Assembly: GCA_964036295.1 (NCBI GenBank)
Contig: OZ038469.1
Coordinates: 15,805,591-15,869,590, forward strand
From: Plumapathes pennacea
Lineage: Eukaryota > Cnidaria > Anthozoa > Antipatharia > Myriopathidae
Direction of reading: 5' to 3'
Length of the DNA: 64,000 bases
Made by a program: the position numbers and the translations under genes. Below, piece by piece: positions 1 to 64,000 of the stretch (position 1 is its first letter; every line of letters begins with the position of its first letter). Under the pieces are notes generated by a model. The model was not told the DNA's origin. It worked only from the letters and a program-made list of their open reading frames with translations, and searched no databases.

Positions 1-27
1 TAACAACCGATGACAATATTTTTCTAG

Positions 28-1160
28 CTCGCTTTTCAGGGATAACCGCAAGAAAAGTACCAGAAATAATTACAACGTTTGAGGTTTGTCGCTGTCTTAC
101 CTAAAGTTATAAGAGGAACATCTCTTGGGACAATTCCTTATATTTTCCTAATCAGATTATTTCCCCAGCAACAGTCGTCTTCTGACATATACACCGTTTC
201 CTTTCCGTCTATTAACTTGAAAATATTTTCACGTTCCTTTTTCTCTTTCTTTCCATTCTTCTCCCTTAATTTCTTTCGCCGTCTCTTCTCCGTTTTTTGT
301 TTTTTTCTTTCTATTTTCCTTCCTTCATACTTTTTATATCTAATGTATACTTTTCTTTTCTCTCTTGCATTATTTAGACCATACCTCAAAAGAACTCAGA
401 CGAGAGGGACAAGGGTGCAATTGCGAGAAATCTGGAAGCAAAGCAGCGACTAAAGCAGTTTTGCAAGAACTTTAATTCCACGGCGAAGAGATTTATAGCA
501 ACGTGGCATTTGAGACTAAACCCTGGTCTTCATCTAGCGTATTGTCTTATTCCAAAAGTGGCCAGCCGGACACTGAGGCATTATTTCAAAACCGGATCTC
601 CCGTTAAAGGCAGCGTGAACTTAGATTCCTACACGAAGTTTGTATTTGTAAGAGAACCCTTTGGGCGATTGTTGTCCGGATATAAGGACAAGTTTGTGAA
701 CAAAATTAGGCCCAGCAAACAGAGATGGTTCGATATTGAAAGTAACATACACCCTAAAACTTCTAAGGAAAGTTTGCATTCTAAGAAAGTATTAGTGTCA
801 TTCAAAGAATTCATCAGATGGGTGATCAATGATGAACATGTTAAGATCGACGGAGCTAACCAACACTGGAAACCATTCCATAAAATCTGCAAGCCCTGTT
901 ACTACGATTACGATTTTATAGGACATTATGAGTTCCTTTCCGATGATATCAATTATGTGAGGAAACTGGCAAGAGAAGAAACATTGAAGCCTTTTCCTAT
1001 ATCCCAAGAATCCAAAACTTCAGGCGAACTGGTCACTTATTATTCACAAGTTCCTCCAAAGTGGATTGTGCGACTGGGAGAGATTTACCAAGCCGATTTT
1101 GATATGTTTGGGTATCCATTTCCTGGACCTCTAAAAGAATTGGTAAAAGACATTTTGTAG
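28..1160 (+). CDS. Carbohydrate sulfotransferase, CHST8-14-like (copy A, 5' end outside window)
   Basis: Golgi-type sulfotransferase that would move sulfate from PAPS to a sugar chain. Two exons are visible: 28-83 (56 bp stem exon after a TTTCTAG acceptor) and 378-1160 (catalytic exon after TATTTAG, in phase 0). The exon with the start codon and membrane anchor lies left of the window. The catalytic exon reads TIPQKNSDERDKG, then ARNLEAKQRLKQFC, the 5'-phosphosulfate loop IPKVASRTLR, the 3'-phosphate motif FVREPFGRLLSGYKDKF, a YDFIGHYEFLSDDINYVRKL block and the C-terminal FGYPFPGPLKELVKDIL shared by all four copies. The family match (Sulfotransfer_2) is established knowledge; the substrate cannot be read. 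The gene is tail-to-tail with copy B. No frameshift or stop is seen. Confidence 0.85.
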
Positions 1161-3065
1161 CGATGGGGCCTGGTTAGTCACACATCACGCCCTAAAATAT
1201 GCCATACTTATGTCAATTTTTCACTTAACAAAAATTCATGAAACATGGGCATGTGATATATCAAAATGTTTGTTGTAAAATACCACAATGACATTTGGTG
1301 GTGGTTGCCTCATTGAGCTTGGGAAAATCTGTTGTGCAATCAATGGCATTAAATATTTTTTATTGATAGTTTAATCTCCATCAGTATTTAACTAACTGGA
1401 ACAAAAACAATGTCAAATGAAGAGGCTAATGGGGGAAGTGTCCCAGAATTTCTAATTTAAGCCCCAAAAAAATTATGAACTTTTTGTATAAAATGTGAAC
1501 AATTTGCACTTGGTTAAAATTGAAAATATCATGGCAAATTTTGAAGCAAATTTCAAAAATCTGAGACACCGTTTGTAGACTTCCTTTAGCCCTTTCATGC
1601 CATTGGTTTGATTCCAATATTGTTAAATACTGAGGGAGAGTAAACTAAAAATATAAAAACAAATTGATTACACAACAACATAAGTCATATGTGGTATCAA
1701 TTGCAGATGCTAGAAACAGCTAGAAAATATAATAACAAACAGTTTTATATGGTACAACATACCTGTTGTTTAGCCATTTACTACCATAAAATCCTGCTGA
1801 AAAGTGGTCATTTTTTTTTGAGGGGGGGGGGGGGGGGGTGATACCTTTAGGGAGTTTTCAAATGCCTTGAACACCTGACAGAATGGAATATCACTCGAGA
1901 CTATTTTCTTGTGACATAAACAGCTGGTACAGAAAGAACAAATTAACAGTACATACCAGGAATTTTGAAGCCATGATGATCGCCAAATAGGCCTTTCTCG
2001 ATCTCTAGCTACAACCTTCAAATAGGCAGAAACTTTCTAAGCTTCAGAGGTCCAATCACCTGGAACATCTTACCAAACAAGATAAAACAAATAGAGGGAA
2101 AAAGCCTTTTCATAGAAGCACTTTTAGTTGTCAATTGAAAATATAGTTGTCAATAACAATATTTGCCTTGTCTGTGTAAGCCCTTAAAAACTTCTCAAAA
2201 GCATTAATTTTAACAAGGATAACAGGGAGACATGTCTCCTAACAAACAATGACCCCCAATACCTATATTAGTGCACCCTGACCAACAAATGGTATAACAT
2301 TCTTTTACATCTAGATTTTTACATTATCACGATTTACTACCAGGATAGGACCAACAATAGTATTATATAAATTGTATCATTTTAATTGGGATTTTGTTAT
2401 TATTGTATCATTATTTATTATATTATTGTATCAATGTCGGATCACCACTATTATTTTGCTAGAACTTTACTATTAATATATATGTAAATAAACACTTTAT
2501 AATACAGATTATCCACCTCAAACTCTCAAAATTCCCTGGGTTACCTGCTTGGCCTCGTTGCAAGCGTCCGTCTCCCCCATCTTTTATTTTAAGACGCTCG
2601 ATGAGTCTCCAACATCTGAAATTTCCTTTTTATCTCCAGGTTTGCTGCGTGTCCTCTCGAGGACATCCACTGCAGTTATTTGACTTACTGTCTTGTCTCT
2701 TTTAGCGACGAACAAACGCAAAGTACTTCAGACATTTGTGCAACTAACAGACGCTGTCTCCGTTATGTAACACTCAATATATGGACGATATTGTACCCAG
2801 GCTGCCTCACTCGTGCCAACTTTTGCACGCCATTTTTTGTCCACTGTGCATGCAAGGCCACCCCTTTTTAGCCTTCCCAATTTGGTGGGGGAGGGGGGGG
2901 GGGGGGTGTGGGGTTGGGGGTGGACTATCACCATATTAAAATACTGCAAACTTCGGAATCATGGGCATGGAAATCCTCGTAAAATCTCCGCTATTTTGTG
3001 GAGAGAGGCTTTAGCATTTTATTTCCCAAGAGATCGAGATAAGACACGTTGGCAATCTGATGGGT
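1161..3065. other. Gene-free spacer between sulfotransferase copies A and B
   Basis: No supportable coding exon. It holds AT-rich sequence, a poly-G tract near 1821-1839, a second G-rich tract near 2886-2906, and an AT-rich stretch near 2380-2510. The 3' UTR of copy A must lie at the left end. Confidence 0.5.
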
Positions 3066-3341
3066 TCAGTAGGTTTGGCTGCGGTAATATTTGTAGGAGC
3101 TAATTCTATGCAGTTTACCCAGGTGGAATGATTTTGCGGTGAATAATTTCTGCGGTTTCGTGAGACCCATCAGTTTCCTTAAAGCATAGAGCCCTTTCCT
3201 CTGAAGATCCGAGAGTAGCACTTTTTGAGCAATTTTCCGCACAGCTTCACCATTCAAGACCTTGAGCATCATCGTCCAAGATTTTGAGATCGAGTTAACT
3301 GTACCGCAAACGTTAGTCCTGCAAACTGTACCACTTGACAT
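3066..3341 (-). CDS. Small uncertain ORF, 91 aa
   Basis: An ATG-started frame rich in K, L and R (segments such as VRKIAQKVLLSDLQRKGLYAL and TAKSFHLGKL). It looks more protein-like than its surroundings but matches no family I recognise. It sits just downstream of the copy B catalytic exon on the same strand. It could be a small gene, a fragment of a mobile element protein, or chance; no splice partner was found. Confidence 0.2.
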   Translation of the reverse strand: MSSGTVCRTNVCGTVNSISKSWTMMLKVLNGEAVRKIAQKVLLSDLQRKGLYALRKLMGLTKPQKLFTAKSFHLGKLHRISSYKYYRSQTY

Positions 3342-3384
3342 GGCGGTTGCTTATAACGCGCCGTCAACTGACAAGATCCTATTA

Positions 3385-5688
3385 CTACAAAACATCTTTC
3401 ACCAATTCTTTTAAAGGTCCAGGAAATGGATACCCGAACATTTCAAAGTCGGCTTGGAAAATCTCACCAAGTCTCGTAATCCACTTCGGAGGAAGTTGTG
3501 AATAGTAAAAGATGAGTTCTCTTGAAGTTTTTGATGAATTTGATGCAGGAAAAGGCTTCAATCTGTCGTCAGCTTTTGCCAACTTCCTTACATAATTGAT
3601 ATCATCGGAAAGGAACTCGTAATGCCCTATGAAATCCCAGTCGTAGGAACAGGGCTTGCAGATTTCATAGTATGGTCTCCAGTGTCGGTTAAGTTTGCCC
3701 ATCTCAACATTTACATCATTGAAGAGATATTCGATGAATTGTTTGAATGAAACTAATACCTCTCCAGAACGCACACTTTTGCTGTTGGTTCCCTTGGGGA
3801 GTATGTCCAGTTCAATGTTCATCCATCTTTGAGCGCGCCTTCCTTTGCTTAAAAACTTGTCCTTATAGCAGGACAGCAATCGTGTGAGGGGTTCCCGTAC
3901 AAAGATAAACTTCGTGTAGAGATCTAAGTTATCGTTGGCTTGAGCTAAACCTCCATGGAAATATCCCCTCAGTGTCGTACTGGCCGATTTTGGAATAAAA
4001 CAATAAGCTAGATTAAGATCACGGTTTAGTTTCATATGCCACATTCTGTCCTCCGTGGGTTTAAAGTTCTTGCAGAATTGCTTTAGTCGCTGCTTCGCTT
4101 CCAGATTTCTCGCAGCTGCAGCCTGGTCTAGTTCAGACAACGTGTACAGTGGTGAGGCCACAGCTGGCAAAGTCTGAAGCTGATGGTCCCTTACGTCCGA
4201 ATTCTGTTGAGGTACGGTCTGATTAATGCAAGAGAAAAAAGTAAACATTAGACAAGTACGAACTTAGGAACAAAGAAGTGCTGTCAAGGAAGAGAGAAAG
4301 GAAAGACAAGAAAGGAGGAGGAGAATGGAGAGAAATAGAAAAAGGAATGAAAAAAGGAATGAAAGACTGACACGAAGCGGAGAGACAAGATTGTAAAAGG
4401 AATCTGGAACAGATAACTAAGAATCGAAATATTTATTATAGAAAGCCCGTACGCTTTTTGTACACTTCGTGTCTTCAGCATCCGCCATCTCACCCTGAGT
4501 CGGCCATGTTGGGCCCAGACGTAAAGTCAGTGTTCTATTTCTTTACATTAAAACCGTTGTTATGCCCGTGAAACAAAACGGTGTATTCGTCAAGTTGACG
4601 GAGATGAAATAAGAACACCAGGAAAATATTATAAAGAATTGTCCAAGGACTATGTTCCTCGTAACCGTACGTAGAACTACAACCAACCAACCAACCTCAA
4701 AAGTTGTGACTGTTTCTGGTGTTTTCCTTGCAGTTATTCCTGAAAAACGTGCTGGGGAAATAATAACACTGATTGTTTGCTAGTTGGTCTAGGATCCACA
4801 ATCATAACTACCCACAGTATAACGTTTAAGTTCCTGAAAAGCAAACCTGACTCAGGGTACCCTCAATACGAATTTATTGTGTGTCACTCTTTTGTTCAGC
4901 CTCTGTGAGAACTACAGTAGAATCCGGGTACTCCCATATATAAGCCATATAGGTATGTGCCGCCCCAAAGGGTATCGTTTTCAAGCATTTTTGGTCTGAA
5001 ATAGGGTATCAATTTTGTCTTTTTGGTTTGGGATAGGTATAATTTTAACAGAAATATGTCGCCGCGGACATTGCACAGCAAATGGAAGAAAACACAGGGC
5101 GGAAATCGTTGCAAAAGAACAAAAAATCTTTAAAGAAATGTCTGAAATAGGGTATACATTTTGGAGTCAGGTCTGAAATAGGGTATACATTTTTGGAGTC
5201 AGGTCTGACTCCAAAAGGTCCCCCCCCCCCCCCCCCCCCCCCCCCCCACCCAGGGGAAATTTTCAAGGGCAATCAAATTCTCTTCGAGATAGCAAGGTTC
5301 TACTGTAGTAAGTTTTACATTGCGTTGGCATGGAGATAAAACGCATGATAAATCAACAAACAGTCGATGTGGGAAAGTTAGCGCGTTAAAGAAACATTTA
5401 CGTTTAAACGGCGTTTAGCTTTCCCATATCAATTTTTAGTTGGTTTATCGTACATTTTAATCAAATGTCACCAAGGAGAGTTTCTTTTGGCCATTGCATG
5501 TGATCTACGAATGCAACAGTCATCTTACCCAGTGATGGATTCCTTTCATCCTTGGCTGCCCATCTCGTCATCTTATCCATTGCTAGATTCCTTCCATCTT
5601 TGGCTGTCCAGCTCATAATCAGGAACATTGCAACGAATGTGACGAGTACCAAAACACAAACGATATTCAATTGCGTTGCTGTTCTCAT
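3385..5688 (-). CDS. Carbohydrate sulfotransferase, CHST8-14-like (copy B, complete)
   Basis: Complete three-exon gene on the minus strand: exon 1 5529-5688 (ATG at 5688), exon 2 4696-4751, exon 3 3385-4218, giving 349 aa. Residues about 8-28 (NIVCVLVLVTFVAMFLIMSW) form a signal anchor, so a type II Golgi membrane protein is predicted. Exon 3 holds the 5'-PSB loop IPKSASTTLR (about 147-156), 3'-PB FVREPLTRLL (about 178-187) and the conserved C-terminal block. Splice phases match copies A, C and D exactly (1, then 0). Two oddities: exon 1 is 160 bp instead of 112 because of a 48-bp tandem duplication that exonised the old splice donor, and exon 3 has about 20 extra residues before ARNLEAKQ. 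It is divergent from copy C. Enzyme class is confident; substrate unknown. Confidence 0.9.
4915..5255. repeat. GGGTACTCCC-type dispersed element with poly-C end (copy 1 of 3)
   Basis: Lies in intron 1 of copy B. It starts with CGGGTACTCCCATATATAAG, contains several reiterated AATAGGGTAT motifs and runs into a pure C tract at about 5219-5247. Related copies are at about 10015-10465 and 43590-44010. No protein is encoded. Confidence 0.6.
5345..5455. repeat. Foldback element in intron 1 of sulfotransferase copy B
   Basis: Inverted arms CGATGTGGGAAAG and CTTTCCCATATCAAT flank a short loop. The outer arms GATAAATCAAC and GTTGGTTTATC also pair. A homologous foldback lies in intron 1 of copy D (about 15630-15735), but it is missing from copy C, so it looks like a MITE insertion. 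Confidence 0.6.
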
Positions 5689-5744
5689 TTCTGAACGACA
5701 ACGTGGTCACCTTGACATAAACAACAACAGCAACATAACATTAA

Positions 5745-5862
5745 GCCCTGGCTAAACGGATGCAACATTTCATGCAATTTCGCAGCACGGTTGGGTTTTG
5801 TTGCAGCAACAAGTTGCGCTGGGGCTGGCCAAACGAACGCGCAACAAGTTGCAGCATGTTCA
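5745..5862. repeat. Short palindromic element rich in GTTGC/GCAAC
   Basis: CCCTGGCTAAACGGATGCAAC at the left and GGCCAAACGAACGCGCAAC at the right enclose GTTGCAGCAACAAGTTGC. This is the structure of a short non-autonomous DNA element between the divergent sulfotransferase copies B and C. Confidence 0.45.
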
Positions 5863-6374
5863 ATTATTTTTCATTTCAATCAACTATTCAGTCGCACTCT
5901 TCCTCACAGCCTTTGAAAGATTTCTCAATTTTTAGTTCCCCATCTTCTCTTTCTAGTTTGTGATGAACCAAAACAAAGAAATTGCATTTAAATAATCCAT
6001 TTTGCTATCTTACAACAACGTACCCATCATGCCAATCGTGCTTTAAATTGGAAAATGCGCATGTCCCAACGCAACAATATTGCACGAAAGTTACCGTTTT
6101 TGATTTTCAAATTTTAGTAGTTTAGGCGGGAAAATGACGTCACGAATTAGCGGCAAAACAATAGTCCTCGCATGTGTGAGGAGTCACTGCGCATAAACTG
6201 GCGAATTTCACGCCGCGAAAAGTCAATTTACGAATGTAACTTAGGACTGTGGGCAAAGATGATGGTTAATTTTTCGAGCCGGACTATTCTCGTGTAGCAG
6301 TTTGAATAATATAAATTAACTAGCGGGACCCCGTCAAATAATGAATAATGTGAAAATTAAGCAGCGGTGTATGC

Positions 6375-8205
6375 TTGTTTGCCAATTTTGTAGCAACGTT
6401 ATCAAACGCCACCGTTACTTTCAATTATTGTGATATGGAACTCAAATGTTGTATTCACAAGTCTATACATAAGTGTCACACTAAGTAAAAACACCGCACG
6501 TTTATCTCCAAGTCAACCGTATTCGCTCAATAAATATTAATGTTTTTGACCATATTCGAATTCAAACAATTTAAAATCAATCTATGATACAAAGCACCGG
6601 GGAAGATAGCGGCAAAAGTGCTGAACCAGATACAGCACTATGCGCTCCCGCTCGTCGACTGACCAATAGATTTTCAGTGAAGATTGAGCAGAAACGCACG
6701 GTTTTTACTGATACCTTCAGACATCCTCCGCGAATCTCAGTTCGGCTTCTATTTACCACGAATTTCTCCGTCTTAAGTCTTAAATTCCTTTATGCAGTAT
6801 TTATCAGATGTGATTGACAATGATTGCTTTTGGAACAGAAGACAATCATACCCGCGAACTTTACGGTGTACCCACGCAAGCGACGGCTTTGTCCTGCGGC
6901 ACGAATTTCAATATCCTACAACTTTCTTCAAGTGCTATATTACATTTTGTTGTATCTATCCTCCTTACTGCAAACATACGACGCGAAGAAAATCAGTTTA
7001 CTCACCCATAAGTTTCGAAAGCCCTCTCGCTGTGAAAGTTTGATACTTCTCCTGACTGTGGCTATTTGCCATATTCAGTATACATTTCCCAGGCTTCCGC
7101 TAATTTTGTTTTAGATCTGTTATGTAATCTGGAGACTTGTTTAGAAACAGTACGAACAACATCGTCCCTACATCAACTTGTATTGCAATGCAAGCGTGCA
7201 ACAGTTGTTAGTTGCGTGGGGATTCATAAGCTAAAATGGCAGTTTCTAAAATCGTGATTTAAATGTACACAGTTGCTGGACTTACCGCTTTTAACTGACC
7301 TGATTTCTGACACGAGCTCTAAATACAACCCAACTGTTATCCAAATTTAGACGTGGCAACTTTGAGGTCTGACAAAGACACAAGTGGAGGGCTGGGAAAC
7401 AACATCAATTTTACATATAGTTGCTAAGAAACAGAATCTTTATTCGTATGAGTGTTGTCCACGAGTTTGCCGAGTTGCCACGTCTAATATTTCAATAGCA
7501 ATTGTGGATTGTCTTCAGAGCTCGCATCAGAAAAAATATATTAGTGAAAAGAGGTAAGTTAAACAAATATCAGGATTTTAAAGACTGCCATCTTAGCTTA
7601 TACGGAGCCTACCACGCAGTCGAGGAAAGTTTGTGGAGGTATCTTACGCGTGTCGTAAGGAATTTATATACAACAATATATTAGTTAATATAGCACCGCA
7701 TATATGCACACAAAGAGAGTTTTAGGATATCGAAATTCGTACCGTAGTAGAAAGATTAGGTGCAAAAAGCACACCGTGTGAACAGCTTGTTAAAACGGGG
7801 AAATTAGTGGTACAGAGCCAACCTGGGAGCCGCGTAGCACAGATATCAGCCGTGACATTTGTTATGTTATCTTGTACAGGAGCTGAACAGCTCACTACTT
7901 ATCGTTCTATAAAGAACATGGTTCGCTGTTCTTTTGTCATAATCACGCCGTGCTTTGTATCATAGCTTGGTTAAGCAGCTCGAATTCGAATATGGTAAAA
8001 AAACATTGTTCTTGAGCAAATACGATTGACTTGGAGATGGCATTTTAACGAGCGCTTATTAATTTGTTCAGACATTCATGTATATAGGACTTGTGTATTC
8101 GAAGTTCTCTGAATTTACTCAGCAAACATTGGCTTTTTCGCAGTATTTCAGTTTCATAAATCAAAAGCAAAGTTTGGTGGCAACGTTGCTAATTGGCAAA
8201 TAAGG
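6375..8205. repeat. Long-terminal-inverted-repeat element, about 1.8 kb, non-coding
   Basis: About 200 bp near 6375-6600 is repeated in inverted orientation near 7940-8205. Shared landmarks are TTTGCCAATTTTGTAGCAACG versus GGCAACGTTGCTAATTGGC, and CTCCAAGTCAACCGTATTCG versus its complement with GAATTCGAATATGG. No long ORF lies between, so this is a non-autonomous foldback or long-TIR transposon. A third terminal copy is at 13340-13590. Element ends are approximate. Confidence 0.55.
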
Positions 8206-8239
8206 ACCCACTGCTTATTTCATAACGACTCATTAAACA

Positions 8240-8724
8240 TTTCCTCTCGCGCGTGATTGGTAGAATTCATGACATGTGACCCATGCCATTAACGTCCGTT
8301 TGCGAGCGGACGTTTCTCAGTCGATAACCACCGGTTGACAACTGTCACTATGAACAATAACACAGCTTCATTTATTCGGTCACACAAAAACATTACTAGA
8401 TGACTTCTCAGGAGAACATCAATTCATGCAGTCGAAAAAGCAGTTCCAGAAAACATAAAAAAGCTTCACGGTTCCTATACCAGCCATTGTACTTTAACTG
8501 TGAGAGGAAATACTTGAAGGATACGAGGAAGACAATAAATTACTTTTGGCTTCGGAAATATTCACGGATACCTGTCCTTAGCCGGACAGTATTTGTTCCT
8601 CGAAGTTCAAATATGCCCTCGAATGCATCGGGCAACTTTTGTCCCTCAGAACGGATACTGATATCCCAGGAAAATCTACTGATATGTACATGTTTTCTCT
8701 CCAAAAGTAGTTTATTGTTTATTT
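8240..8724 (+). repeat. Dispersed repeat with remnant ORF (copy 1)
   Basis: Starts TTCCTCTCGCGCGTGATTGG, contains the palindrome CGTCCGTTTGCGAGCGGACG and ends CAAAAGTAGTTTATTGTTTA. A second copy is at about 37409-37842. Both hold an ATGACT... frame that would encode a short peptide, open at the start in the second copy (MTTEEDSNLLVENAVPESIK). This resembles the start of a transposon-encoded protein; assignment to a Crypton-like element is only a guess. Confidence 0.5.
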
Positions 8725-9128
8725 ATTTATTAATCTGGCCAATTCAAACGGACACACGAAAACAGCGACGCATTTGAAGAGTAAATTTGCAGCAAAAAAA
8801 AAATGGCCTTACGAAACAGTCGATGCACAGAAGTATTGACATCACCAACATAGTGCAACAAGGCCTTTCAGAGGGGGGACAAGACAAGTCAATTCCGCTT
8901 TGACAAAAAACAAAGCTTAAAGGATATTCTTTCGAACACCTCCAGACTCATTTCATACTCTGCTCATTTTGCGTCAGTCTCACAAACAGAGTTAACACCT
9001 TACACGCAAAACTAGATTTCACATAAATTTTAAAACCCTTTCCTTTTGCGTAAAACTGCTCCGTAACAATAGTGTTGTTGTTGTTGTTGTTTATATCATA
9101 GCAAGGTGAATCACGTCAACGTTCAGAA

Positions 9129-11684
9129 ATGAGAACAGTAACGCCACCGAATATCGCTTGTGCTTTCGTACTCGTCGCATTTGTTGCAATGTTCCTGATT
9201 ATGAGTTGGACGACCAGAGATAGAGAAAATTCACCACTGGGTAAGACTATTACACTCCTAGACCACATACAGTGGCCGAAATAGATTCATCTTTGATTTA
9301 TCATTCGTTTTATAGTCCACGTCGATGCAGTGTAAAAGTTTAGTATTTCACGTAGCATTCTGTCATATCCCATCTGTCCTTTCATAGTACATGATTCTCC
9401 AAACATTCAAGATAAAAAATGTAGTAGTCAACATTAGACCCCAGTGCCTGAGCAACAGGAGCGACGCATACGATATTACATACATACATATTTTGTTTTT
9501 CATCATTAAACTTTATGGCACACAGTTATTTTTCCAAATTCCGAATTAACAGTAAGTTTTATGTCCTTTTTTTTCTTTAGCAAGCTTTCCCAAAATAACT
9601 GCAAGGAAAGCAACAGAAACAGTCACAACTTTTGAGGTTGGTTGTTGTCTCTGGAATAATTCTCTATACTTTTCAAATTAGTGGAACCTCCATTAAGGGG
9701 ACACCCTCGGGACAAGGAAAAGTGTCCCCTGAATGGAGGTAATCAATAGAAGGATTATATGAGCAGTTTTCTTTTTCGGGACAAATAGAAGTGTCCCCTT
9801 AAAGGAGGTGTCCCCTTAATGGAGGTGTCTCAAAGTGAAGGTTCAACTGTACCTTACTTCCCCATAACAGTCGCTTTTTGACAAATACATTGTTTCCTTT
9901 CATGCTGATAAAAACATATTGAAATGTTTTTGCGTAACAAAGGTTTTTATGTAAAAGAAATAAGACAGTAGTTACCTTCCGTCTAGGCCCAACATGGCAG
10001 GATAATGCCAGATGCCCAGGGGGGGGGGGGGGGGGGGGGAGGGGGTACTCCCTATGATCGGCTATACGGGGAAGGCTCCGCCCGAAAGGGGTGTATTTTT
10101 ACGATCGAGGTATAAAAAGGGGTATAGGGAAATGACGTTTTTTAGGTATTTTAAAGGGTCAATAAAAAGGGTGGAGTGAGGAAATAATTTTGGTATTTTA
10201 AAGGGGTACGAAAAGCGCCAGGAAAAACCGGGGAAAAAAAACGGCGGAAAACCGGAAACTCCGCCTTGTTAAAAGAGGGAAGCACCCCGCCGCGGAATCG
10301 TCTGCCGGACGCATCAAAGGTATAAAAAAAGGGGTGCATTTGTACTGGAGGTATATAAAAGGGTCCCGATTTTGCCCCCAGGATGGTATTTTAAAGGGTA
10401 AGGGGTTGACAGTCCGGGCGGAGCCTCCCCGTACAAAAGTCCTTTGAGTACCCCCCGGGGCCAGATGTTAGAGGCACGAAGTGCACAAAAGCGTACAGGC
10501 TTTTTATTTTAGATTGATCTTTTAGATTGATCTTTACGAGTTTTGATTATCCCTAACTCGATTGATTAATTTTGGTACAGCTTAATACTGATTGTACTAT
10601 ATTACAAAGAGCAGCAACGAACACTTCAGCATAAGATGCTGGAAAGTGTTTCAGCAAAATTTTAGAGATATATCTTAATTCACACGAAAAGCTGCGTCCA
10701 AGGCAACAGGATTTCGACTCTTATTTATGTGTTGCATTTCTTCCATAGTTCTTATTTCTCTGCTTTCCGTCAATCTTCCATCATACTTTCCTTCTTCTTT
10801 TTTTCTTTCTTTTTTTCAATTTTCATTCTCTCCCCTTAATTTCGACCCTCATTTCTTGTTTTACTTTTTTTTTCCTCCCAATGTTTACTTTTCTCTCTTC
10901 CATTTTTTAGACCATACCTCAACAGAACTCAGACAAGAGGGACCAAGGTGCAGCTGCGAGAAATCTGGAAGCGAAGCAGCGACTAAAGCAGTTTTGCAAC
11001 AACTTTAAATCTGCGGGGGACAGAATGTGGCATATGAATGTAAACTCTAAACTTCATCTAGCTTATTGCTTCATTCCAAAAGTGGCCAGCCGGACACTGA
11101 GGAGTTATTTCAAAGCTAAAATAAGTGCTAAGGGCAGCGAAAACTTACGTTCCTATACGCAATTCATGTTTGTACGGGAACCTTTTGGGCGGCTGCTGTC
11201 TTGCTATAAGGACAAGTTTCTGAACAAACAAAGGCTTAGTCCGGGATGGATGAAACTCCAACTGGACATACTTCCCAACGGAACCTCAAAGGAAAGTTAT
11301 GTTTCTGGAGAGGTGTTAGTATCATTCAAGAAGTTCATCGAATGGGTCATCAAGGATGTGAATGTTAAGATGGACATTCGGAGCCGACACTGGAAACCAT
11401 TCCATGAAATCTGCATGCCCTGTTCCTACGATTACGATTTCATAGGACATTACGAGTTTCTTTCAGATGATATCAATTATGTGAGGAAGTTGGCAAGAGC
11501 AGAAACATTGGAGCCTTTTCCTATATCCCAAGAATCCAAAACTTCAAGCGAACTGATCTCTTATTATTCACAAATTCCTCCAAAGTGGATTGTGCGACTG
11601 GGAGAGATTTACCGAGCCGATTTTGAAATGTTTGGGTATTCATTTCCTGGACCTGTAAAAGAATTGGTAAAAGACATTTTGTAG
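9129..11684 (+). CDS. Carbohydrate sulfotransferase, CHST8-14-like (copy C, complete)
   Basis: Three exons: 9129-9240 (112 bp), 9581-9636 (56 bp) and 10911-11684, giving 313 aa. Exon 1 encodes the signal anchor (NIACAFVLVAFVAMFLIMSW), exon 2 the stem (ASFPKITARKATETVTTFE), exon 3 the lumenal sulfotransferase domain with IPKVASRTLR and FVREPFGRLL. The ATG at 9129 follows the same GTTCAGAAATG context as copies B and D, which supports the start. It is closest in sequence to copy D, and the two also share 3' flanking DNA (TTTTCCAACGATCCTCAAAATC at about 11765 and 17288), so this pair is a recent tandem duplicate. Intron 2 carries two transposon remnants. Type II Golgi membrane enzyme; substrate unknown. 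Confidence 0.9.
9683..9848. repeat. MITE with GGAACCTCCATTAAGGGGAC end
   Basis: In intron 2 of copy C. The left end GGAACCTCCATTAAGGGGAC and the internal and right motifs CCCCTTAATGGAGGTGTC are inverted relative to each other, typical of a short palindromic DNA element. Confidence 0.55.
10015..10465. repeat. GGGTACTCC-type dispersed element with poly-G (copy 2 of 3)
   Basis: In intron 2 of copy C. A G tract at 10019-10045 leads into GGTACTCCCTATG, and the far end reads GAGTACCCCCCGGGG, so the termini are inverted repeats. GGCTCCGCCCG and CGGGCGGAGCC form an inner inverted pair. Confidence 0.6.
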
Positions 11685-11889
11685 CAGCGGGGCCTAGTTG
11701 TTCACAGATTGATTAAACTATCGTGTCATTGGTAAAGTTTGCAGGTGAATTAACTTTAAGAGCTTTTCCAACGATCCTCAAAATCAATTTCCCGCGAAAA
11801 CAGTCTTCGCCAAAAATAAAACATTTAAAGTGTGATACCAGCTCTTAAGAGAACTAGATTAACTGCGTCGGCGTGGTGATAAATACGAT

Positions 11890-11985
11890 GGTGTATCAAC
11901 AAAAAGCTGCATGATCAAGGTACTGGAACGCCGTAGCTATTGTCACTCTTACGGCGTTCCAGACTTTTTGTTGATACTCCACTGT
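11890..11985. repeat. Foldback element in the 3' flank of copy C
   Basis: GTATCAACAAAAAG ... GGAACGCCGTA pairs with TACGGCGTTCC ... CTTTTTGTTGATAC, an almost complete hairpin. The homologous 3' flank of copy D (about 17330) lacks it, so it was inserted after the duplication. Confidence 0.6.
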
Positions 11986-12602
11986 TTTTAAACATTTGAA
12001 TACGATTAATAGCCAGCAGTCTGCTATACTGTTTGGTTTTCTAGTGCAACTTTGTGTGGAATTTGTTCGAAATTGCTACTCTCAGTTCGCAAATGTAAAA
12101 AAGGGTTCCTTTAGGGAAACTGCATGATGAGTTTCACCATTATAGTTACTAGAGCGAAATGGTTGTGAAATCTCTTGTTTTATTTCTTTGTTAACCTTGA
12201 CCGTGCACAATCTTTTATTTTACTATTGTCAGTTTACGGCTCAGTAGCTATGGCTGAGCGGCTGAGCCCAAACGTTTATTTTGCCTGCATGTTCGAAATA
12301 TTCAGTACATATTACAAATATTGGAATATTTTAAACAATAATTCAATCTAGAAGTTTGTGTTCAGTCGTTTAGCCTTTTCTAATGAGCGGGAAAAAAAAT
12401 CTTATGCGCGGTCATTATCCGTCTAACATCAAAACGGAAACGAAGACCCATAATTTTATTACTTTTTATTCTAGACTTAAATTTTAGCATTTTATTTGAT
12501 CTGACCAATTTATTGTCAATAACTGTTCTCGCTCTCTGATTGTTTAATGGTAAAATTGAGCAAATTTCATTGGCTGAAAAGTGACAGTTTGACGTAAGCA
12601 CT

Positions 12603-12672
12603 TAGCCTGCGAATACAGCCGTCTCCCGTCGGGCAGCTTCCCTACGGGAGACGGTTGACCTGTATTCGTAGA
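12603..12672. repeat. MITE with TAGCCTGCGAATACAGCCG ends (copy 1)
   Basis: TAGCCTGCGAATACAG and CCGTCTCCCGTC at the left pair with ACGGGAGACGG and CTGTATTCG at the right. The same family is at 41316-41414, where clear target-site duplications are present. Confidence 0.6.
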
Positions 12673-13339
12673 GTGAGCATTTGAAGCGCAACAACTTCAA
12701 GACAAAGCTTATGAAGTGCCGGATTTGAACACATCTGGTTCTTTACTTTAAATGGGGAATGTCGCCTTTGCAATTGAGGCAAAATTGAAGTTAACTTCAC
12801 ATTTTCGCCTTCCATGTCACTGTCGTCCGCGTTCGAATTTGTGTCTCTGCTTATTGACGATGAAAATTAACCAATCACAAAGCAAAAAAAACTGACGTGT
12901 TATTGTAAAAATTAAAATATTAGTACGTACACTGGCCTCTCGACTTGATAAGATTTTCGTGGCAAACCATTCATCCGTGTGGTCACGCAAAAGGCTTGCG
13001 GTACATACAGTAAGTGAAACAAGGTATTCATTTATTGTCTTTGATAACCCTGGGATCTTTGGGCTGCTTGGGATTGCAACACAACTGAAAAGTTGATGGA
13101 GGAATCAAATGAGATGTTTACTATTGTTTAAAAAAAACAACACCAGACTACCTAACAGATCTAAGATAAATTAGCGCAAGCTTCCTAAATATGGAAAATA
13201 ATACAATCAGGTAAGTCGTATTTCTAGTAAATTTTTGGACGAGCCGCGAATCGTGTGTTCCTATTCCTTCTTCTAAACCTACAAATCTATTGGTCACCTT
13301 GCGCGGAAGCATTACCTTTCTTTCTATGAGAAGCGTCGT

Positions 13340-13590
13340 GGCACTTTTTTCATATTACACGCGGCTGTTTTGTACTTCATAGATTGGTTTTAAACTGTTT
13401 GAATTCGAATATGGTGAAAAACATTGTTCTTAAACAAATACGGTTGACTTGGAGATAGCATTAACGTGCAATCTTTTTAATTTGTCGTGACGTTTATGTA
13501 CAGAGTACTTGTGATACGAAGTAGTATTTGAGTTCCATATCCCTATAATTGAAAGCAGAGTTCAGAGCAACGACGATTGCTACTGTGGAA
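13340..13590 (+). repeat. Third terminal copy of the long-TIR element
   Basis: CTGTTTGAATTCGAATATGG, ACGGTTGACTTGGAGATAG and TTTGAGTTCCATATC repeat the terminal region of the 6375-8205 element. No inverted partner is seen nearby, so this is a solo end or broken copy. Confidence 0.5.
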
Positions 13591-14107
13591 AAAATTTGAT
13601 CAGTTAAGCATCTGGAACTCTAAAGTCATTATGTATGTATTTATGAAAAGTGTATGCACGAACTGTTCCGAATTACAGCGACAACACAGCGGAATATTTG
13701 AATACAAATACATATACCTCAATATTCGAATGTACGAAACTTGCTGTGTGCACGAACTGCTTGAGTCGCAATTAGCATATATTGCGTAAATGTATTGAGT
13801 CGGAAGAGCTTCGGAAATTGAAAGACTTCTCTTTTGGTGTCCCAAAATATAACGAGGTTATAAAACGTGATGAACTGATATTGGCAGAGATAAACTAGAT
13901 AGATTGTATTGTGTTACCTTGCAAATAGATTTTTAAAACAACGCTTCAGAACTAAAATGAAAACCGTCAAACTTGAACGTGGCCGATTTACTTCAGTTAA
14001 AAGTGGAAAACTTCTTATACTACTAATACAAACAAAACCTGCAATCAGTGACAAAACTCTGGACACTCACACAGTTTCAGTAAATTGTCTACTGTTTCAG
14101 TTAAAAG

Positions 14108-14245
14108 ACACCCTCCACCGCCCCCCCCCCCCCCCCCCCCAGTTCAAAGTTGAATTGGCCTGAACCTGATTACACCGAAAACAAGAAACAAAAACAAAAA
14201 CAAAAACAAAAACAAAAACAAACAAAAACAAACAAAAACAAGGAG
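14108..14245. repeat. Poly-C tract and CAAAAA microsatellite
   Basis: A C run at about 14120-14140 is followed by reiterated ACAAAAACAAAAA up to about 14240. Confidence 0.85.
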
Positions 14246-15351
14246 ACTAAACCAGAGAAAAGTTAGACCTCTGTGGTTGGACCATATTTCACTTTAATGC
14301 ACAAAATTCCTAGCAAGAACAGAGTTAAACGCTCGCTTTGTTTGAAATGCTTTGCAAAACACATCATTTGTGTTCACAGTGAAAAGGATTTACTGTGAAT
14401 GTACGGAGATACCAACAGTAACCACCAGTAACCGCTGTTAATTGAATACTGAGTATTTGCCATTTGCCGTGTGGTTACTCGTGGTTGGCTTGTGAGAAAT
14501 ATTTTATCAGACCGATATCCTCGGTTGTGCTGGTTTCAAACGTGCTTTTGTCAACTCGGATACCTTTCCGGGTATTGCAGTATTTTTAAGCAGGAAAAAC
14601 GGCTCGGAAAACGAGGAAAGTGCTGTAAGTCTTGGGTAACCATTAATTAGTGTAAGACTGATCGTTACACATGCAACACGCTAATCCCACAGGGTTAAGT
14701 TAAATAAGTATATGTGCGATTAGAATATCAGTTTTTAATCAGTGGAGTTCGTCCTCTTCTCTGGTATTATTAAAGCAAGTTTTCACCATCAGTTTGTTTT
14801 ACAGAATTTTGGTAAATAGATAATACGAACAGAAAACAGTTCATAATTCAATTTTGTCATATCATTTCAACGTGGCAGTTTCAGGTTGTCACATCTTTTC
14901 CTGCTTTAAGTTTGATTCGGTTAAAACCAGGACCCGTTGGTGGAACTCAGAACAGCACCGCAGCTATTTCGGGTGAAGTTGCACTATTTGCGGCAATTTC
15001 CTGGCCCGGCTCTCTCTGCTAAGCTCACATACGTAACCAGATTTGTTTGACCGTCAAAAGCTCACTTTTTAATTGTGGTCATTGTTTATTTCTCCGCTGC
15101 TCAAACAAAATTATACCTTTACTATCACTAGCAGCAATCATCATTTTTACAATGCGACCAAAAGACCCTGTATGCAAACCTCCAGCTAGAAACAATCATT
15201 CGCTTAAGCGTCATATTGGCGCCCGCGCGCGGTCAGCGGTATGACATATTTCATTAAAATCCAACCAGATACAAATTATGGGCATTTGGTGGGTCTGACA
15301 CGACACTGTATATGTATTCTAAATGTTTTATTTTAAAATCGTAACGATGTT

Positions 15352-15397
<46 letters not shown>
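15352..15397 (+). repeat. (TTG)n microsatellite upstream of copy D
   Basis: About 15 uninterrupted TTG units end roughly 40 bp before the ATG of copy D. A shorter TTG run sits at the matching place before copy C (9075-9091). Confidence 0.9.
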
Positions 15398-15438
15398 CAA
15401 TTGTGTCAGGGCAAGGTGAATTACGTCGAATTTCAGAA

Positions 15439-17234
15439 ATGAGAACAGCAACGCGACTAAATATCGCTTGTGTTTTGGCACTTGTCGCATTCACTACAAT
15501 GTATCTGATTATGAGTTGGACGAATAAAGATGGAAAGAATCCACCACTGGGTAAGATTGTTACAGTCTTAGACGAGATGCAATGACCGAAATAGATTAGT
15601 GGTCACATCCCATGAAAACGTATGATATGCCTACTAAAAATCGATGTGGGAAAGCTAAACGCAAACTGAGTTTTCTTTAACGGCGTTTAGCTTTCCCGCA
15701 TCGTGAGTGTTAGTTGACTTATCACGCGTTTTATCTCTAAGTCGACGCAGTGTAAAATTTACTAGTTCCGACAATTCAGTACATAGCATTCTAGCATATC
15801 TCATCGACCCTTTTATATATATTCTCCCAAACATTCAAGAAGAAAACTATATGTGATAAAATGAGAATTAGCATTAGACCTCACGTGACTGAGCAACCGG
15901 AGCACCACATACAATAATGAATTCGCATTGAATGTTCGGTATTTTTGCGTTTTAAACTTAAAATATTTTCCAAAACTCCGTGCGTTCTTGACCTAACAAA
16001 CAACCAGTGTTAATTATTATTTCCTCAGGAGCAGGTTTTTCAGGAATAACTGCAAGGAAAGCACCAGAAATAGCCGTCACAACGTTTGAGAAGGTTGGTC
16101 CTTGTCCTACCTATAATATTTAGGAGGAACTTCTCCTGGCGGACAATTCTCTATATTCGCCATATTTCTGACGAATATACCGATGCCTTTCACGTCTATC
16201 ACCTCTCCGCCGGACTAGTATCTTTGCGTAACAACGGTTTGTATGGGTATAACAAATAAAAACACCCGCTAACCTTTCGCCTGTGAACCCAACATGGCCG
16301 GCTAAAGCACGAAGAGTATAAAGGCTTTTTATTCTATATCTTTCTATGCATGGGCTTTCTATTTTCGATCGTTCTTTTCCGGCATTGATCCACTCTGATC
16401 TCCTTCTTATGTTTCGTCTTCCTTTCTGTGTTTACTTTTCTCTCTTCCATTTTTTAGACCATACCTCAACAGAGCTCAGACGAGAGGGACCAAGGTGCAG
16501 CTGCGAGAAATCTGGAAGCGAAGCAGCGACTAAAGCACTTTTGCAAGAACTTTAAATCCACGGAGGGCAAAAATTGGCATATGCGATTAAACCCTAAACT
16601 TAATCTAGCTTATTGCTTTATTCCAAAAGTGGCCAGCCGGACACTGAGGAGTTATTTCAAGGGACGTTTTGCTAAAATCAACGAGGAGTTAGATTCTTAT
16701 ACGCAGTTTATGTTTGTGCGGGAACCCTTTGGCAGACTGTTGTCCGGTTATAAGGACAAGTTTGTGAAGAAAGATAGGCTTAAAAATAAATGGATTAACA
16801 TTCAAAGGAAAATACTCCCCAACGGAACCTCACTGACAAGAGGAAGTTTCGTTTCTGAAAAGTCAATGGTTTCATTCAAAGAATTCATCGAATATGTCTT
16901 CAATGACTTAAATGTTAAGATGGACTATCTTAACCGACACTGGAAACCATTCCATGAAATTTGCATGCCCTGTTCTTACGATTACGATTTTATAGGACAT
17001 TACGAGTTCCTTTCAGATGATATCAATTATGTGAGGAAGTTGGCAAGAGCAGAAACATTGGAGCCTTTTCCTATATCCTCAGAATCTAAAACTACAAACG
17101 AACTGATCTCTTATTATTCACAAATTCCTCCAAAATGGATTATCCGACTGGGAGAGATTTACCGAGTCGATTTTGAAATGTTTGGGTATTCATTTCCTGG
17201 ACCTCTAAAAGAATTGGTAAAAGACATTTTGTAG
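15439..17234 (+). CDS. Carbohydrate sulfotransferase, CHST8-14-like (copy D, complete)
   Basis: Three exons: 15439-15550 (112 bp), 16029-16093 and 16458-17234, about 317 aa. Exon 1 gives the membrane anchor (NIACVLALVAFTTMYLIMSW). Exon 2 is slightly longer than in the other copies because the donor has moved to GAGAAG followed by GTTGGT and one codon is inserted; the acceptor could be 3 bp further right. Exon 3 has IPKVASRTLR, FVREPFGRLLSGYKDKF and the YDFIGHYEF block. It is a tandem, same-strand duplicate of copy C. Predicted type II Golgi sulfotransferase; acceptor sugar unknown. Confidence 0.88.
15630..15735. repeat. Foldback element in intron 1 of copy D
   Basis: CGATGTGGGAAAGCTAAACGC pairs with GCGTTTAGCTTTCCCGCATCG across a loop of about 19 bases. 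It matches the foldback in intron 1 of copy B and is absent from copy C. Confidence 0.7.
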
Positions 17235-18228
17235 CAGCGGGCGGGGCCTAAGTTGTTCACATCTCGTTTGCAGTCCTATTAACTTCAGGGCTTTTCCAAC
17301 GATCCTCAAAATCAATTTCCCGCGGAAACTGTCTCCGCTAAAATTAAGCATCTGAATACGATTAATAGTCAGCAGTCTTCTATACTGTTTGCTTTTTGAG
17401 TGCAACTTTGCATAAACAATGTGGTTACAAAGTCAGTTAAACCCGCATGATGGGTCTCACGAAACCAACTTCTTAATCTTAATAATAAAGCAACTCAAAG
17501 CGCCAAGTATTATGTTGTTTTCCCTTGACTATATTTAAGTGTCTGGATTATTTAGCTTTGACAAACTAATGGGAGGCACTATACTGTCTAACCTAGTCTA
17601 ACTAAATAATTAAAATGCTAACATAAAAGTACCCGTATATATTCAAATACTAGAAGTCTGTATAAATAGAGGTTGAGTGTGTTCTCAATGTCACCATTCT
17701 ACTTTGATCATATTACTGGTCCAAGGCAGTGTAGCGAGTGATAGTACTATAATTAACAGGCATGTTGAACTAATTCCATTCACCCTGAAACTAGTTACGA
17801 CCGAAAACGTACTTTGTCTAAATTTGTGGCCATACGGAGGTTGAAAGGCCGCATTTGAGAGACTTTTCTGGAGCCATTCTGGGTGCCAGATCGACCGAGT
17901 TGCCAGCCTTGAAATTCTTTCTGTTAGAGAGGAAAAATTCAGCGAAAAACGCTGAAATCGCTACAGCAGCAAGAAAACCACCACCACAACAAGGTTAGCA
18001 AGTCTAAGCTCTATTCTCGCATAATTTTTCGAGTTATCGATCGACTAAAATCTCCCATACATTTTCTTATAAAACCCAACCGTGGCGTCACACAGTCAAT
18101 CAGCTTGGGCCGCCTGTGGTGACACTTGCGGGCCCACCGTAGTTTGGACCCATAGTGGACGACAGGAAAATCCCGGGAGGGGCAGAGGAGATTGGAACTA
18201 GCTTAGTGGCCACGCGACGTTCGAGTTC
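17235..18228. other. Spacer between sulfotransferase copy D and UBXN1
   Basis: The left end is the 3' flank shared with copy C. Near 18040-18130 a segment (CCCATACATTTTCTTATAAAACC ... GGGCCGCCTGTG) recurs in similar form at about 48590-48650, so it is part of a dispersed repeat. No exon is seen. Confidence 0.4.
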
Positions 18229-18282
18229 CAAAATGGCGGACAGCTTGGCAGTATTTCGGTAGTGACTGAGAAGTGGCGAAAC
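18229..18282 (+). promoter_or_regulatory. UBXN1 5' leader with YY1-like motif and short upstream ORF
   Basis: AAAATGGCGGAC at 18230-18241 fits the YY1 consensus found near metazoan start sites. Its ATG opens a nine-codon upstream ORF (MADSLAVFR, stop) that ends before the main ATG at 18283 and is in another frame. A role in translation control is inference. Confidence 0.4.
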
Positions 18283-21200
18283 ATGTCCTCCGAAGTAGAT
18301 ACTTTAATAGAAATGGGGTTTCCACGCAACAGAGCGTACGTAGTTTGTTTTCTTATCTCCTGGTCACCAATACTAATTCAACTCTTCATGTGTTCATGTA
18401 TTTTCTCACTTTTAATTCAATTATTGTTTGGTTGTCACGATGTCCTTTTACCCTGCGAGCAGAAACCCCTTCAAGTTCAACGTTTCCTTAATTTTGTTTT
18501 GAAGGGAGAAGGCTCTGATAGTGACTGGACATAAAGGAGTTCACGTGGCAATGGACTGGTGAGACTCGACGGCACGAACTGGATCGTAACAAAAAAAAAG
18601 TACCACGGCCGCGTACAATAGTTTATTTACAACAACGCGATTACTGTTTTGTTATGTTCAGTGAAGATTGAGAGTATGCGCAAATTGTGACCTTGGATGG
18701 TTCAGTTCATTTTTAACCAAGGGGTCCAGTCTTGGATAGGGTTAAAGAGTAGTGCAAATAGTCTTATATAGGGTATCATTATATATACAGGCTCGTTCCC
18801 CCTCTCCCCTCACTAAATTTGCAGGCATAGGTGCAATGGGACCTTGGTTTAAATATTATACCTTGTTTATTTTTAGTAGTAATATGTACTGCATGCTAAC
18901 AAGGCAGTGAAATGATTTGATATTCAGGTTGTTCGCCCATGCAAATGATGTTGATGTTGATGAACCAGTAAAAACCCCAGAAGGACACACTCTAGGAACA
19001 GTGGGTCAGTTGATTTTCATGTTGAGCCCACAAGATCAAGGCCCTAATTATCCTCTCTGAGAACCGATAATCTGATCAGCTTAAACCCAAGCAAAGAGTT
19101 GTTTTCTGCTGCATGAGGAATGAATCAATAATGAAGGTTCTTATACAGCGCACATATCACACTGTCTCATGGCATTTTGCAGTTGTCTAAGTGTGTTGAT
19201 GAGATGAGATCAAGTGTCAGCTTGTATAATTAACCTATTTCATTATATTGCTTTTAAAAATTTGCAAATTGCTAATTAGTATTTTCTCTATACAGACAGC
19301 AACCAGGACAACAATACAAGTCCTGTAGAAGAAGGCAGTGAATCTGTACAGGCAGCAGGAACTACAGCAGCAACTGCACAGCCACAACAAGCTCTGTCTT
19401 TAGTTTGTGAAGAGTGAGTAGTTTAACATGTCTTTGTATTCTTATATTCATCTAAGCACATGGGATGTTGGGAGAACATGAGAAAAAGTTAAGTAAAATT
19501 ATGTAGGTGAGTGATATATTTAACTTTTTTTAGTATTCTCCCAACATCCCACATGTTTATTATATATTAAGAGTAGAATGCTTTTTATTTAACTGGCCAG
19601 AGCTTGCATAGTTGGTAAAATATTGATAGTTATTTTATAACAGAAATTTTTGTCTGCTTTCTTTCGTAGCTGTGGTAAACAGCTGAGGAATGAGATGGAT
19701 GTACAGGTGTGTAGATCTACAACCCATGACAATTCTCCCAACTGGTTTGTATGTATCTATGTTCTTTCACTTCTAACTGGGAGAATTTAGCAGCACAATA
19801 GGGCTGCCACTTGCAACCCAAGTGATCACAAACATCATTATCAACTCTAAACATATGAACTGGGTCCATTTTTTCAAAGCATAAATAAACAACTTGCAAA
19901 TCCTGAAGTACGTGCAGTGGTCTTTTTATACATGGAGCATGAAAAGAAGGTTTGAGGTAACAGGAAAATACTTCATCCCAAAGTTTGATATTTCTAAATG
20001 TGGCCTCTTGGTTCAAGAACTGATCCAATGACTTCTAACTCTGATACCATAAGTTTAACTTGTAAAAATGGTCTCTTGCTGACTTGTTGGCATTTTAATA
20101 CAGGCCCATGCTGCCAGGACTGGACATGCAAACTTTGCTGAATCTTCTGAGGAAATCAGACCCTTGACAGAAGAGGAGAAGCAGAAGCAGCTTGAGAAGT
20201 TGGTGATCTCTTCAGATGACAGAGCAGTTTTTGATTGATGGTTGAATTTAAAGTTGATCACTTTTTGATTGGTCGAAGCATTTTATTTGCAACATCTCTC
20301 CATTCAGAACAAAAACTAAAACCAATAATAATTGGTAATTAACAATTTTTAATTCATATTAATTATTAATATTAATATTAATTATTAATATTAATATTAA
20401 TTAAAATATTATTATAATAGAAGGACTGAGTGGCAAAAAGAGTAAAGTAGATGTCCGCTTCAATCTCTTCTTTTGTGTTAGCACTCTCTTACTCCTAATA
20501 ATATTAAAGTTCATATAATATACATTGATCATCAAAGTCAAGGATGACAGGAAAAATTACCAAAACAAACCATCAGATAATCAAGCAAATTTAGACCCTG
20601 AATGCCACAGGATGGTTTTTGTCAGCAACTTGTTTAGCTGCTCAATTTGCCCATTGAGAGTTTTTTTTCGTGTATGTGAACTATTTCTGGATGAGAACAA
20701 AAATACAGATGCACAGATCACCACAGACAAGTGAAAATAGGAACTTATTTTTTAGTTGTGTAGAACTCTCAACTGATGAGAATTGCTGTTTCTGAACTGA
20801 GCCTAACAGATACGAAGAGTCCTGCAGTGGTAATCACAAGAATAGCATTAAATTTGTTTCTCTTCTGTCCTCAGATTGCAGGAAAGAATAAAGGAGAAAC
20901 GGGAACAGCGGAAAGAACAAGAGAAAAAGGCAGGCATCATTGCCATGGTTACCAAAGTAGTCAGGGAACATGACTCTATTTCCAACTTATTGCACTGCAA
21001 TCTGGAATATTTCAGTGCATAAACAGCTTAATTCTTTCACTCCCAAGAGTGATCAACTTCAATTTTCTCCTTCAGTTTCTCATCAGAGAAATATCACACA
21101 GTCAGGAGAACTTGGCTTTTGATACTTCCTCAGATAAAATCTGATTAAACTATCAATTCTCACCATATCACTCTTACATTTTCTTCTTAAAATGTTGGGA

Positions 21201-21400
21201 GAATCTATATTTTGAGTTTGGGAGTGCAAGGGTTGAGCATTGTTTTTGGTCCCCATTTGTTGTTGTTTGTTGTTGTTTACACATCACCTCTAGCATCGCC
21301 CCTTTAATTCCAGCTACCTCTTACAGGAAAATATAGAGAAAGAGAAGATGCGCAGAAAATCTGGCAAGGAACTAACAGCGGTGAAGCAAAAGTGAGCATG

Positions 21401-21432
<32 letters not shown>

Positions 21433-22653
21433 GATTTGCCTTTATTGATATAAACCCATAATCAAATACATATTTTGATTGTTCCTATATGACAAGAGAT
21501 CTCATGAAGTACATAGGTACTTTTCTAGGAGACCCCTTTTCTTTGTCTCTACATTAGCACATGTGAAATTCTAGAGTATGGAATAGATCAGCTGCACATC
21601 CTGCTTGATGGGGGACTGCATTTGACCTTAATGTGGAGCTTCATGTTGCACTCTTATTTGAGATAGGATGGTTCCATTTTCTACAACAGTCAGTTGTGAG
21701 TTAAACATCAGTGGCTGTGTCATTGAAAGTTGTGACCTGTCAAGCTTGTATGTGTCCACTACAAAATAATGTGGGCATCCTTTTGGAAATACTGATCCAT
21801 TTGGATTCTTCTTGGAATTCTTGGTTCAAAAACAAGGAAGAGACCCCATTTTTCCATTGTACAGTGAGATGCTCTTGAATTTTATCCATATGCAGATTTG
21901 AATTGGATGAAGCTCGGAAACTAGCAGACTTAAAGCGAAGAGAAAAAATGGAAGAGAAGCAGGCCAGGTAAGTCTAGGATGAGTCAGTAATGTTGCTCAA
22001 GTATCAAGACCATCACTTGATAGTTACAAGCTATGACGAGTTCCTCTCCACGAGTCGTCAAGATCAACGATAAAATATAATAATGTTTATTGTTTGCAGG
22101 CAAAAAGTTCGGGACCAGATTGCGAGAGACAAGGCAGAAAGAGCAAAGAAGGTACTGGAACTATTTTAACTTTTTCACTTCCTCGTAACTGTCAAGAATG
22201 GACGTTAGATATTCCTTTTTTATTTTAATTTTTTACAGTTTGCCAAAAGTGCTGATGGAGCAAGTGAGGCGTCAGCAGTTCCTATGACTACCACTGGTTC
22301 TCCCTCAGCCAACCAATCAGCAGCGCCGGAGAAGAAAGAGTACACCACGTGCAAGATTCAGGTTAGTGTCACGTTGTTCGCATCTGTTTTTGAAGTCAGC
22401 CGGTCACACTGACTCTTCTTTTCTTTTCCAGTTTCGTCAGTTCAATGGCGCGGCCGTCACTGGGACTTTCAAAGCGTCGGATACGGTCGGGGATGTACGA
22501 AGACACATCGCAGCCAATCGGACCGACGGGACAGCACCGTTTGCTCTCATGACGTCATTTCCGAGGAAAACTTTCACCGAAGCGGACATGAGCAAGACTG
22601 TACAAGAGGCGGGCCTGGTGCCAAGTGCTGTGCTCATTCTTACCAAACCATAA
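18283..22653 (+). CDS. UBXN1: UBX domain protein 1-like (UBA, zinc finger, coiled coil, UBX)
   Basis: p97/VCP and ubiquitin adaptor. Twelve exons fit one frame: 18283-18335, 18505-18558, 18928-19004, 19296-19413, 19670-19706, 20104-20202, 20882-20929, 21327-21391, 21896-21967, 22100-22151, 22239-22361, 22432-22653; about 339 aa. N-terminal UBA (VDTLIEMGFPRNRA, EKALIVTGHKGVHVAMDW) binds ubiquitin. LVCEDCGKQLRN...AHAARTGH forms a C2H2 zinc finger, a long charged coiled coil (REQRKEQEKK to DKAERAKK) follows, and the C-terminal UBX has the p97-binding SFPRKTF loop and ends GLVPSAVLILTKP. The exon 7 donor is unsure: 20929 needs a GC donor; 20947 uses a normal GT and adds six residues. A poly(A) signal AATAAA lies at 22759-22764. 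Confidence 0.9.
19459..19556. repeat. Palindromic MITE in a UBXN1 intron
   Basis: CATGGGATGTTGGGAGAAC at the left pairs with the far end TTCTCCCAACATCCCACATG; the inner AAAAAGTTAA and TTAACTTTTTTT also pair. Confidence 0.7.
21028..21237. repeat. CACTCCCAAGAGTG-type MITE in a UBXN1 intron
   Basis: Ends are TTCTTTCACTCCCAAGAGTG and TTTGGGAGTGCAAGGGTTGA. The interior GATCAACTTCAATTTTCTCC is shared with 26088-26284 and, reversed, 28547-28757. This is the most frequent MITE family in the window; partial copies lie near 29440-30020, 53660-53790 and 63375-63535. Confidence 0.75.
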
Positions 22654-22764
22654 CTTCGGGGAAAGTTTCATAAACATATGGACTGTTTCATAAAATACGC
22701 GTCGTTTTCTTTTCTTTTGACACGTTAGGCATTTTTGGTAACCTTTGAAGAAGTCTATAATAAA

Positions 22765-24087
22765 TGTGTTATATGAATTTTAAATCCACTAAAAAGCGTA
22801 TCCACTGTTTTGGTCGGCACTAAGTTTCAGGTAAATTGTCACGCGTTGAATTCCGGATGAATCAACCGATAAGTGCACAAATAAAGCCTATATTTATTAT
22901 TACCTCTGATGCAGCAAATACAGCGCCACGTACGATAGAGAATAAGACACTTTTAGAGCTGGAAATGACCTGCACGCGCGAGTGATGGACACTAACGTCT
23001 CTTTTCAATGCGCAGCAAACTATTTTCGTAACGAGTGCATTTCTTGAACTCTGACTTTTTCGCAGCAAAGCAGGTGAAGACAACAAGGATAAGACAAACA
23101 CATTTTGATTATCCGTCAACTGTCCAGTTCTCTGTAATATCATCTTGTATGAAATGAAAATTTCCACACAAAATATTTGATTTCAAAATTTTTAGCCCAC
23201 TCGGCCGTAAACGAACACCGATCGAAATAACTTGCGATGTCATGTTTGTTTGGTTTATAATTGTGGACTTCATGCATCGTACATATTATAGCTTGTGTAG
23301 TCTTCTAAACAACAGAACTGTTGCAGCTGAGCTGTTGCCGAACTGTTGCCGAGCTGTTTCCGAGCTGTTGCCGCACTGTTGCCGAGCTGTTTCCGAGCTG
23401 TTGCCGAACTGTTGCCGAGCTGTTTCCGAGCTGTTGCCGAACTGTTGCCGAGCTGTTTCCGAGCTGTTGCCGCACCGAGTCTCGAGGGCAATTTCCTCCG
23501 TTCCCGTCATCATCATCCAAGACAAGAATAATAAGTTTTAGGATTTTTGAACACGATTTCCGTACCTGTAAGTTGGTCATCTAAACGGCACCTTAGTATT
23601 GTCGAACAGCGCATGTTCACCCTAAAAGATAGCAAAATGAAGCACACTTTAGTAAAGTGCATCTGTTATGAAAATTGGGTCCGTCTTGGTTCTTCGCAGG
23701 GCGATTTACTGACCTCGTCTCGCGATCCGCCAACTATTTTTAAGTATATCATAATCAGGGTCTCCGGGAGAAGGACTTTGGTGATGTAATCCAGATACTG
23801 TGAAGAGAAGATATCGATAGTTGGCTGCAAAGAAATCGCTAATGGTATGCATGTGAAGAATGTCCGGGAATGAAGGACGAAGAAGCAAGGGATGGCAAGG
23901 ATGAAAAAGCAAGCGAAAAAACATGCAGAAGAAATAGAACGGATGGCCCAGTAAAAATCCAATATGATGCAGCACAGACAATCCAGAATTAGACAAAAGG
24001 GTTCACGGCGCAAGAGGCCGGAAAAAGAAGATGCGTGGACTGGTTTTTGGTTTCTTTTTGTTCTTCCTTGCAAAAGTTTTTTTCTTT

Positions 24088-24118
<31 letters not shown>

Positions 24119-24133
24119 GTAAACCTTGTTCAA
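22765..24133. other. Spacer between UBXN1 and SLX4IP 3' ends
   Basis: Convergent 3' ends of two genes. No exon is supported. It holds the minisatellite at 23315-23485 and a T-rich tract at about 24075-24118. Confidence 0.5.
23315..23485. repeat. Minisatellite, 33-bp unit built of three 11-bp subunits
   Basis: Unit GAGCTGTTGCC, GAACTGTTGCC, GAGCTGTTTCC, repeated about 4.5 times with few changes. The period is a multiple of three and stop-free in several frames, so the overlapping long ORFs here are artefacts of the repeat. Confidence 0.9.
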
Positions 24134-27100
24134 CTACACCTTGCTGTGTTTGTAGCAAAACATGCGGGTCAGCACGCTCATGATGGCCTCGTGTTGATCT
24201 TGTGAGAACATTCCAAACTGAACTTGAAAAGCGAGGTCTCCTGTAGGGAAAAAAAGGCACATATCAGTCACAACCACTCAGTCCTCGATAAAAAAAGACT
24301 GACTGAGGATTTGTCAGTATTTGAAAAGGGCAACACTCGCCATGAAAGAATTTTTAGTCCTCAATAAAAAGCACTGAATGAATATCTACTATAGCCGGGT
24401 GTTTGAAAACGACGACGCAGGACGGCGAGCACATACAATTAGCACTGCAACAGCAGATGCATTCTGTGTACATAACGTTGAATATAGATCAGGTGAACGG
24501 CAAATCGCAGCCAACATAATGCTCAAACTCCTGGGTTCAAAATGTTTGTTTGGGTTGTTTTAGCCTGCAATGCAGGCGTTACCGTTCGTTACCGTGCGTT
24601 TCAGACGAGTTCCCGTTCTTTTCACGTTAATTTCCATAGCTTTTGCCTCACCCCATTCCTACTCCCGAACAAAAACTCGCCCTGAACTTAAACGGCAACG
24701 CCTGCACTGCAGACTTGGGTTGTTTGCGTCACTCATACACTCGGATGGCCCTTAGTTTTACAAACACGTACAGCACATGGTCAATTTTAGACAAAGAATT
24801 CGACAGACCTTTGCTCTTGCCGCCTTTCTTGTAGTCTTCATGTCGTCGACAGTAAACCTAAAACAAGCGAATTGCGAACAGTGAGTTAGGCTTAGAGCCG
24901 TTTTCGGATGACTATCGAAAACCAAATCCACAGCAAGTACACCGCCAATCACAGAGGCTGTAAAAATGCTTTCAACCAATCCGAAGCACAAAGTGTCGCA
25001 ACGACTTTTGACCACGATTGTAGATACACGGAGAATATCTTCGCTCTGTTTATACCTTTCCCTCGAATATATCCTTCAGCGGCCTTTTCATTTCCCACAC
25101 CGAGTGTTCCACATGTTCAATGGTCAGGTCTTCTATGCGTCTGATATGGAGACACGCACTAATTATTATTTATACAAATAATTTATATAAACTCTCACTT
25201 CGATCTGTATGTGTTTTCGATGTGATTCATATAGCGTCCCTCCACACCACGCTGAACAAATTTCTAAGAAGACGTATATTTATGTTTTCCTATACTGAGT
25301 CCGGCAATAACAGTTTGGAAATAACAAAACTGCGCGTTCCAATCCAATATGGTCGACACATTTGATAAACAAGAGGAGCGCAAAGGCGTATGGGCTTGTT
25401 TTCAGTGTGCATTTGGCTGAGTGAACTATTTCGAATTTGATGATTAGAAAGTCAAGAAGTGTAACCCAGGGTGCCAGAGGTTTCTCGCTCTCGGAAGCTC
25501 CAAGCTGCGCGGCCGCGTAGGGCTGGGGGCGAAACCACGGGCGGCGGAGTGATGCCTGTGATATCAGGTACATACCTTACACCGTTGAAATCTAGTTTAC
25601 TATCCTCGATCGTGATTGGTTCAACAGGACTTGAGTGCAGTTCTTCACTGTTTTCATGATGCTCACCTGAAATAGCAATCAGTAAAAAGTGACCTACATA
25701 TAATAACCTAAACATTTGAAAACTACCGCAAAATTCAACAATTAAATATGACCCTCAATACACGGGCCAAACAAAGTTTGAAATAATCCATTTCTCCCTC
25801 ATTCAGCACCAAATGAGTGTCAGGCTACGTCCACTCTAATGCGTTTTAAAAAACATTTGTTTTCATAAACCTCCCTTTTCGCCCTTCCACACTAATCCTC
25901 CGTTTTCGAGGCGCCCGTTCACACGAATTCGTTTTCATTTGAAAAACGCATCCGTTTTCGAAAGCCTCCACTTTAAGAACCGTTAATTTTTGAAAACCTC
26001 CGTTTTCAAGTTATCGTTTAGTGTGGACGGAAAGCAAAAACGCATGAAAAAGTATGCGTTTTCAAACGAAAACGAGTTAGTGTGGACCCCCAAGAGTGAT
26101 CAACTTCAATTTTCTCCTTCAATTTCTCACCAAAGATATATCATTACAGTATGGAGAAGTTGGCTTTTGATTGCTTGCTTAGATGACAGCTGATTAAGTA
26201 TTAATTCTCCCCACATCTCTCACACATTTTCTTCTTGATTGGTTGGGAGAATCTTCACTTTGAACTTGGGAGTGAACGGGTTAATCTCGTACCTTCCAAA
26301 ACGTCTGCCCTGCCTTCGCGCGTCTTTTTGTCCGGCTTCAAACCATCCGTTTCTTCGATGAGTACATTTTCGGATCTCGCGCTATTCAACGAGGATTGCT
26401 TCTGTTTTCCGTCACTGGCCGAAGCAGTATTTTTACTCTTGAGAACTTTCGTCTTCCTTGTGTACGCTAATTTATTCAAATTATGCAATCTTCGTTTCTT
26501 TGGAGCTGGGTTCGTTTTTTGCTCTTCAAAATCTTGTAGGTCTGAGCAGTTCGCAACTTCCTCATAACGTTCTCCATTCGCATTGTTTTGGGAGCGAGTC
26601 CTGTCACCGAACCCTTCCAACTTTTCCTGCTTTCTTGATTTTTTCGACTCACTTCTGTTAGACTTTCCAGATTGTCTCTCTTCGCGGTCGGAGTCACTGT
26701 CCTGCCTACGTCTCTTCTGCGCAGTCATCGTTGATGACACGTTAGTCCTGTTGTTGGTCTCAGCAGGAATTTCCCCGGGGCTTTTCGTGGCTACAGTCGT
26801 AGAACCACGTGCATCTGCGTTAGCTGTTGAACACGACGAGAGGGCCTCTTCGTTCTCACGTACCGCTCGCTCAGATTCAGCAGACGTCATTGGTTCAACA
26901 GGCGCGCTGTTCCCGTCATCCTTCATACGCCTAGTTCTTTAACATAACGTAAACATTCTCAGATAATGCCAAGATTCAGGAGACTGGGCCCGAATTTCGG
27001 TGAATCTTAAGTCATTTTCTAGTTTCACATCGTATCTTTGGATTGCCTCAATCGGCCATCCGACCGTTTAATAAAAAAGCAGCTACGTCGCGCAACTCTA

Positions 27101-30100
27101 TCCGCGTGGAGCCAGATGAACAAAAACCAAAATCTGTTTCAACAACCTGAATATTTCAAAGCATATATATTACACTAACACTCCTGTACCAGGCAACATA
27201 TATATACATACATGCTCTGTAACGTTTGCTTCTTTTTTCTGGCGGACTTTGTAACTTGAGCGTCAGTGTGAAAGTACTTGCTGATGTCCGTAGGAGCTTT
27301 CGTGGGCTCCTTGTGTGAATACTGTCCTGAGGTGCGCTGAAAGTGTAAACATTTTTTTGCTAAACTCATTTGAGGGTCATGAATATATAGTTATATTTAG
27401 ATATTAAATGTAACTCTCAATAAAAAAGAGTTTGTTATATTGGCCGCTACCTGTGCTCCATCGAAGTCATTGGAATGTTGGCGTACCGTCACGATCAACT
27501 TCTCCGGTAGAAATGTAAGACTAGCAAAGCCACCACCTATAAGAAAAAAATAAGAGTAAAAATAAATAAAAATAAAAAATAAAAATAAAAAAATAAAAGA
27601 AAGAAAGCAAACCCCATAGAAACGAGATTCAAAAATGATCAATCGCCGTTTTCCAAGTAGTAGACTTAACAATAAGGACTCAGTGTGCACACGTTGCTTC
27701 GATGTACATCAGATTTAGAGAACAAACAAAGCTATATTCTTGGACAAACTGTTTGAGGAACCTCGTCTGGTTCGTTCCCAATTAGCTTGCAAAAGCTCAA
27801 TACATTGACATTTATTCAGTCTCCCCTCGGTTCCGATTCAGTGTTGCGTGGTGTAGAAATATTACGGAAATCCAGTATACTGAACATTTCGAACTTGCAT
27901 CTGATCATACAGCTGTATACTTCCACAACAAGAAAGGCGCCCAACTTTTCTACGTAGTGACCTTCCCATTTTCCCTTGCAATCTGATCCTTCAACACAAT
28001 GCATATCATTTTTTGCACTATTAGCTCAAACATTGTACCGAGAAAATTGACGACTGCGGATTCTCCGCCATTTTCTTTGGATTTTCTGTCATTTTATGGG
28101 GATCTTTTACTCTACTTTGTTGGTTGCGAGACGTACCATCATCACAGGAACAAGTTCCTAGGGACCTTCGGCATGCTCTACACTAACCTGAACAATTTTT
28201 GGCATTTGATAATCCACACTCCGCAGGACTGTTTAAGATATTTGGCCCACTCTTTGGCTTCTTCAAATCTATCAGCTTAAGAGTCAAAACATTTTCAAAC
28301 AGTGTATCAGCAAACTTTTAAAACACTACGACAACGGCAGCAATACTGGGGAGCAATGAAAAATGAACTTCATGTTCCTTGGGCGTTTTGGGGGGTTCTT
28401 TATTTTCCGTTCTCTGTGTGCGTGGTTTTTACGAGGTTTTTCTAATCATGTCGCTTAATTCTTTTGTTGTGCAATTTGTTTCGTTTCACATTTGCAAACA
28501 CTCTCTACACAAAGCGACATGCACACAGACACACATGCACCAACCATTAACCCTTTCACTCCCAAGCTCAAAATACAAATTCTCCCAACCATAAAACAAG
28601 GAAATATATGAGGGATGAAGAGAGAATTTATGTTTTAATCAGCTGTCATTTGAGCAAGGTATCAAATGCCAAATTCTCCATACTGTATGATATATCTCTG
28701 GTGGGAGATTGAAAAGAGAAAATTGAAGTTGATCACTCTTGAGTGTGAAGGGGTTAACAACACACCAAACTAATACACTACACCACACCACATGTCATCA
28801 TACCTTCTGGGATCGTGTGAGAAGAAGCTCCTTTGAATTTCTTTTCTTGAAGAAATACTCAGCCTGGAAATCTTCATCTACAGGCAGAAAATAAGGCATT
28901 ATGACTATACAGAGAGAGAAACTGGAGATTGACGCTGGACAGCCCATTTTGGCAATTGGAGGATCAAAGATACTCAAAGCAAACCTTTGATGGTGCCTTG
29001 GTTTGCCTGCACCCCCTTAGTGGCTGTAGTTACACCAGAGAGCAGTCTGGCCAAAATCACATCTTGAAGTTTCATGAAGACTTTCTGAAATGCATGAAGA
29101 CAGAGGATAAGTGTAATTTTAAAATAAAACCACTGTCACAGTTGTCTCCAGGATTTTGGGAGAAGTAAGGAAAAGTTGGAAATTATGACTTGAGTTACCA
29201 GCAGATAAATTTGATTGGGCCTTCACCTTAGCTCTAAGTTTCAGCTTACCAAATATACCTCCTCCCCCCACCCCCAGAAGGCAATTTGCTCATTAACTGT
29301 CAGCCCAGACCTGGGGATGGCATCTCTGCATCCATACTGGCTGTATCAAATCTCCTTATCTAATGTCAAGAAAATATGTATAAGTTGCATTGGGAGAATT
29401 TAGAATTTAACAAACTCAATTTTTAGAAACAGTTCTGTAGATCAACAACCAGCTTCTCCATTCAAAGCATTCACAGAAGCTTAGAAACTGACAGGAGAAC
29501 ATTAGCTTTGATCAGGGTGTGTTAGGCTGACTCACTGTGAATTCATGCCCCTCTGCAGACCAGGTGGACTTTTGAGTCTTCAATGAGTGGTTGTCCTGTC
29601 TGTGAAGCTCTATCATGATGACCTTCTTCTTGTCAACCTGAGAATAGATGAGAAAGACCTGAAATCCTCCCAACCTGACCTGAACAAAATGTGCAAATGA
29701 TGTTGGGAGAATTTATAGTCTAATCAGCTTGAGCCTGAGTATCAGGCTCTCACAGGGGAGGAGGGTAAGTGAATTAGAGTCTCATAATCAGGTTGTACCA
29801 AGCTAAAAGCTTGAAACAAGCAAGAGATCAACTGCCATTTTCTCCATACTGAAAGCTCTCACATATATGAAGGGTTTTCATACAGACTGCAAGACTCTCA
29901 CTCTTGACATAAGTGAAATTAAACTCTCTATACAGCTGCCTGTGACTATAATGTTCACATCGAAAAGAGAATATCTGATCATCACTCTTGGAGATTTTTC
30001 CTTTCACTCCTGAGAGTAATTTATCTTGCATTTTTTTCCAGTTCCTCGCTAAGGATATATCATAGAATTTGGCAATTCTGAAAGATTACAAAACCCAGAT

Positions 30101-30188
30101 ATTCTGGCACATTTAATATGCATTTGTGTCAAGGGTGTTCGTTAAGCCAGTAAGACTTCACGTAAATAGTTATTATGAATATTATGTG

Positions 30189-30239
<51 letters not shown>

Positions 30240-30492
30240 CTCATGCCATGTGAGTTTATTTAATGCAGGTCATTGTAGAGAAAATTTGGCGTTCCCTTTT
30301 AGCAAATTAAGTCTGATTGGATTAAACAATATTTAGTATGTAGTTCGTGATCGATATGGTGAAATGGCCTTCAGCTCGTCAAAGCAAACCGAACGTGTCA
30401 TCATAATGATATTGTCTACTTATGTGGTATAAGCCTTTATTGGGTTGACCTACCTGAAGATAAAGGGTCCTTTTTCTTGCTTTTCCTGCCAT
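24134..30492 (-). CDS. SLX4IP: SLX4IP-like nuclear genome-maintenance protein
   Basis: Eleven minus-strand exons keep one frame: 30454-30492 (ATG), 29536-29637, 28985-29084, 28804-28877, 28188-28275, 27451-27536, 27212-27336, 26293-26930, 25581-25666, 24809-24857, 24134-24240; about 497 aa. The first third matches the order of human SLX4IP landmarks as I recall it: VIMIELH, STWSAEG, a helix FTKVFMKLQDVILARLL, FQAEYFFKKRNSKE and FASLTFLPEKLIVTVRQ. The long exon 26293-26930 encodes a disordered, basic, serine-rich nuclear region (QKRRRQDSDSDREE, APKKRRLHN). VLIEETD and ITIEDS look like SUMO-interaction motifs. In mammals SLX4IP binds the SLX4 nuclease scaffold. The short C-terminal exons are the least certain part. 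It shares a divergent promoter with the RAB15-like gene. Confidence 0.6.
24562..24716. repeat. MITE with TAGCCTGCAATGCAGGCGTT ends
   Basis: TAGCCTGCAATGCAGGCGTTACC and GGCAACGCCTGCACTGCAG are inverted. The element lies in the last part of SLX4IP. Confidence 0.6.
25822..26089. repeat. MITE rich in CGTTTTC, ends GTCCAC/GTGGAC
   Basis: The left end GCTACGTCCACTCTAATGCG and right end GCGTTTTCAAACGAAAACGAG...TAGTGTGGACC are inverted, and internal motifs (CCGTTTTCGA, TTAGTGTGGACGG) are repeated on both strands. In an SLX4IP intron, directly abutting the next MITE. Confidence 0.65.
26088..26284. repeat. CACTCCCAAGAGTG-type MITE beside an SLX4IP splice donor
   Basis: Begins CCCCAAGAGTGATCAACTTC and ends GAACTTGGGAGTGAACGGGTT. 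The intron's 5' splice site (minus strand, GT at 26292-26291) is only about 8 bp away. Confidence 0.7.
28547..28757. repeat. CACTCCCAAG-type MITE, complete, in an SLX4IP intron
   Basis: TTAACCCTTTCACTCCCAAG at the left, and GATCACTCTTGAGTGTGAAGGGGTTAA at the right. Orientation is opposite to 26088-26284. Confidence 0.75.
30190..30235. repeat. (TA)n microsatellite
   Basis: About 22 uninterrupted AT dinucleotides inside SLX4IP intron 1. Confidence 0.95.
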
Positions 30493-30756
30493 TGTACATA
30501 CTTAAACCAAACTATCACGGAAATGAAACAAACAAGCACGGAACCAAGTTAAGCGAGCTCGCCGCCATTTTGAAAGTCCGTGAACAACCTGGGACCGAGT
30601 TATTTAAAAATGGCGCGACGAGCTGCTGCGGAGTGTCACAAGCAAACAGGACATAAATATTTCAAACGCAGCGTATTTGAACCACCGGCATCTGTGTCGA
30701 TCGACACAAGAGCATTCTAATTAGTTCATTAGTGGACATCTTACATTCTCAAGAGG
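30493..30756. promoter_or_regulatory. Divergent promoter of SLX4IP (-) and RAB15-like (+)
   Basis: Only 264 bp separate the two start codons. It contains CGCCGCCATTTTG at 30561-30573 and its mirror AAAAATGGCGCG at 30606-30617, both close to the YY1 consensus and pointing towards opposite genes. Shared bidirectional transcription is inference. Confidence 0.5.
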
Positions 30757-33700
30757 ATGGCTAAGAGTTATGATTATCTGTTCAAGATTCTTCTGATCGG
30801 AGATTCTGGTGTTGGCAAGACTTGTGTTTTGTGCCGCTTTGCCAGCAACGAATTCAACAACTCTCACATATCGACGATAGGTTCGTATCATAAACAACAT
30901 CTTAATTTGCCTGATGGTTTATCTTTCACACTGGTGAGGTCTTTTTCGTCCAATGGATTCCACTGATGAGGGCTTGGCGAAATCTGATCATTTCTTCAGG
31001 AATTGACTTCAAGATGAAAACGCTCATCGTAGATGGAAAACGGATTCGAGTGCAAATGTGGTACGTATCATACATATCTTTCTTATGGCGTTGTTATTTT
31101 ATGAACTTGAGTATTAATGGTTGAAATGCCAATCGGTCAAATTGTTTAGGTATGTATTCCCTACTCATATATATTTGTACGTGTTGGAGTCATGGCGATC
31201 CATATCGGACGACAGAGCATTCGCGAATTTTTTCCTGCTTTACTCATTTCTGGTGATTATCCCAGTTAATTCATTTGCTGTTAACTCGCACAAAGCCTGT
31301 TTGAACAGACATCTTGTTGTTGTCTGCGAGCGAGTGTGTGCGCCTGTCGCAAAAGTTAACAATACACGTCACATCTGTTCATGTATTTCGAGAGTTTGTT
31401 TTTCATTTGAATAAATGACGCACACTATGGTCATGAAGATTTTGTAGAGGGTTTTTCTTTTCTTACTAAAAGTATCATATTCAACACTGACATACAGCTA
31501 TTTGGTCATATTAGAATACTACATCGAACAAAACAAGCGCGCGTTAATTAGCTGCTCTGAGTTCTCATAATAATCGATTTCCGAAATCGTACATTATCAA
31601 AAAGGCGGGACAGTACGCGGCATCTATATGCTTTCTGTTGGAGTTTTCGTCTAACAACGAATTAATTAGTCAAGTTATTTATGTAAACAGCTAGTCCAGT
31701 TGCTTCGATCCCGTCAACTACTTAACTGCATAATCTGGATCTCTCGGCCTTCGGCATAACTGACCCATATACTGCAAAGCTATTAATATTCTTTAAAAAC
31801 TCCTTAACATATTTTAATCATTTATTTAGGGTAATATCTGCATGTTCATTCCTGCATAGGCGGTAAATATTTATGCGCAGATCTGATTACTGAGATGAGA
31901 AATGTACAGTGAACAATTCTGAAAACGTAATTGCTACATGGAATTTAATTAAATAATCGTAATGCTTCCAGGGGAATTAGTCTCGAGCGATTACGATTTA
32001 GTAATTGAATATATATAATTATTATATGTCAAATATGAGCTTGAAAGGAATTCGAGAGATTGTTGTTATAAACAGTTTTATTTCACAGTATTTTCGATTA
32101 AAGCTATCATGATTTTGCATTTTATAGTAAATTATGCTGGCTTTTTTTCCCACTTTGATCAGTGAAATATTTTTTCCATAGGGACACAGCAGGTCAAGAG
32201 AGATATGAAACAATAACAACCCAGTACTACAGAAGAGCTCAGGTACAGAAGGCATGCTGTCAATCAATCACAACACATTTTGAACCAGCTACATATCGAT
32301 CTTGAAAGAGCAATTTCTCCCATAGGAATTGGGGACCAAAGGTCCAAATATTTGGAAAAAGGTGTTTTTGATAAACTATCTGAAAGAGATATTCTTTCAT
32401 TGATGCAGCTGTTAACTTATTACATTCTTGCTTATTATTTAATAATCAGTATTGTTATTATAACTATTCTTATTTCCAAAATGTAAACATATATTTTTAC
32501 AGGGAATTATTTTGGTTTATGACATCACACGAGTGGAAACTTTTAACAACATGAGAAAATGGCTGCGATATGTGGATGAAGTAAGTGACCCATTCAGGGC
32601 ACAATATTACAAGTAGTCTTATAACATTGAGGACAATATTGAATGAGTGTAAAGTACTGTTATCTGATGATTACTAATAACATTATGTAACAAGTAAGAG
32701 TAAATTATTATATAATATCACAATAATTAACTGATGCTTTGTCCAATGTTATTGCATTGATCTTTAACTGCTTGTTTATTTATTTATTTTTTTTATTTTT
32801 TGCAAAATTTGTAAATACATTAATAAGTACTCAGTTTTGTCACATTATTTTGAACTCATGTGCAGCATGCCAACAGTAATGTAACAAGATTACTTCTGGC
32901 CAACAAATGTGACATGGAGGACCAAAGAAGAGTATGGCAAGAGCAAGGAGAAAGGGTGAACAGATTTTTGTCAACTCATGTAATTATAGCAGTCCTAGCT
33001 TGCAGAACCAGGAACTGTTGTTATCAAATCTACGTTGTGAGCAGATGCCCGAAAGATAAAGTTTTGAAGAGTACAGTAAAAGTAATATATTTAAGTTTTT
33101 GTCCACTCACCACCTTAAAAAATCAATTATCAACACCTAATAAATGTTGTACTTTTGGATTTGTTTCTAGGAAATGCTAGCTGCTGATCTAATATTCTTT
33201 CAATATTGTAGTAAAGGACAAATACATCTTATCATTCAGCTGACCTGACTCTTAGTGTCTTTGCTTTCAGCTTGCTGCAGAGAAGGGTATCAAACTCTTT
33301 GAAACAAGTGCACTTTCAAACAGGAATATAGACGAGGTATTTTCTAGACTTACAATGCTATTTTATGCTACTGCATTATACCTAATTTTTGTATGCACAA
33401 TTAGCTGTTCCTGTAGTTATAAGAAACAATACAATTATACATTTCAAAGACTATACTGGCACTAAAATATTGTCTCTTCTACATAATTATACTGGATGAC
33501 CCCTGGGGCCCCTATTTGGTTGTGGAGCTTCCCTAGCTCCCTCTTATGGCCTTCCCTTAGCTAATCAATAACAATAAAATATCGTTTCAATCTGTAATTA
33601 TGTCATTAATTTTCTGCTGCAGGCATTTACAGAAATCTGCAGACAAATTCTACATACAATTAATAGCAGTCAAGTGAGTATTTTAAATCCAGTCTGTTTT

Positions 33701-33891
33701 ATATTTTATGGCTAGTCCTGATTATTGTTTAATAATAATTTATTAATAATTATTGTTATCCATTTTCTTCAAATATTTTTCTCCCTCTTCAGAATGGCAC
33801 TGGTACAGATATAAATACAAGTTCAAATGCAGTTATTCTGGATACGAAGAAGGAAGTCCTCGATAGAAACTCTGGCTGCTGCAGTTCCTAG
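30757..33891 (+). CDS. RAB15: RAB15-like small GTPase
   Basis: Membrane-traffic GTPase. Eight exons: 30757-30880, 31000-31060, 32182-32242, 32503-32580, 32866-32955, 33271-33336, 33623-33673, 33793-33891; 209 aa. G motifs are complete: P-loop GDSGVGKT, switch I HISTIGIDFK, switch [19 protein letters not shown], and ETSA. The C-terminus GCCSS gives a double-cysteine prenylation site near the end. [29 protein letters not shown] and TQYYRRAQ are closer to RAB15 than to RAB8, RAB10 or RAB13, which have ISTIG without the SH and YYRGA in place of YYRRA; the RAB8/10/13 group is the main alternative. RAB15 acts on recycling endosomes in vertebrates. Confidence 0.88.
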
Positions 33892-35082
33892 CTCTAATCA
33901 AAATAATTATGAGTTGTTTTCAGTCAGGGAAGTGTGGCGGAAGTTGTGTCTGTTACCCTGGGACTACCGGACATTCCAGTTGGACTGTCTAGTAGATTTT
34001 CCTGATAACTGGCTCTGCTTGAACTTATCTGGGCTACCATGTCCTGCCTACAACATGTGAAAGGATAAATTTAATTATTGTCTTAAACATTCAATGTTAA
34101 TTTATAGACCGATGTAAAATTAGCTAGAGTAACCAAACAAGAGAAACGTAGCCTGGACAACTGCAGGAGAGAAAGTTTTTTGTGGTGTACTTGCCAAGAA
34201 ATGCCACCTTGTCCAGTAATAGGAGCATAATACATAGCTGACCATTACAAGGATGCTGCTGTTATTCTGCAGTTCACAAGTCGCAAGTCAGCAGACTTTC
34301 TCTAAAATCTGCATCCATAGTATCTGTGGAATACCTGACCTCAATAGAAATTCATGTGTCAGTTGTTGGCATGACAACTTCAATGGCAACATGCAAGAGA
34401 GAAAATCATTGTTATCTGTGTACAATGCAGTTTAAAACATTGATACCAAGTTCTGGTATTTTATCAGTAGTTACAACACAGACTTTATAATGTACTCTGG
34501 GTGGCCAGAGGTAACCTTTTTGTTTGCATTATTATCCTACTGTCAAGCCCTTCTCCAAGAAAAATAACCTGAGGGAGGTGGCCTGATCCTGGGTTATTTA
34601 GGCATGAAAATGTTCTCATGGATCTGTTAGAGATTGTTGGTGATTTTGAGCAAGAATCTATTGCTGGTAATAGACATTCCTTCAGAGGAAAATTGGACTT
34701 ATGTTACTATTAACAAGCTCACTATTTTTAGATCTCCCTATTTTTAGATCTCCCATTTGTAATAAGAAATATGCAATACTTACTCAGATAGTTCTTTTTC
34801 AGTAACTCATTCTCAGTACACCAGCCCGGAGAATTTTTTTGCAAAATATTAGTATTGGTATCTTTTATGTACGATTTTGTACAGAACTGTTTTTATCACT
34901 GCAGGAATAGAGGCTTGTAAAGAATTAAATATATTATATAAAATTACTATCCTATTGATGTTTTGTATTTTCACACAACTTGTGTTCATGACTCAGCATC
35001 AAACAGGTTATTCAGAACCAAGAAAAACATATCAGAGGTTTCAGCAGTTTTACACTTTATTGCACAAGAACACAATATTCAA
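33892..35082. other. 3' UTR region of RAB15-like gene, convergent with FAU
   Basis: No coding exon is seen. FAU's poly(A) signal (AATAAA on the minus strand, 35056-35061) lies at the right end. Near 34729-34752 a short direct repeat of TATTTTTAGATCTCCC occurs. Confidence 0.4.
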
Positions 35083-36563
<1,481 letters not shown>

Positions 36564-36682
36564 CTCGACGAATCTACAATCAATGTACACCAAGAACTAT
36601 GAAGAAACCTTCGAAACCATCAAAATGGCCTAAATAGCTTCCACAGGCAGTTTTTGAGACGAATTTCTGAGTGTACCTTACC

Positions 36683-36836
36683 GGAATTACACGTGGTGGT
36701 GCAACAAAATTCAAGAGGAATCCCAAGCGCACCGCGCACCCATTTTTGCGCATCACGAGCACAAGGCACGCTGGGATACGTTTTCGCGCGGGTGGCCCTG
36801 GGGTCAAGTTTTCAAAATGGGGGTCAAGTTTTCAAA
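36683..36836. promoter_or_regulatory. Ancestral FAU-MRPL49 bidirectional promoter
   Basis: The segment between FAU's inferred non-coding exon and the MRPL49 relic. Its right part (AAATTCAAGAGGAATCCCAAG ... GGGATACGTTTTTGCGCGGG) is duplicated before the intact MRPL49 (41288-41506), which indicates that the promoter was copied with the gene. Here GGGGTCAAGTTTTCAAAATG is tandemly duplicated, giving an extra ATG in another frame. Confidence 0.55.
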
Positions 36837-37890
36837 ATGGCGGCCAAAACGTGCAGTTTGTGCCGAAGAACCTTCTTCTGCAGTACTTTAAAGTGTCAGT
36901 TATGGCCCCCAGCTCTCGTTATTCACTCTGTGTGGAAGGCGTCCAAATTGAATACCAACTGCAAGGTTCAGCATAGCTCAAGATTTGCTGTTGAAATGGC
37001 CTTTCGACAGTGATGAAAGACTGTCGAAAGCGTGTTGAAGATATATTTAAGTCACGTAAACGCTTCAACAACAACAGTAATCATGTTATTTGTAGTTATG
37101 CATTGATCAATTCCAGCTGTTACCATCAAATCCACTACAACCCACTACCCCCTCCCCCCTCCATGCTTCCATGGTGAAGCTGCTTGATGTCTGGATCCAG
37201 CTGCCCAACTCTCCCACATATGTGTTTCTTCCTTTAAATAATAATGACATAAAAATGCCACTTCTTTTTTGGCAAAACTTAGCTTGGGGAGCTTATAAGT
37301 TTCAGCTGACCAATCTTCCCCACACCCATAAAGGCCACATTCTCAACTGAGTGGTGCCCAAACCCCTGGCCTAAATCTCTGACCAAAAAGGATTTATGAC
37401 CCATCAAATATTTCCTCCCGCGCGTGATTGGTAGAATCGTGACACGTGACCGAATAACGTCCGCTCGTGAGCGGACGTTATCAGCGAATAACCCCCGCCT
37501 GGCGAACTAACGCTGTTTATTGACAATATCCGAACACAGTTCTATTTATTTAGTCACAAAAATCATTACAAGATGACTACTGAGGAGGACAGCAATTTAT
37601 TGGTCGAAAATGCAGTTCCAGAAAGCATTAAAAAGCTTCACAGTTTCCGCGCCGTTATTTGCACTGCGGGAGGAAATATTTGAAGGATAATAAAGACAAT
37701 AAACTACTTTTGGCTTCGGAAATATGCACAGATAATTGTCCTTGGACATTATCTGTTCATCGAATTCGCTTCTCGGAACAGATAATATCCTCGGACAATT
37801 ATCCGTGCATATTTCCTCGCCAAAAGTAGTTTATTGTTTATATATCAAAATTTGACTGCAAGTGTTAAAAACCGCATTAAGTAATAAAAA
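36837..37890 (+). pseudogene. MRPL49 relic: exon 1, part of intron 1 and 3' poly(A) region only
   Basis: 36837-36920 is about 90 percent identical to exon 1 of the intact MRPL49 (MAAKTC, then FFCSTLK...LWPPALV), but the splice donor AAGGTAAAAA is deleted. Intron-like sequence matching the intact gene continues to about 37381. A transposon-like repeat then replaces exons 2-4 (37409-37842). From about 37843 the sequence again matches the 3' flank of the intact gene (CAAAATTTGACTGCAA...GTAATAAAAATCACACG), including the poly(A) signal AATAAA at 37883-37888. No mL49 can be made from this copy. Confidence 0.75.
37409..37842 (+). repeat. Dispersed repeat with remnant ORF (copy 2), replacing MRPL49 exons 2-4
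   Basis: Matches 8240-8724 from TTCCTCCCGCGCGTGATTGG to CAAAAGTAGTTTATTGTTTA. It carries the palindrome GTCCGCTCGTGAGCGGAC and a large inverted repeat around 37700-37840 (ACTTTTGGCTTCGGAAATATG against CATATTTCCTCGCCAAAAGT). A 36-codon frame starts at the ATG near 37573. Confidence 0.6.
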
Positions 37891-38347
37891 TCACACGAGC
37901 GAAACAATTCAAATTTAAATATTCAATCCGCAAAGAGTCAAGCCCATCACAGTCCCTATTATCGGTCCGATAAAAATTTATTCCAAACGAATTTGGAATT
38001 GATATCCCTGATCAAGCAGCTTTGAAGGCTTTAAAAACAAGCCAAAACCGAGCTTAAACAAATGTGTTTACTTTTTGCGGTAATCGATAAATATGCATAT
38101 ACGGCACAAAAGACTATTAACAAACAACAACAAAAAATGCAATTATAGATGAGGGCTGTGTACGTATGCATGTATCTTAGGAGTTTCCTTGCTGATCAGA
38201 CGATAGTCCACTGGCCTTTTTTTTCGGTCGAAAACCGCGAGATATCGTTTTGCGATTTCCGTGTCAAACCGGCCCACAACTTGGCCTTGTTCAAGCAGAG
38301 GAATTCATTTCTGTGTCATACCTAACGGGAAAATCAACGTAGCGACC

Positions 38348-39973
38348 ATGGCTGCATCGGAGAATACGGCTTCGCTTAACTTAAAGATAATCAATATGGT
38401 GGCATTTTTCATATTCGGTTTTGTCGAAGAGGGGCTGTTTTGTGCAGCAGGGATTAGCGCAGCGGAGGATATCTTGGCCGGAACCACAATTTCAACCTCG
38501 GTTGTCCTACTGTGCATTACAGGGCCGTATTTTGTTGGAACACTGCTCATGCCTCCGTTTGTTCATCGGCTTCCAAGGTCTGCCGTGTTGTCATTGCAGT
38601 TCTGCTGCTTTCTCAGTGGACTTCTATTGATTGCTATGCTTCGTAACTTGGCGTGGAATCTCGTGGGAGTCTGTCTGGTCTCGTTTGGAACCTGCTTGGG
38701 CGATATCTATTTCCTCGCATGGACGTCTTGCTATGAAAAAGACGTACTAACAGCGTTTACCGCGGGAACTGGAGCAGGTATTTGGCTTGCGACTGTGTAT
38801 TACGCCGGTAAGTTAACAATATACCAGGGAAATGGGGGAGTGCTACACTTCTGAGATTTTTTAGCAAAAATAGCGCACAAAATAAGCAGTGCCCTTTCAT
38901 TAGTTCTGGTATAACTTTATGAACGCAACATATTTTCCCCGTAGGAGCTCATGCATGTCTAGAGCAAGCCTCCAGCCCCACACTTTCCGCTTGCTCGCAC
39001 ATGTGACTGACTCGAACTCGTAATGAATCAATGTTCATTCACGCATGGTAGAAGCTTTAGCGCGCAAGTGAGCACCATTGCACACGCATTCTCAAAATCA
39101 TCAATGAGCATGCGAATGAAAGTGGCGAGAACTAAATGACTTTTTTCTTGACAAACAGCAATGACCACGTGGCTGTGTGTGACCCACATCACCACGATCC
39201 TGACACTTTTATGCTTCCCACCTCTTATCCTACTGTGCTACTGCCTCATGGAGAAGAAGGACATTGGCACACATGATACCAAAACGACAAGCTTCAAGGA
39301 AGTCTCGTACACTCCGCTCAACTCATCATCTTCAGCTAATGAGCAGGAGGGCCTAAAATGGCGAGAAAAGTTTCAAGTGGTTCGAGAAAATGCTCTCCTA
39401 TTGACATCCCTATTCCTCGGCCACTTTTGTGAACACTTGTGCATTCAAAGCATTGTAACCGTTCTAGCATTTCCCGACGCTCCTTTCGGCACCAGAGATC
39501 ATTACCAGTACTACATTTTCACATTTTGGTTGGGCCAATTGATTGGTCGATTTTACAATCTGTTCGCGTCAGCATGCCCCACTATCCTCCCACCTTGTAC
39601 AAGGCACACTTGGATTTTCGCTTCATTCATCTTGGCGAGTGTGCTACTGTTGCTTTTTGATGCTTGGTTTCGCTTCCTGTATAGCGTTTGGCTGGTCTTG
39701 GGTCTAGTCTTCTTCGTAGGTATCAACGGGGGAGCACTCTACTCCAGCTCGTACGCTGCGGCCTCCCACAGCTCCAGCTCCTGGCGCCGTGTAGAATTTT
39801 CCCGCCCTTTTTTGAGCGTTGGAGTGGGGACTGGAATTGTCCTCGCCTCACTTATTGGGCTTATCACTGAGCCTAGGTTAAAACAGCACTGTTTGATAAC
39901 TTCTGAGGATAACATTTATTGTATAACCCGGGCAATGAACTGGACAGAGCACAAATGTCTCCAGCATGCTTGA
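38348..39973 (+). CDS. Battenin (CLN3)-like lysosomal membrane protein, copy a
   Basis: Multi-pass protein of the CLN3/battenin family. Two exons, 38348-38807 and 39159-39973, 424 aa; the ATG sits in GCGACCATGG, and the exons join as GCC G + CA ATG. Family landmarks: an N-terminal helix NMVAFFIFGFVEEGLF with SAAEDILAG (compare the human LSAAHDIL), GTCLGDIYFLAWTSCYEK and a TGTGAGIW loop, a cytosolic loop (DTKTTSFKEVSYTPL...EEGLKWREKF replaced in part), then LGHFCEHLCIQS and DHYQYYIF. About ten hydrophobic stretches are visible. After the last helix comes a cysteine-containing tail with an NWTE glycosylation site. The canonical CNN.SYVVM motif is not conserved, so this is a divergent paralogue. 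First of three tandem copies. Confidence 0.8.
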
Positions 39974-41280
39974 AGTGCATGTAAATCCCGGGGAGGGGGG
40001 ACACACTTTAATTTTTTTTTTTTTTTTTTTTTTTTTTTAAGGCGAGTTTCTGTCCAGACTTGATATACCCGCACAACGTTATCTTGTGTATACATGCCTT
40101 ACTCTTTATATACCATCTCAAAGTACCAACCAAAACTATGACCCTTATGTAAGTGAATTTTGCAATGCGGCCAGAATAGTGTACGAATTGCACTCGATGA
40201 TCTCACCAAATGTTTAGTAAGGGGATAGATATATACCCTGCAAGCAGAACATCCTTCAATTTTCCCTACTTATTGGATAATTCTTCTTTTTTTTCTTTTT
40301 TTTTTTTTTGCCGTATAAAGGATTAGTGAAATTAGTTTTGACAGCGACTGATAAAGAACTACAGCCGTTTTTCTGACTTTTTTTGTTTGTGTGGTTGCAT
40401 GCATTTTCCTTTAAAACTCGCCAATTATAACAATTAAAACTGTAAAAGTTTTCCAGAAAATTTGTTCGGGGAGGCTGTATCGTGGGGTCAAAACAGCGAC
40501 TCTTACATAGTAACCTCTTTTTGTGCAACCTTGCATATAAGGAAACTGCTGCCAGCAATGTTCTTTCCTGATAGTGTGTTTACAGTTGCACGCGGAAACT
40601 TGTCAGTGCGGTGTTTTTAGAGCTTTGCAGCACTTTAAAGTACCAATACGATTTCCCCCCACGAGCTGCCCCTGTGTCTCCGAGACTAAATTTTCTGAGG
40701 CAGATTGTTTTTTTTAATATGGTCGAAAAATCAATCAGTTTTAGTTTGAAGTAGGGCAAGGGTTTTGAGAACACTCCGACTCAAAGCTATAAAGGGTTTC
40801 ACCCCCTCCCCCTCCCCCGAGAAGATGTTTTTGGGGGCAGGGCCTTTAACGGCTAGCTATACACGTAGCTAATAATGAACCGCCCAAGCCATATATACAT
40901 GTAAAATTCAACGTGGTCCCATCCAAAAATCAGTAGCCGTAAATCTCTTTCGATGCGGACATCGCGCGGGTTTAGCTGTAGAAACTTGATTTCATTTTTT
41001 AAAAGGCTCGAGTAGTCGCAAGACAACTGAATTATCGCCGGGAATGGTTCATTTGAATGTTTAGTGCTTTGCCTAAGTCTCTTTCGTTGTCAAGGGTTTC
41101 GCATCATTCTTTTTTTTTTATTTACACTTGGGAGCGATGCAACCTGACACGAACACAGAAAACGGCAAACAGCGCGAAAACTATCTCTGCTTCAAGGTTG
41201 GTTAGTTCAGTTATACGGTGGGGCGACCGCTGACATAATTTAATCAGACTGCGGGGGTAACCATCCTTACGTGGGAATTC
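39974..41280. other. 3' flank of CLN3-like copy a
   Basis: Homologous, with gaps, to the flanks of copies b (47353-47890) and c (50922-51610), for example TTTTTAGAGCTTTGCAGCACTTTAAAGTACC at about 40612 and 51506. Contains poly-T tracts at 40012-40039 and 40285-40309. No exon is seen. Confidence 0.5.
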
Positions 41281-41315
41281 GCTTCCCACAAAATTCAAGA
41301 GGAATCCCAAGCGCA

Positions 41316-41414
41316 TAGCCTGCAAATACAGCCGTCTCCCGTCGGGAAGCTTGTTTGAGCCTCCCGAGACAGACACAAGCTTCCGGACGGGAGACGGCTG
41401 TAATTCGCAGGCTA
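41316..41414. repeat. MITE (99 bp) with perfect 9-bp target duplication
   Basis: Ends TAGCCTGCAAATACAGCCG and CGGCTGTAATTCGCAGGCTA are inverted. CCAAGCGCA is duplicated at 41307-41315 and 41415-41423. The paralogous promoter at 36723-36731 has a single CCAAGCGCA, an empty site. Nine-base duplications are typical of Mutator-like elements; the assignment is inference. Confidence 0.8.
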
Positions 41415-41506
41415 CCAAGCGCACCCTGCACCATTTTACGCACCACGAGCACAAGGCACGCTGGGATACGTTTTTGCGCGGGTGGCCCTGGGATCAAGTT
41501 TTCAAA

Positions 41507-42861
41507 ATGGCGGCGAAAACATGCAGATTTTGCCAAACCTTTTTTTGCAGTACTTTAAAGCGTCAGTTATGGCCCCCAGCTCTCGTTAAGGTAAAAACAC
41601 TCATAATCATTTTGTGTGAAAGTCGTCCAAATGAATCTCAACTACAAGGTTCAGCACAGCTCAAGATTTGGGAGATGCACCATATACCAAGTCACCGGTG
41701 ACATCACAAAGCAAAACCAATTAATATTATGTGTGGTTATGAAGATTTGCTGTTGAAAAAGTTTAATATCCCATAGGGCCTTTCGACAGTGATCAAAGAC
41801 CGCCAAGAGCTTGTTAAAGATATTTAAGTCATGTAAACGCTTCAACAACAGCAGTAATCATGTTATTTGTAGTTGTGCATTGGTCAATTCCAGCTGTTAC
41901 CATCAAATCCACTACAACCCACTCCCCCCCCCCCCCCCCCCCTCCCCCCCTCCATGCTTCCATGGTGAACTGAAGCTGCTTGATGCCTGGATCCAGCTGC
42001 CCAACTCTCCCACATATGTGTTTCTTCCTTTAAACAATAATGACATAAAAATGCCATTTCTTTTTTGGCAAAACTTAGCTTGTGAGCTTATAAGTTTCAG
42101 CTGACCAATCTACCCCACACCCATAAGGGCCACGACCCTCAACTGAGTGGTGCCCAAACCCCTGGCCTAAATCTCTGAAATCTCTAAAATTTTGTTGAGG
42201 TTGGCAGTTTTGTGTTTGGGAAATATTAATGTTCAGTTTAATTTGAAAATGTTCTGCTGCAGAATTCACAATCTTACAGCAGCAGGGCAGAACTGTACAC
42301 ACTAAAACCTGAAAGACTTGCACAGATCCAGGAATCACCCAGTGGCTGGGTACCACCTGCAGGTATTAACTGCACCCTTAAAACCTGTTTTTTACCACAA
42401 CAGACTAGTTTCTCGCTCTCTGATTGGTCGATTTGCTGTAATAAATAAGAGTCCAGACAACGATGCTGACGCCAGATGACGTCAGTATCTCACGTTTTGC
42501 AGCGAAATACAACGAAAGTTTCCTGCTTATTTCTAAATGTTGTGGTAAAAAACAAATTTCCACTGGTTTGCCGTGGTGTGGACTCTTATTTACCATGATT
42601 TACGTCATCACATGGCCAAAATTAGTTGCGGACTCACTCGGTGAAGCGCCTCGTGAGTCCACAACATTTTGACCATGTGATGACGTAAATCGTGGTAAAT
42701 AAGAGTCCACACCACGGCAAACCAGTGGAATTTATTAAATAGCACTATGGACACATGTAACCTGCCACAAGAATGATTAGAATATATACAAGCATCTAAT
42801 AATGATAATGATGTTGTTGGTGATGATGATGATGATGATGATAATGATGTTGGTGATGATA

Positions 42862-42894
<33 letters not shown>

Positions 42895-44471
42895 ATTCCT
42901 AAAGATGATGGTGATGATGGTGATGATGATTAATGCAGATGATGGCATGGTTATGGTGGTGATAATGATGGTGATAGTAATGATGGTAATGATGAATGAT
43001 GGTGGTAATGATGAATAATGATATAGTAATGATGAATGATGGTGGTAATGATGAATAATGATAGTAATGATGAATGATGGTGGTAATGATGAATAATGAT
43101 AGTAATGATGAATGATGGTGGTAATGATTGGTGATGTGGATGATGTTATAATGATGGTGATACTGACAATTTTGGTGATGTGGATAATGATTGTGATTGA
43201 TGGTAAATGATGATGGTGATGGAGATAATAATGATGGTGAGAAAACTGATGCCTGTATGTGGCCACTAAAAATAAATGAACATCATATTTGAACAGATCC
43301 ACCTCCAGACCTACCTTTCCACCTGAAACGCACAAAACAGAACAACTTGCCAGTTTATACAGACATCAAAAGAGGAGGAAATTTAAAGATCACTGTCATC
43401 AGGAAAGTCCAAGGAGATCTAAGGGTAAGCAGTGTTCAATTTTCAAGGTGCAAAAGTACAAATTCTCCCAACCATTCAAGAAGAAGCTGTATGAATGATG
43501 TAATGAGAATTGATGCTCGTTCAGCCTTTTCATTAGAGTAAGCTATAAAAACGGTCTGCATACTGCATGATGTATCTCTGGCAGGAAACTGAGCCCGGGG
43601 GAGGGGGGGGGGGGGGGGGGGGGGGTACTCCCATATATTTCTTATATAGGGATGTTCCTCCCGATAGGGTATCATTTTCAGGGTCTTGTGTCTTAAACAG
43701 GGTATCAAATTTTACATTCTTGTGTCTTAAACAGGGTTATTTTCTGAAGATTTTCTCCTCTTCCCCTCCCCCCTCAACCACATTTTTGCTCTCGTCATTT
43801 TCGCGTGATTTCTTCATATGTTCCAGTGGAAACGCGTGCAATGCAGGCTAACTTATCTAAACTTAGTCTTGAACAGGGTATCAAATTAGAGCACTTTGTC
43901 TTAGACAGGGTAGCAAAATTTCCATTTTGTGTCTTGAATAGGGTCAGGGTTTTATAGAGTCAGCGGAACACCCCTACCCAAATTCCTATTGAGTACCCCC
44001 CCTCCCAGGAAACTGAGAGTGAATTTTCTGTAGTTAAAGGACAAAAAAAGGGGCAAGAACTATTCTTGGGCTGCAATTGACACCATGGCAGCCTGTTGGA
44101 GGACATTAACTGTTATTGAAATTACATTTAGTGATATTAAGTTTTAGTAAAAGATTGCTCATTAACTTCTATTGTATTGTAAGTGGATCCATTACCTTTA
44201 TTACCTTTGTATTATGAAGCTCTGATTGCAACCCAAGAATTATATAAAGCCATGTGCTTCAGAAACAAACCATCTTGGCAACAAGACTTTGCTGCTACTA
44301 GTGATGCATTTAATTTTATATCTGATTATGTTTCAGGAATTAGAGAAATGTCTGCAACTCCATCTTGGGAAGGATCTGGATTGCCAAATTAATGAATTAA
44401 CAAGTCAAGTCAAGATCAAGGGAAATCACCAGGCCGCTGCACAAAAACTCCTCAAGGCATTGGGCTTTTAG
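41507..44471 (+). CDS. MRPL49: Mitochondrial large ribosomal subunit protein mL49
   Basis: Component of the mitochondrial 39S subunit. Four exons: 41507-41590, 42263-42362, 43297-43424, 44337-44471; 148 aa (human protein 166). Exon 1 is a mitochondrial presequence (basic, no acidic residues: MAAKTCRFCQTFFC...KRQLWPP). The core is recognisable: SGWVPPADPPPDLPFHLKR, NNLPVYTDI, ITVIRKVQGDL, and ELEKCLQLHL...TSQVKIKGNHQAAAQKLLKALGF, all close to human mL49. A YY1-like AAAATGGCGGC overlaps the start codon. A poly(A) signal AATAAA lies at 44631-44636. This is the intact copy; a relic of the other copy stays next to FAU at 36.8 kb. Confidence 0.92.
42797..43235. repeat. GAT/TGG-rich compound microsatellite
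   Basis: Runs of ATGATGATG lead into a higher-order unit GATGGTGGTAATGATGAATAATGATAGTAAT repeated about four times (43000-43130). In MRPL49 intron 2. The His-Tyr-rich ORF on the other strand is an artefact of this repeat. Confidence 0.9.
43590..44010. repeat. GGGTACTCCC-type dispersed element with poly-G (copy 3 of 3)
   Basis: GAGCCCGGGGGAGGG and a G tract lead into GGTACTCCCATATATTTC, followed by repeated CTTAAACAGGGTATCA motifs and the end GAGTACCCCCCCTCCCAGG. In MRPL49 intron 3. Confidence 0.65.
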
Positions 44472-45081
44472 CAGGCTTGTATTGACTGATACGCTTACAG
44501 TTGAGCCAACCCAGAGGAATGTTGGTGAAGGAGACTGATAAAAGCACAACTTTTTGACCAAAACTATTGGCCTAAACTTATAAGGATATATCAAAATTTG
44601 ACTGCAAAAATGTTAAAAACTGTATTGAGTAATAAAAATCACACGATCGAAACAATCAAAATTTAAATATTCAATCCGCAAAGAGTCAAGCCCATCACAG
44701 TCCCTATTATCGGTCCGATAAAAATTTATTCCAAACGAATTTAGAATTGATATCCCTGATCAAGCAGCTTTGAAGGCTTCAAAGACAAGCCAAAACCGAG
44801 CTTAAACAAATGTGTTTACTTTTTGCGGTAAAATATGCATATACGGGCACAAAAGACTATTAACAAAAAAAATGCAAATGTAGATGTGGGCTTTGTATGC
44901 ATATATGTAAGGAATTTCCTTGCTGATCAGGCGATACGGAACCCAACGGAGATAGTCGACTGGCCTTTTTTCGGTCGAAAACCGCGAGATATCGTTTTTC
45001 GTCTTCCGTGTCAAACCGGCCCACAACTTCCTTATCTAACAGGAAAACACAGTGCCTGTAATCAACTAATTAGCGGCGAAC

Positions 45082-47352
45082 ATGGCTGCATTGGAGAATA
45101 CGGCTTCGCTTCACTTAAAGATAATCAATATGGTGGCATTTTTCATATTCGGTTTTGTCGAACAGGGGCTGTTTTGTGCAGTAGGGATAAGCACAGCGGA
45201 GGATATCTTGGCCGGAACCACAATTTCAACCTCGGTTGTCCTACTGTGCATTACAGGGCCGTATTTCGTGGGAACATTGCTCATGCCTCCGTTTGTTCAT
45301 CGACTTCCAAGGTCTGCCGTGTTGTCATTGCAGTTCTGCTGCTTTCTCAGTGGACTTCTATTGATTGCCGTGGTTCATAACTTGGCGTGGAATCTCGTGG
45401 GAGTCTGTCTGGTCTCGTTTGGAACCTGCTTGGGCGATGTATATTTCCTCGCATGGACGTCTTGCTATGAGAAAGACATACTAAAAGCATTTACCGCGGG
45501 AACTGGAGCAGGTATTTGGCTTGCGAGTGTGTATTACGCCGGTAAGTTAACAATATACCAGAGAAAGGGGGGAGTGCGAAACTTCTGAGTGTTTTAGTTT
45601 TTAAAGTAAAAAAGCGCACAAAATCAGTAGTGTCCTTTTACTAGTTCTTGTCAGGATTCATACAATCTTGAAAAGCCTTTTGACTGCTTGTCTTGGAAAG
45701 TCATTGAATTCCTAAATAACGAACCCGTTGTTTTACACATGCAAATACCCAGTAGCTTAATGAATTGAGATTTTGATAATTACGCAACCTCGTTCCCAGG
45801 CTCTTTCATCTCCCGGCCCGGGAGATGAAAGAGCCTGGGAACGAGGTTGATAATTACGTTGACAACGCTTTCCGCTTGTTTGCACATGTGACTGACACAA
45901 ACTCGGAACGAACCGATGTTCATTCACGGATGGTACAAGCTTTAGCGCGCAAGTGTGTACCATTGCACACACGCACACACTCAAGGTCATCGATGACTAA
46001 GCATGCGAAAGACGGATAGGCCGTGGTCACCCTTGCGCCAAGAATGAGAAAAAGTTGTCCCGCCTGGCAGGTTTACCGAGGCGAGACAATTCGCTCTCCC
46101 GAGTTGTCTCATGCCCCGAGACGAGTTGGCGATCCTCATGTAAACGGGGAACTCGGGGTGGGAGGGTTGTCTCGGGTCTCGGGGGATGAAGAGGAATAAT
46201 GAATAAGAATAACGGGAATTTTTACAGCGGAATAATGGAATAACGACATTTTCTGGACTGGAATAATGGGAATTTTTGAGGTGGAATAATGGAATAATGA
46301 ACATTCCATTATTCCTCTTCATCCCCCGAACCATACATATAAACGGGGCTTAAGTTAAAGCACGCGCGACTTGCGCAATGGCATCTGTTCTATTGAAGTT
46401 TCGCTTCACCGTGTACCAGAGGCAACCAAAAATGGTTAGATCAAACAAAAGTTAACGTGATTGTGACCACGGCCATAAACTCAGGCTTGGGTGAATGAAA
46501 GTGACGAGTGCTAAATGACTTTTTTCTTGACAAACAGCAATGACTACGTGGCTGTGTGTGACCCCCAACACCACAATCCTGACAATTCTATGCTTGCCAC
46601 CTCTCACCCCACTGTTCTACTGCCTCATGGAGAAGAAGGACATTGGCACACATGATACCAAAACGACAAGCTTCAAGGAAGTCTCGTACACTCCACTCAA
46701 CCCTTCATCCCCAGCTGATGAACAAGAGGACCTAAAATGGCGAGAAAAGTTTCAAGCAGTCCGAGAAAATGCTCTCTTATTGATATCCCTGTTCCTCGGC
46801 TACTTTTGTGAATACCTTTGCATTCAAAGCATTGTAACCACTGTAGCATTTCCCGACGCTCCTTTCGACCCCAGGGATCATTACCAGTACTACATTTTCA
46901 TATTTTGGTTTGGCGAATTCATTGGTCGATCTTACAATCTATTCGCGTCAGCATGCCCCGCTATCCTCCCACCCTGTACAAGGCACACTTGGATTTTCAC
47001 TTTATTCATCCTGGCGAGTGTGCTACTGTTGCTTTTTGATGCTTGGTTTCGCTTCCTGTATAGCGTTTGGCTGGTCCTGGGTCTAGTCTTCTTCGTAGGT
47101 ATCAACGCGGGAGCACTCTACTGCAGCTCGTACGCCGCGGCCTCGCTCGGCTCCAGCTCCTGGCGCCATGTAGAATTTTCCCGCGCTTTTTTGAACGTTG
47201 GAGTGGGGGCTGGAATGGTCGTCGCGTCATTTATTGGGCTCATCACTGAGCCCAGGTTAAAGCAGCACTGTTTAATAACTACTGAAGATAACAATTATTG
47301 TATAACCCGGGCAATGAACTGGACAGAACACAAATGTCTCCAGCATGCTTGA
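45082..47352 (+). CDS. Battenin (CLN3)-like lysosomal membrane protein, copy b
   Basis: Two exons, 45082-45541 and 46538-47352, 424 aa, with the same splice position and phase as copies a and c. N-terminal helix NMVAFFIFGFVEQGLF, SVVLLCITGPYFVGTLL, GTCLGDVYFLAWTS and TGTGAGIWLASVYY are kept, and the C-terminal half is open throughout with the NWTEHKCLQHA tail. The 5' flank from about 44590 to 45080 matches that of copy a (37843-38347), so the duplication unit begins at the MRPL49 3' end. The intron (about 1 kb) is longer than in copy a because of two transposon insertions. A divergent CLN3 paralogue; transport function is not readable from sequence. Confidence 0.8.
45785..45849. repeat. Perfect 65-bp palindrome with 9-bp target duplication
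   Basis: Two 32-base arms beginning CAACCTCGTTCCCAGGCTC around one central C, without a mismatch. ATAATTACG is duplicated at 45776-45784 and 45850-45858. In the intron of CLN3-like copy b. Confidence 0.9.
46055..46350. repeat. Compound foldback element in CLN3-like copy b intron
   Basis: Outer part: GTCTCGGG/CCCGAGAC motifs and a TATAAACGGGGCTT end, related to 49897-50030 in copy c. Inner part: GGGGGATGAAGAGGAATAATG at 46181 pairs with CATTATTCC...TTCATCCCCC ending 46327. Confidence 0.55.
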
Positions 47353-47899
47353 AGTGCATATAAGTCCCGGGGTGGCGAGGTTCTGTCCAGACTTGATCTG
47401 CGTGCATGTTATCCCGTGTATACAGGCCTTACTCTTTATAAACCATCCAAGGCTCAAAGTACTGACCTAAACTATACGCCTTATATAAGTGAATTTTGAA
47501 ATGCGGCCAGAATAGTGCACGAATTACACTCAATTGCATCACCAAATGCTTAGTAAGTGAATAGATATATACCTAGCAAGCAGAACATCCTTCAATTTTC
47601 CATACTTATTTAATATTCCATCCTTAGTTTCGTGAAAATTGGTTTCGACGGCGACTAATAAAGAACTATAACCGTTTCTTCTGATTTGTTTGTGTGGTTG
47701 CATGCACTTTTCCTTTAAAACTCCGCACCAATTCCGACAAATTTTGCAATTAAAACTGTAAACGTTTTCCAGAAAATTTGTGCGGGCTTTATCATGGGTT
47801 CATAACAGCGACTCTTACATAGTAGCCTCTTTATGCAACTTTGCATATAAGGTAACTGCTGGCAATACTGTAAACACTATCAGGAATGTTTCAGAATTG
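47353..47899. other. 3' flank of CLN3-like copy b
   Basis: Matches the flanks of copies a and c (AGCAGAACATCCTTCAATTTTCC; ACAGCGACTCTTACATAGTA). No exon is seen. It ends where a retroelement fragment begins. Confidence 0.5.
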
Positions 47900-48445
47900 C
47901 CTTCTAACCCAGGCGCGAGAATTGGCATCTGTTGAGTGGTTTCCGTTCTAAGTTTGTGTACCAGCTTTCCAGTGTAAGTCGTTGGTAGTAGTTGGTACTG
48001 TGGCTGATGCATTCAGCAGAGTCCCAGTTGATGTCGTGTTTAGTCTGTCGGTGGTGTTCAGAAATGCGATTTCTGATGTCGCCGTTTCTGGTAGCTCGTT
48101 TGTGTTCAGTAAGTCTCGTGTTCAGGTTTCTGCCAACAACTACCGGCACCTTACAAACGACTGATAGATGACATCAAACGCAACCGAACGAACAATAGAC
48201 TAATCAACAGGACAAAAGAACATCAACCAAGCCGACTCGACCAACCATAGACCGACATAACGGACCAATCACTTCTACAACCAGAGACATATATACCGCC
48301 ATCTGACGAATACTTTTCACTTGACTCTGAAGATGACTTCCGCTCAGGTAGTCGAAACGTCAGTCACCAACAACAGTCTTTCTGGAGACTACTCTAACCC
48401 GGACGATCACAACCAACCTACTATCCAGATCACTACCTAAACATC
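47900..48445. mobile_element. Penelope-like retroelement fragment with internal inversion
   Basis: On the minus strand, 47904-48130 encodes GRNLNTRLTEHKRATRNGD, ISEHHRQTKHDINWDSA and YYQRLTLESWYTNLE, typical of the GIY-YIG endonuclease end of Penelope-like elements. From about 48131 the plus strand continues with QLPAPYKRLIDDIKRNRTNN-like sequence and the 3' part (CTCAGGTAGTCGAAACGTCAG). The two halves point in opposite directions, so the fragment is inverted at about 48130. Non-functional. Confidence 0.6.
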
Positions 48446-48969
48446 GCGACGGGATTCTACCATTAATACTGGCCGCAGCGGCTCTAAATTAATACAAGGG
48501 ACATAGGAGACAACTAATAATGGGTTGCGAACGTTTAGTTTGAGTTTCATTATCAAATTCTATGATTTTCCGGGATCGGTAAAATTCCCGTACATTTCCT
48601 TATAATCTTGAGTTGCGCAACATTTCGTCACCGAGTTTGGGCCGCCTGTGAAAAAAGAAGCCAAAGACCGAGCTTAAAGAAATGTGTTTACTTTTTGCGG
48701 TAGTCAATAAATCTGCATATATGGGCACAAAGGAGTAGTACCAGAAAGAATGCAAATCATGCATATATCTTCATGGAAACTACGTATGCATAACATACCT
48801 TACTGATCAGACGACAGTCGACTAGCCTTTTTTGGTCCAAAACCGCGAGATATCGTTTTGCGTTTTCCGTGTCAAACCGGCCCACAACTTCTTTGTTCAA
48901 GCAGAAAAATTTATTTCTGTGTCATACCTAACGGGAAAAAGGACAGCGCCTGTAAACAACTTAGCGAAC

Positions 48970-50921
48970 ATGGCTGCGTGGGAGAATACGGCTTCGCTTC
49001 ACTTGAGGATAATCAATATGGTGGCATTTTTCATATTCGGTTTTGTCGAAGAGGGTCTATTTTGTGCAATAGGGATAAGCGCAGCGGAGGATATCTTGGC
49101 CAGAACCACAATTTCAACCTCGGTTGTCCTACTGTGCATTACAGGGCCGTATTTCGCGGGAACATTGCTCATGCCTCCGTTTGTTCATCGACTTCCAAGG
49201 TCTGCCGTGTTGTCATTGCAATTCTGCTGCTTTCTCAGTGGACTTCTACTGATTGCCGTGGTTCATAACTTGGCGTGGAATCTCGTGGGAGTCTGTCTGG
49301 TCTCTTTTGGAACCTGCTTGGGCGATGTATATTTCCTCGCATGGACGTCTTGCTATGAGAAAGACGTAGTAAAAGCATTTACCGCGGGAACTGGAGCAGG
49401 TAGTTGGCTTGTGAGTGTGTATTACGCCGGTAAGTTAACAATATACCAGAGAAAGGGGGGAATGCAAAGCTTCTGAGTCTTTTAGCTTTAAGAAAAGAGC
49501 GGACAAAATAAGCAGTGTCCTTTTATTAGTTCTTGTCAGGATTCATACAATCTTGAAAAGCCCTTCGACTGCTTGTCTTGGAAAGTCATTGAATTTCTGA
49601 ATAGTGTACTGGTCAACGAATCCGTTGTTTTTCACATGCAAATACCCAATAGCTTTATGAACGCAAAATATTTTCCCCGCAGCAGCTCGTGCATGTCTAG
49701 AGCAAGCCTCCAGCCCCACACTTTCCGCTTGCTCGCACATGTGACTGACTCGACCTCGTAATGAATCAATGTTCATTCACGCATGGTAGAAGCTTTAGCG
49801 CGCAAGTGTGCACCATTGCTCACGCATTCTCAAGGTCATCGATGAATATGCGAAAGATGGATAGGCCGTGGCCACACTTGGGCCAAGAACAAAAGGCCCC
49901 GTTTATATGGAGAAAAGTTGTCCCGGGTACCCGAGATAACCCTTCCCTCGAGACAACTATACCGAGCGTTTACATGGAAAAAAGATGTTGTCTCGGGTAA
50001 ACTTTGTCAAACATGGCCCTCTCGGGAGGAGGGGGAGGGGAGGGGAAAGGGGGGAGGTGATTGAAAGTGGCGAGAACTAAATGACTTTTTTCTTGACAAA
50101 CAGCAATGACCACGTGGCTGTGTGTGACCCCCAACACCACAATCCTGACAATTCTATGCTTGCCACCTCTTATCCCACTGTGCTACTGCTTCATGGAGAA
50201 GAAGGACACTGGCGCATCGGATACCAAAACGACAAGCTTCAAGGAAGTCTCGTACACTCAACTCAACTCATCATCTTCAGCTGATGAGCAGGAGGACCTA
50301 AAATGGCGAGAAAAATTTCAAGTGGTCCGAGAAAATGCTCTTCTATTGACATCCCTGTTCCTCGGCTACTTTTGTGCATACCTTTGCATTCAAAGCATTG
50401 TAACCATTCTAGCATTTCCCGACGCTCCTTTCGACACCAGAGATCATTACCAGTACTACATTTTCATATTTTGGTTGGGCCAATTCATTGGTCGATCTTA
50501 CAATCTATTCGCGTCAGCATGCCTACATACTACCCTCCCACCTTACACAAGGCACACTTGGATTTTCACTTCATTCAGCCTGGCGAGTATGCTACTGTTG
50601 CTTTTCGATGTTTGGTTTCGCTTCCTGTATAGAGTTTGGCTGGTCTTGGGTCTAGTCTTCTGTGTAGGTATCAACGCAGGAGCACTCTACTGCAGCTCGT
50701 ACGCCGCGGCCTCGCACAGCTCCAGGTCCTGGCGCCATGTAGAATTTTCCCGCGCTTTTATGACCATTGGAGTGGGGGCTGGAATGGTCGTCGCGTCATT
50801 TATTGGGCTCATCACTGAGCCCAGGTTAAAAAAGCACTGTTTAATAACTTCTGAGAATGACATTTATTGTATAACCCGGGCAATGAACTGGACAGAACAC
50901 AAATGTCTCCAGCATGCTTGA
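48970..50921 (+). CDS. Battenin (CLN3)-like lysosomal membrane protein, copy c
   Basis: Two exons, 48970-49429 and 50104-50921, 425 aa. Same architecture as copies a and b; one extra codon in the second half (ACLHTTLPP where the others have ACP.ILPP). Landmarks: NMVAFFIFGFVEEGLF, SAAEDILA, GTCLGDVYFLAWTSCYEK, and DHYQYYIFIFWLGQFIGRSYNLFAS. The frame is open upstream of the ATG but without another ATG, so 48970 is the likely start. The intron carries an element related to that in copy b (49897-50030). Copies b and c share the long stretch of flanking sequence around 47470 and 51000, so they probably arose by the most recent duplication. Confidence 0.8.
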
Positions 50922-51811
50922 AGTGCATATAAATCCCGGGGTGGCGAGGTTCTGTCCAGACTTGATCTGCGTGCATGTTATCCCGTGTATACAGGCCTTA
51001 CCCTTATATAAGTGAATTTTGAAATGCGGCCGGAATAGTGCCAACGAACAAAGCAGCACAGAGATTGGAATTACACTCAATGGTCTCACTCGGCAGTTAA
51101 TTGGATTATATACCCTGCAAGCAGAACATCCTTCAATTTTCCCTACTTTTTTTAACATTTCACTTTTATTTTTTGCCGTATAAAGGATTCGTGAAATTAG
51201 TTTTGACAACTACTAATAAAGAAATACAGCCGTTTTCTGACTTTTTTGTTTGAGTGGTTGCATGCAGTTTTCCTCTAAAACTCGCCAAGTCCGACAAATT
51301 TTGCAATTAAAACTATAAACGTTTTCCAGAAAGTTTGTGCGGGGAGGCTTTATCGCGGGTTCATAACAGCGACTCTTACATAGTAACCTCTTTTTGTGCT
51401 AGCTTGCATATTAGGAAACTGCTGCAGGCAATAACTGTAAACACACTCTGATAGTGTGTTCATTGAGTGAAGGAAAGAACACGCGGAAACTTGTCACTGC
51501 GATGTTTTTAGAGCTTTGCAGCACTTTAAAGTACCAATACGATTTTCTCCCTACAAGCTGCCCCTGGTTCTCCGAGGCTGGTGAGGCAGGTTGTTTTTAA
51601 ACGCGTTCTTTAAAATGCTCCACCCTTTAGGATGAACGCGCGGTGCTGCTTGGTAGCCGTGCCTCTGGCTTAGGCCTGGCTTCAACGCAGGATTTTGGCT
51701 TATATGAAGTACCAGATAAATAAAGCTAACACGCAAGAGGAAAACCTGCACTTCACTGTTGTATCATTTTCAGCGTTTTTTCAAGGAAACAGATACTTCT
51801 TTCTACCGACT
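50922..51811. other. 3' flank of CLN3-like copy c and CRIPT promoter
   Basis: Homologous to the other CLN3-like flanks up to about 51610; unique sequence before CRIPT. No exon is seen. Confidence 0.45.
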
Positions 51812-52247
51812 ATGGTCTGCGAGAAATGTAAGGACTTCTCTACTGTAGCATAGCATTCTGTTTGTCCATTCCCGTGTATTTCACTTTGTCCAACGATCGT
51901 ATAAAATTTACAAAAGTATTTTTTTCCCTGATTTGTAAATTAAACGATATAATCACCGTCTTAGGCGAGAAGAAACTGGGTAAGGTTATCTGTCCAGATC
52001 CATGGAAGTCAGGAGCAAGAAATACAACAGGTAACAAGAGTGCTGGAATCAGATTTTGATGTAGAATGCATGAGGACATTTTTGTTCACATTTTTGTCAA
52101 AAACCACTCCCAGATCTTATAAGTGATATGTAATGAAAATATTATTATTTGATCGGTGGCATGGGAGCCAAGTTTTCTAAACTATGTTATGTGTGGTAAG
52201 ACATGAAAGGAGTCAAATTAATTACATTAAGCCTTATTAAGCTTTAT

Positions 52248-52311
<64 letters not shown>

Positions 52312-53542
52312 TGTTTACAGAGAGTGGAGGGCGAAAAGTCAATGAAAATAAAATGCTGACCTCAAAGAAGAACAGGTTATTATAGAGCACTTTACAGATG
52401 ATTGTTGAAAAACCAAAACCAAAGCAATCAGAGAGGCAATCAATGGGGCGAGCAAAAACATGTCGGACCAATTAAAAGTATGAGCAAACCAAAACCAAGT
52501 AATAATTGGTTTTAGTTTCACTAACCAATCAGCAATGCGAGAACACACCATCGCCATATGCTTTCTTGCATGAGAATATCACAACCAGGCTTTGCTTTTG
52601 CTCTTGTTTGGCCAAGAACATTGCTAACTTGTAAGGATCAATTAGAAAGCATAGCAAACGCAAAACCAAAGCAATCACACAATTACTTTTGACAGTGATC
52701 GTTCTCAGGTCAATATCACTGGGTCCTATCGCAAATTTGTTGGTCTTTGTTGTTGTTGTTGTTTTTAGGGGCTTGTTACAACTCTAATATTATTTATAAA
52801 CTACTTTTGGTTCAGTTCTCTCACACTGCAAATATTACTTTCTTTGTTTTGTTTATGCAGGTTCTCTCCGTACTCGCAGTTTAACAAGTGCAGAATCTGC
52901 AAGCAGACTGTTCATCAGTCTCACTCACATTATTGTCAAGGTTTGTTTGAACTAATTGTGTAGATGAAATTTTGTCCCAAATATGTTTGCAAGAAATACT
53001 TAGATAAAACTGATTGTCATTGGTTACTCGTAAATCCCAAAACTTACATATAATGCATTATATATCATGGTTTTGGCAAGGCTGCCTAGTCTAAAATAAT
53101 TTTAGACTGGGCAGCACAATATTATTGTGTATGCCTGATTTTGTTTACATAAGGGGAACTCTTTATCCATTGAAGATGTAGATGTTGTGCTTTTGAAACT
53201 AGAAGTATGATGGCAATGTATTTGAAATTCATCATCATCTTTCATGATACTTTGTTTTTTCATTTGCAGGTTGTGCATACAAAAAAGGTAAGGATTATCT
53301 GGCCATCTCAAAAAGAACATACTGAAAAGATACATATTTTTAAACATGCACCATTAAAAAATATAGCAACCTGGAGACAGGATTGAGACTATAAACCAAT
53401 GGTTTTCTGATATTTTTATTGCTTCCAATTTCCAGTTAGCTGGAAATTCTTCCTAATAGTCTCATTTTGTCCTGTAGGAATCTGTGCAATGTGTGGCAAA
53501 AAGATCCTGGACACTTCCCAATACCGCCAGACATCAGTTTAA
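51812..53542 (+). CDS. CRIPT: CRIPT, cysteine-rich PDZ-binding protein
   Basis: Six small exons: 51812-51827, 51965-52030, 52321-52375, 52861-52940, 53270-53287 (an 18-bp microexon), 53478-53542; 99 aa (human 101). Zinc-binding CxxC pairs are all kept: MVCEKC, NKCRICK, HYCQGCAYKKGICAMCGKK. ARNTTESGGRKVNENKMLTS is nearly identical to human. The C-terminus RQTSV keeps the PDZ-binding TSV of vertebrate CRIPT, which binds PSD-95 PDZ3; CRIPT is also a minor-spliceosome factor. A poly(A) signal AATAAA occurs near 54160. Confidence 0.95.
52256..52311. repeat. (TTA)n microsatellite
   Basis: About 18 uninterrupted ATT units end shortly before CRIPT exon 3 and form part of its pyrimidine-rich acceptor region. 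Confidence 0.95.
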
Positions 53543-53944
53543 ACCCAGGTGGTCTCCTTTCTGTAACATAATGTTGTACCATAACCTCTTTATTTTGCAT
53601 ATGTACAGTGTAGCCTTGAATAATTGTGTTAGAAGTGCAGATAATATAAGTGAAGATTTTTCTCCTATCCATCCCAGAAGAAGCTGTAGCAATATTATTT
53701 GTACTCCAACCAACTTTCATCTGATGCCACACCTTCTCCATTCTTGTACATATTGTATATCTCTGGTGAAAGATTGAAGTTTAATTTCTCAACCTGGTTA
53801 CAATGGAATAGAAGAAATGACAAGAAGGGAAATAAATGAGTGCGAGTAAGTGGACTTTGTGTTATGAAGCAAAGTTAGTGTACAGAAAAATAAGAGAGGG
53901 GAGGGGACGTGGACTCAACACCAGACCATAGAGTGAAGTGTTGA

Positions 53945-54124
53945 CATAAAACTGGGTGTACCGATTACCATAATATTACTAAGTGTAAACATATTTAGAG
54001 CAAGAAAGGAGCTTAGGGAGCTGTGCTGCATGTCATAAACTGGGTGTACCGATTACCATAATGTTACTAAGTGTAAACATATTTAGAGTAAGAAAGGAGC
54101 TCAGGGAGCTGTGCTGCATGTCAT
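53945..54124 (+). repeat. Tandem duplication, two units of about 90 bp
   Basis: ACTGGGTGTACCGATTACCA through GGAGCTGTGCTGCATGTCAT occurs twice in a row with a few changes. Downstream of CRIPT, probably within its 3' UTR. Confidence 0.9.
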
Positions 54125-54779
54125 ATATAGTTATGATTGTTTTACTGGAGCTCTGTGAATAAATATTAAAAGAGAGAACCAAGATGCTATTTTGTTCTTT
54201 TGCTCAAAATAAAGGCCATTCTGGGAAATATGTTTTATGAGGCAAACCAAATGAGCAAAAGTAAAAGTAATGTTGCTCAATATTGACTGGTCTCAGCTAG
54301 GTGTCCGTACTGTACTTCTTACAGGTCATTTGAGCTGGGCTGGAGCCGCCCTGTACATACTCCATATTTATTAAGGCGTGTCCTTTGTGTTACAGCACTG
54401 CTGCAGCAATGCAAGAATTTATTTGTGTGCATTGGAAGCACATACCAAAATTAGAAACCTTGAGAAATTTGAGTGTTGTAGCTTAAAACTCTGCAAAGTT
54501 ACAGCTGTTTCAATTTGTAGAGACAACAGTCTTGCATCACAAGCCTCGCTTTGATTCATTTGCTGCACTTTACATACTGATAAGCTCGCTTAAAATTCCG
54601 TATACACCATTGAAATTGTACAAAGCTACTATTTAAAATACGGGCCTTTGATGTGGTGTCGGAAATTTTATCTTAAAAGTTAACCTTCTAAGTGTATGTA
54701 AATTGGGTCTGCCATTTATGAATAAGGTGTAGAATGACTATATATCATGCGGGGGAAACATTTTGTACAGGGAGCTCCC

Positions 54780-55345
54780 TGCGCAGACTTCCAAGCCCTT
54801 ACCCCCTTATACGTAGCATCCGGGCACCGAAATATTTAATCCCTATTTGGTAAGAATTTGCCTAGCAAAAAACTGCATGTGACAATTTCTTGAAATAAAT
54901 AGCTCAATGAAGGCAGGAGTTTTAGAGCCCATGTCAAATGCCAGTACAACTCTTTTCCTTTGTCTCCCTGCAGTAAGCCCACCAGAGTGCCCCCAATTCC
55001 TCCCCTCCTTGGGGAGTTATGTATTAATTGCAGAGCCATAAGTGAATCTAGCCTAATATGGAACGATGTGCCTGATGAAGCAAAAAACGTCTTATTATAT
55101 ATTCAAAAGGAAAATGAAACTAATTTTACTCAGCACTTAATTAGAAAAACTTTCTCTCAATTACATTTTAAATTATCATTATATTGAGCACTATTGCCAT
55201 GTTATTAACAGATATTAAGTAAAACAAAAGTGTAACGGGGATCCTTGGAAAAGTTTGAGAAAACTTGCTGTGTTCTCCTGTATCATTGTTATGTAAAAAC
55301 AAAGAACAAATGCTGCAAATAAAAGATTAAAGATTAAAACCAACT
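54780..55345 (+). mobile_element. Probable 3' end of a non-LTR retrotransposon
   Basis: A frame at 54960-55187 encodes SLIWNDVPDEAKN...FTQHLIRKTF, resembling the extreme C-terminus of LINE-type ORFs (WN.LP...K). The 3' end carries AATAAAAGATTAAAGATTAAA, a LINE-like reiterated tail. Family not assigned. Confidence 0.35.
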
Positions 55346-55625
55346 TTTGCCGAACATATGAGTCGAACGCCAAAGAAAACGTCCTAGGTCTAAAACGTCG
55401 ACTCCGGAAACGTGACTTCCGGCCCGGAGGCGTCGAGCGTCCGTCGCACGCGATTTCCTAATTTGGCAAGTAAGAACAATAGGTTGCCATAATTGGAAAA
55501 TAAAAACCAGCTGATCAAGTTAGTCTGCTCACGTGTAATAACAATTCTTGTCGAATCGTTCAGTCATAACAGGTTCGATTTCGACAGAGTGCGGAGTGTT
55601 TTCAGCGTTTTGATCTTTTGGCATC

Positions 55626-58412
55626 ATGGTGGACAGCATCTATCGAACGCGTTCGCTCGGCATTGGTCTCACAGGTATTCCTGACCAGTATGCCGATGGA
55701 AAAGCAGCGAAAGTCTGGCAATACTACATCGGAGGGCACAAGAAGAGAACCGAGGCATACAAGGAGTTTTTCTTAAATCTTCTTCGCGAGAATAACATCG
55801 AAACGATCCTCGATGTGGCATGTGGGACGGGGTAAGTATTAATATGACGATGTCACTACTTCTTCGTTTGATATAGCGGATCCGAAAAGTATCTGTCTAT
55901 AAATTGTGTTGAGAATCGAGTTTTAGCTTGATCAAACCTTGTGCGCCAGTTTGAAACCTGTTTTCCCCGGTTTTCAACACAAACCTGTTTTGCCTTGCAA
56001 AATCTCATTTTAAACTTGTTTCGGAATGGATATTTCTGGGAAAGGTTCGATGCTTTGCATCGCAAAAAATGTGTGTATATTGCATTATGGTGATTGGCAA
56101 CTAATCACATAACGTGATTGGTTACCAGAATTTTACTTTTAGTTGACATGCAGATACTCGTTTATACAGGAAGTGAAAAATACTACTGGCATTTAATTTG
56201 CTACTTCCCTCACGATTTGTGTGTTGAATCCCCATATCTATAGAGCCAGGAGTTCTGTACAAAAAGTGATGTTGGCTTATCTACAAGGGAAAATACATAC
56301 AGTCAATTTTTAGTGTTTAAATATTGCTTGTGATTTTAATCCCAACTTCGATTCTCCTCCCTGCAGCTGTTTACTTCCCCAGATAAACTCAAGTAATGAG
56401 ATCCATTGAATCTCTCTCTGCTTCAGTCAGGGTCTGTGTGACCTGATGAATAAATAAGAAAGGTTGTCCTTCCTTCTCCTAAAAAAGGAAGCTAGTCTGC
56501 TCAAATTATTGAGCCAATCAAGGTAGTGTAATTCTGCTTTCTTTATGTACATGCACCCTTTATTCTTGCTCCCAAGGGGTCAGCACTTCCCCACAGGAAT
56601 GTTGTTATCACAAATCCTCCACTCACAAGAAGAATATACGAGTGTTGTAGTAAGAAAGATGGTAAACATGGCAACTAAAGCAGTTGCACAAGCAAGCAGG
56701 GCCTTGAAATGCCTCCAGATGACTCAGAGAAGACCACAATTATCTTATTTAGGTCGAAGTTTTCTGAAATGAATTCATTTAGCATTTTTAAGAAGTGTTC
56801 TGTTATAGTTAACTTAAAGCAAGGCATCAAAGCCACATAGGTATTTCCAAGTGGTTTTACACAATCATTTGAAATGGGAAAAAAGATAACTCAAAACCTT
56901 CTTGAGTTAAACTGATTTTTGTCATCCATTCTGTTCAGAGTCGACTCCATCATGCTTCTTGAAAACGGCTTCAAAATGACCAGTACAGATGCCAGTGACA
57001 AGATGTTGAAACAGGCCTTGAAAATTCGCTGGCAGCGGCGCAAGGAGAAACCCTTTGATAACTGGGGTGTGTACTACTGCTTTGTGGCTAAAAAATTTAC
57101 TCCAACTCAAGCATTTTCATCCAGAGAAATTTGTTGTTCACATCAGTGCAGATACATTAGCCTTGAACATTGTTTAATTTTTTCTCTCTCTCCTTTTTGT
57201 AGTTGTTGAAGAAGGAAACTGGCTGGCTTTGCAAGATTCTGATATTAACATCCCAGACAAAGGGTTCGACGCTGTCATTTGTTTGGGAAACTCTTTTGCC
57301 CATCTGCCTGATTTTAGTGGCGACTTAAGCAATCAGAAACTTGCCATACAGAACTTCAAGGACTTCCTGAAGCCTGGAGGTGTGCTGTTTATTGATCATC
57401 GTAACTACGATGCTATCCTGGACACTGGCAAGGCTCCCTCACGCAACATGTACTATGATGTAAGTTAGCATGTCAAAAATGTTAGTTGCATAGTTGGAGA
57501 TTTTGAGTTACAAGAAAAAAATGGAGACAAAATGTACATGCTGTTCTGTTCATCTAAGTTTGATTACCACGAGGAGTATTTTTTAAACAAGCTCTTTGGT
57601 GGCTCATTTGTTTATGATATTTTTTTAATTTATGCATGGCAAAACCACATGTGGTGATCATAAATTATCAGGCCACTGTTATGGGGCCCCTTCCTGTTCA
57701 GGCTGTAATTTAATTTGAAACGTTTTTGTATCCCTCGACAGAGTGACTGTATTGAAAGCATCAAGACGTCTGTACTGTATGTGGATTCCAAGCCTAGCAT
57801 GATTACACTAGACTACTCTGTGGATCCGTCTCTGGCAGGTGAAGACTTCAAACAGGAAGGGGAGGAAGAACCACAGAGAAAGAAAGTCAAACCTGAGGGA
57901 TCTCAAGTGGTCAGGTGAACAATCTGTTTTCTTTCTTTCCCTTTTTGCATGATCTTGTGACCTTTCAAAAGCCATTGGTGAATACAGTGTTCTTTTTATT
58001 TAATTTTATTCACACTTTGCAAAAGTTTCCAAAAATATCAATGTAATTTTAGCAAAAAAAAAAAGGGGGGATATTGTGAAATTCAGCTCTGATGATAACC
58101 CGCATCTGTACTATATTATAAAATTTATAGATAAGTTGAAAATAATAATAATTGTGGAGGTGGAGATGATATTTTTAGGCTTGAACATGTTATTTTGTTT
58201 TTATGCAGAGTAACACTACTTTGTTATTTTTTAACAGCAAATTCCGCTTGTCCTACTGCCCACATCGCCTCTCTGCCTTCAGTGATCTTTTGATGGAGGT
58301 ATTTGGCAAAGGTGCAAAGCACGATGTTTTTGGTGACTTTGAGCCCATTGGAAAAGTCAAGACTCCTGCTTACTATGTGCACATGATCCAGAAGAAACTC
58401 GCTGATGAATGA
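55626..58412 (+). CDS. GNMT: Glycine N-methyltransferase
   Basis: Cytosolic enzyme transferring methyl from S-adenosylmethionine to glycine, giving sarcosine. Five exons: 55626-55831, 56939-57066, 57203-57459, 57742-57914, 58238-58412; 312 aa (human 295). The N-terminus [12 protein letters not shown]...[14 protein letters not shown] and SAM motif [14 protein letters not shown] are nearly those of human. [25 protein letters not shown] and FIDHRNYD (with the catalytic-site arginine) follow, and [10 protein letters not shown] marks the last exon. Exon 4 carries about 17 extra residues, including the basic [10 protein letters not shown], which looks like a nuclear import signal. GC-rich, CpG-containing promoter sequence lies at 55360-55460. 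Convergent with PRPF39. Confidence 0.95.
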
Positions 58413-60090
58413 GCATTTGCCAAAGCACCAGAGGCAGAATGAGTCGTACAAGCTTACAGCTGTCTATTTGTAAAAAAAAAAGATACTTGCCAACATAGTT
58501 TATCAGAGAATTGACCTATCATAATCCTCAAATATTGTCTGCAGATAACAGCACCGGCTAATGCAAACAAGACTGGTGTATGAAATTGAAGTAGAATTCC
58601 TTGCCTTTGCGTGTGTAGTTTCCAATCTACATGTTACTTTCCTTATTCTAGTCCCCAGGTGTTATTTTGGCCAATGTTGTTCATGTTTAGTGAGGAAATT
58701 GAAGAAAGTCTAAACAGGAACACATTACTTTAGAGTGCTGCAAAAAAATCCACCTTATTCATATAACCTTGGAATATGTTTGCTTTTAATGACCAGTGAT
58801 CTCTGATCTTTCAAATTTACTAAGGTTCAGTTTGAGAGTTTGTGTTCCCAGGGTATAAAATAATACTGTTGTACTTATTGTGTATATATTGGGTAACCTG
58901 ACAATCTTAGATTAAACCTGAACAAAAGGCAGTGTCTTAGTATGAATCAAAAAATATCATTTTACATTGTGTTTGTGATGTGATTTTCCAGTTATGTTAC
59001 TGTTACTGTGAACATAATATTAATTAAATATTATAGTTATTGTAAGAATGATTGATTTTTTTTAAGCTTCCAAGGTTGTAAATAAAAATGAATTGATTCA
59101 GGCTCCTTTTATTCTTGCATCTATATAATAACACACAACTGCTGGCCCAGCTCATACGTGTCTGTCTGTAATGTTCTTTCCCAGGCCTCATAAAAAATCC
59201 TACATGGCTGCCACTGGGAGTGAAAGAAAGTACAAAGATTGGCCTGCATTAAAGATGCTTAAAATGGACTTCAAAAAGGAAAAAAGAAAAAAATTAGGAA
59301 AAAAAAGATGCCTACCGTTGGAGAGATTGCCATGCTTAAAAATAAGTTAGTGTTACAGGTGCAAATGCAAGTGATTAGTGCCAAAAAAGTGCTTGTCACT
59401 TTTTGAACGAAACGCTTTGTTTATTAGCCTGTTTGTGTTGAACAAGTCAACATAATACATCAAGTCTATGAACTACTTACAGCACACTCATAATTCACAT
59501 GACCCAAAAATGCAAGATCTGTTACATAATATGGTATAAACCTTGACAATATTTTAACAAATTTTTGGAAATGCAATACTGTGTTACACAAAATTTATTC
59601 AACATAAAATTCAACTATATTAGTAGTTTCCCACTTGGAGAAAACTATGAAACTTGCACTGGTAAACAATGCTCAAGACGGTATTCACAATCTTGTGTGC
59701 TAAAATAGGTGGTAATATGTACTGCAATAGCAACTTTCCAATAAATTACAATATGCTCTTACCAAGGTACTGACACAAAATTTTATGAATCTTTTTCATC
59801 ATGACCAGTTTGAATCATCAATCTTTGTGACACAACAGTACTTCATGACTTTACAAAGATGACTGCAGTAATCCCCTAACTGAAACTTTGACCACACAAG
59901 TTCTCTGAGAACACAACTTCCTTTTTGCTCTATCTTACAGTCCATGACCCCATTTCCTCCTTGAAAACAAGCAGCTTTGAGGCCACGATAAAAGCCAGTC
60001 AAGCATACAGTGTTTTACACCTGGATGAGTATACAGTGCGTGGCGGATTCATCTCTCCTGGATTATCGACGGTTACCTTCTGCTTTTTCA
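58413..60090. other. Convergent 3' UTRs of GNMT and PRPF39
   Basis: No exon is seen. AATAAA occurs near 59081 on the plus strand (GNMT side) and AATAAA on the minus strand near 59588 (PRPF39 side). Confidence 0.45.
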
Positions 60091-62362
60091 TCACTGAGTG
60101 GCAGTTTGATGTGGCTGGCCGTATGCTGCACCATACTGCTGGTACCACTGGTTGTAGTTGTAGGTTGAGGCACCCTTACAAAGATAAAAAAAAAAAAAAA
60201 AAAAAAAAAAATGGGGGCAAAAGGTCAGTGCAAAAATAATAATAGATTGCACACTAAATTTGATATGGTCACAAATTATTGAAAATAGCATATTTTAAAA
60301 ATATACCTGTAGCACATCAACCCATTAGCTTTCTCATAGACAAAAAAAGCAAAAAGTTAAGGCAGCTATGCTGATACTTTTGGCAACAGGGAACGAGTGA
60401 ATAGCCACTGAACAGACTTATCCACTAGCAAGGTTGCCAGTTACTGCACAAATACCAACTTTAACACTAGAACTGAATTTGAAAAAAATAAAAGACTAAT
60501 CTGAACTTCAACTCCCCATTCAACATTACTCACTGCGAGTGCTCCAGAGTAGGCAGCCCACTGGCTCTGTGGGGGGGTTGGGTAGGTGTACCCACTGGCG
60601 GCAGCTGTATAGGCATTTGAGTAAGTCTGATCGTATGCCTCAGTTCCCACTGCTGTAACACCTGTCACCTGCTGGCTACTGTCTGGGACTGCACCTTCAA
60701 CTTTCTGAAGCTTGGATTTGGGAACAACACTACAATACACAAAACAAAAATGAAAAGAACCAAGGCATTAATTTTACTAACAGTGTAACTTTTGCTTAGT
60801 GATTTTTTCACAGTAGCTTTTTGAGCACCTACATTACATCTTATACTATTCCCTTGTTAAGTATAGGAATAATGTTGTTGCATATCTCCATGTTCTTCAA
60901 TTCACAGACAAGAAAGAAGAAAACATAGCAGAGACAGGCCAATACTTTTGGCAACAGGGAACGAGTGAATAGTCACTGAACAGACTTTATCCACTAGCGT
61001 GGTTGCCGTGCATAAAGAACTCTAACAAATAATGGAACAGGTTTTTTTTTTTGCAGGGCACCTTAAGAACAAGACGGTGTCAATTTGTGCAGATGAATGG
61101 CAATGCAGATCTCCTAAAGGCACTTGGATGTATGTAAGAAAAATCAAGTCAAGCTTAAATTATTCACAACCTTATGGACTACAACTCTTACTAACCTGCA
61201 AAAACAGATGAAATTTACTGTCTGTGAAACCGAAGCGACAAATGACTTCCATGACGTCACAGTCAGAATAGACGGTTTTTCATGGTTTCTGAATGGTTAC
61301 TGTTGATTCATGGAAGTCCTTTGTCAGCTTGGTGTTGCAGACGGTATTTTTTGGCCTTGTGAAAACAACAGGTTTGTTTTCGCAGGGTACAAGTCTACAG
61401 TACACACTGGCACAAAACTTACTTTTCCTCAGTTGTTCTTCTCTTTCCAACAGCAGAGGCACCAGCTGTCTTGACTTTGTAAGCCTTGGCATGAGCTTCC
61501 TGTGCTTTTCGGATTTTTTCAAAACTACAACTGAAGTCCTCCAAGAACTCCTGCCTCCGCTGTGAAAAACCTTGCTTAACATCAATGGGAAGGTCACTAT
61601 TCTCAGCGACATCAAACACCAGCTCTACTGCTTCCTCATTAACTGGGGAGGCACTGATCTCAATGTCTAGGAGCTGAAGGTACAATCTCTTGTTACCCTG
61701 TAATGCAAAGGAAAAATAGTTGAATTGAGGCACATTTATCTAGGCTACTATTCAACAAGAAAGTTACAGATTGGTGCCTCCCTCCTAGAAGTGACAAGAC
61801 TTGAAGTTTCCTTTTTATGCCAAACAAAACAATAATTAAACTACAGTTCCACAACCAGCAACTATTTTACTTCTAGCATTAATTCAGAAAATCAATGTAC
61901 TACCTCCAGATTATTCTTCCATTGTAATCACAGACAAGAAAGAAGACAACAAAGCAGAGATAGGCCAATACTTTTGGCAACAGGGAACGAGCGAATAGTC
62001 ACTGAACAGACTTTATTCACTAGCGTGGTTGCCGTACCAAGATAACTATTATTCGGACATCCTGATCACTAAAGTTAAAATGCATTTACCTTGTCCTTCT
62101 CGATGGCATCTCTCAAGACCTGATTTGCTTTTACAGAATCCTTTTTTATCTGCAAGAAAATGGCCAAATGATCATCTACAGTCTACAATGTTGGCAGTAC
62201 ACCAGTAACATGCTTTTTCCTTCATCATGATCAAAGCAGAGCTACAGATAAGCAGACAAGCGAGTGGTAAAATTGAATACTGCTGACACTGCCAACTACA
62301 GTAGAGGTATTCAAAGAACAGGACTGGCCCCACAGACAATATTTCAACTAATTCAATTCATG

Positions 62363-62393
<31 letters not shown>

Positions 62394-63706
62394 TGTAGCA
62401 CATCTCCACGTTCCTCCAGGTAACAGATAACAAAGAAGAAGACAAAATAGAGACATGCCACTGATTTTGGCAACAGGGAACGAGTGAATAGTCACTGAAC
62501 AGACTTATCCACTAGCAAGGTTGCCAAAACTACAAATGCAATGCAATATTTACCTTAGACAAAAATCTTGCATATCTGATGGCGTAAAATGAGCTAACTT
62601 CATGGTCTGACGTTCCCTGGATGGCCTCCTCATACAACTGTGCAGTCATGTCCAGCTCCCCAAGCCGCCGTACTACATTGATTCTGCGTAGCTTTACAAG
62701 TATTTGACCAGGTACAGCTGCATCTAGATCAGCCAGGATTTGGCTGGCTTTTGTGGCATTTCCTGACATAGACAGAGAAAGTTTACAATATTAGTTTTAA
62801 AGGTCATACTTCTCTGTGAATGATTAACTCAGCTCTTACCACGCTCCTCTTCAAATGCAGCCCATGCCAAATGAATGTTAGGCTTCCTTGGGAGGTGAAT
62901 AGTACAAGCCCTCTCATACACACGACGACACCCTTCCACACTACAATCTTCCATGTAGGATGCAAATCGCTGCCAGAAGTCTTCATACAATGCACATGCA
63001 ATGACACATCTCTCAAACAATGTAACAACCCTCTCATGGCTTCCATTTGCTATTTCAAAATCAAGATAGTCTCTCCAGTTTTTCAGCTGCATGCGTTCCA
63101 AGGGTTTTACATGGAAATATGGTCTTTTGACTGCCTCTTCAAAAGTCCAGCGCTTTCTAACTTCCTCTTCAAGTGCCGTGAACAGAGCAGTCCTAGCTGC
63201 AATAACTTTTTCTCTTATTGCAACTGACTCAACATCATTCTGTCAAAAAGAGAACAGGTATCAGTTTATGTGAAACTTCTGATAACTGAAACTCCACAGG
63301 GCAAAAACCTTTCCATTCTTTAAGGGAGAATAATTTTTTATACTAATAATATTGAAAAAAAAAAAAATTGTTTCCAGGGCTAATCAGCTTCAATATTCAC
63401 CTTCACTTTTTCACCAGAAGTACGCCCTACAGATTGGTGATTTGCTCAAACAAAAGCCGATTAGACTATCACTCCTCACTACATCACTCAAAACATATCT
63501 TGTTTAATGGTTGGGAGAAACTGTTTTATAAAAATCATGTACCACCATAATATAAGGCAAGCCATGCATTTAGAAACTCAGCAGCTGAGAAAATCATGCA
63601 AACTACCAGCTAACCGTGAGTGACTGTGCCGGCATAGCTTCCTCTTCTCCTGGTGCTACGAGGCTTTCAGTGACTTCTACTGGTGTCGAACTCGCTTCTT
63701 CTAAAC
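60091..63706 (-). CDS. PRPF39: Pre-mRNA-processing factor 39 (3' part, 5' end outside window)
   Basis: U1 snRNP-associated splicing factor built of HAT repeats. Seven minus-strand exons: 63615-63706, 62840-63239, 62554-62762, 62090-62149, 61423-61697, 60534-60729, 60091-60174, giving the last 437 residues. HAT motifs are clear: VRKRWTFEEAVKRPYFHVKPL, LKNWRDYLDFEI, RVVTLFERCVIACALYEDFW, YERACTIHLPRKPNIHLAWAAFEEE, LYLQLLDIEI. The C-terminus is Tyr/Gln-rich (YNYNQWYQQYGAAYGQPHQ), as in vertebrate PRPF39. The remaining N-terminal HAT repeats lie right of the window. Four of its introns carry one H/ACA snoRNA each, so the gene is also a snoRNA host; human PRPF39 hosts a different (C/D) snoRNA. Confidence 0.92.
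60305..60438 (-). ncRNA. H/ACA box snoRNA, PRPF39 intronic copy 1
   Basis: 134 nt in intron 60175-60533, transcribed with the host gene. 5' hairpin: lower stem GGCAAC/GTTGCC, upper stem AGTGGATAAGTC against GGCTATTCACT, loop TGTTCAGT. H box AAAGTA at 60380-60375. 3' hairpin: ATCAGC pairs with GTTGAT, ATAGCT with AGCTAAT. The ACA box is at 60310-60308, three bases from the inferred end. Confidence 0.75.
60873..61007 (-). ncRNA. H/ACA box snoRNA, PRPF39 intronic copy 2
   Basis: 135 nt in intron 60730-61422. 5' hairpin GGCAACCACGCT-AGTGGATA ... TATTCACT-CGTTCCCT-GTTGCC. H box AAAGTA at 60948-60943. 3' hairpin: TGTCTC pairs with GAGATA, and ATGTTTTCTTC with GAAGAACAT. ACA at 60878-60876. Confidence 0.78.
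61238..61335. repeat. Foldback element in PRPF39 intron
   Basis: ACAAATGACTTCCATGA pairs with TCATGGAAGTCCTTTGT across about 60 bases. Probably a MITE, independent of the snoRNA in the same intron. Confidence 0.6.
61893..62033 (-). ncRNA. H/ACA box snoRNA, PRPF39 intronic copy 3
   Basis: 141 nt in intron 61698-62089. The 5' hairpin upper stem is AGTGAATA against TATTCGCT; both changes from copy 2 keep pairing through G-U. H box AAAGTA at 61974-61969. 3' hairpin lower stem CTATCTC/GAGGTAG. ACA at 61898-61896. Confidence 0.75.
62391..62525 (-). ncRNA. H/ACA box snoRNA, PRPF39 intronic copy 4
   Basis: 135 nt in intron 62150-62553, starting 28 nt after the 5' splice site. 5' hairpin as in copy 1 (pocket CTTGCT / CGTTCCCT). 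H box AAATCA at 62467-62462, which differs from the others but still fits ANANNA. The 3' hairpin lower stem GCATGTCTC/GAGATGTGC has nine pairs. ACA at 62396-62394, followed by a T tract on this strand. Confidence 0.78.
63375..63535. repeat. Degenerate CACTCCCAAG-family MITE in PRPF39 intron
   Basis: CAGCTTCAATATTCACCTTC, GATTAGACTATCACTCCTCAC and GGTTGGGAGAAACTG match the interior of the 21028-21237 copy. Confidence 0.45.
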
Positions 63707-64000
63707 CTACCACACCAAAACATGAGCAGGAAAAGTGTTCAGAAACAAGATGCAAGTGGTTGGATTAATCAAACAGTACTGGAAACACATCCAAAGCAAT
63801 CCCACAGTTTGGCTCTCAAAAAATTTGAAAGGTTTGACATGTGCATCAGCCTATTCAGTGGATGATTTTAAGGATATACACATTTAAAAGCAACACAAAG
63901 TGGCATCAATTTATTAGAAAATTATTTTAAAATTTAGGTTTTGCAAGGTGAATAGGCAAGGTGTACAGCAATCTCTATGACAACTTGTTTTACTATTGTG

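Follow-up and report, generated by a model that had tools for sequence, protein, structure and literature searches.

What are the hairpin-forming elements that recur in the introns of PRPF39 in Plumapathes pennacea, and how did several of them come to lie in one gene? They are very probably five paralogous intronic H/ACA snoRNA genes that arose by duplication within PRPF39, in which a predicted 5′ guide to the snR37 site of 28S rRNA has been kept while the 3′ hairpins drift. Four lie in the window, i.e., the whole stretch of 64,000 nucleotides that was analysed, and one lies just outside it.

Host gene and position of the array

The host gene is identified as PRPF39 because a coding exon matches both the solved PRPF39 structure 6g70 (E = 5.6e-59) and the Pfam family HAT_PRP39_C (E = 8.2e-53). 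The relevant features are as follows, those past the window end being given in window-equivalent positions:

60305..60438, minus strand: E5, H/ACA snoRNA-like element, 134 nt; 5′ pocket CCUUGCU/CGUUCCCU; 3′ hairpin unlike the others
60873..61007, minus strand: E4, H/ACA snoRNA-like element, 135 nt; 5′ pocket CCACGCU/CGUUCCCU
61893..62033, minus strand: E3, H/ACA snoRNA-like element, 141 nt; 5′ pocket CCACGCU/CGUUCCCU
62391..62525, minus strand: E2, H/ACA snoRNA-like element, 135 nt; 5′ pocket CCUUGCU/CGUUCCCU; H box AAAUCA
64357-64497 (window-equivalent), minus strand: E1, fifth copy, outside the window
60175..60533, minus strand: PRPF39 intron with E5, the last intron of the coding sequence; GT...AG
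60730..61422, minus strand: PRPF39 intron with E4 and an inverted repeat; GT...AG
61698..62089, minus strand: PRPF39 intron with E3; GT...AG
62150..62553, minus strand: PRPF39 intron with E2; GT...AG
64235-64766 (window-equivalent), minus strand: PRPF39 intron with E1; GT...AG
62838..63242, minus strand: PRPF39 coding exon stretch with the structure and Pfam matches used to identify the host

Elements E2 to E5 lie on the sense strand of PRPF39, one per intron, in the last four introns of the coding sequence. An earlier sequence-only reading had placed elements of 134, 135, 141 and 135 nt on this strand in four consecutive introns, and its coordinates and lengths were exact; its count of four copies holds for the window, but a fifth, E1, lies in a further intron of PRPF39 and starts 357 bases beyond the end of the window. 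A 20-mer common to the elements occurs four times in the window, against a mean of 0.00 in 100 dinucleotide shuffles. The first base of E2 is 28 nt from the 5′ splice site, and a poly-T tract lies 3′ of E2 on the sense strand. When one exact 21-base pattern of the array was sought in viral and prokaryote collections, no match was obtained, as expected for an animal gene.

Anatomy of the elements

H/ACA snoRNAs consist of two hairpins joined by a hinge that carries the H box (ANANNA), with an ACA three nucleotides from the 3′ end; a bipartite pocket is complementary to rRNA or snRNA around a U-N dinucleotide at about 14–16 nt from the box, and the stable RNA is bound by dyskerin, GAR1, NHP2 and NOP10. 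In all five copies, GGCAAC/GUUGCC closes the 5′ hairpin, the H box lies one base downstream of it (AAAGUA in E1, E3, E4 and E5; AAAUCA in E2), and next comes another hairpin followed by an ACA, which is the order of parts that had been read from the sequence before. The 3′ ends were placed by rule at 3 nt past the ACA, as in that reading. The second hairpin folds in every copy, less clearly in E5, whose 3′ part folds differently alone and within the full RNA. The distance from pocket to H box is 15 nt in all five 5′ hairpins. Two hairpins and an H box are thus present throughout, with a pocket of the kind that defines the class found for the 5′ hairpins only, and the five elements are best read, from these sequence features, as H/ACA snoRNA genes.

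Predicted 28S target of the 5′ pocket

The 5′ pocket fits one uridine of the genome's own 28S rRNA, in AGGGAACG-U-G-AGCUGG, and this predicted target sits in AGGGAACGUGAGC of 28S. When all uridines of the LSU pieces, 5.8S, partial SSU, U2 and a 58-nt U6 match were scored, it ranked first for either type of pocket; shuffled pockets equalled its score in 5/200 cases for the pocket shared by E1, E3 and E4, and in 0/200 for that of E2 and E5. With a second score, and with U1 and 5S added, shuffles were as good in 18/500 and 1/500 cases, respectively. With this modest rank and no more than three pairs on its g1 side, the pocket of E1, E3 and E4 matches 28S less well than that of E2 and E5.

The site has 16 matches in the genome, 12 of them exact and 4 changed at the target uridine, and five of six 10-kb loci examined carry an LSU match above the Rfam cut-off. 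Four LSU pieces from these five loci were compared with mapped modification positions of yeast 25S, namely Um2921, Gm2922, Psi2923, Psi2944, Am2946, Cm2948, Cm2959 and Psi2975, as listed in PMC8307265. In every piece, all eight anchors fall on the right base, and solely at this position. The eight positions mark the predicted target uridine as the counterpart of yeast Psi2944, the snR37 site in the peptidyl-transferase centre.

Conservation of the 5′ hairpins and divergence of the 3′ hairpins

Among the five copies, the 5′ hairpins are 91–98% identical in pairwise comparison (52/57 to 57/58), whereas the remainder of the elements ranges from 47/75 to 74/83 identical positions, the latter value being that of E3 and E1 over the H box and 3′ half. 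In the 5′ pocket, CGUUCCCU and the inner GCU are invariant, and the three stem pairs that vary all remain standard pairs. In the 3′ lower stems of E1 to E4, the six innermost pairs have nearly the same sequence and show only one-sided changes (A-U/G-U, U-A/U-G); the seventh pair is C-G in E1 and E3, A-U in E2 (a two-sided change) and unpaired in E4; and the eighth is formed in E2 and E4 and not in E1 and E3. The 3′ stem of E5 is unrelated to these. RNAalifold on the five copies gives two-sided changes in at least one sequence at 9 of 39 pairs, all of them in the 3′ half, where the alignment is poor, with a covariation term of only −0.68. The covariation claimed earlier for the 3′ stems therefore exists in a few two-sided changes but is slight, and the differences among the 3′ hairpins look like drift.

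It is possible, though doubtful, that only one or two copies work and that the others are decaying duplicates, the likeness of their 5′ hairpins reflecting recent duplication or gene conversion rather than function in all five. The dissimilar 3′ hairpin of E5, the weaker pairing of the E1/E3/E4 pocket with 28S and the absence of a scanned target for the 3′ hairpins would fit such decay. However, boxes and spacing are intact in all five copies, the pocket core does not vary and every change in the 5′ stem keeps its pair; moreover, purely recent copying is disfavoured because divergence among the copies is far greater in the 3′ halves than in the 5′ hairpins.

Targets of the 3′ hairpins

No register of the 3′ hairpins beats shuffles on LSU, 5.8S, 5S, partial SSU, U1, U2 or the 58-nt U6 match; the best scores were equalled or exceeded by 60/60 shuffles for E1, 59/60 for E2, 39/60 for E3, 54/60 for E4 and 8/60 for E5. 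The 3′ hairpins probably have no conserved rRNA target. That they are real guides with different targets, new specificities set on one scaffold, is unlikely: the lower stems are kept in E1 to E4 while the pocket letters differ, and targets could lie in the unrecovered parts of 18S, in U4, U5 or U12, or in mRNAs; but the sequences that were scanned gave nothing above shuffles, and the differences resemble drift.

Another reading dispenses with snoRNAs and takes the elements as intronic hairpins that control PRPF39 splicing, for which the closeness of E2 to its 5′ splice site and the host's own role as a splicing factor could be adduced; it is highly improbable given the H box, ACA box, spacing and 28S pocket in all five copies.

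Origin of the copies

Two whole-genome DNA searches (290 Mb) returned at least five matches each, the counts being lower bounds, and all matches listed lie in PRPF39 on its sense strand. Just past their 3′ ends, E1 and E3 are alike, with 11 of 1000 shuffles as good; as a trace of duplication this likeness is only suggestive, because it is the best of 20 flank comparisons. In the other 19 comparisons, 45 to 982 of 1000 shuffles did as well, and none of these flanks are clearly alike. Insertion of a mobile repeat (a snoRNA retroposon or SINE-like element) several times by chance into PRPF39 is hardly credible: the flanks of most copies are unrelated and E2 is followed by the poly-T tract, but the matches listed genome-wide are confined to one gene and one strand, and none of the five copies is directly followed by an A-run. 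A dispersed repeat was accordingly rejected, the dispersal across the genome that would have spoken against the sequence-only reading was not seen, and the intron-to-intron duplication it proposed is supported as the best reading.

Proposed explanation and its meaning

Duplication of H/ACA genes within PRPF39 would thus have turned one guide into five. Each RNA would presumably be spliced out with its intron and trimmed from the debranched lariat, and the dyskerin H/ACA proteins would bind the trimmed RNA, as is usual for H/ACA RNAs. All five 5′ hairpins would then offer the same pocket to 28S and may guide pseudouridylation of the peptidyl-transferase-region uridine in AGGGAACG-U-G-AGCUGG, while the 3′ hairpins would retain the fold and ACA box needed for processing as their sequence drifts. 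A more far-reaching proposal, which we regard as rather improbable, is that PRPF39 in this lineage now serves as a dosage array for a single pseudouridine of the peptidyl-transferase centre (the snR37 site), its five 5′ guides being redundant and its 3′ hairpins free to acquire new targets; if true, it would provide a natural series of guide-RNA neofunctionalisation within a splicing-factor gene.

The snoRNAs of early-branching animals are described as poorly characterised in a passage of PMC3412847. The array offers a testable predicted target in the catalytic region of the ribosome and suggests how one hairpin of a double-hairpin guide may drift and its partner stay conserved. Should all five copies be expressed, the array would also bear on why one rRNA site has several guide genes. 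The duplication process itself is already known.

Comparison with known guides and snoRNA arrays

In the Rfam scan of the window, no family reaches its cut-off over the elements, and at E up to 10 there are weak matches only, all far below cut-off. The best is that of E2 to snoR144 (RF02412), at 20 bits; this family has a similar GGCAAC/GUUGCC-type lower stem, but its cut-off is 100 and its pocket letters differ. SNORA63 (RF00092) is matched weakly across the whole model by E5 (19 bits) and E1 (16.3 bits), against a cut-off of 90, and not by E2, E3 or E4 at E up to 10; a search of the genome with the family gave no match, and neither did the control searches, so that nothing follows from it. 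The Rfam consensus of SNORA63 has a 5′ hairpin pocket with UCGUUCCC, as in the elements, and its pocket strand CGUUCCC is the same as theirs; that this strand serves the snR37 site in vertebrates is a printed assignment for the chicken RNA. Compared with the 5′ half of SNORA63, the 5′ hairpins of E1 to E5 are equalled by 2, 8, 2, 3 and 17 of 1000 shuffles; with the guide masked, these numbers become 43, 240, 43, 78 and 215, and the remaining likeness is marginal or absent. The 3′ parts show no likeness to that of SNORA63 (shuffles did as well in 64 to 533 of 1000 cases), CGCUUG of its consensus is missing from all five copies, the lower stems differ, and its 3′ hairpin for the E3 site has no equivalent here.

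For chicken GGgACA30, located in intron 8 of EIF4A2, the table in PMC2653536 assigns the 5′ hairpin to the snR37 site of 28S, places the E3 and snR37 sites on different hairpins and gives a third target at 28S-1612. The same paper counts this RNA among those that may have gained a novel guiding function. Its E3 entry and its host lead us to infer that GGgACA30 is chicken SNORA63; the host of the present elements is PRPF39 instead. The human SNORA63 site Psi4420 was considered as a target of the 5′ pocket and dropped, because the yeast anchors place the pocket at the snR37 site and the chicken table puts the E3 and snR37 sites on different hairpins of one RNA.

Yeast snR37, Neurospora ACA15, whose row in PMC2780460 bears the letter H, snR37 and ACA10, and human ACA10 are listed as guides of the same 25S/26S/28S uridine as the predicted target here. 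Neither the snR37 nor the SNORA10 family appears among the Rfam matches of the elements at E up to 10, and yeast snR37 has 386 nt (PMC8994135) compared with 134–141 nt. PRPF39 likewise hosts snoRNAs in chicken and human (SNORD127), but these are C/D box methylation guides for 18S; on the sense strand between 60174 and 66500 (window-equivalent), no candidate with strict C and D boxes was found. The claim that the array is the strongest novel signal of this stretch was overstated, because cis-duplication is known in vertebrates and C/D snoRNAs are already on record from PRPF39 of chicken and human. About 90% of chicken H/ACA snoRNAs are single, as against five copies here; the cis-duplicated paralogs described in part of PMC2653536 occupy neighbouring introns of one host gene, with guide parts kept while the rest varies, which is the same pattern as in the PRPF39 array.

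Probable H/ACA snoRNA Copies in Introns of PRPF39

Four H/ACA snoRNA-like elements (E2–E5) lie at exactly the positions claimed by the sequence-only reading, on the minus strand and so in the sense orientation of PRPF39, and the same four copies were recovered by a direct-repeat search of the window, in which a 20-base core occurs 4 times against 0.00 expected. The host gene was identified as PRPF39 by Pfam and solved structures, and its splice sites, examined over the coding part, place one element in each of the final four introns there. The count of four stands for the window, but a genome search adds a fifth copy, E1, making five:

60305–60438, minus: E5
60873–61007, minus: E4
61893–62033, minus: E3
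62391–62525, minus: E2
64357–64497 (window-equivalent; L006:5947–6087), minus: E1, fifth snoRNA copy, in PRPF39 intron 64235–64766, past the window end

The check for genome-wide dispersed copies was run twice: a search of the whole assembly (290 Mb) and a second with the most diverged copy, E5, as query returned the same five matches only, all confined to PRPF39, these counts being lower bounds (at least five). A covariance model of the five copies found no element in the three introns read, from predicted exons, between those of E1 and E2, and above 17 bits it recovered these five alone in the window and 20 kb around PRPF39. A weak match to this model at window 48613–48717 (minus; 16.1 bits, E 0.032) is likely due to chance.

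Other repeats were also recorded. The intron of E4 holds an imperfect inverted repeat (window 61211–61351; 53-nt arms, 72%, 35-nt loop), perhaps a small transposon, and window 23329–23472 is a tandem repeat of a 33-base unit (4.4 copies, 98%). Elsewhere, the first 135 bases of L017:7212–7987 (minus) are a repeat dispersed on many contigs, with at least 39 further matches of ~130 bases at 89–93% (40 scored of 1077 candidates); three copies compared with Rfam gave no hit.

Structure of the Elements

In every copy (5/5), a 5′ hairpin of 57–58 nt, closed by GGCAAC/GUUGCC, is followed by an H box one base on, a 3′ hairpin and ACA, and all five folding energies lie below the mean of 300 mononucleotide shuffles (z −2.46 to −4.86). 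The 5′ hairpins vary at few positions, the three variable stem pairs all remaining standard; pairwise identity is 52/57 to 57/58 in these hairpins and 47/75 to 74/83 in the remainder of the element. The proposed covariation of the 3′ lower stems proved weak: one clear two-sided change is present (C-G to A-U, E2), but differences among E1–E4 are mostly one-sided, E4 is mismatched at that same place, and the 3′ stem of E5 is simply unlike the others. RNAalifold reported two-sided change in 9 of 39 pairs, from an alignment whose 3′ portion is poor.

Predicted rRNA Target

The pocket (bipartite guide loop) of the 5′ hairpins comprises a left strand, CCACGCU or CCUUGCU, and a right strand, CGUUCCCU, with 15 nt to the H box. 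When rRNA and snRNA pieces of this genome were scanned, both pocket types fitted best at 28S AGGGAACG-U-G-AGCUGG; shuffled pockets scored as well in 5/200 and 0/200 cases for the two types, and in 18/500 and 1/500 under a second scoring that also took in U1 and 5S. A single 28S target is convincingly predicted. With up to 2 mismatches, the assembly contains 16 target sites, 12 exact and 4 altered at the target U, the latter probably degenerate rDNA copies, and an LSU match above the Rfam cut-off was found in 5 of the 6 loci fetched around exact sites. The altered 28S-like copies are:

Contig C10 (G000:C10), 11320422: target U replaced by A
Contig C10, 11321909: by A
Contig C10, 11350776: by G
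Contig C7, 4727139: by C

A section of a yeast modification list gives eight modified positions, 2921 to 2975 (PMC8307265). The bases that these require at the right offsets occur only at this site among the 4 LSU pieces checked (5 available), so that the predicted target U is the counterpart of yeast Psi2944, which the same section lists with snR37 and the peptidyl-transferase centre (PMC8307265); the snR37 assignment in yeast is described as a prediction in a passage of PMC8994135.

For the 3′ hairpins, no site beats shuffled strands in LSU, 5.8S, 5S, partial SSU, U1, U2 or the U6 match when pocket registers having a closed upper stem are enumerated; controls as good or better, out of 60, numbered 60 (E1), 59 (E2), 39 (E3), 54 (E4) and 8 (E5). 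Only fragments of 18S are present in the assembly, so targets for the 3′ hairpins may lie in its missing parts, or in U4, U5 or U12.

Among the RNA genes themselves, a U1/U2 array of ~1.37-kb repeats in two opposed arms (G000:C8:6836636–6896753; L008, L059) holds 45 of 46 U2 and all 42 U1 matches, with 5S rRNA on the opposite strand of each repeat in the two array loci scanned. At two places on contig C7 (L027/L034, which are one, and L037), 18S positions 4–605 are closely followed by 28S from ~1891–1925; this may be an artefact of assembly or an rDNA unit that recurs in truncated or chimeric form.

Origin and Relation to Known snoRNAs

At cut-off, no Rfam family was matched; weak snoRNA hits were to snoR144 (E2), SNORA63 (E5, E1) and SNORA53 (E1, 9.1 bits). 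Human SNORA63 lies within EIF4A2, as does chicken GGgACA30. The former is listed for 28S Psi4420 in an extract of PMC9941101, and the latter (intron 8) is assigned, in an extract of PMC2653536, the E3 site and 28S-1612 for its 3′ hairpin and the snR37 site for its 5′ hairpin; the same paper counts it as a candidate for a new guiding function, which it does not specify. The SNORA63-type 5′ hairpin, assigned the same U, thus has a pocket strand in common with those studied here. Likeness of the 5′ hairpins to SNORA63 exceeds shuffles (2 to 17 of 1000 as good) and becomes marginal or absent once the guide letters are masked (43 to 240 of 1000); common descent is plausible on these sequence comparisons.

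Since all copies are limited to one gene and one strand, DNA duplication inside PRPF39, as originally proposed, is favoured over retroposition. When 60-base flanks were compared in 20 combinations, E1 and E3 were most alike, just past their 3′ ends (11/1000 shuffles as good), which suggests that this flank may have been copied along with the element.

Chicken PRPF39 hosts a C/D snoRNA in intron 10, and snoRNA 127 is assigned to PRPF39 in part of a human table (PMC8210301). Among open-licence PMC texts, neither the coral, cnidarian or Acropora snoRNA literature nor that on PRPF39 with snoRNA yielded a title on these genes. The array is real, well formed and missed by Rfam. The process is not new, and the array adds to the known phenomenon of snoRNA duplication: such cis-duplication has already been described for chicken snoRNAs, in which, according to the portion of PMC2653536 concerned, guide regions were retained while other parts varied.
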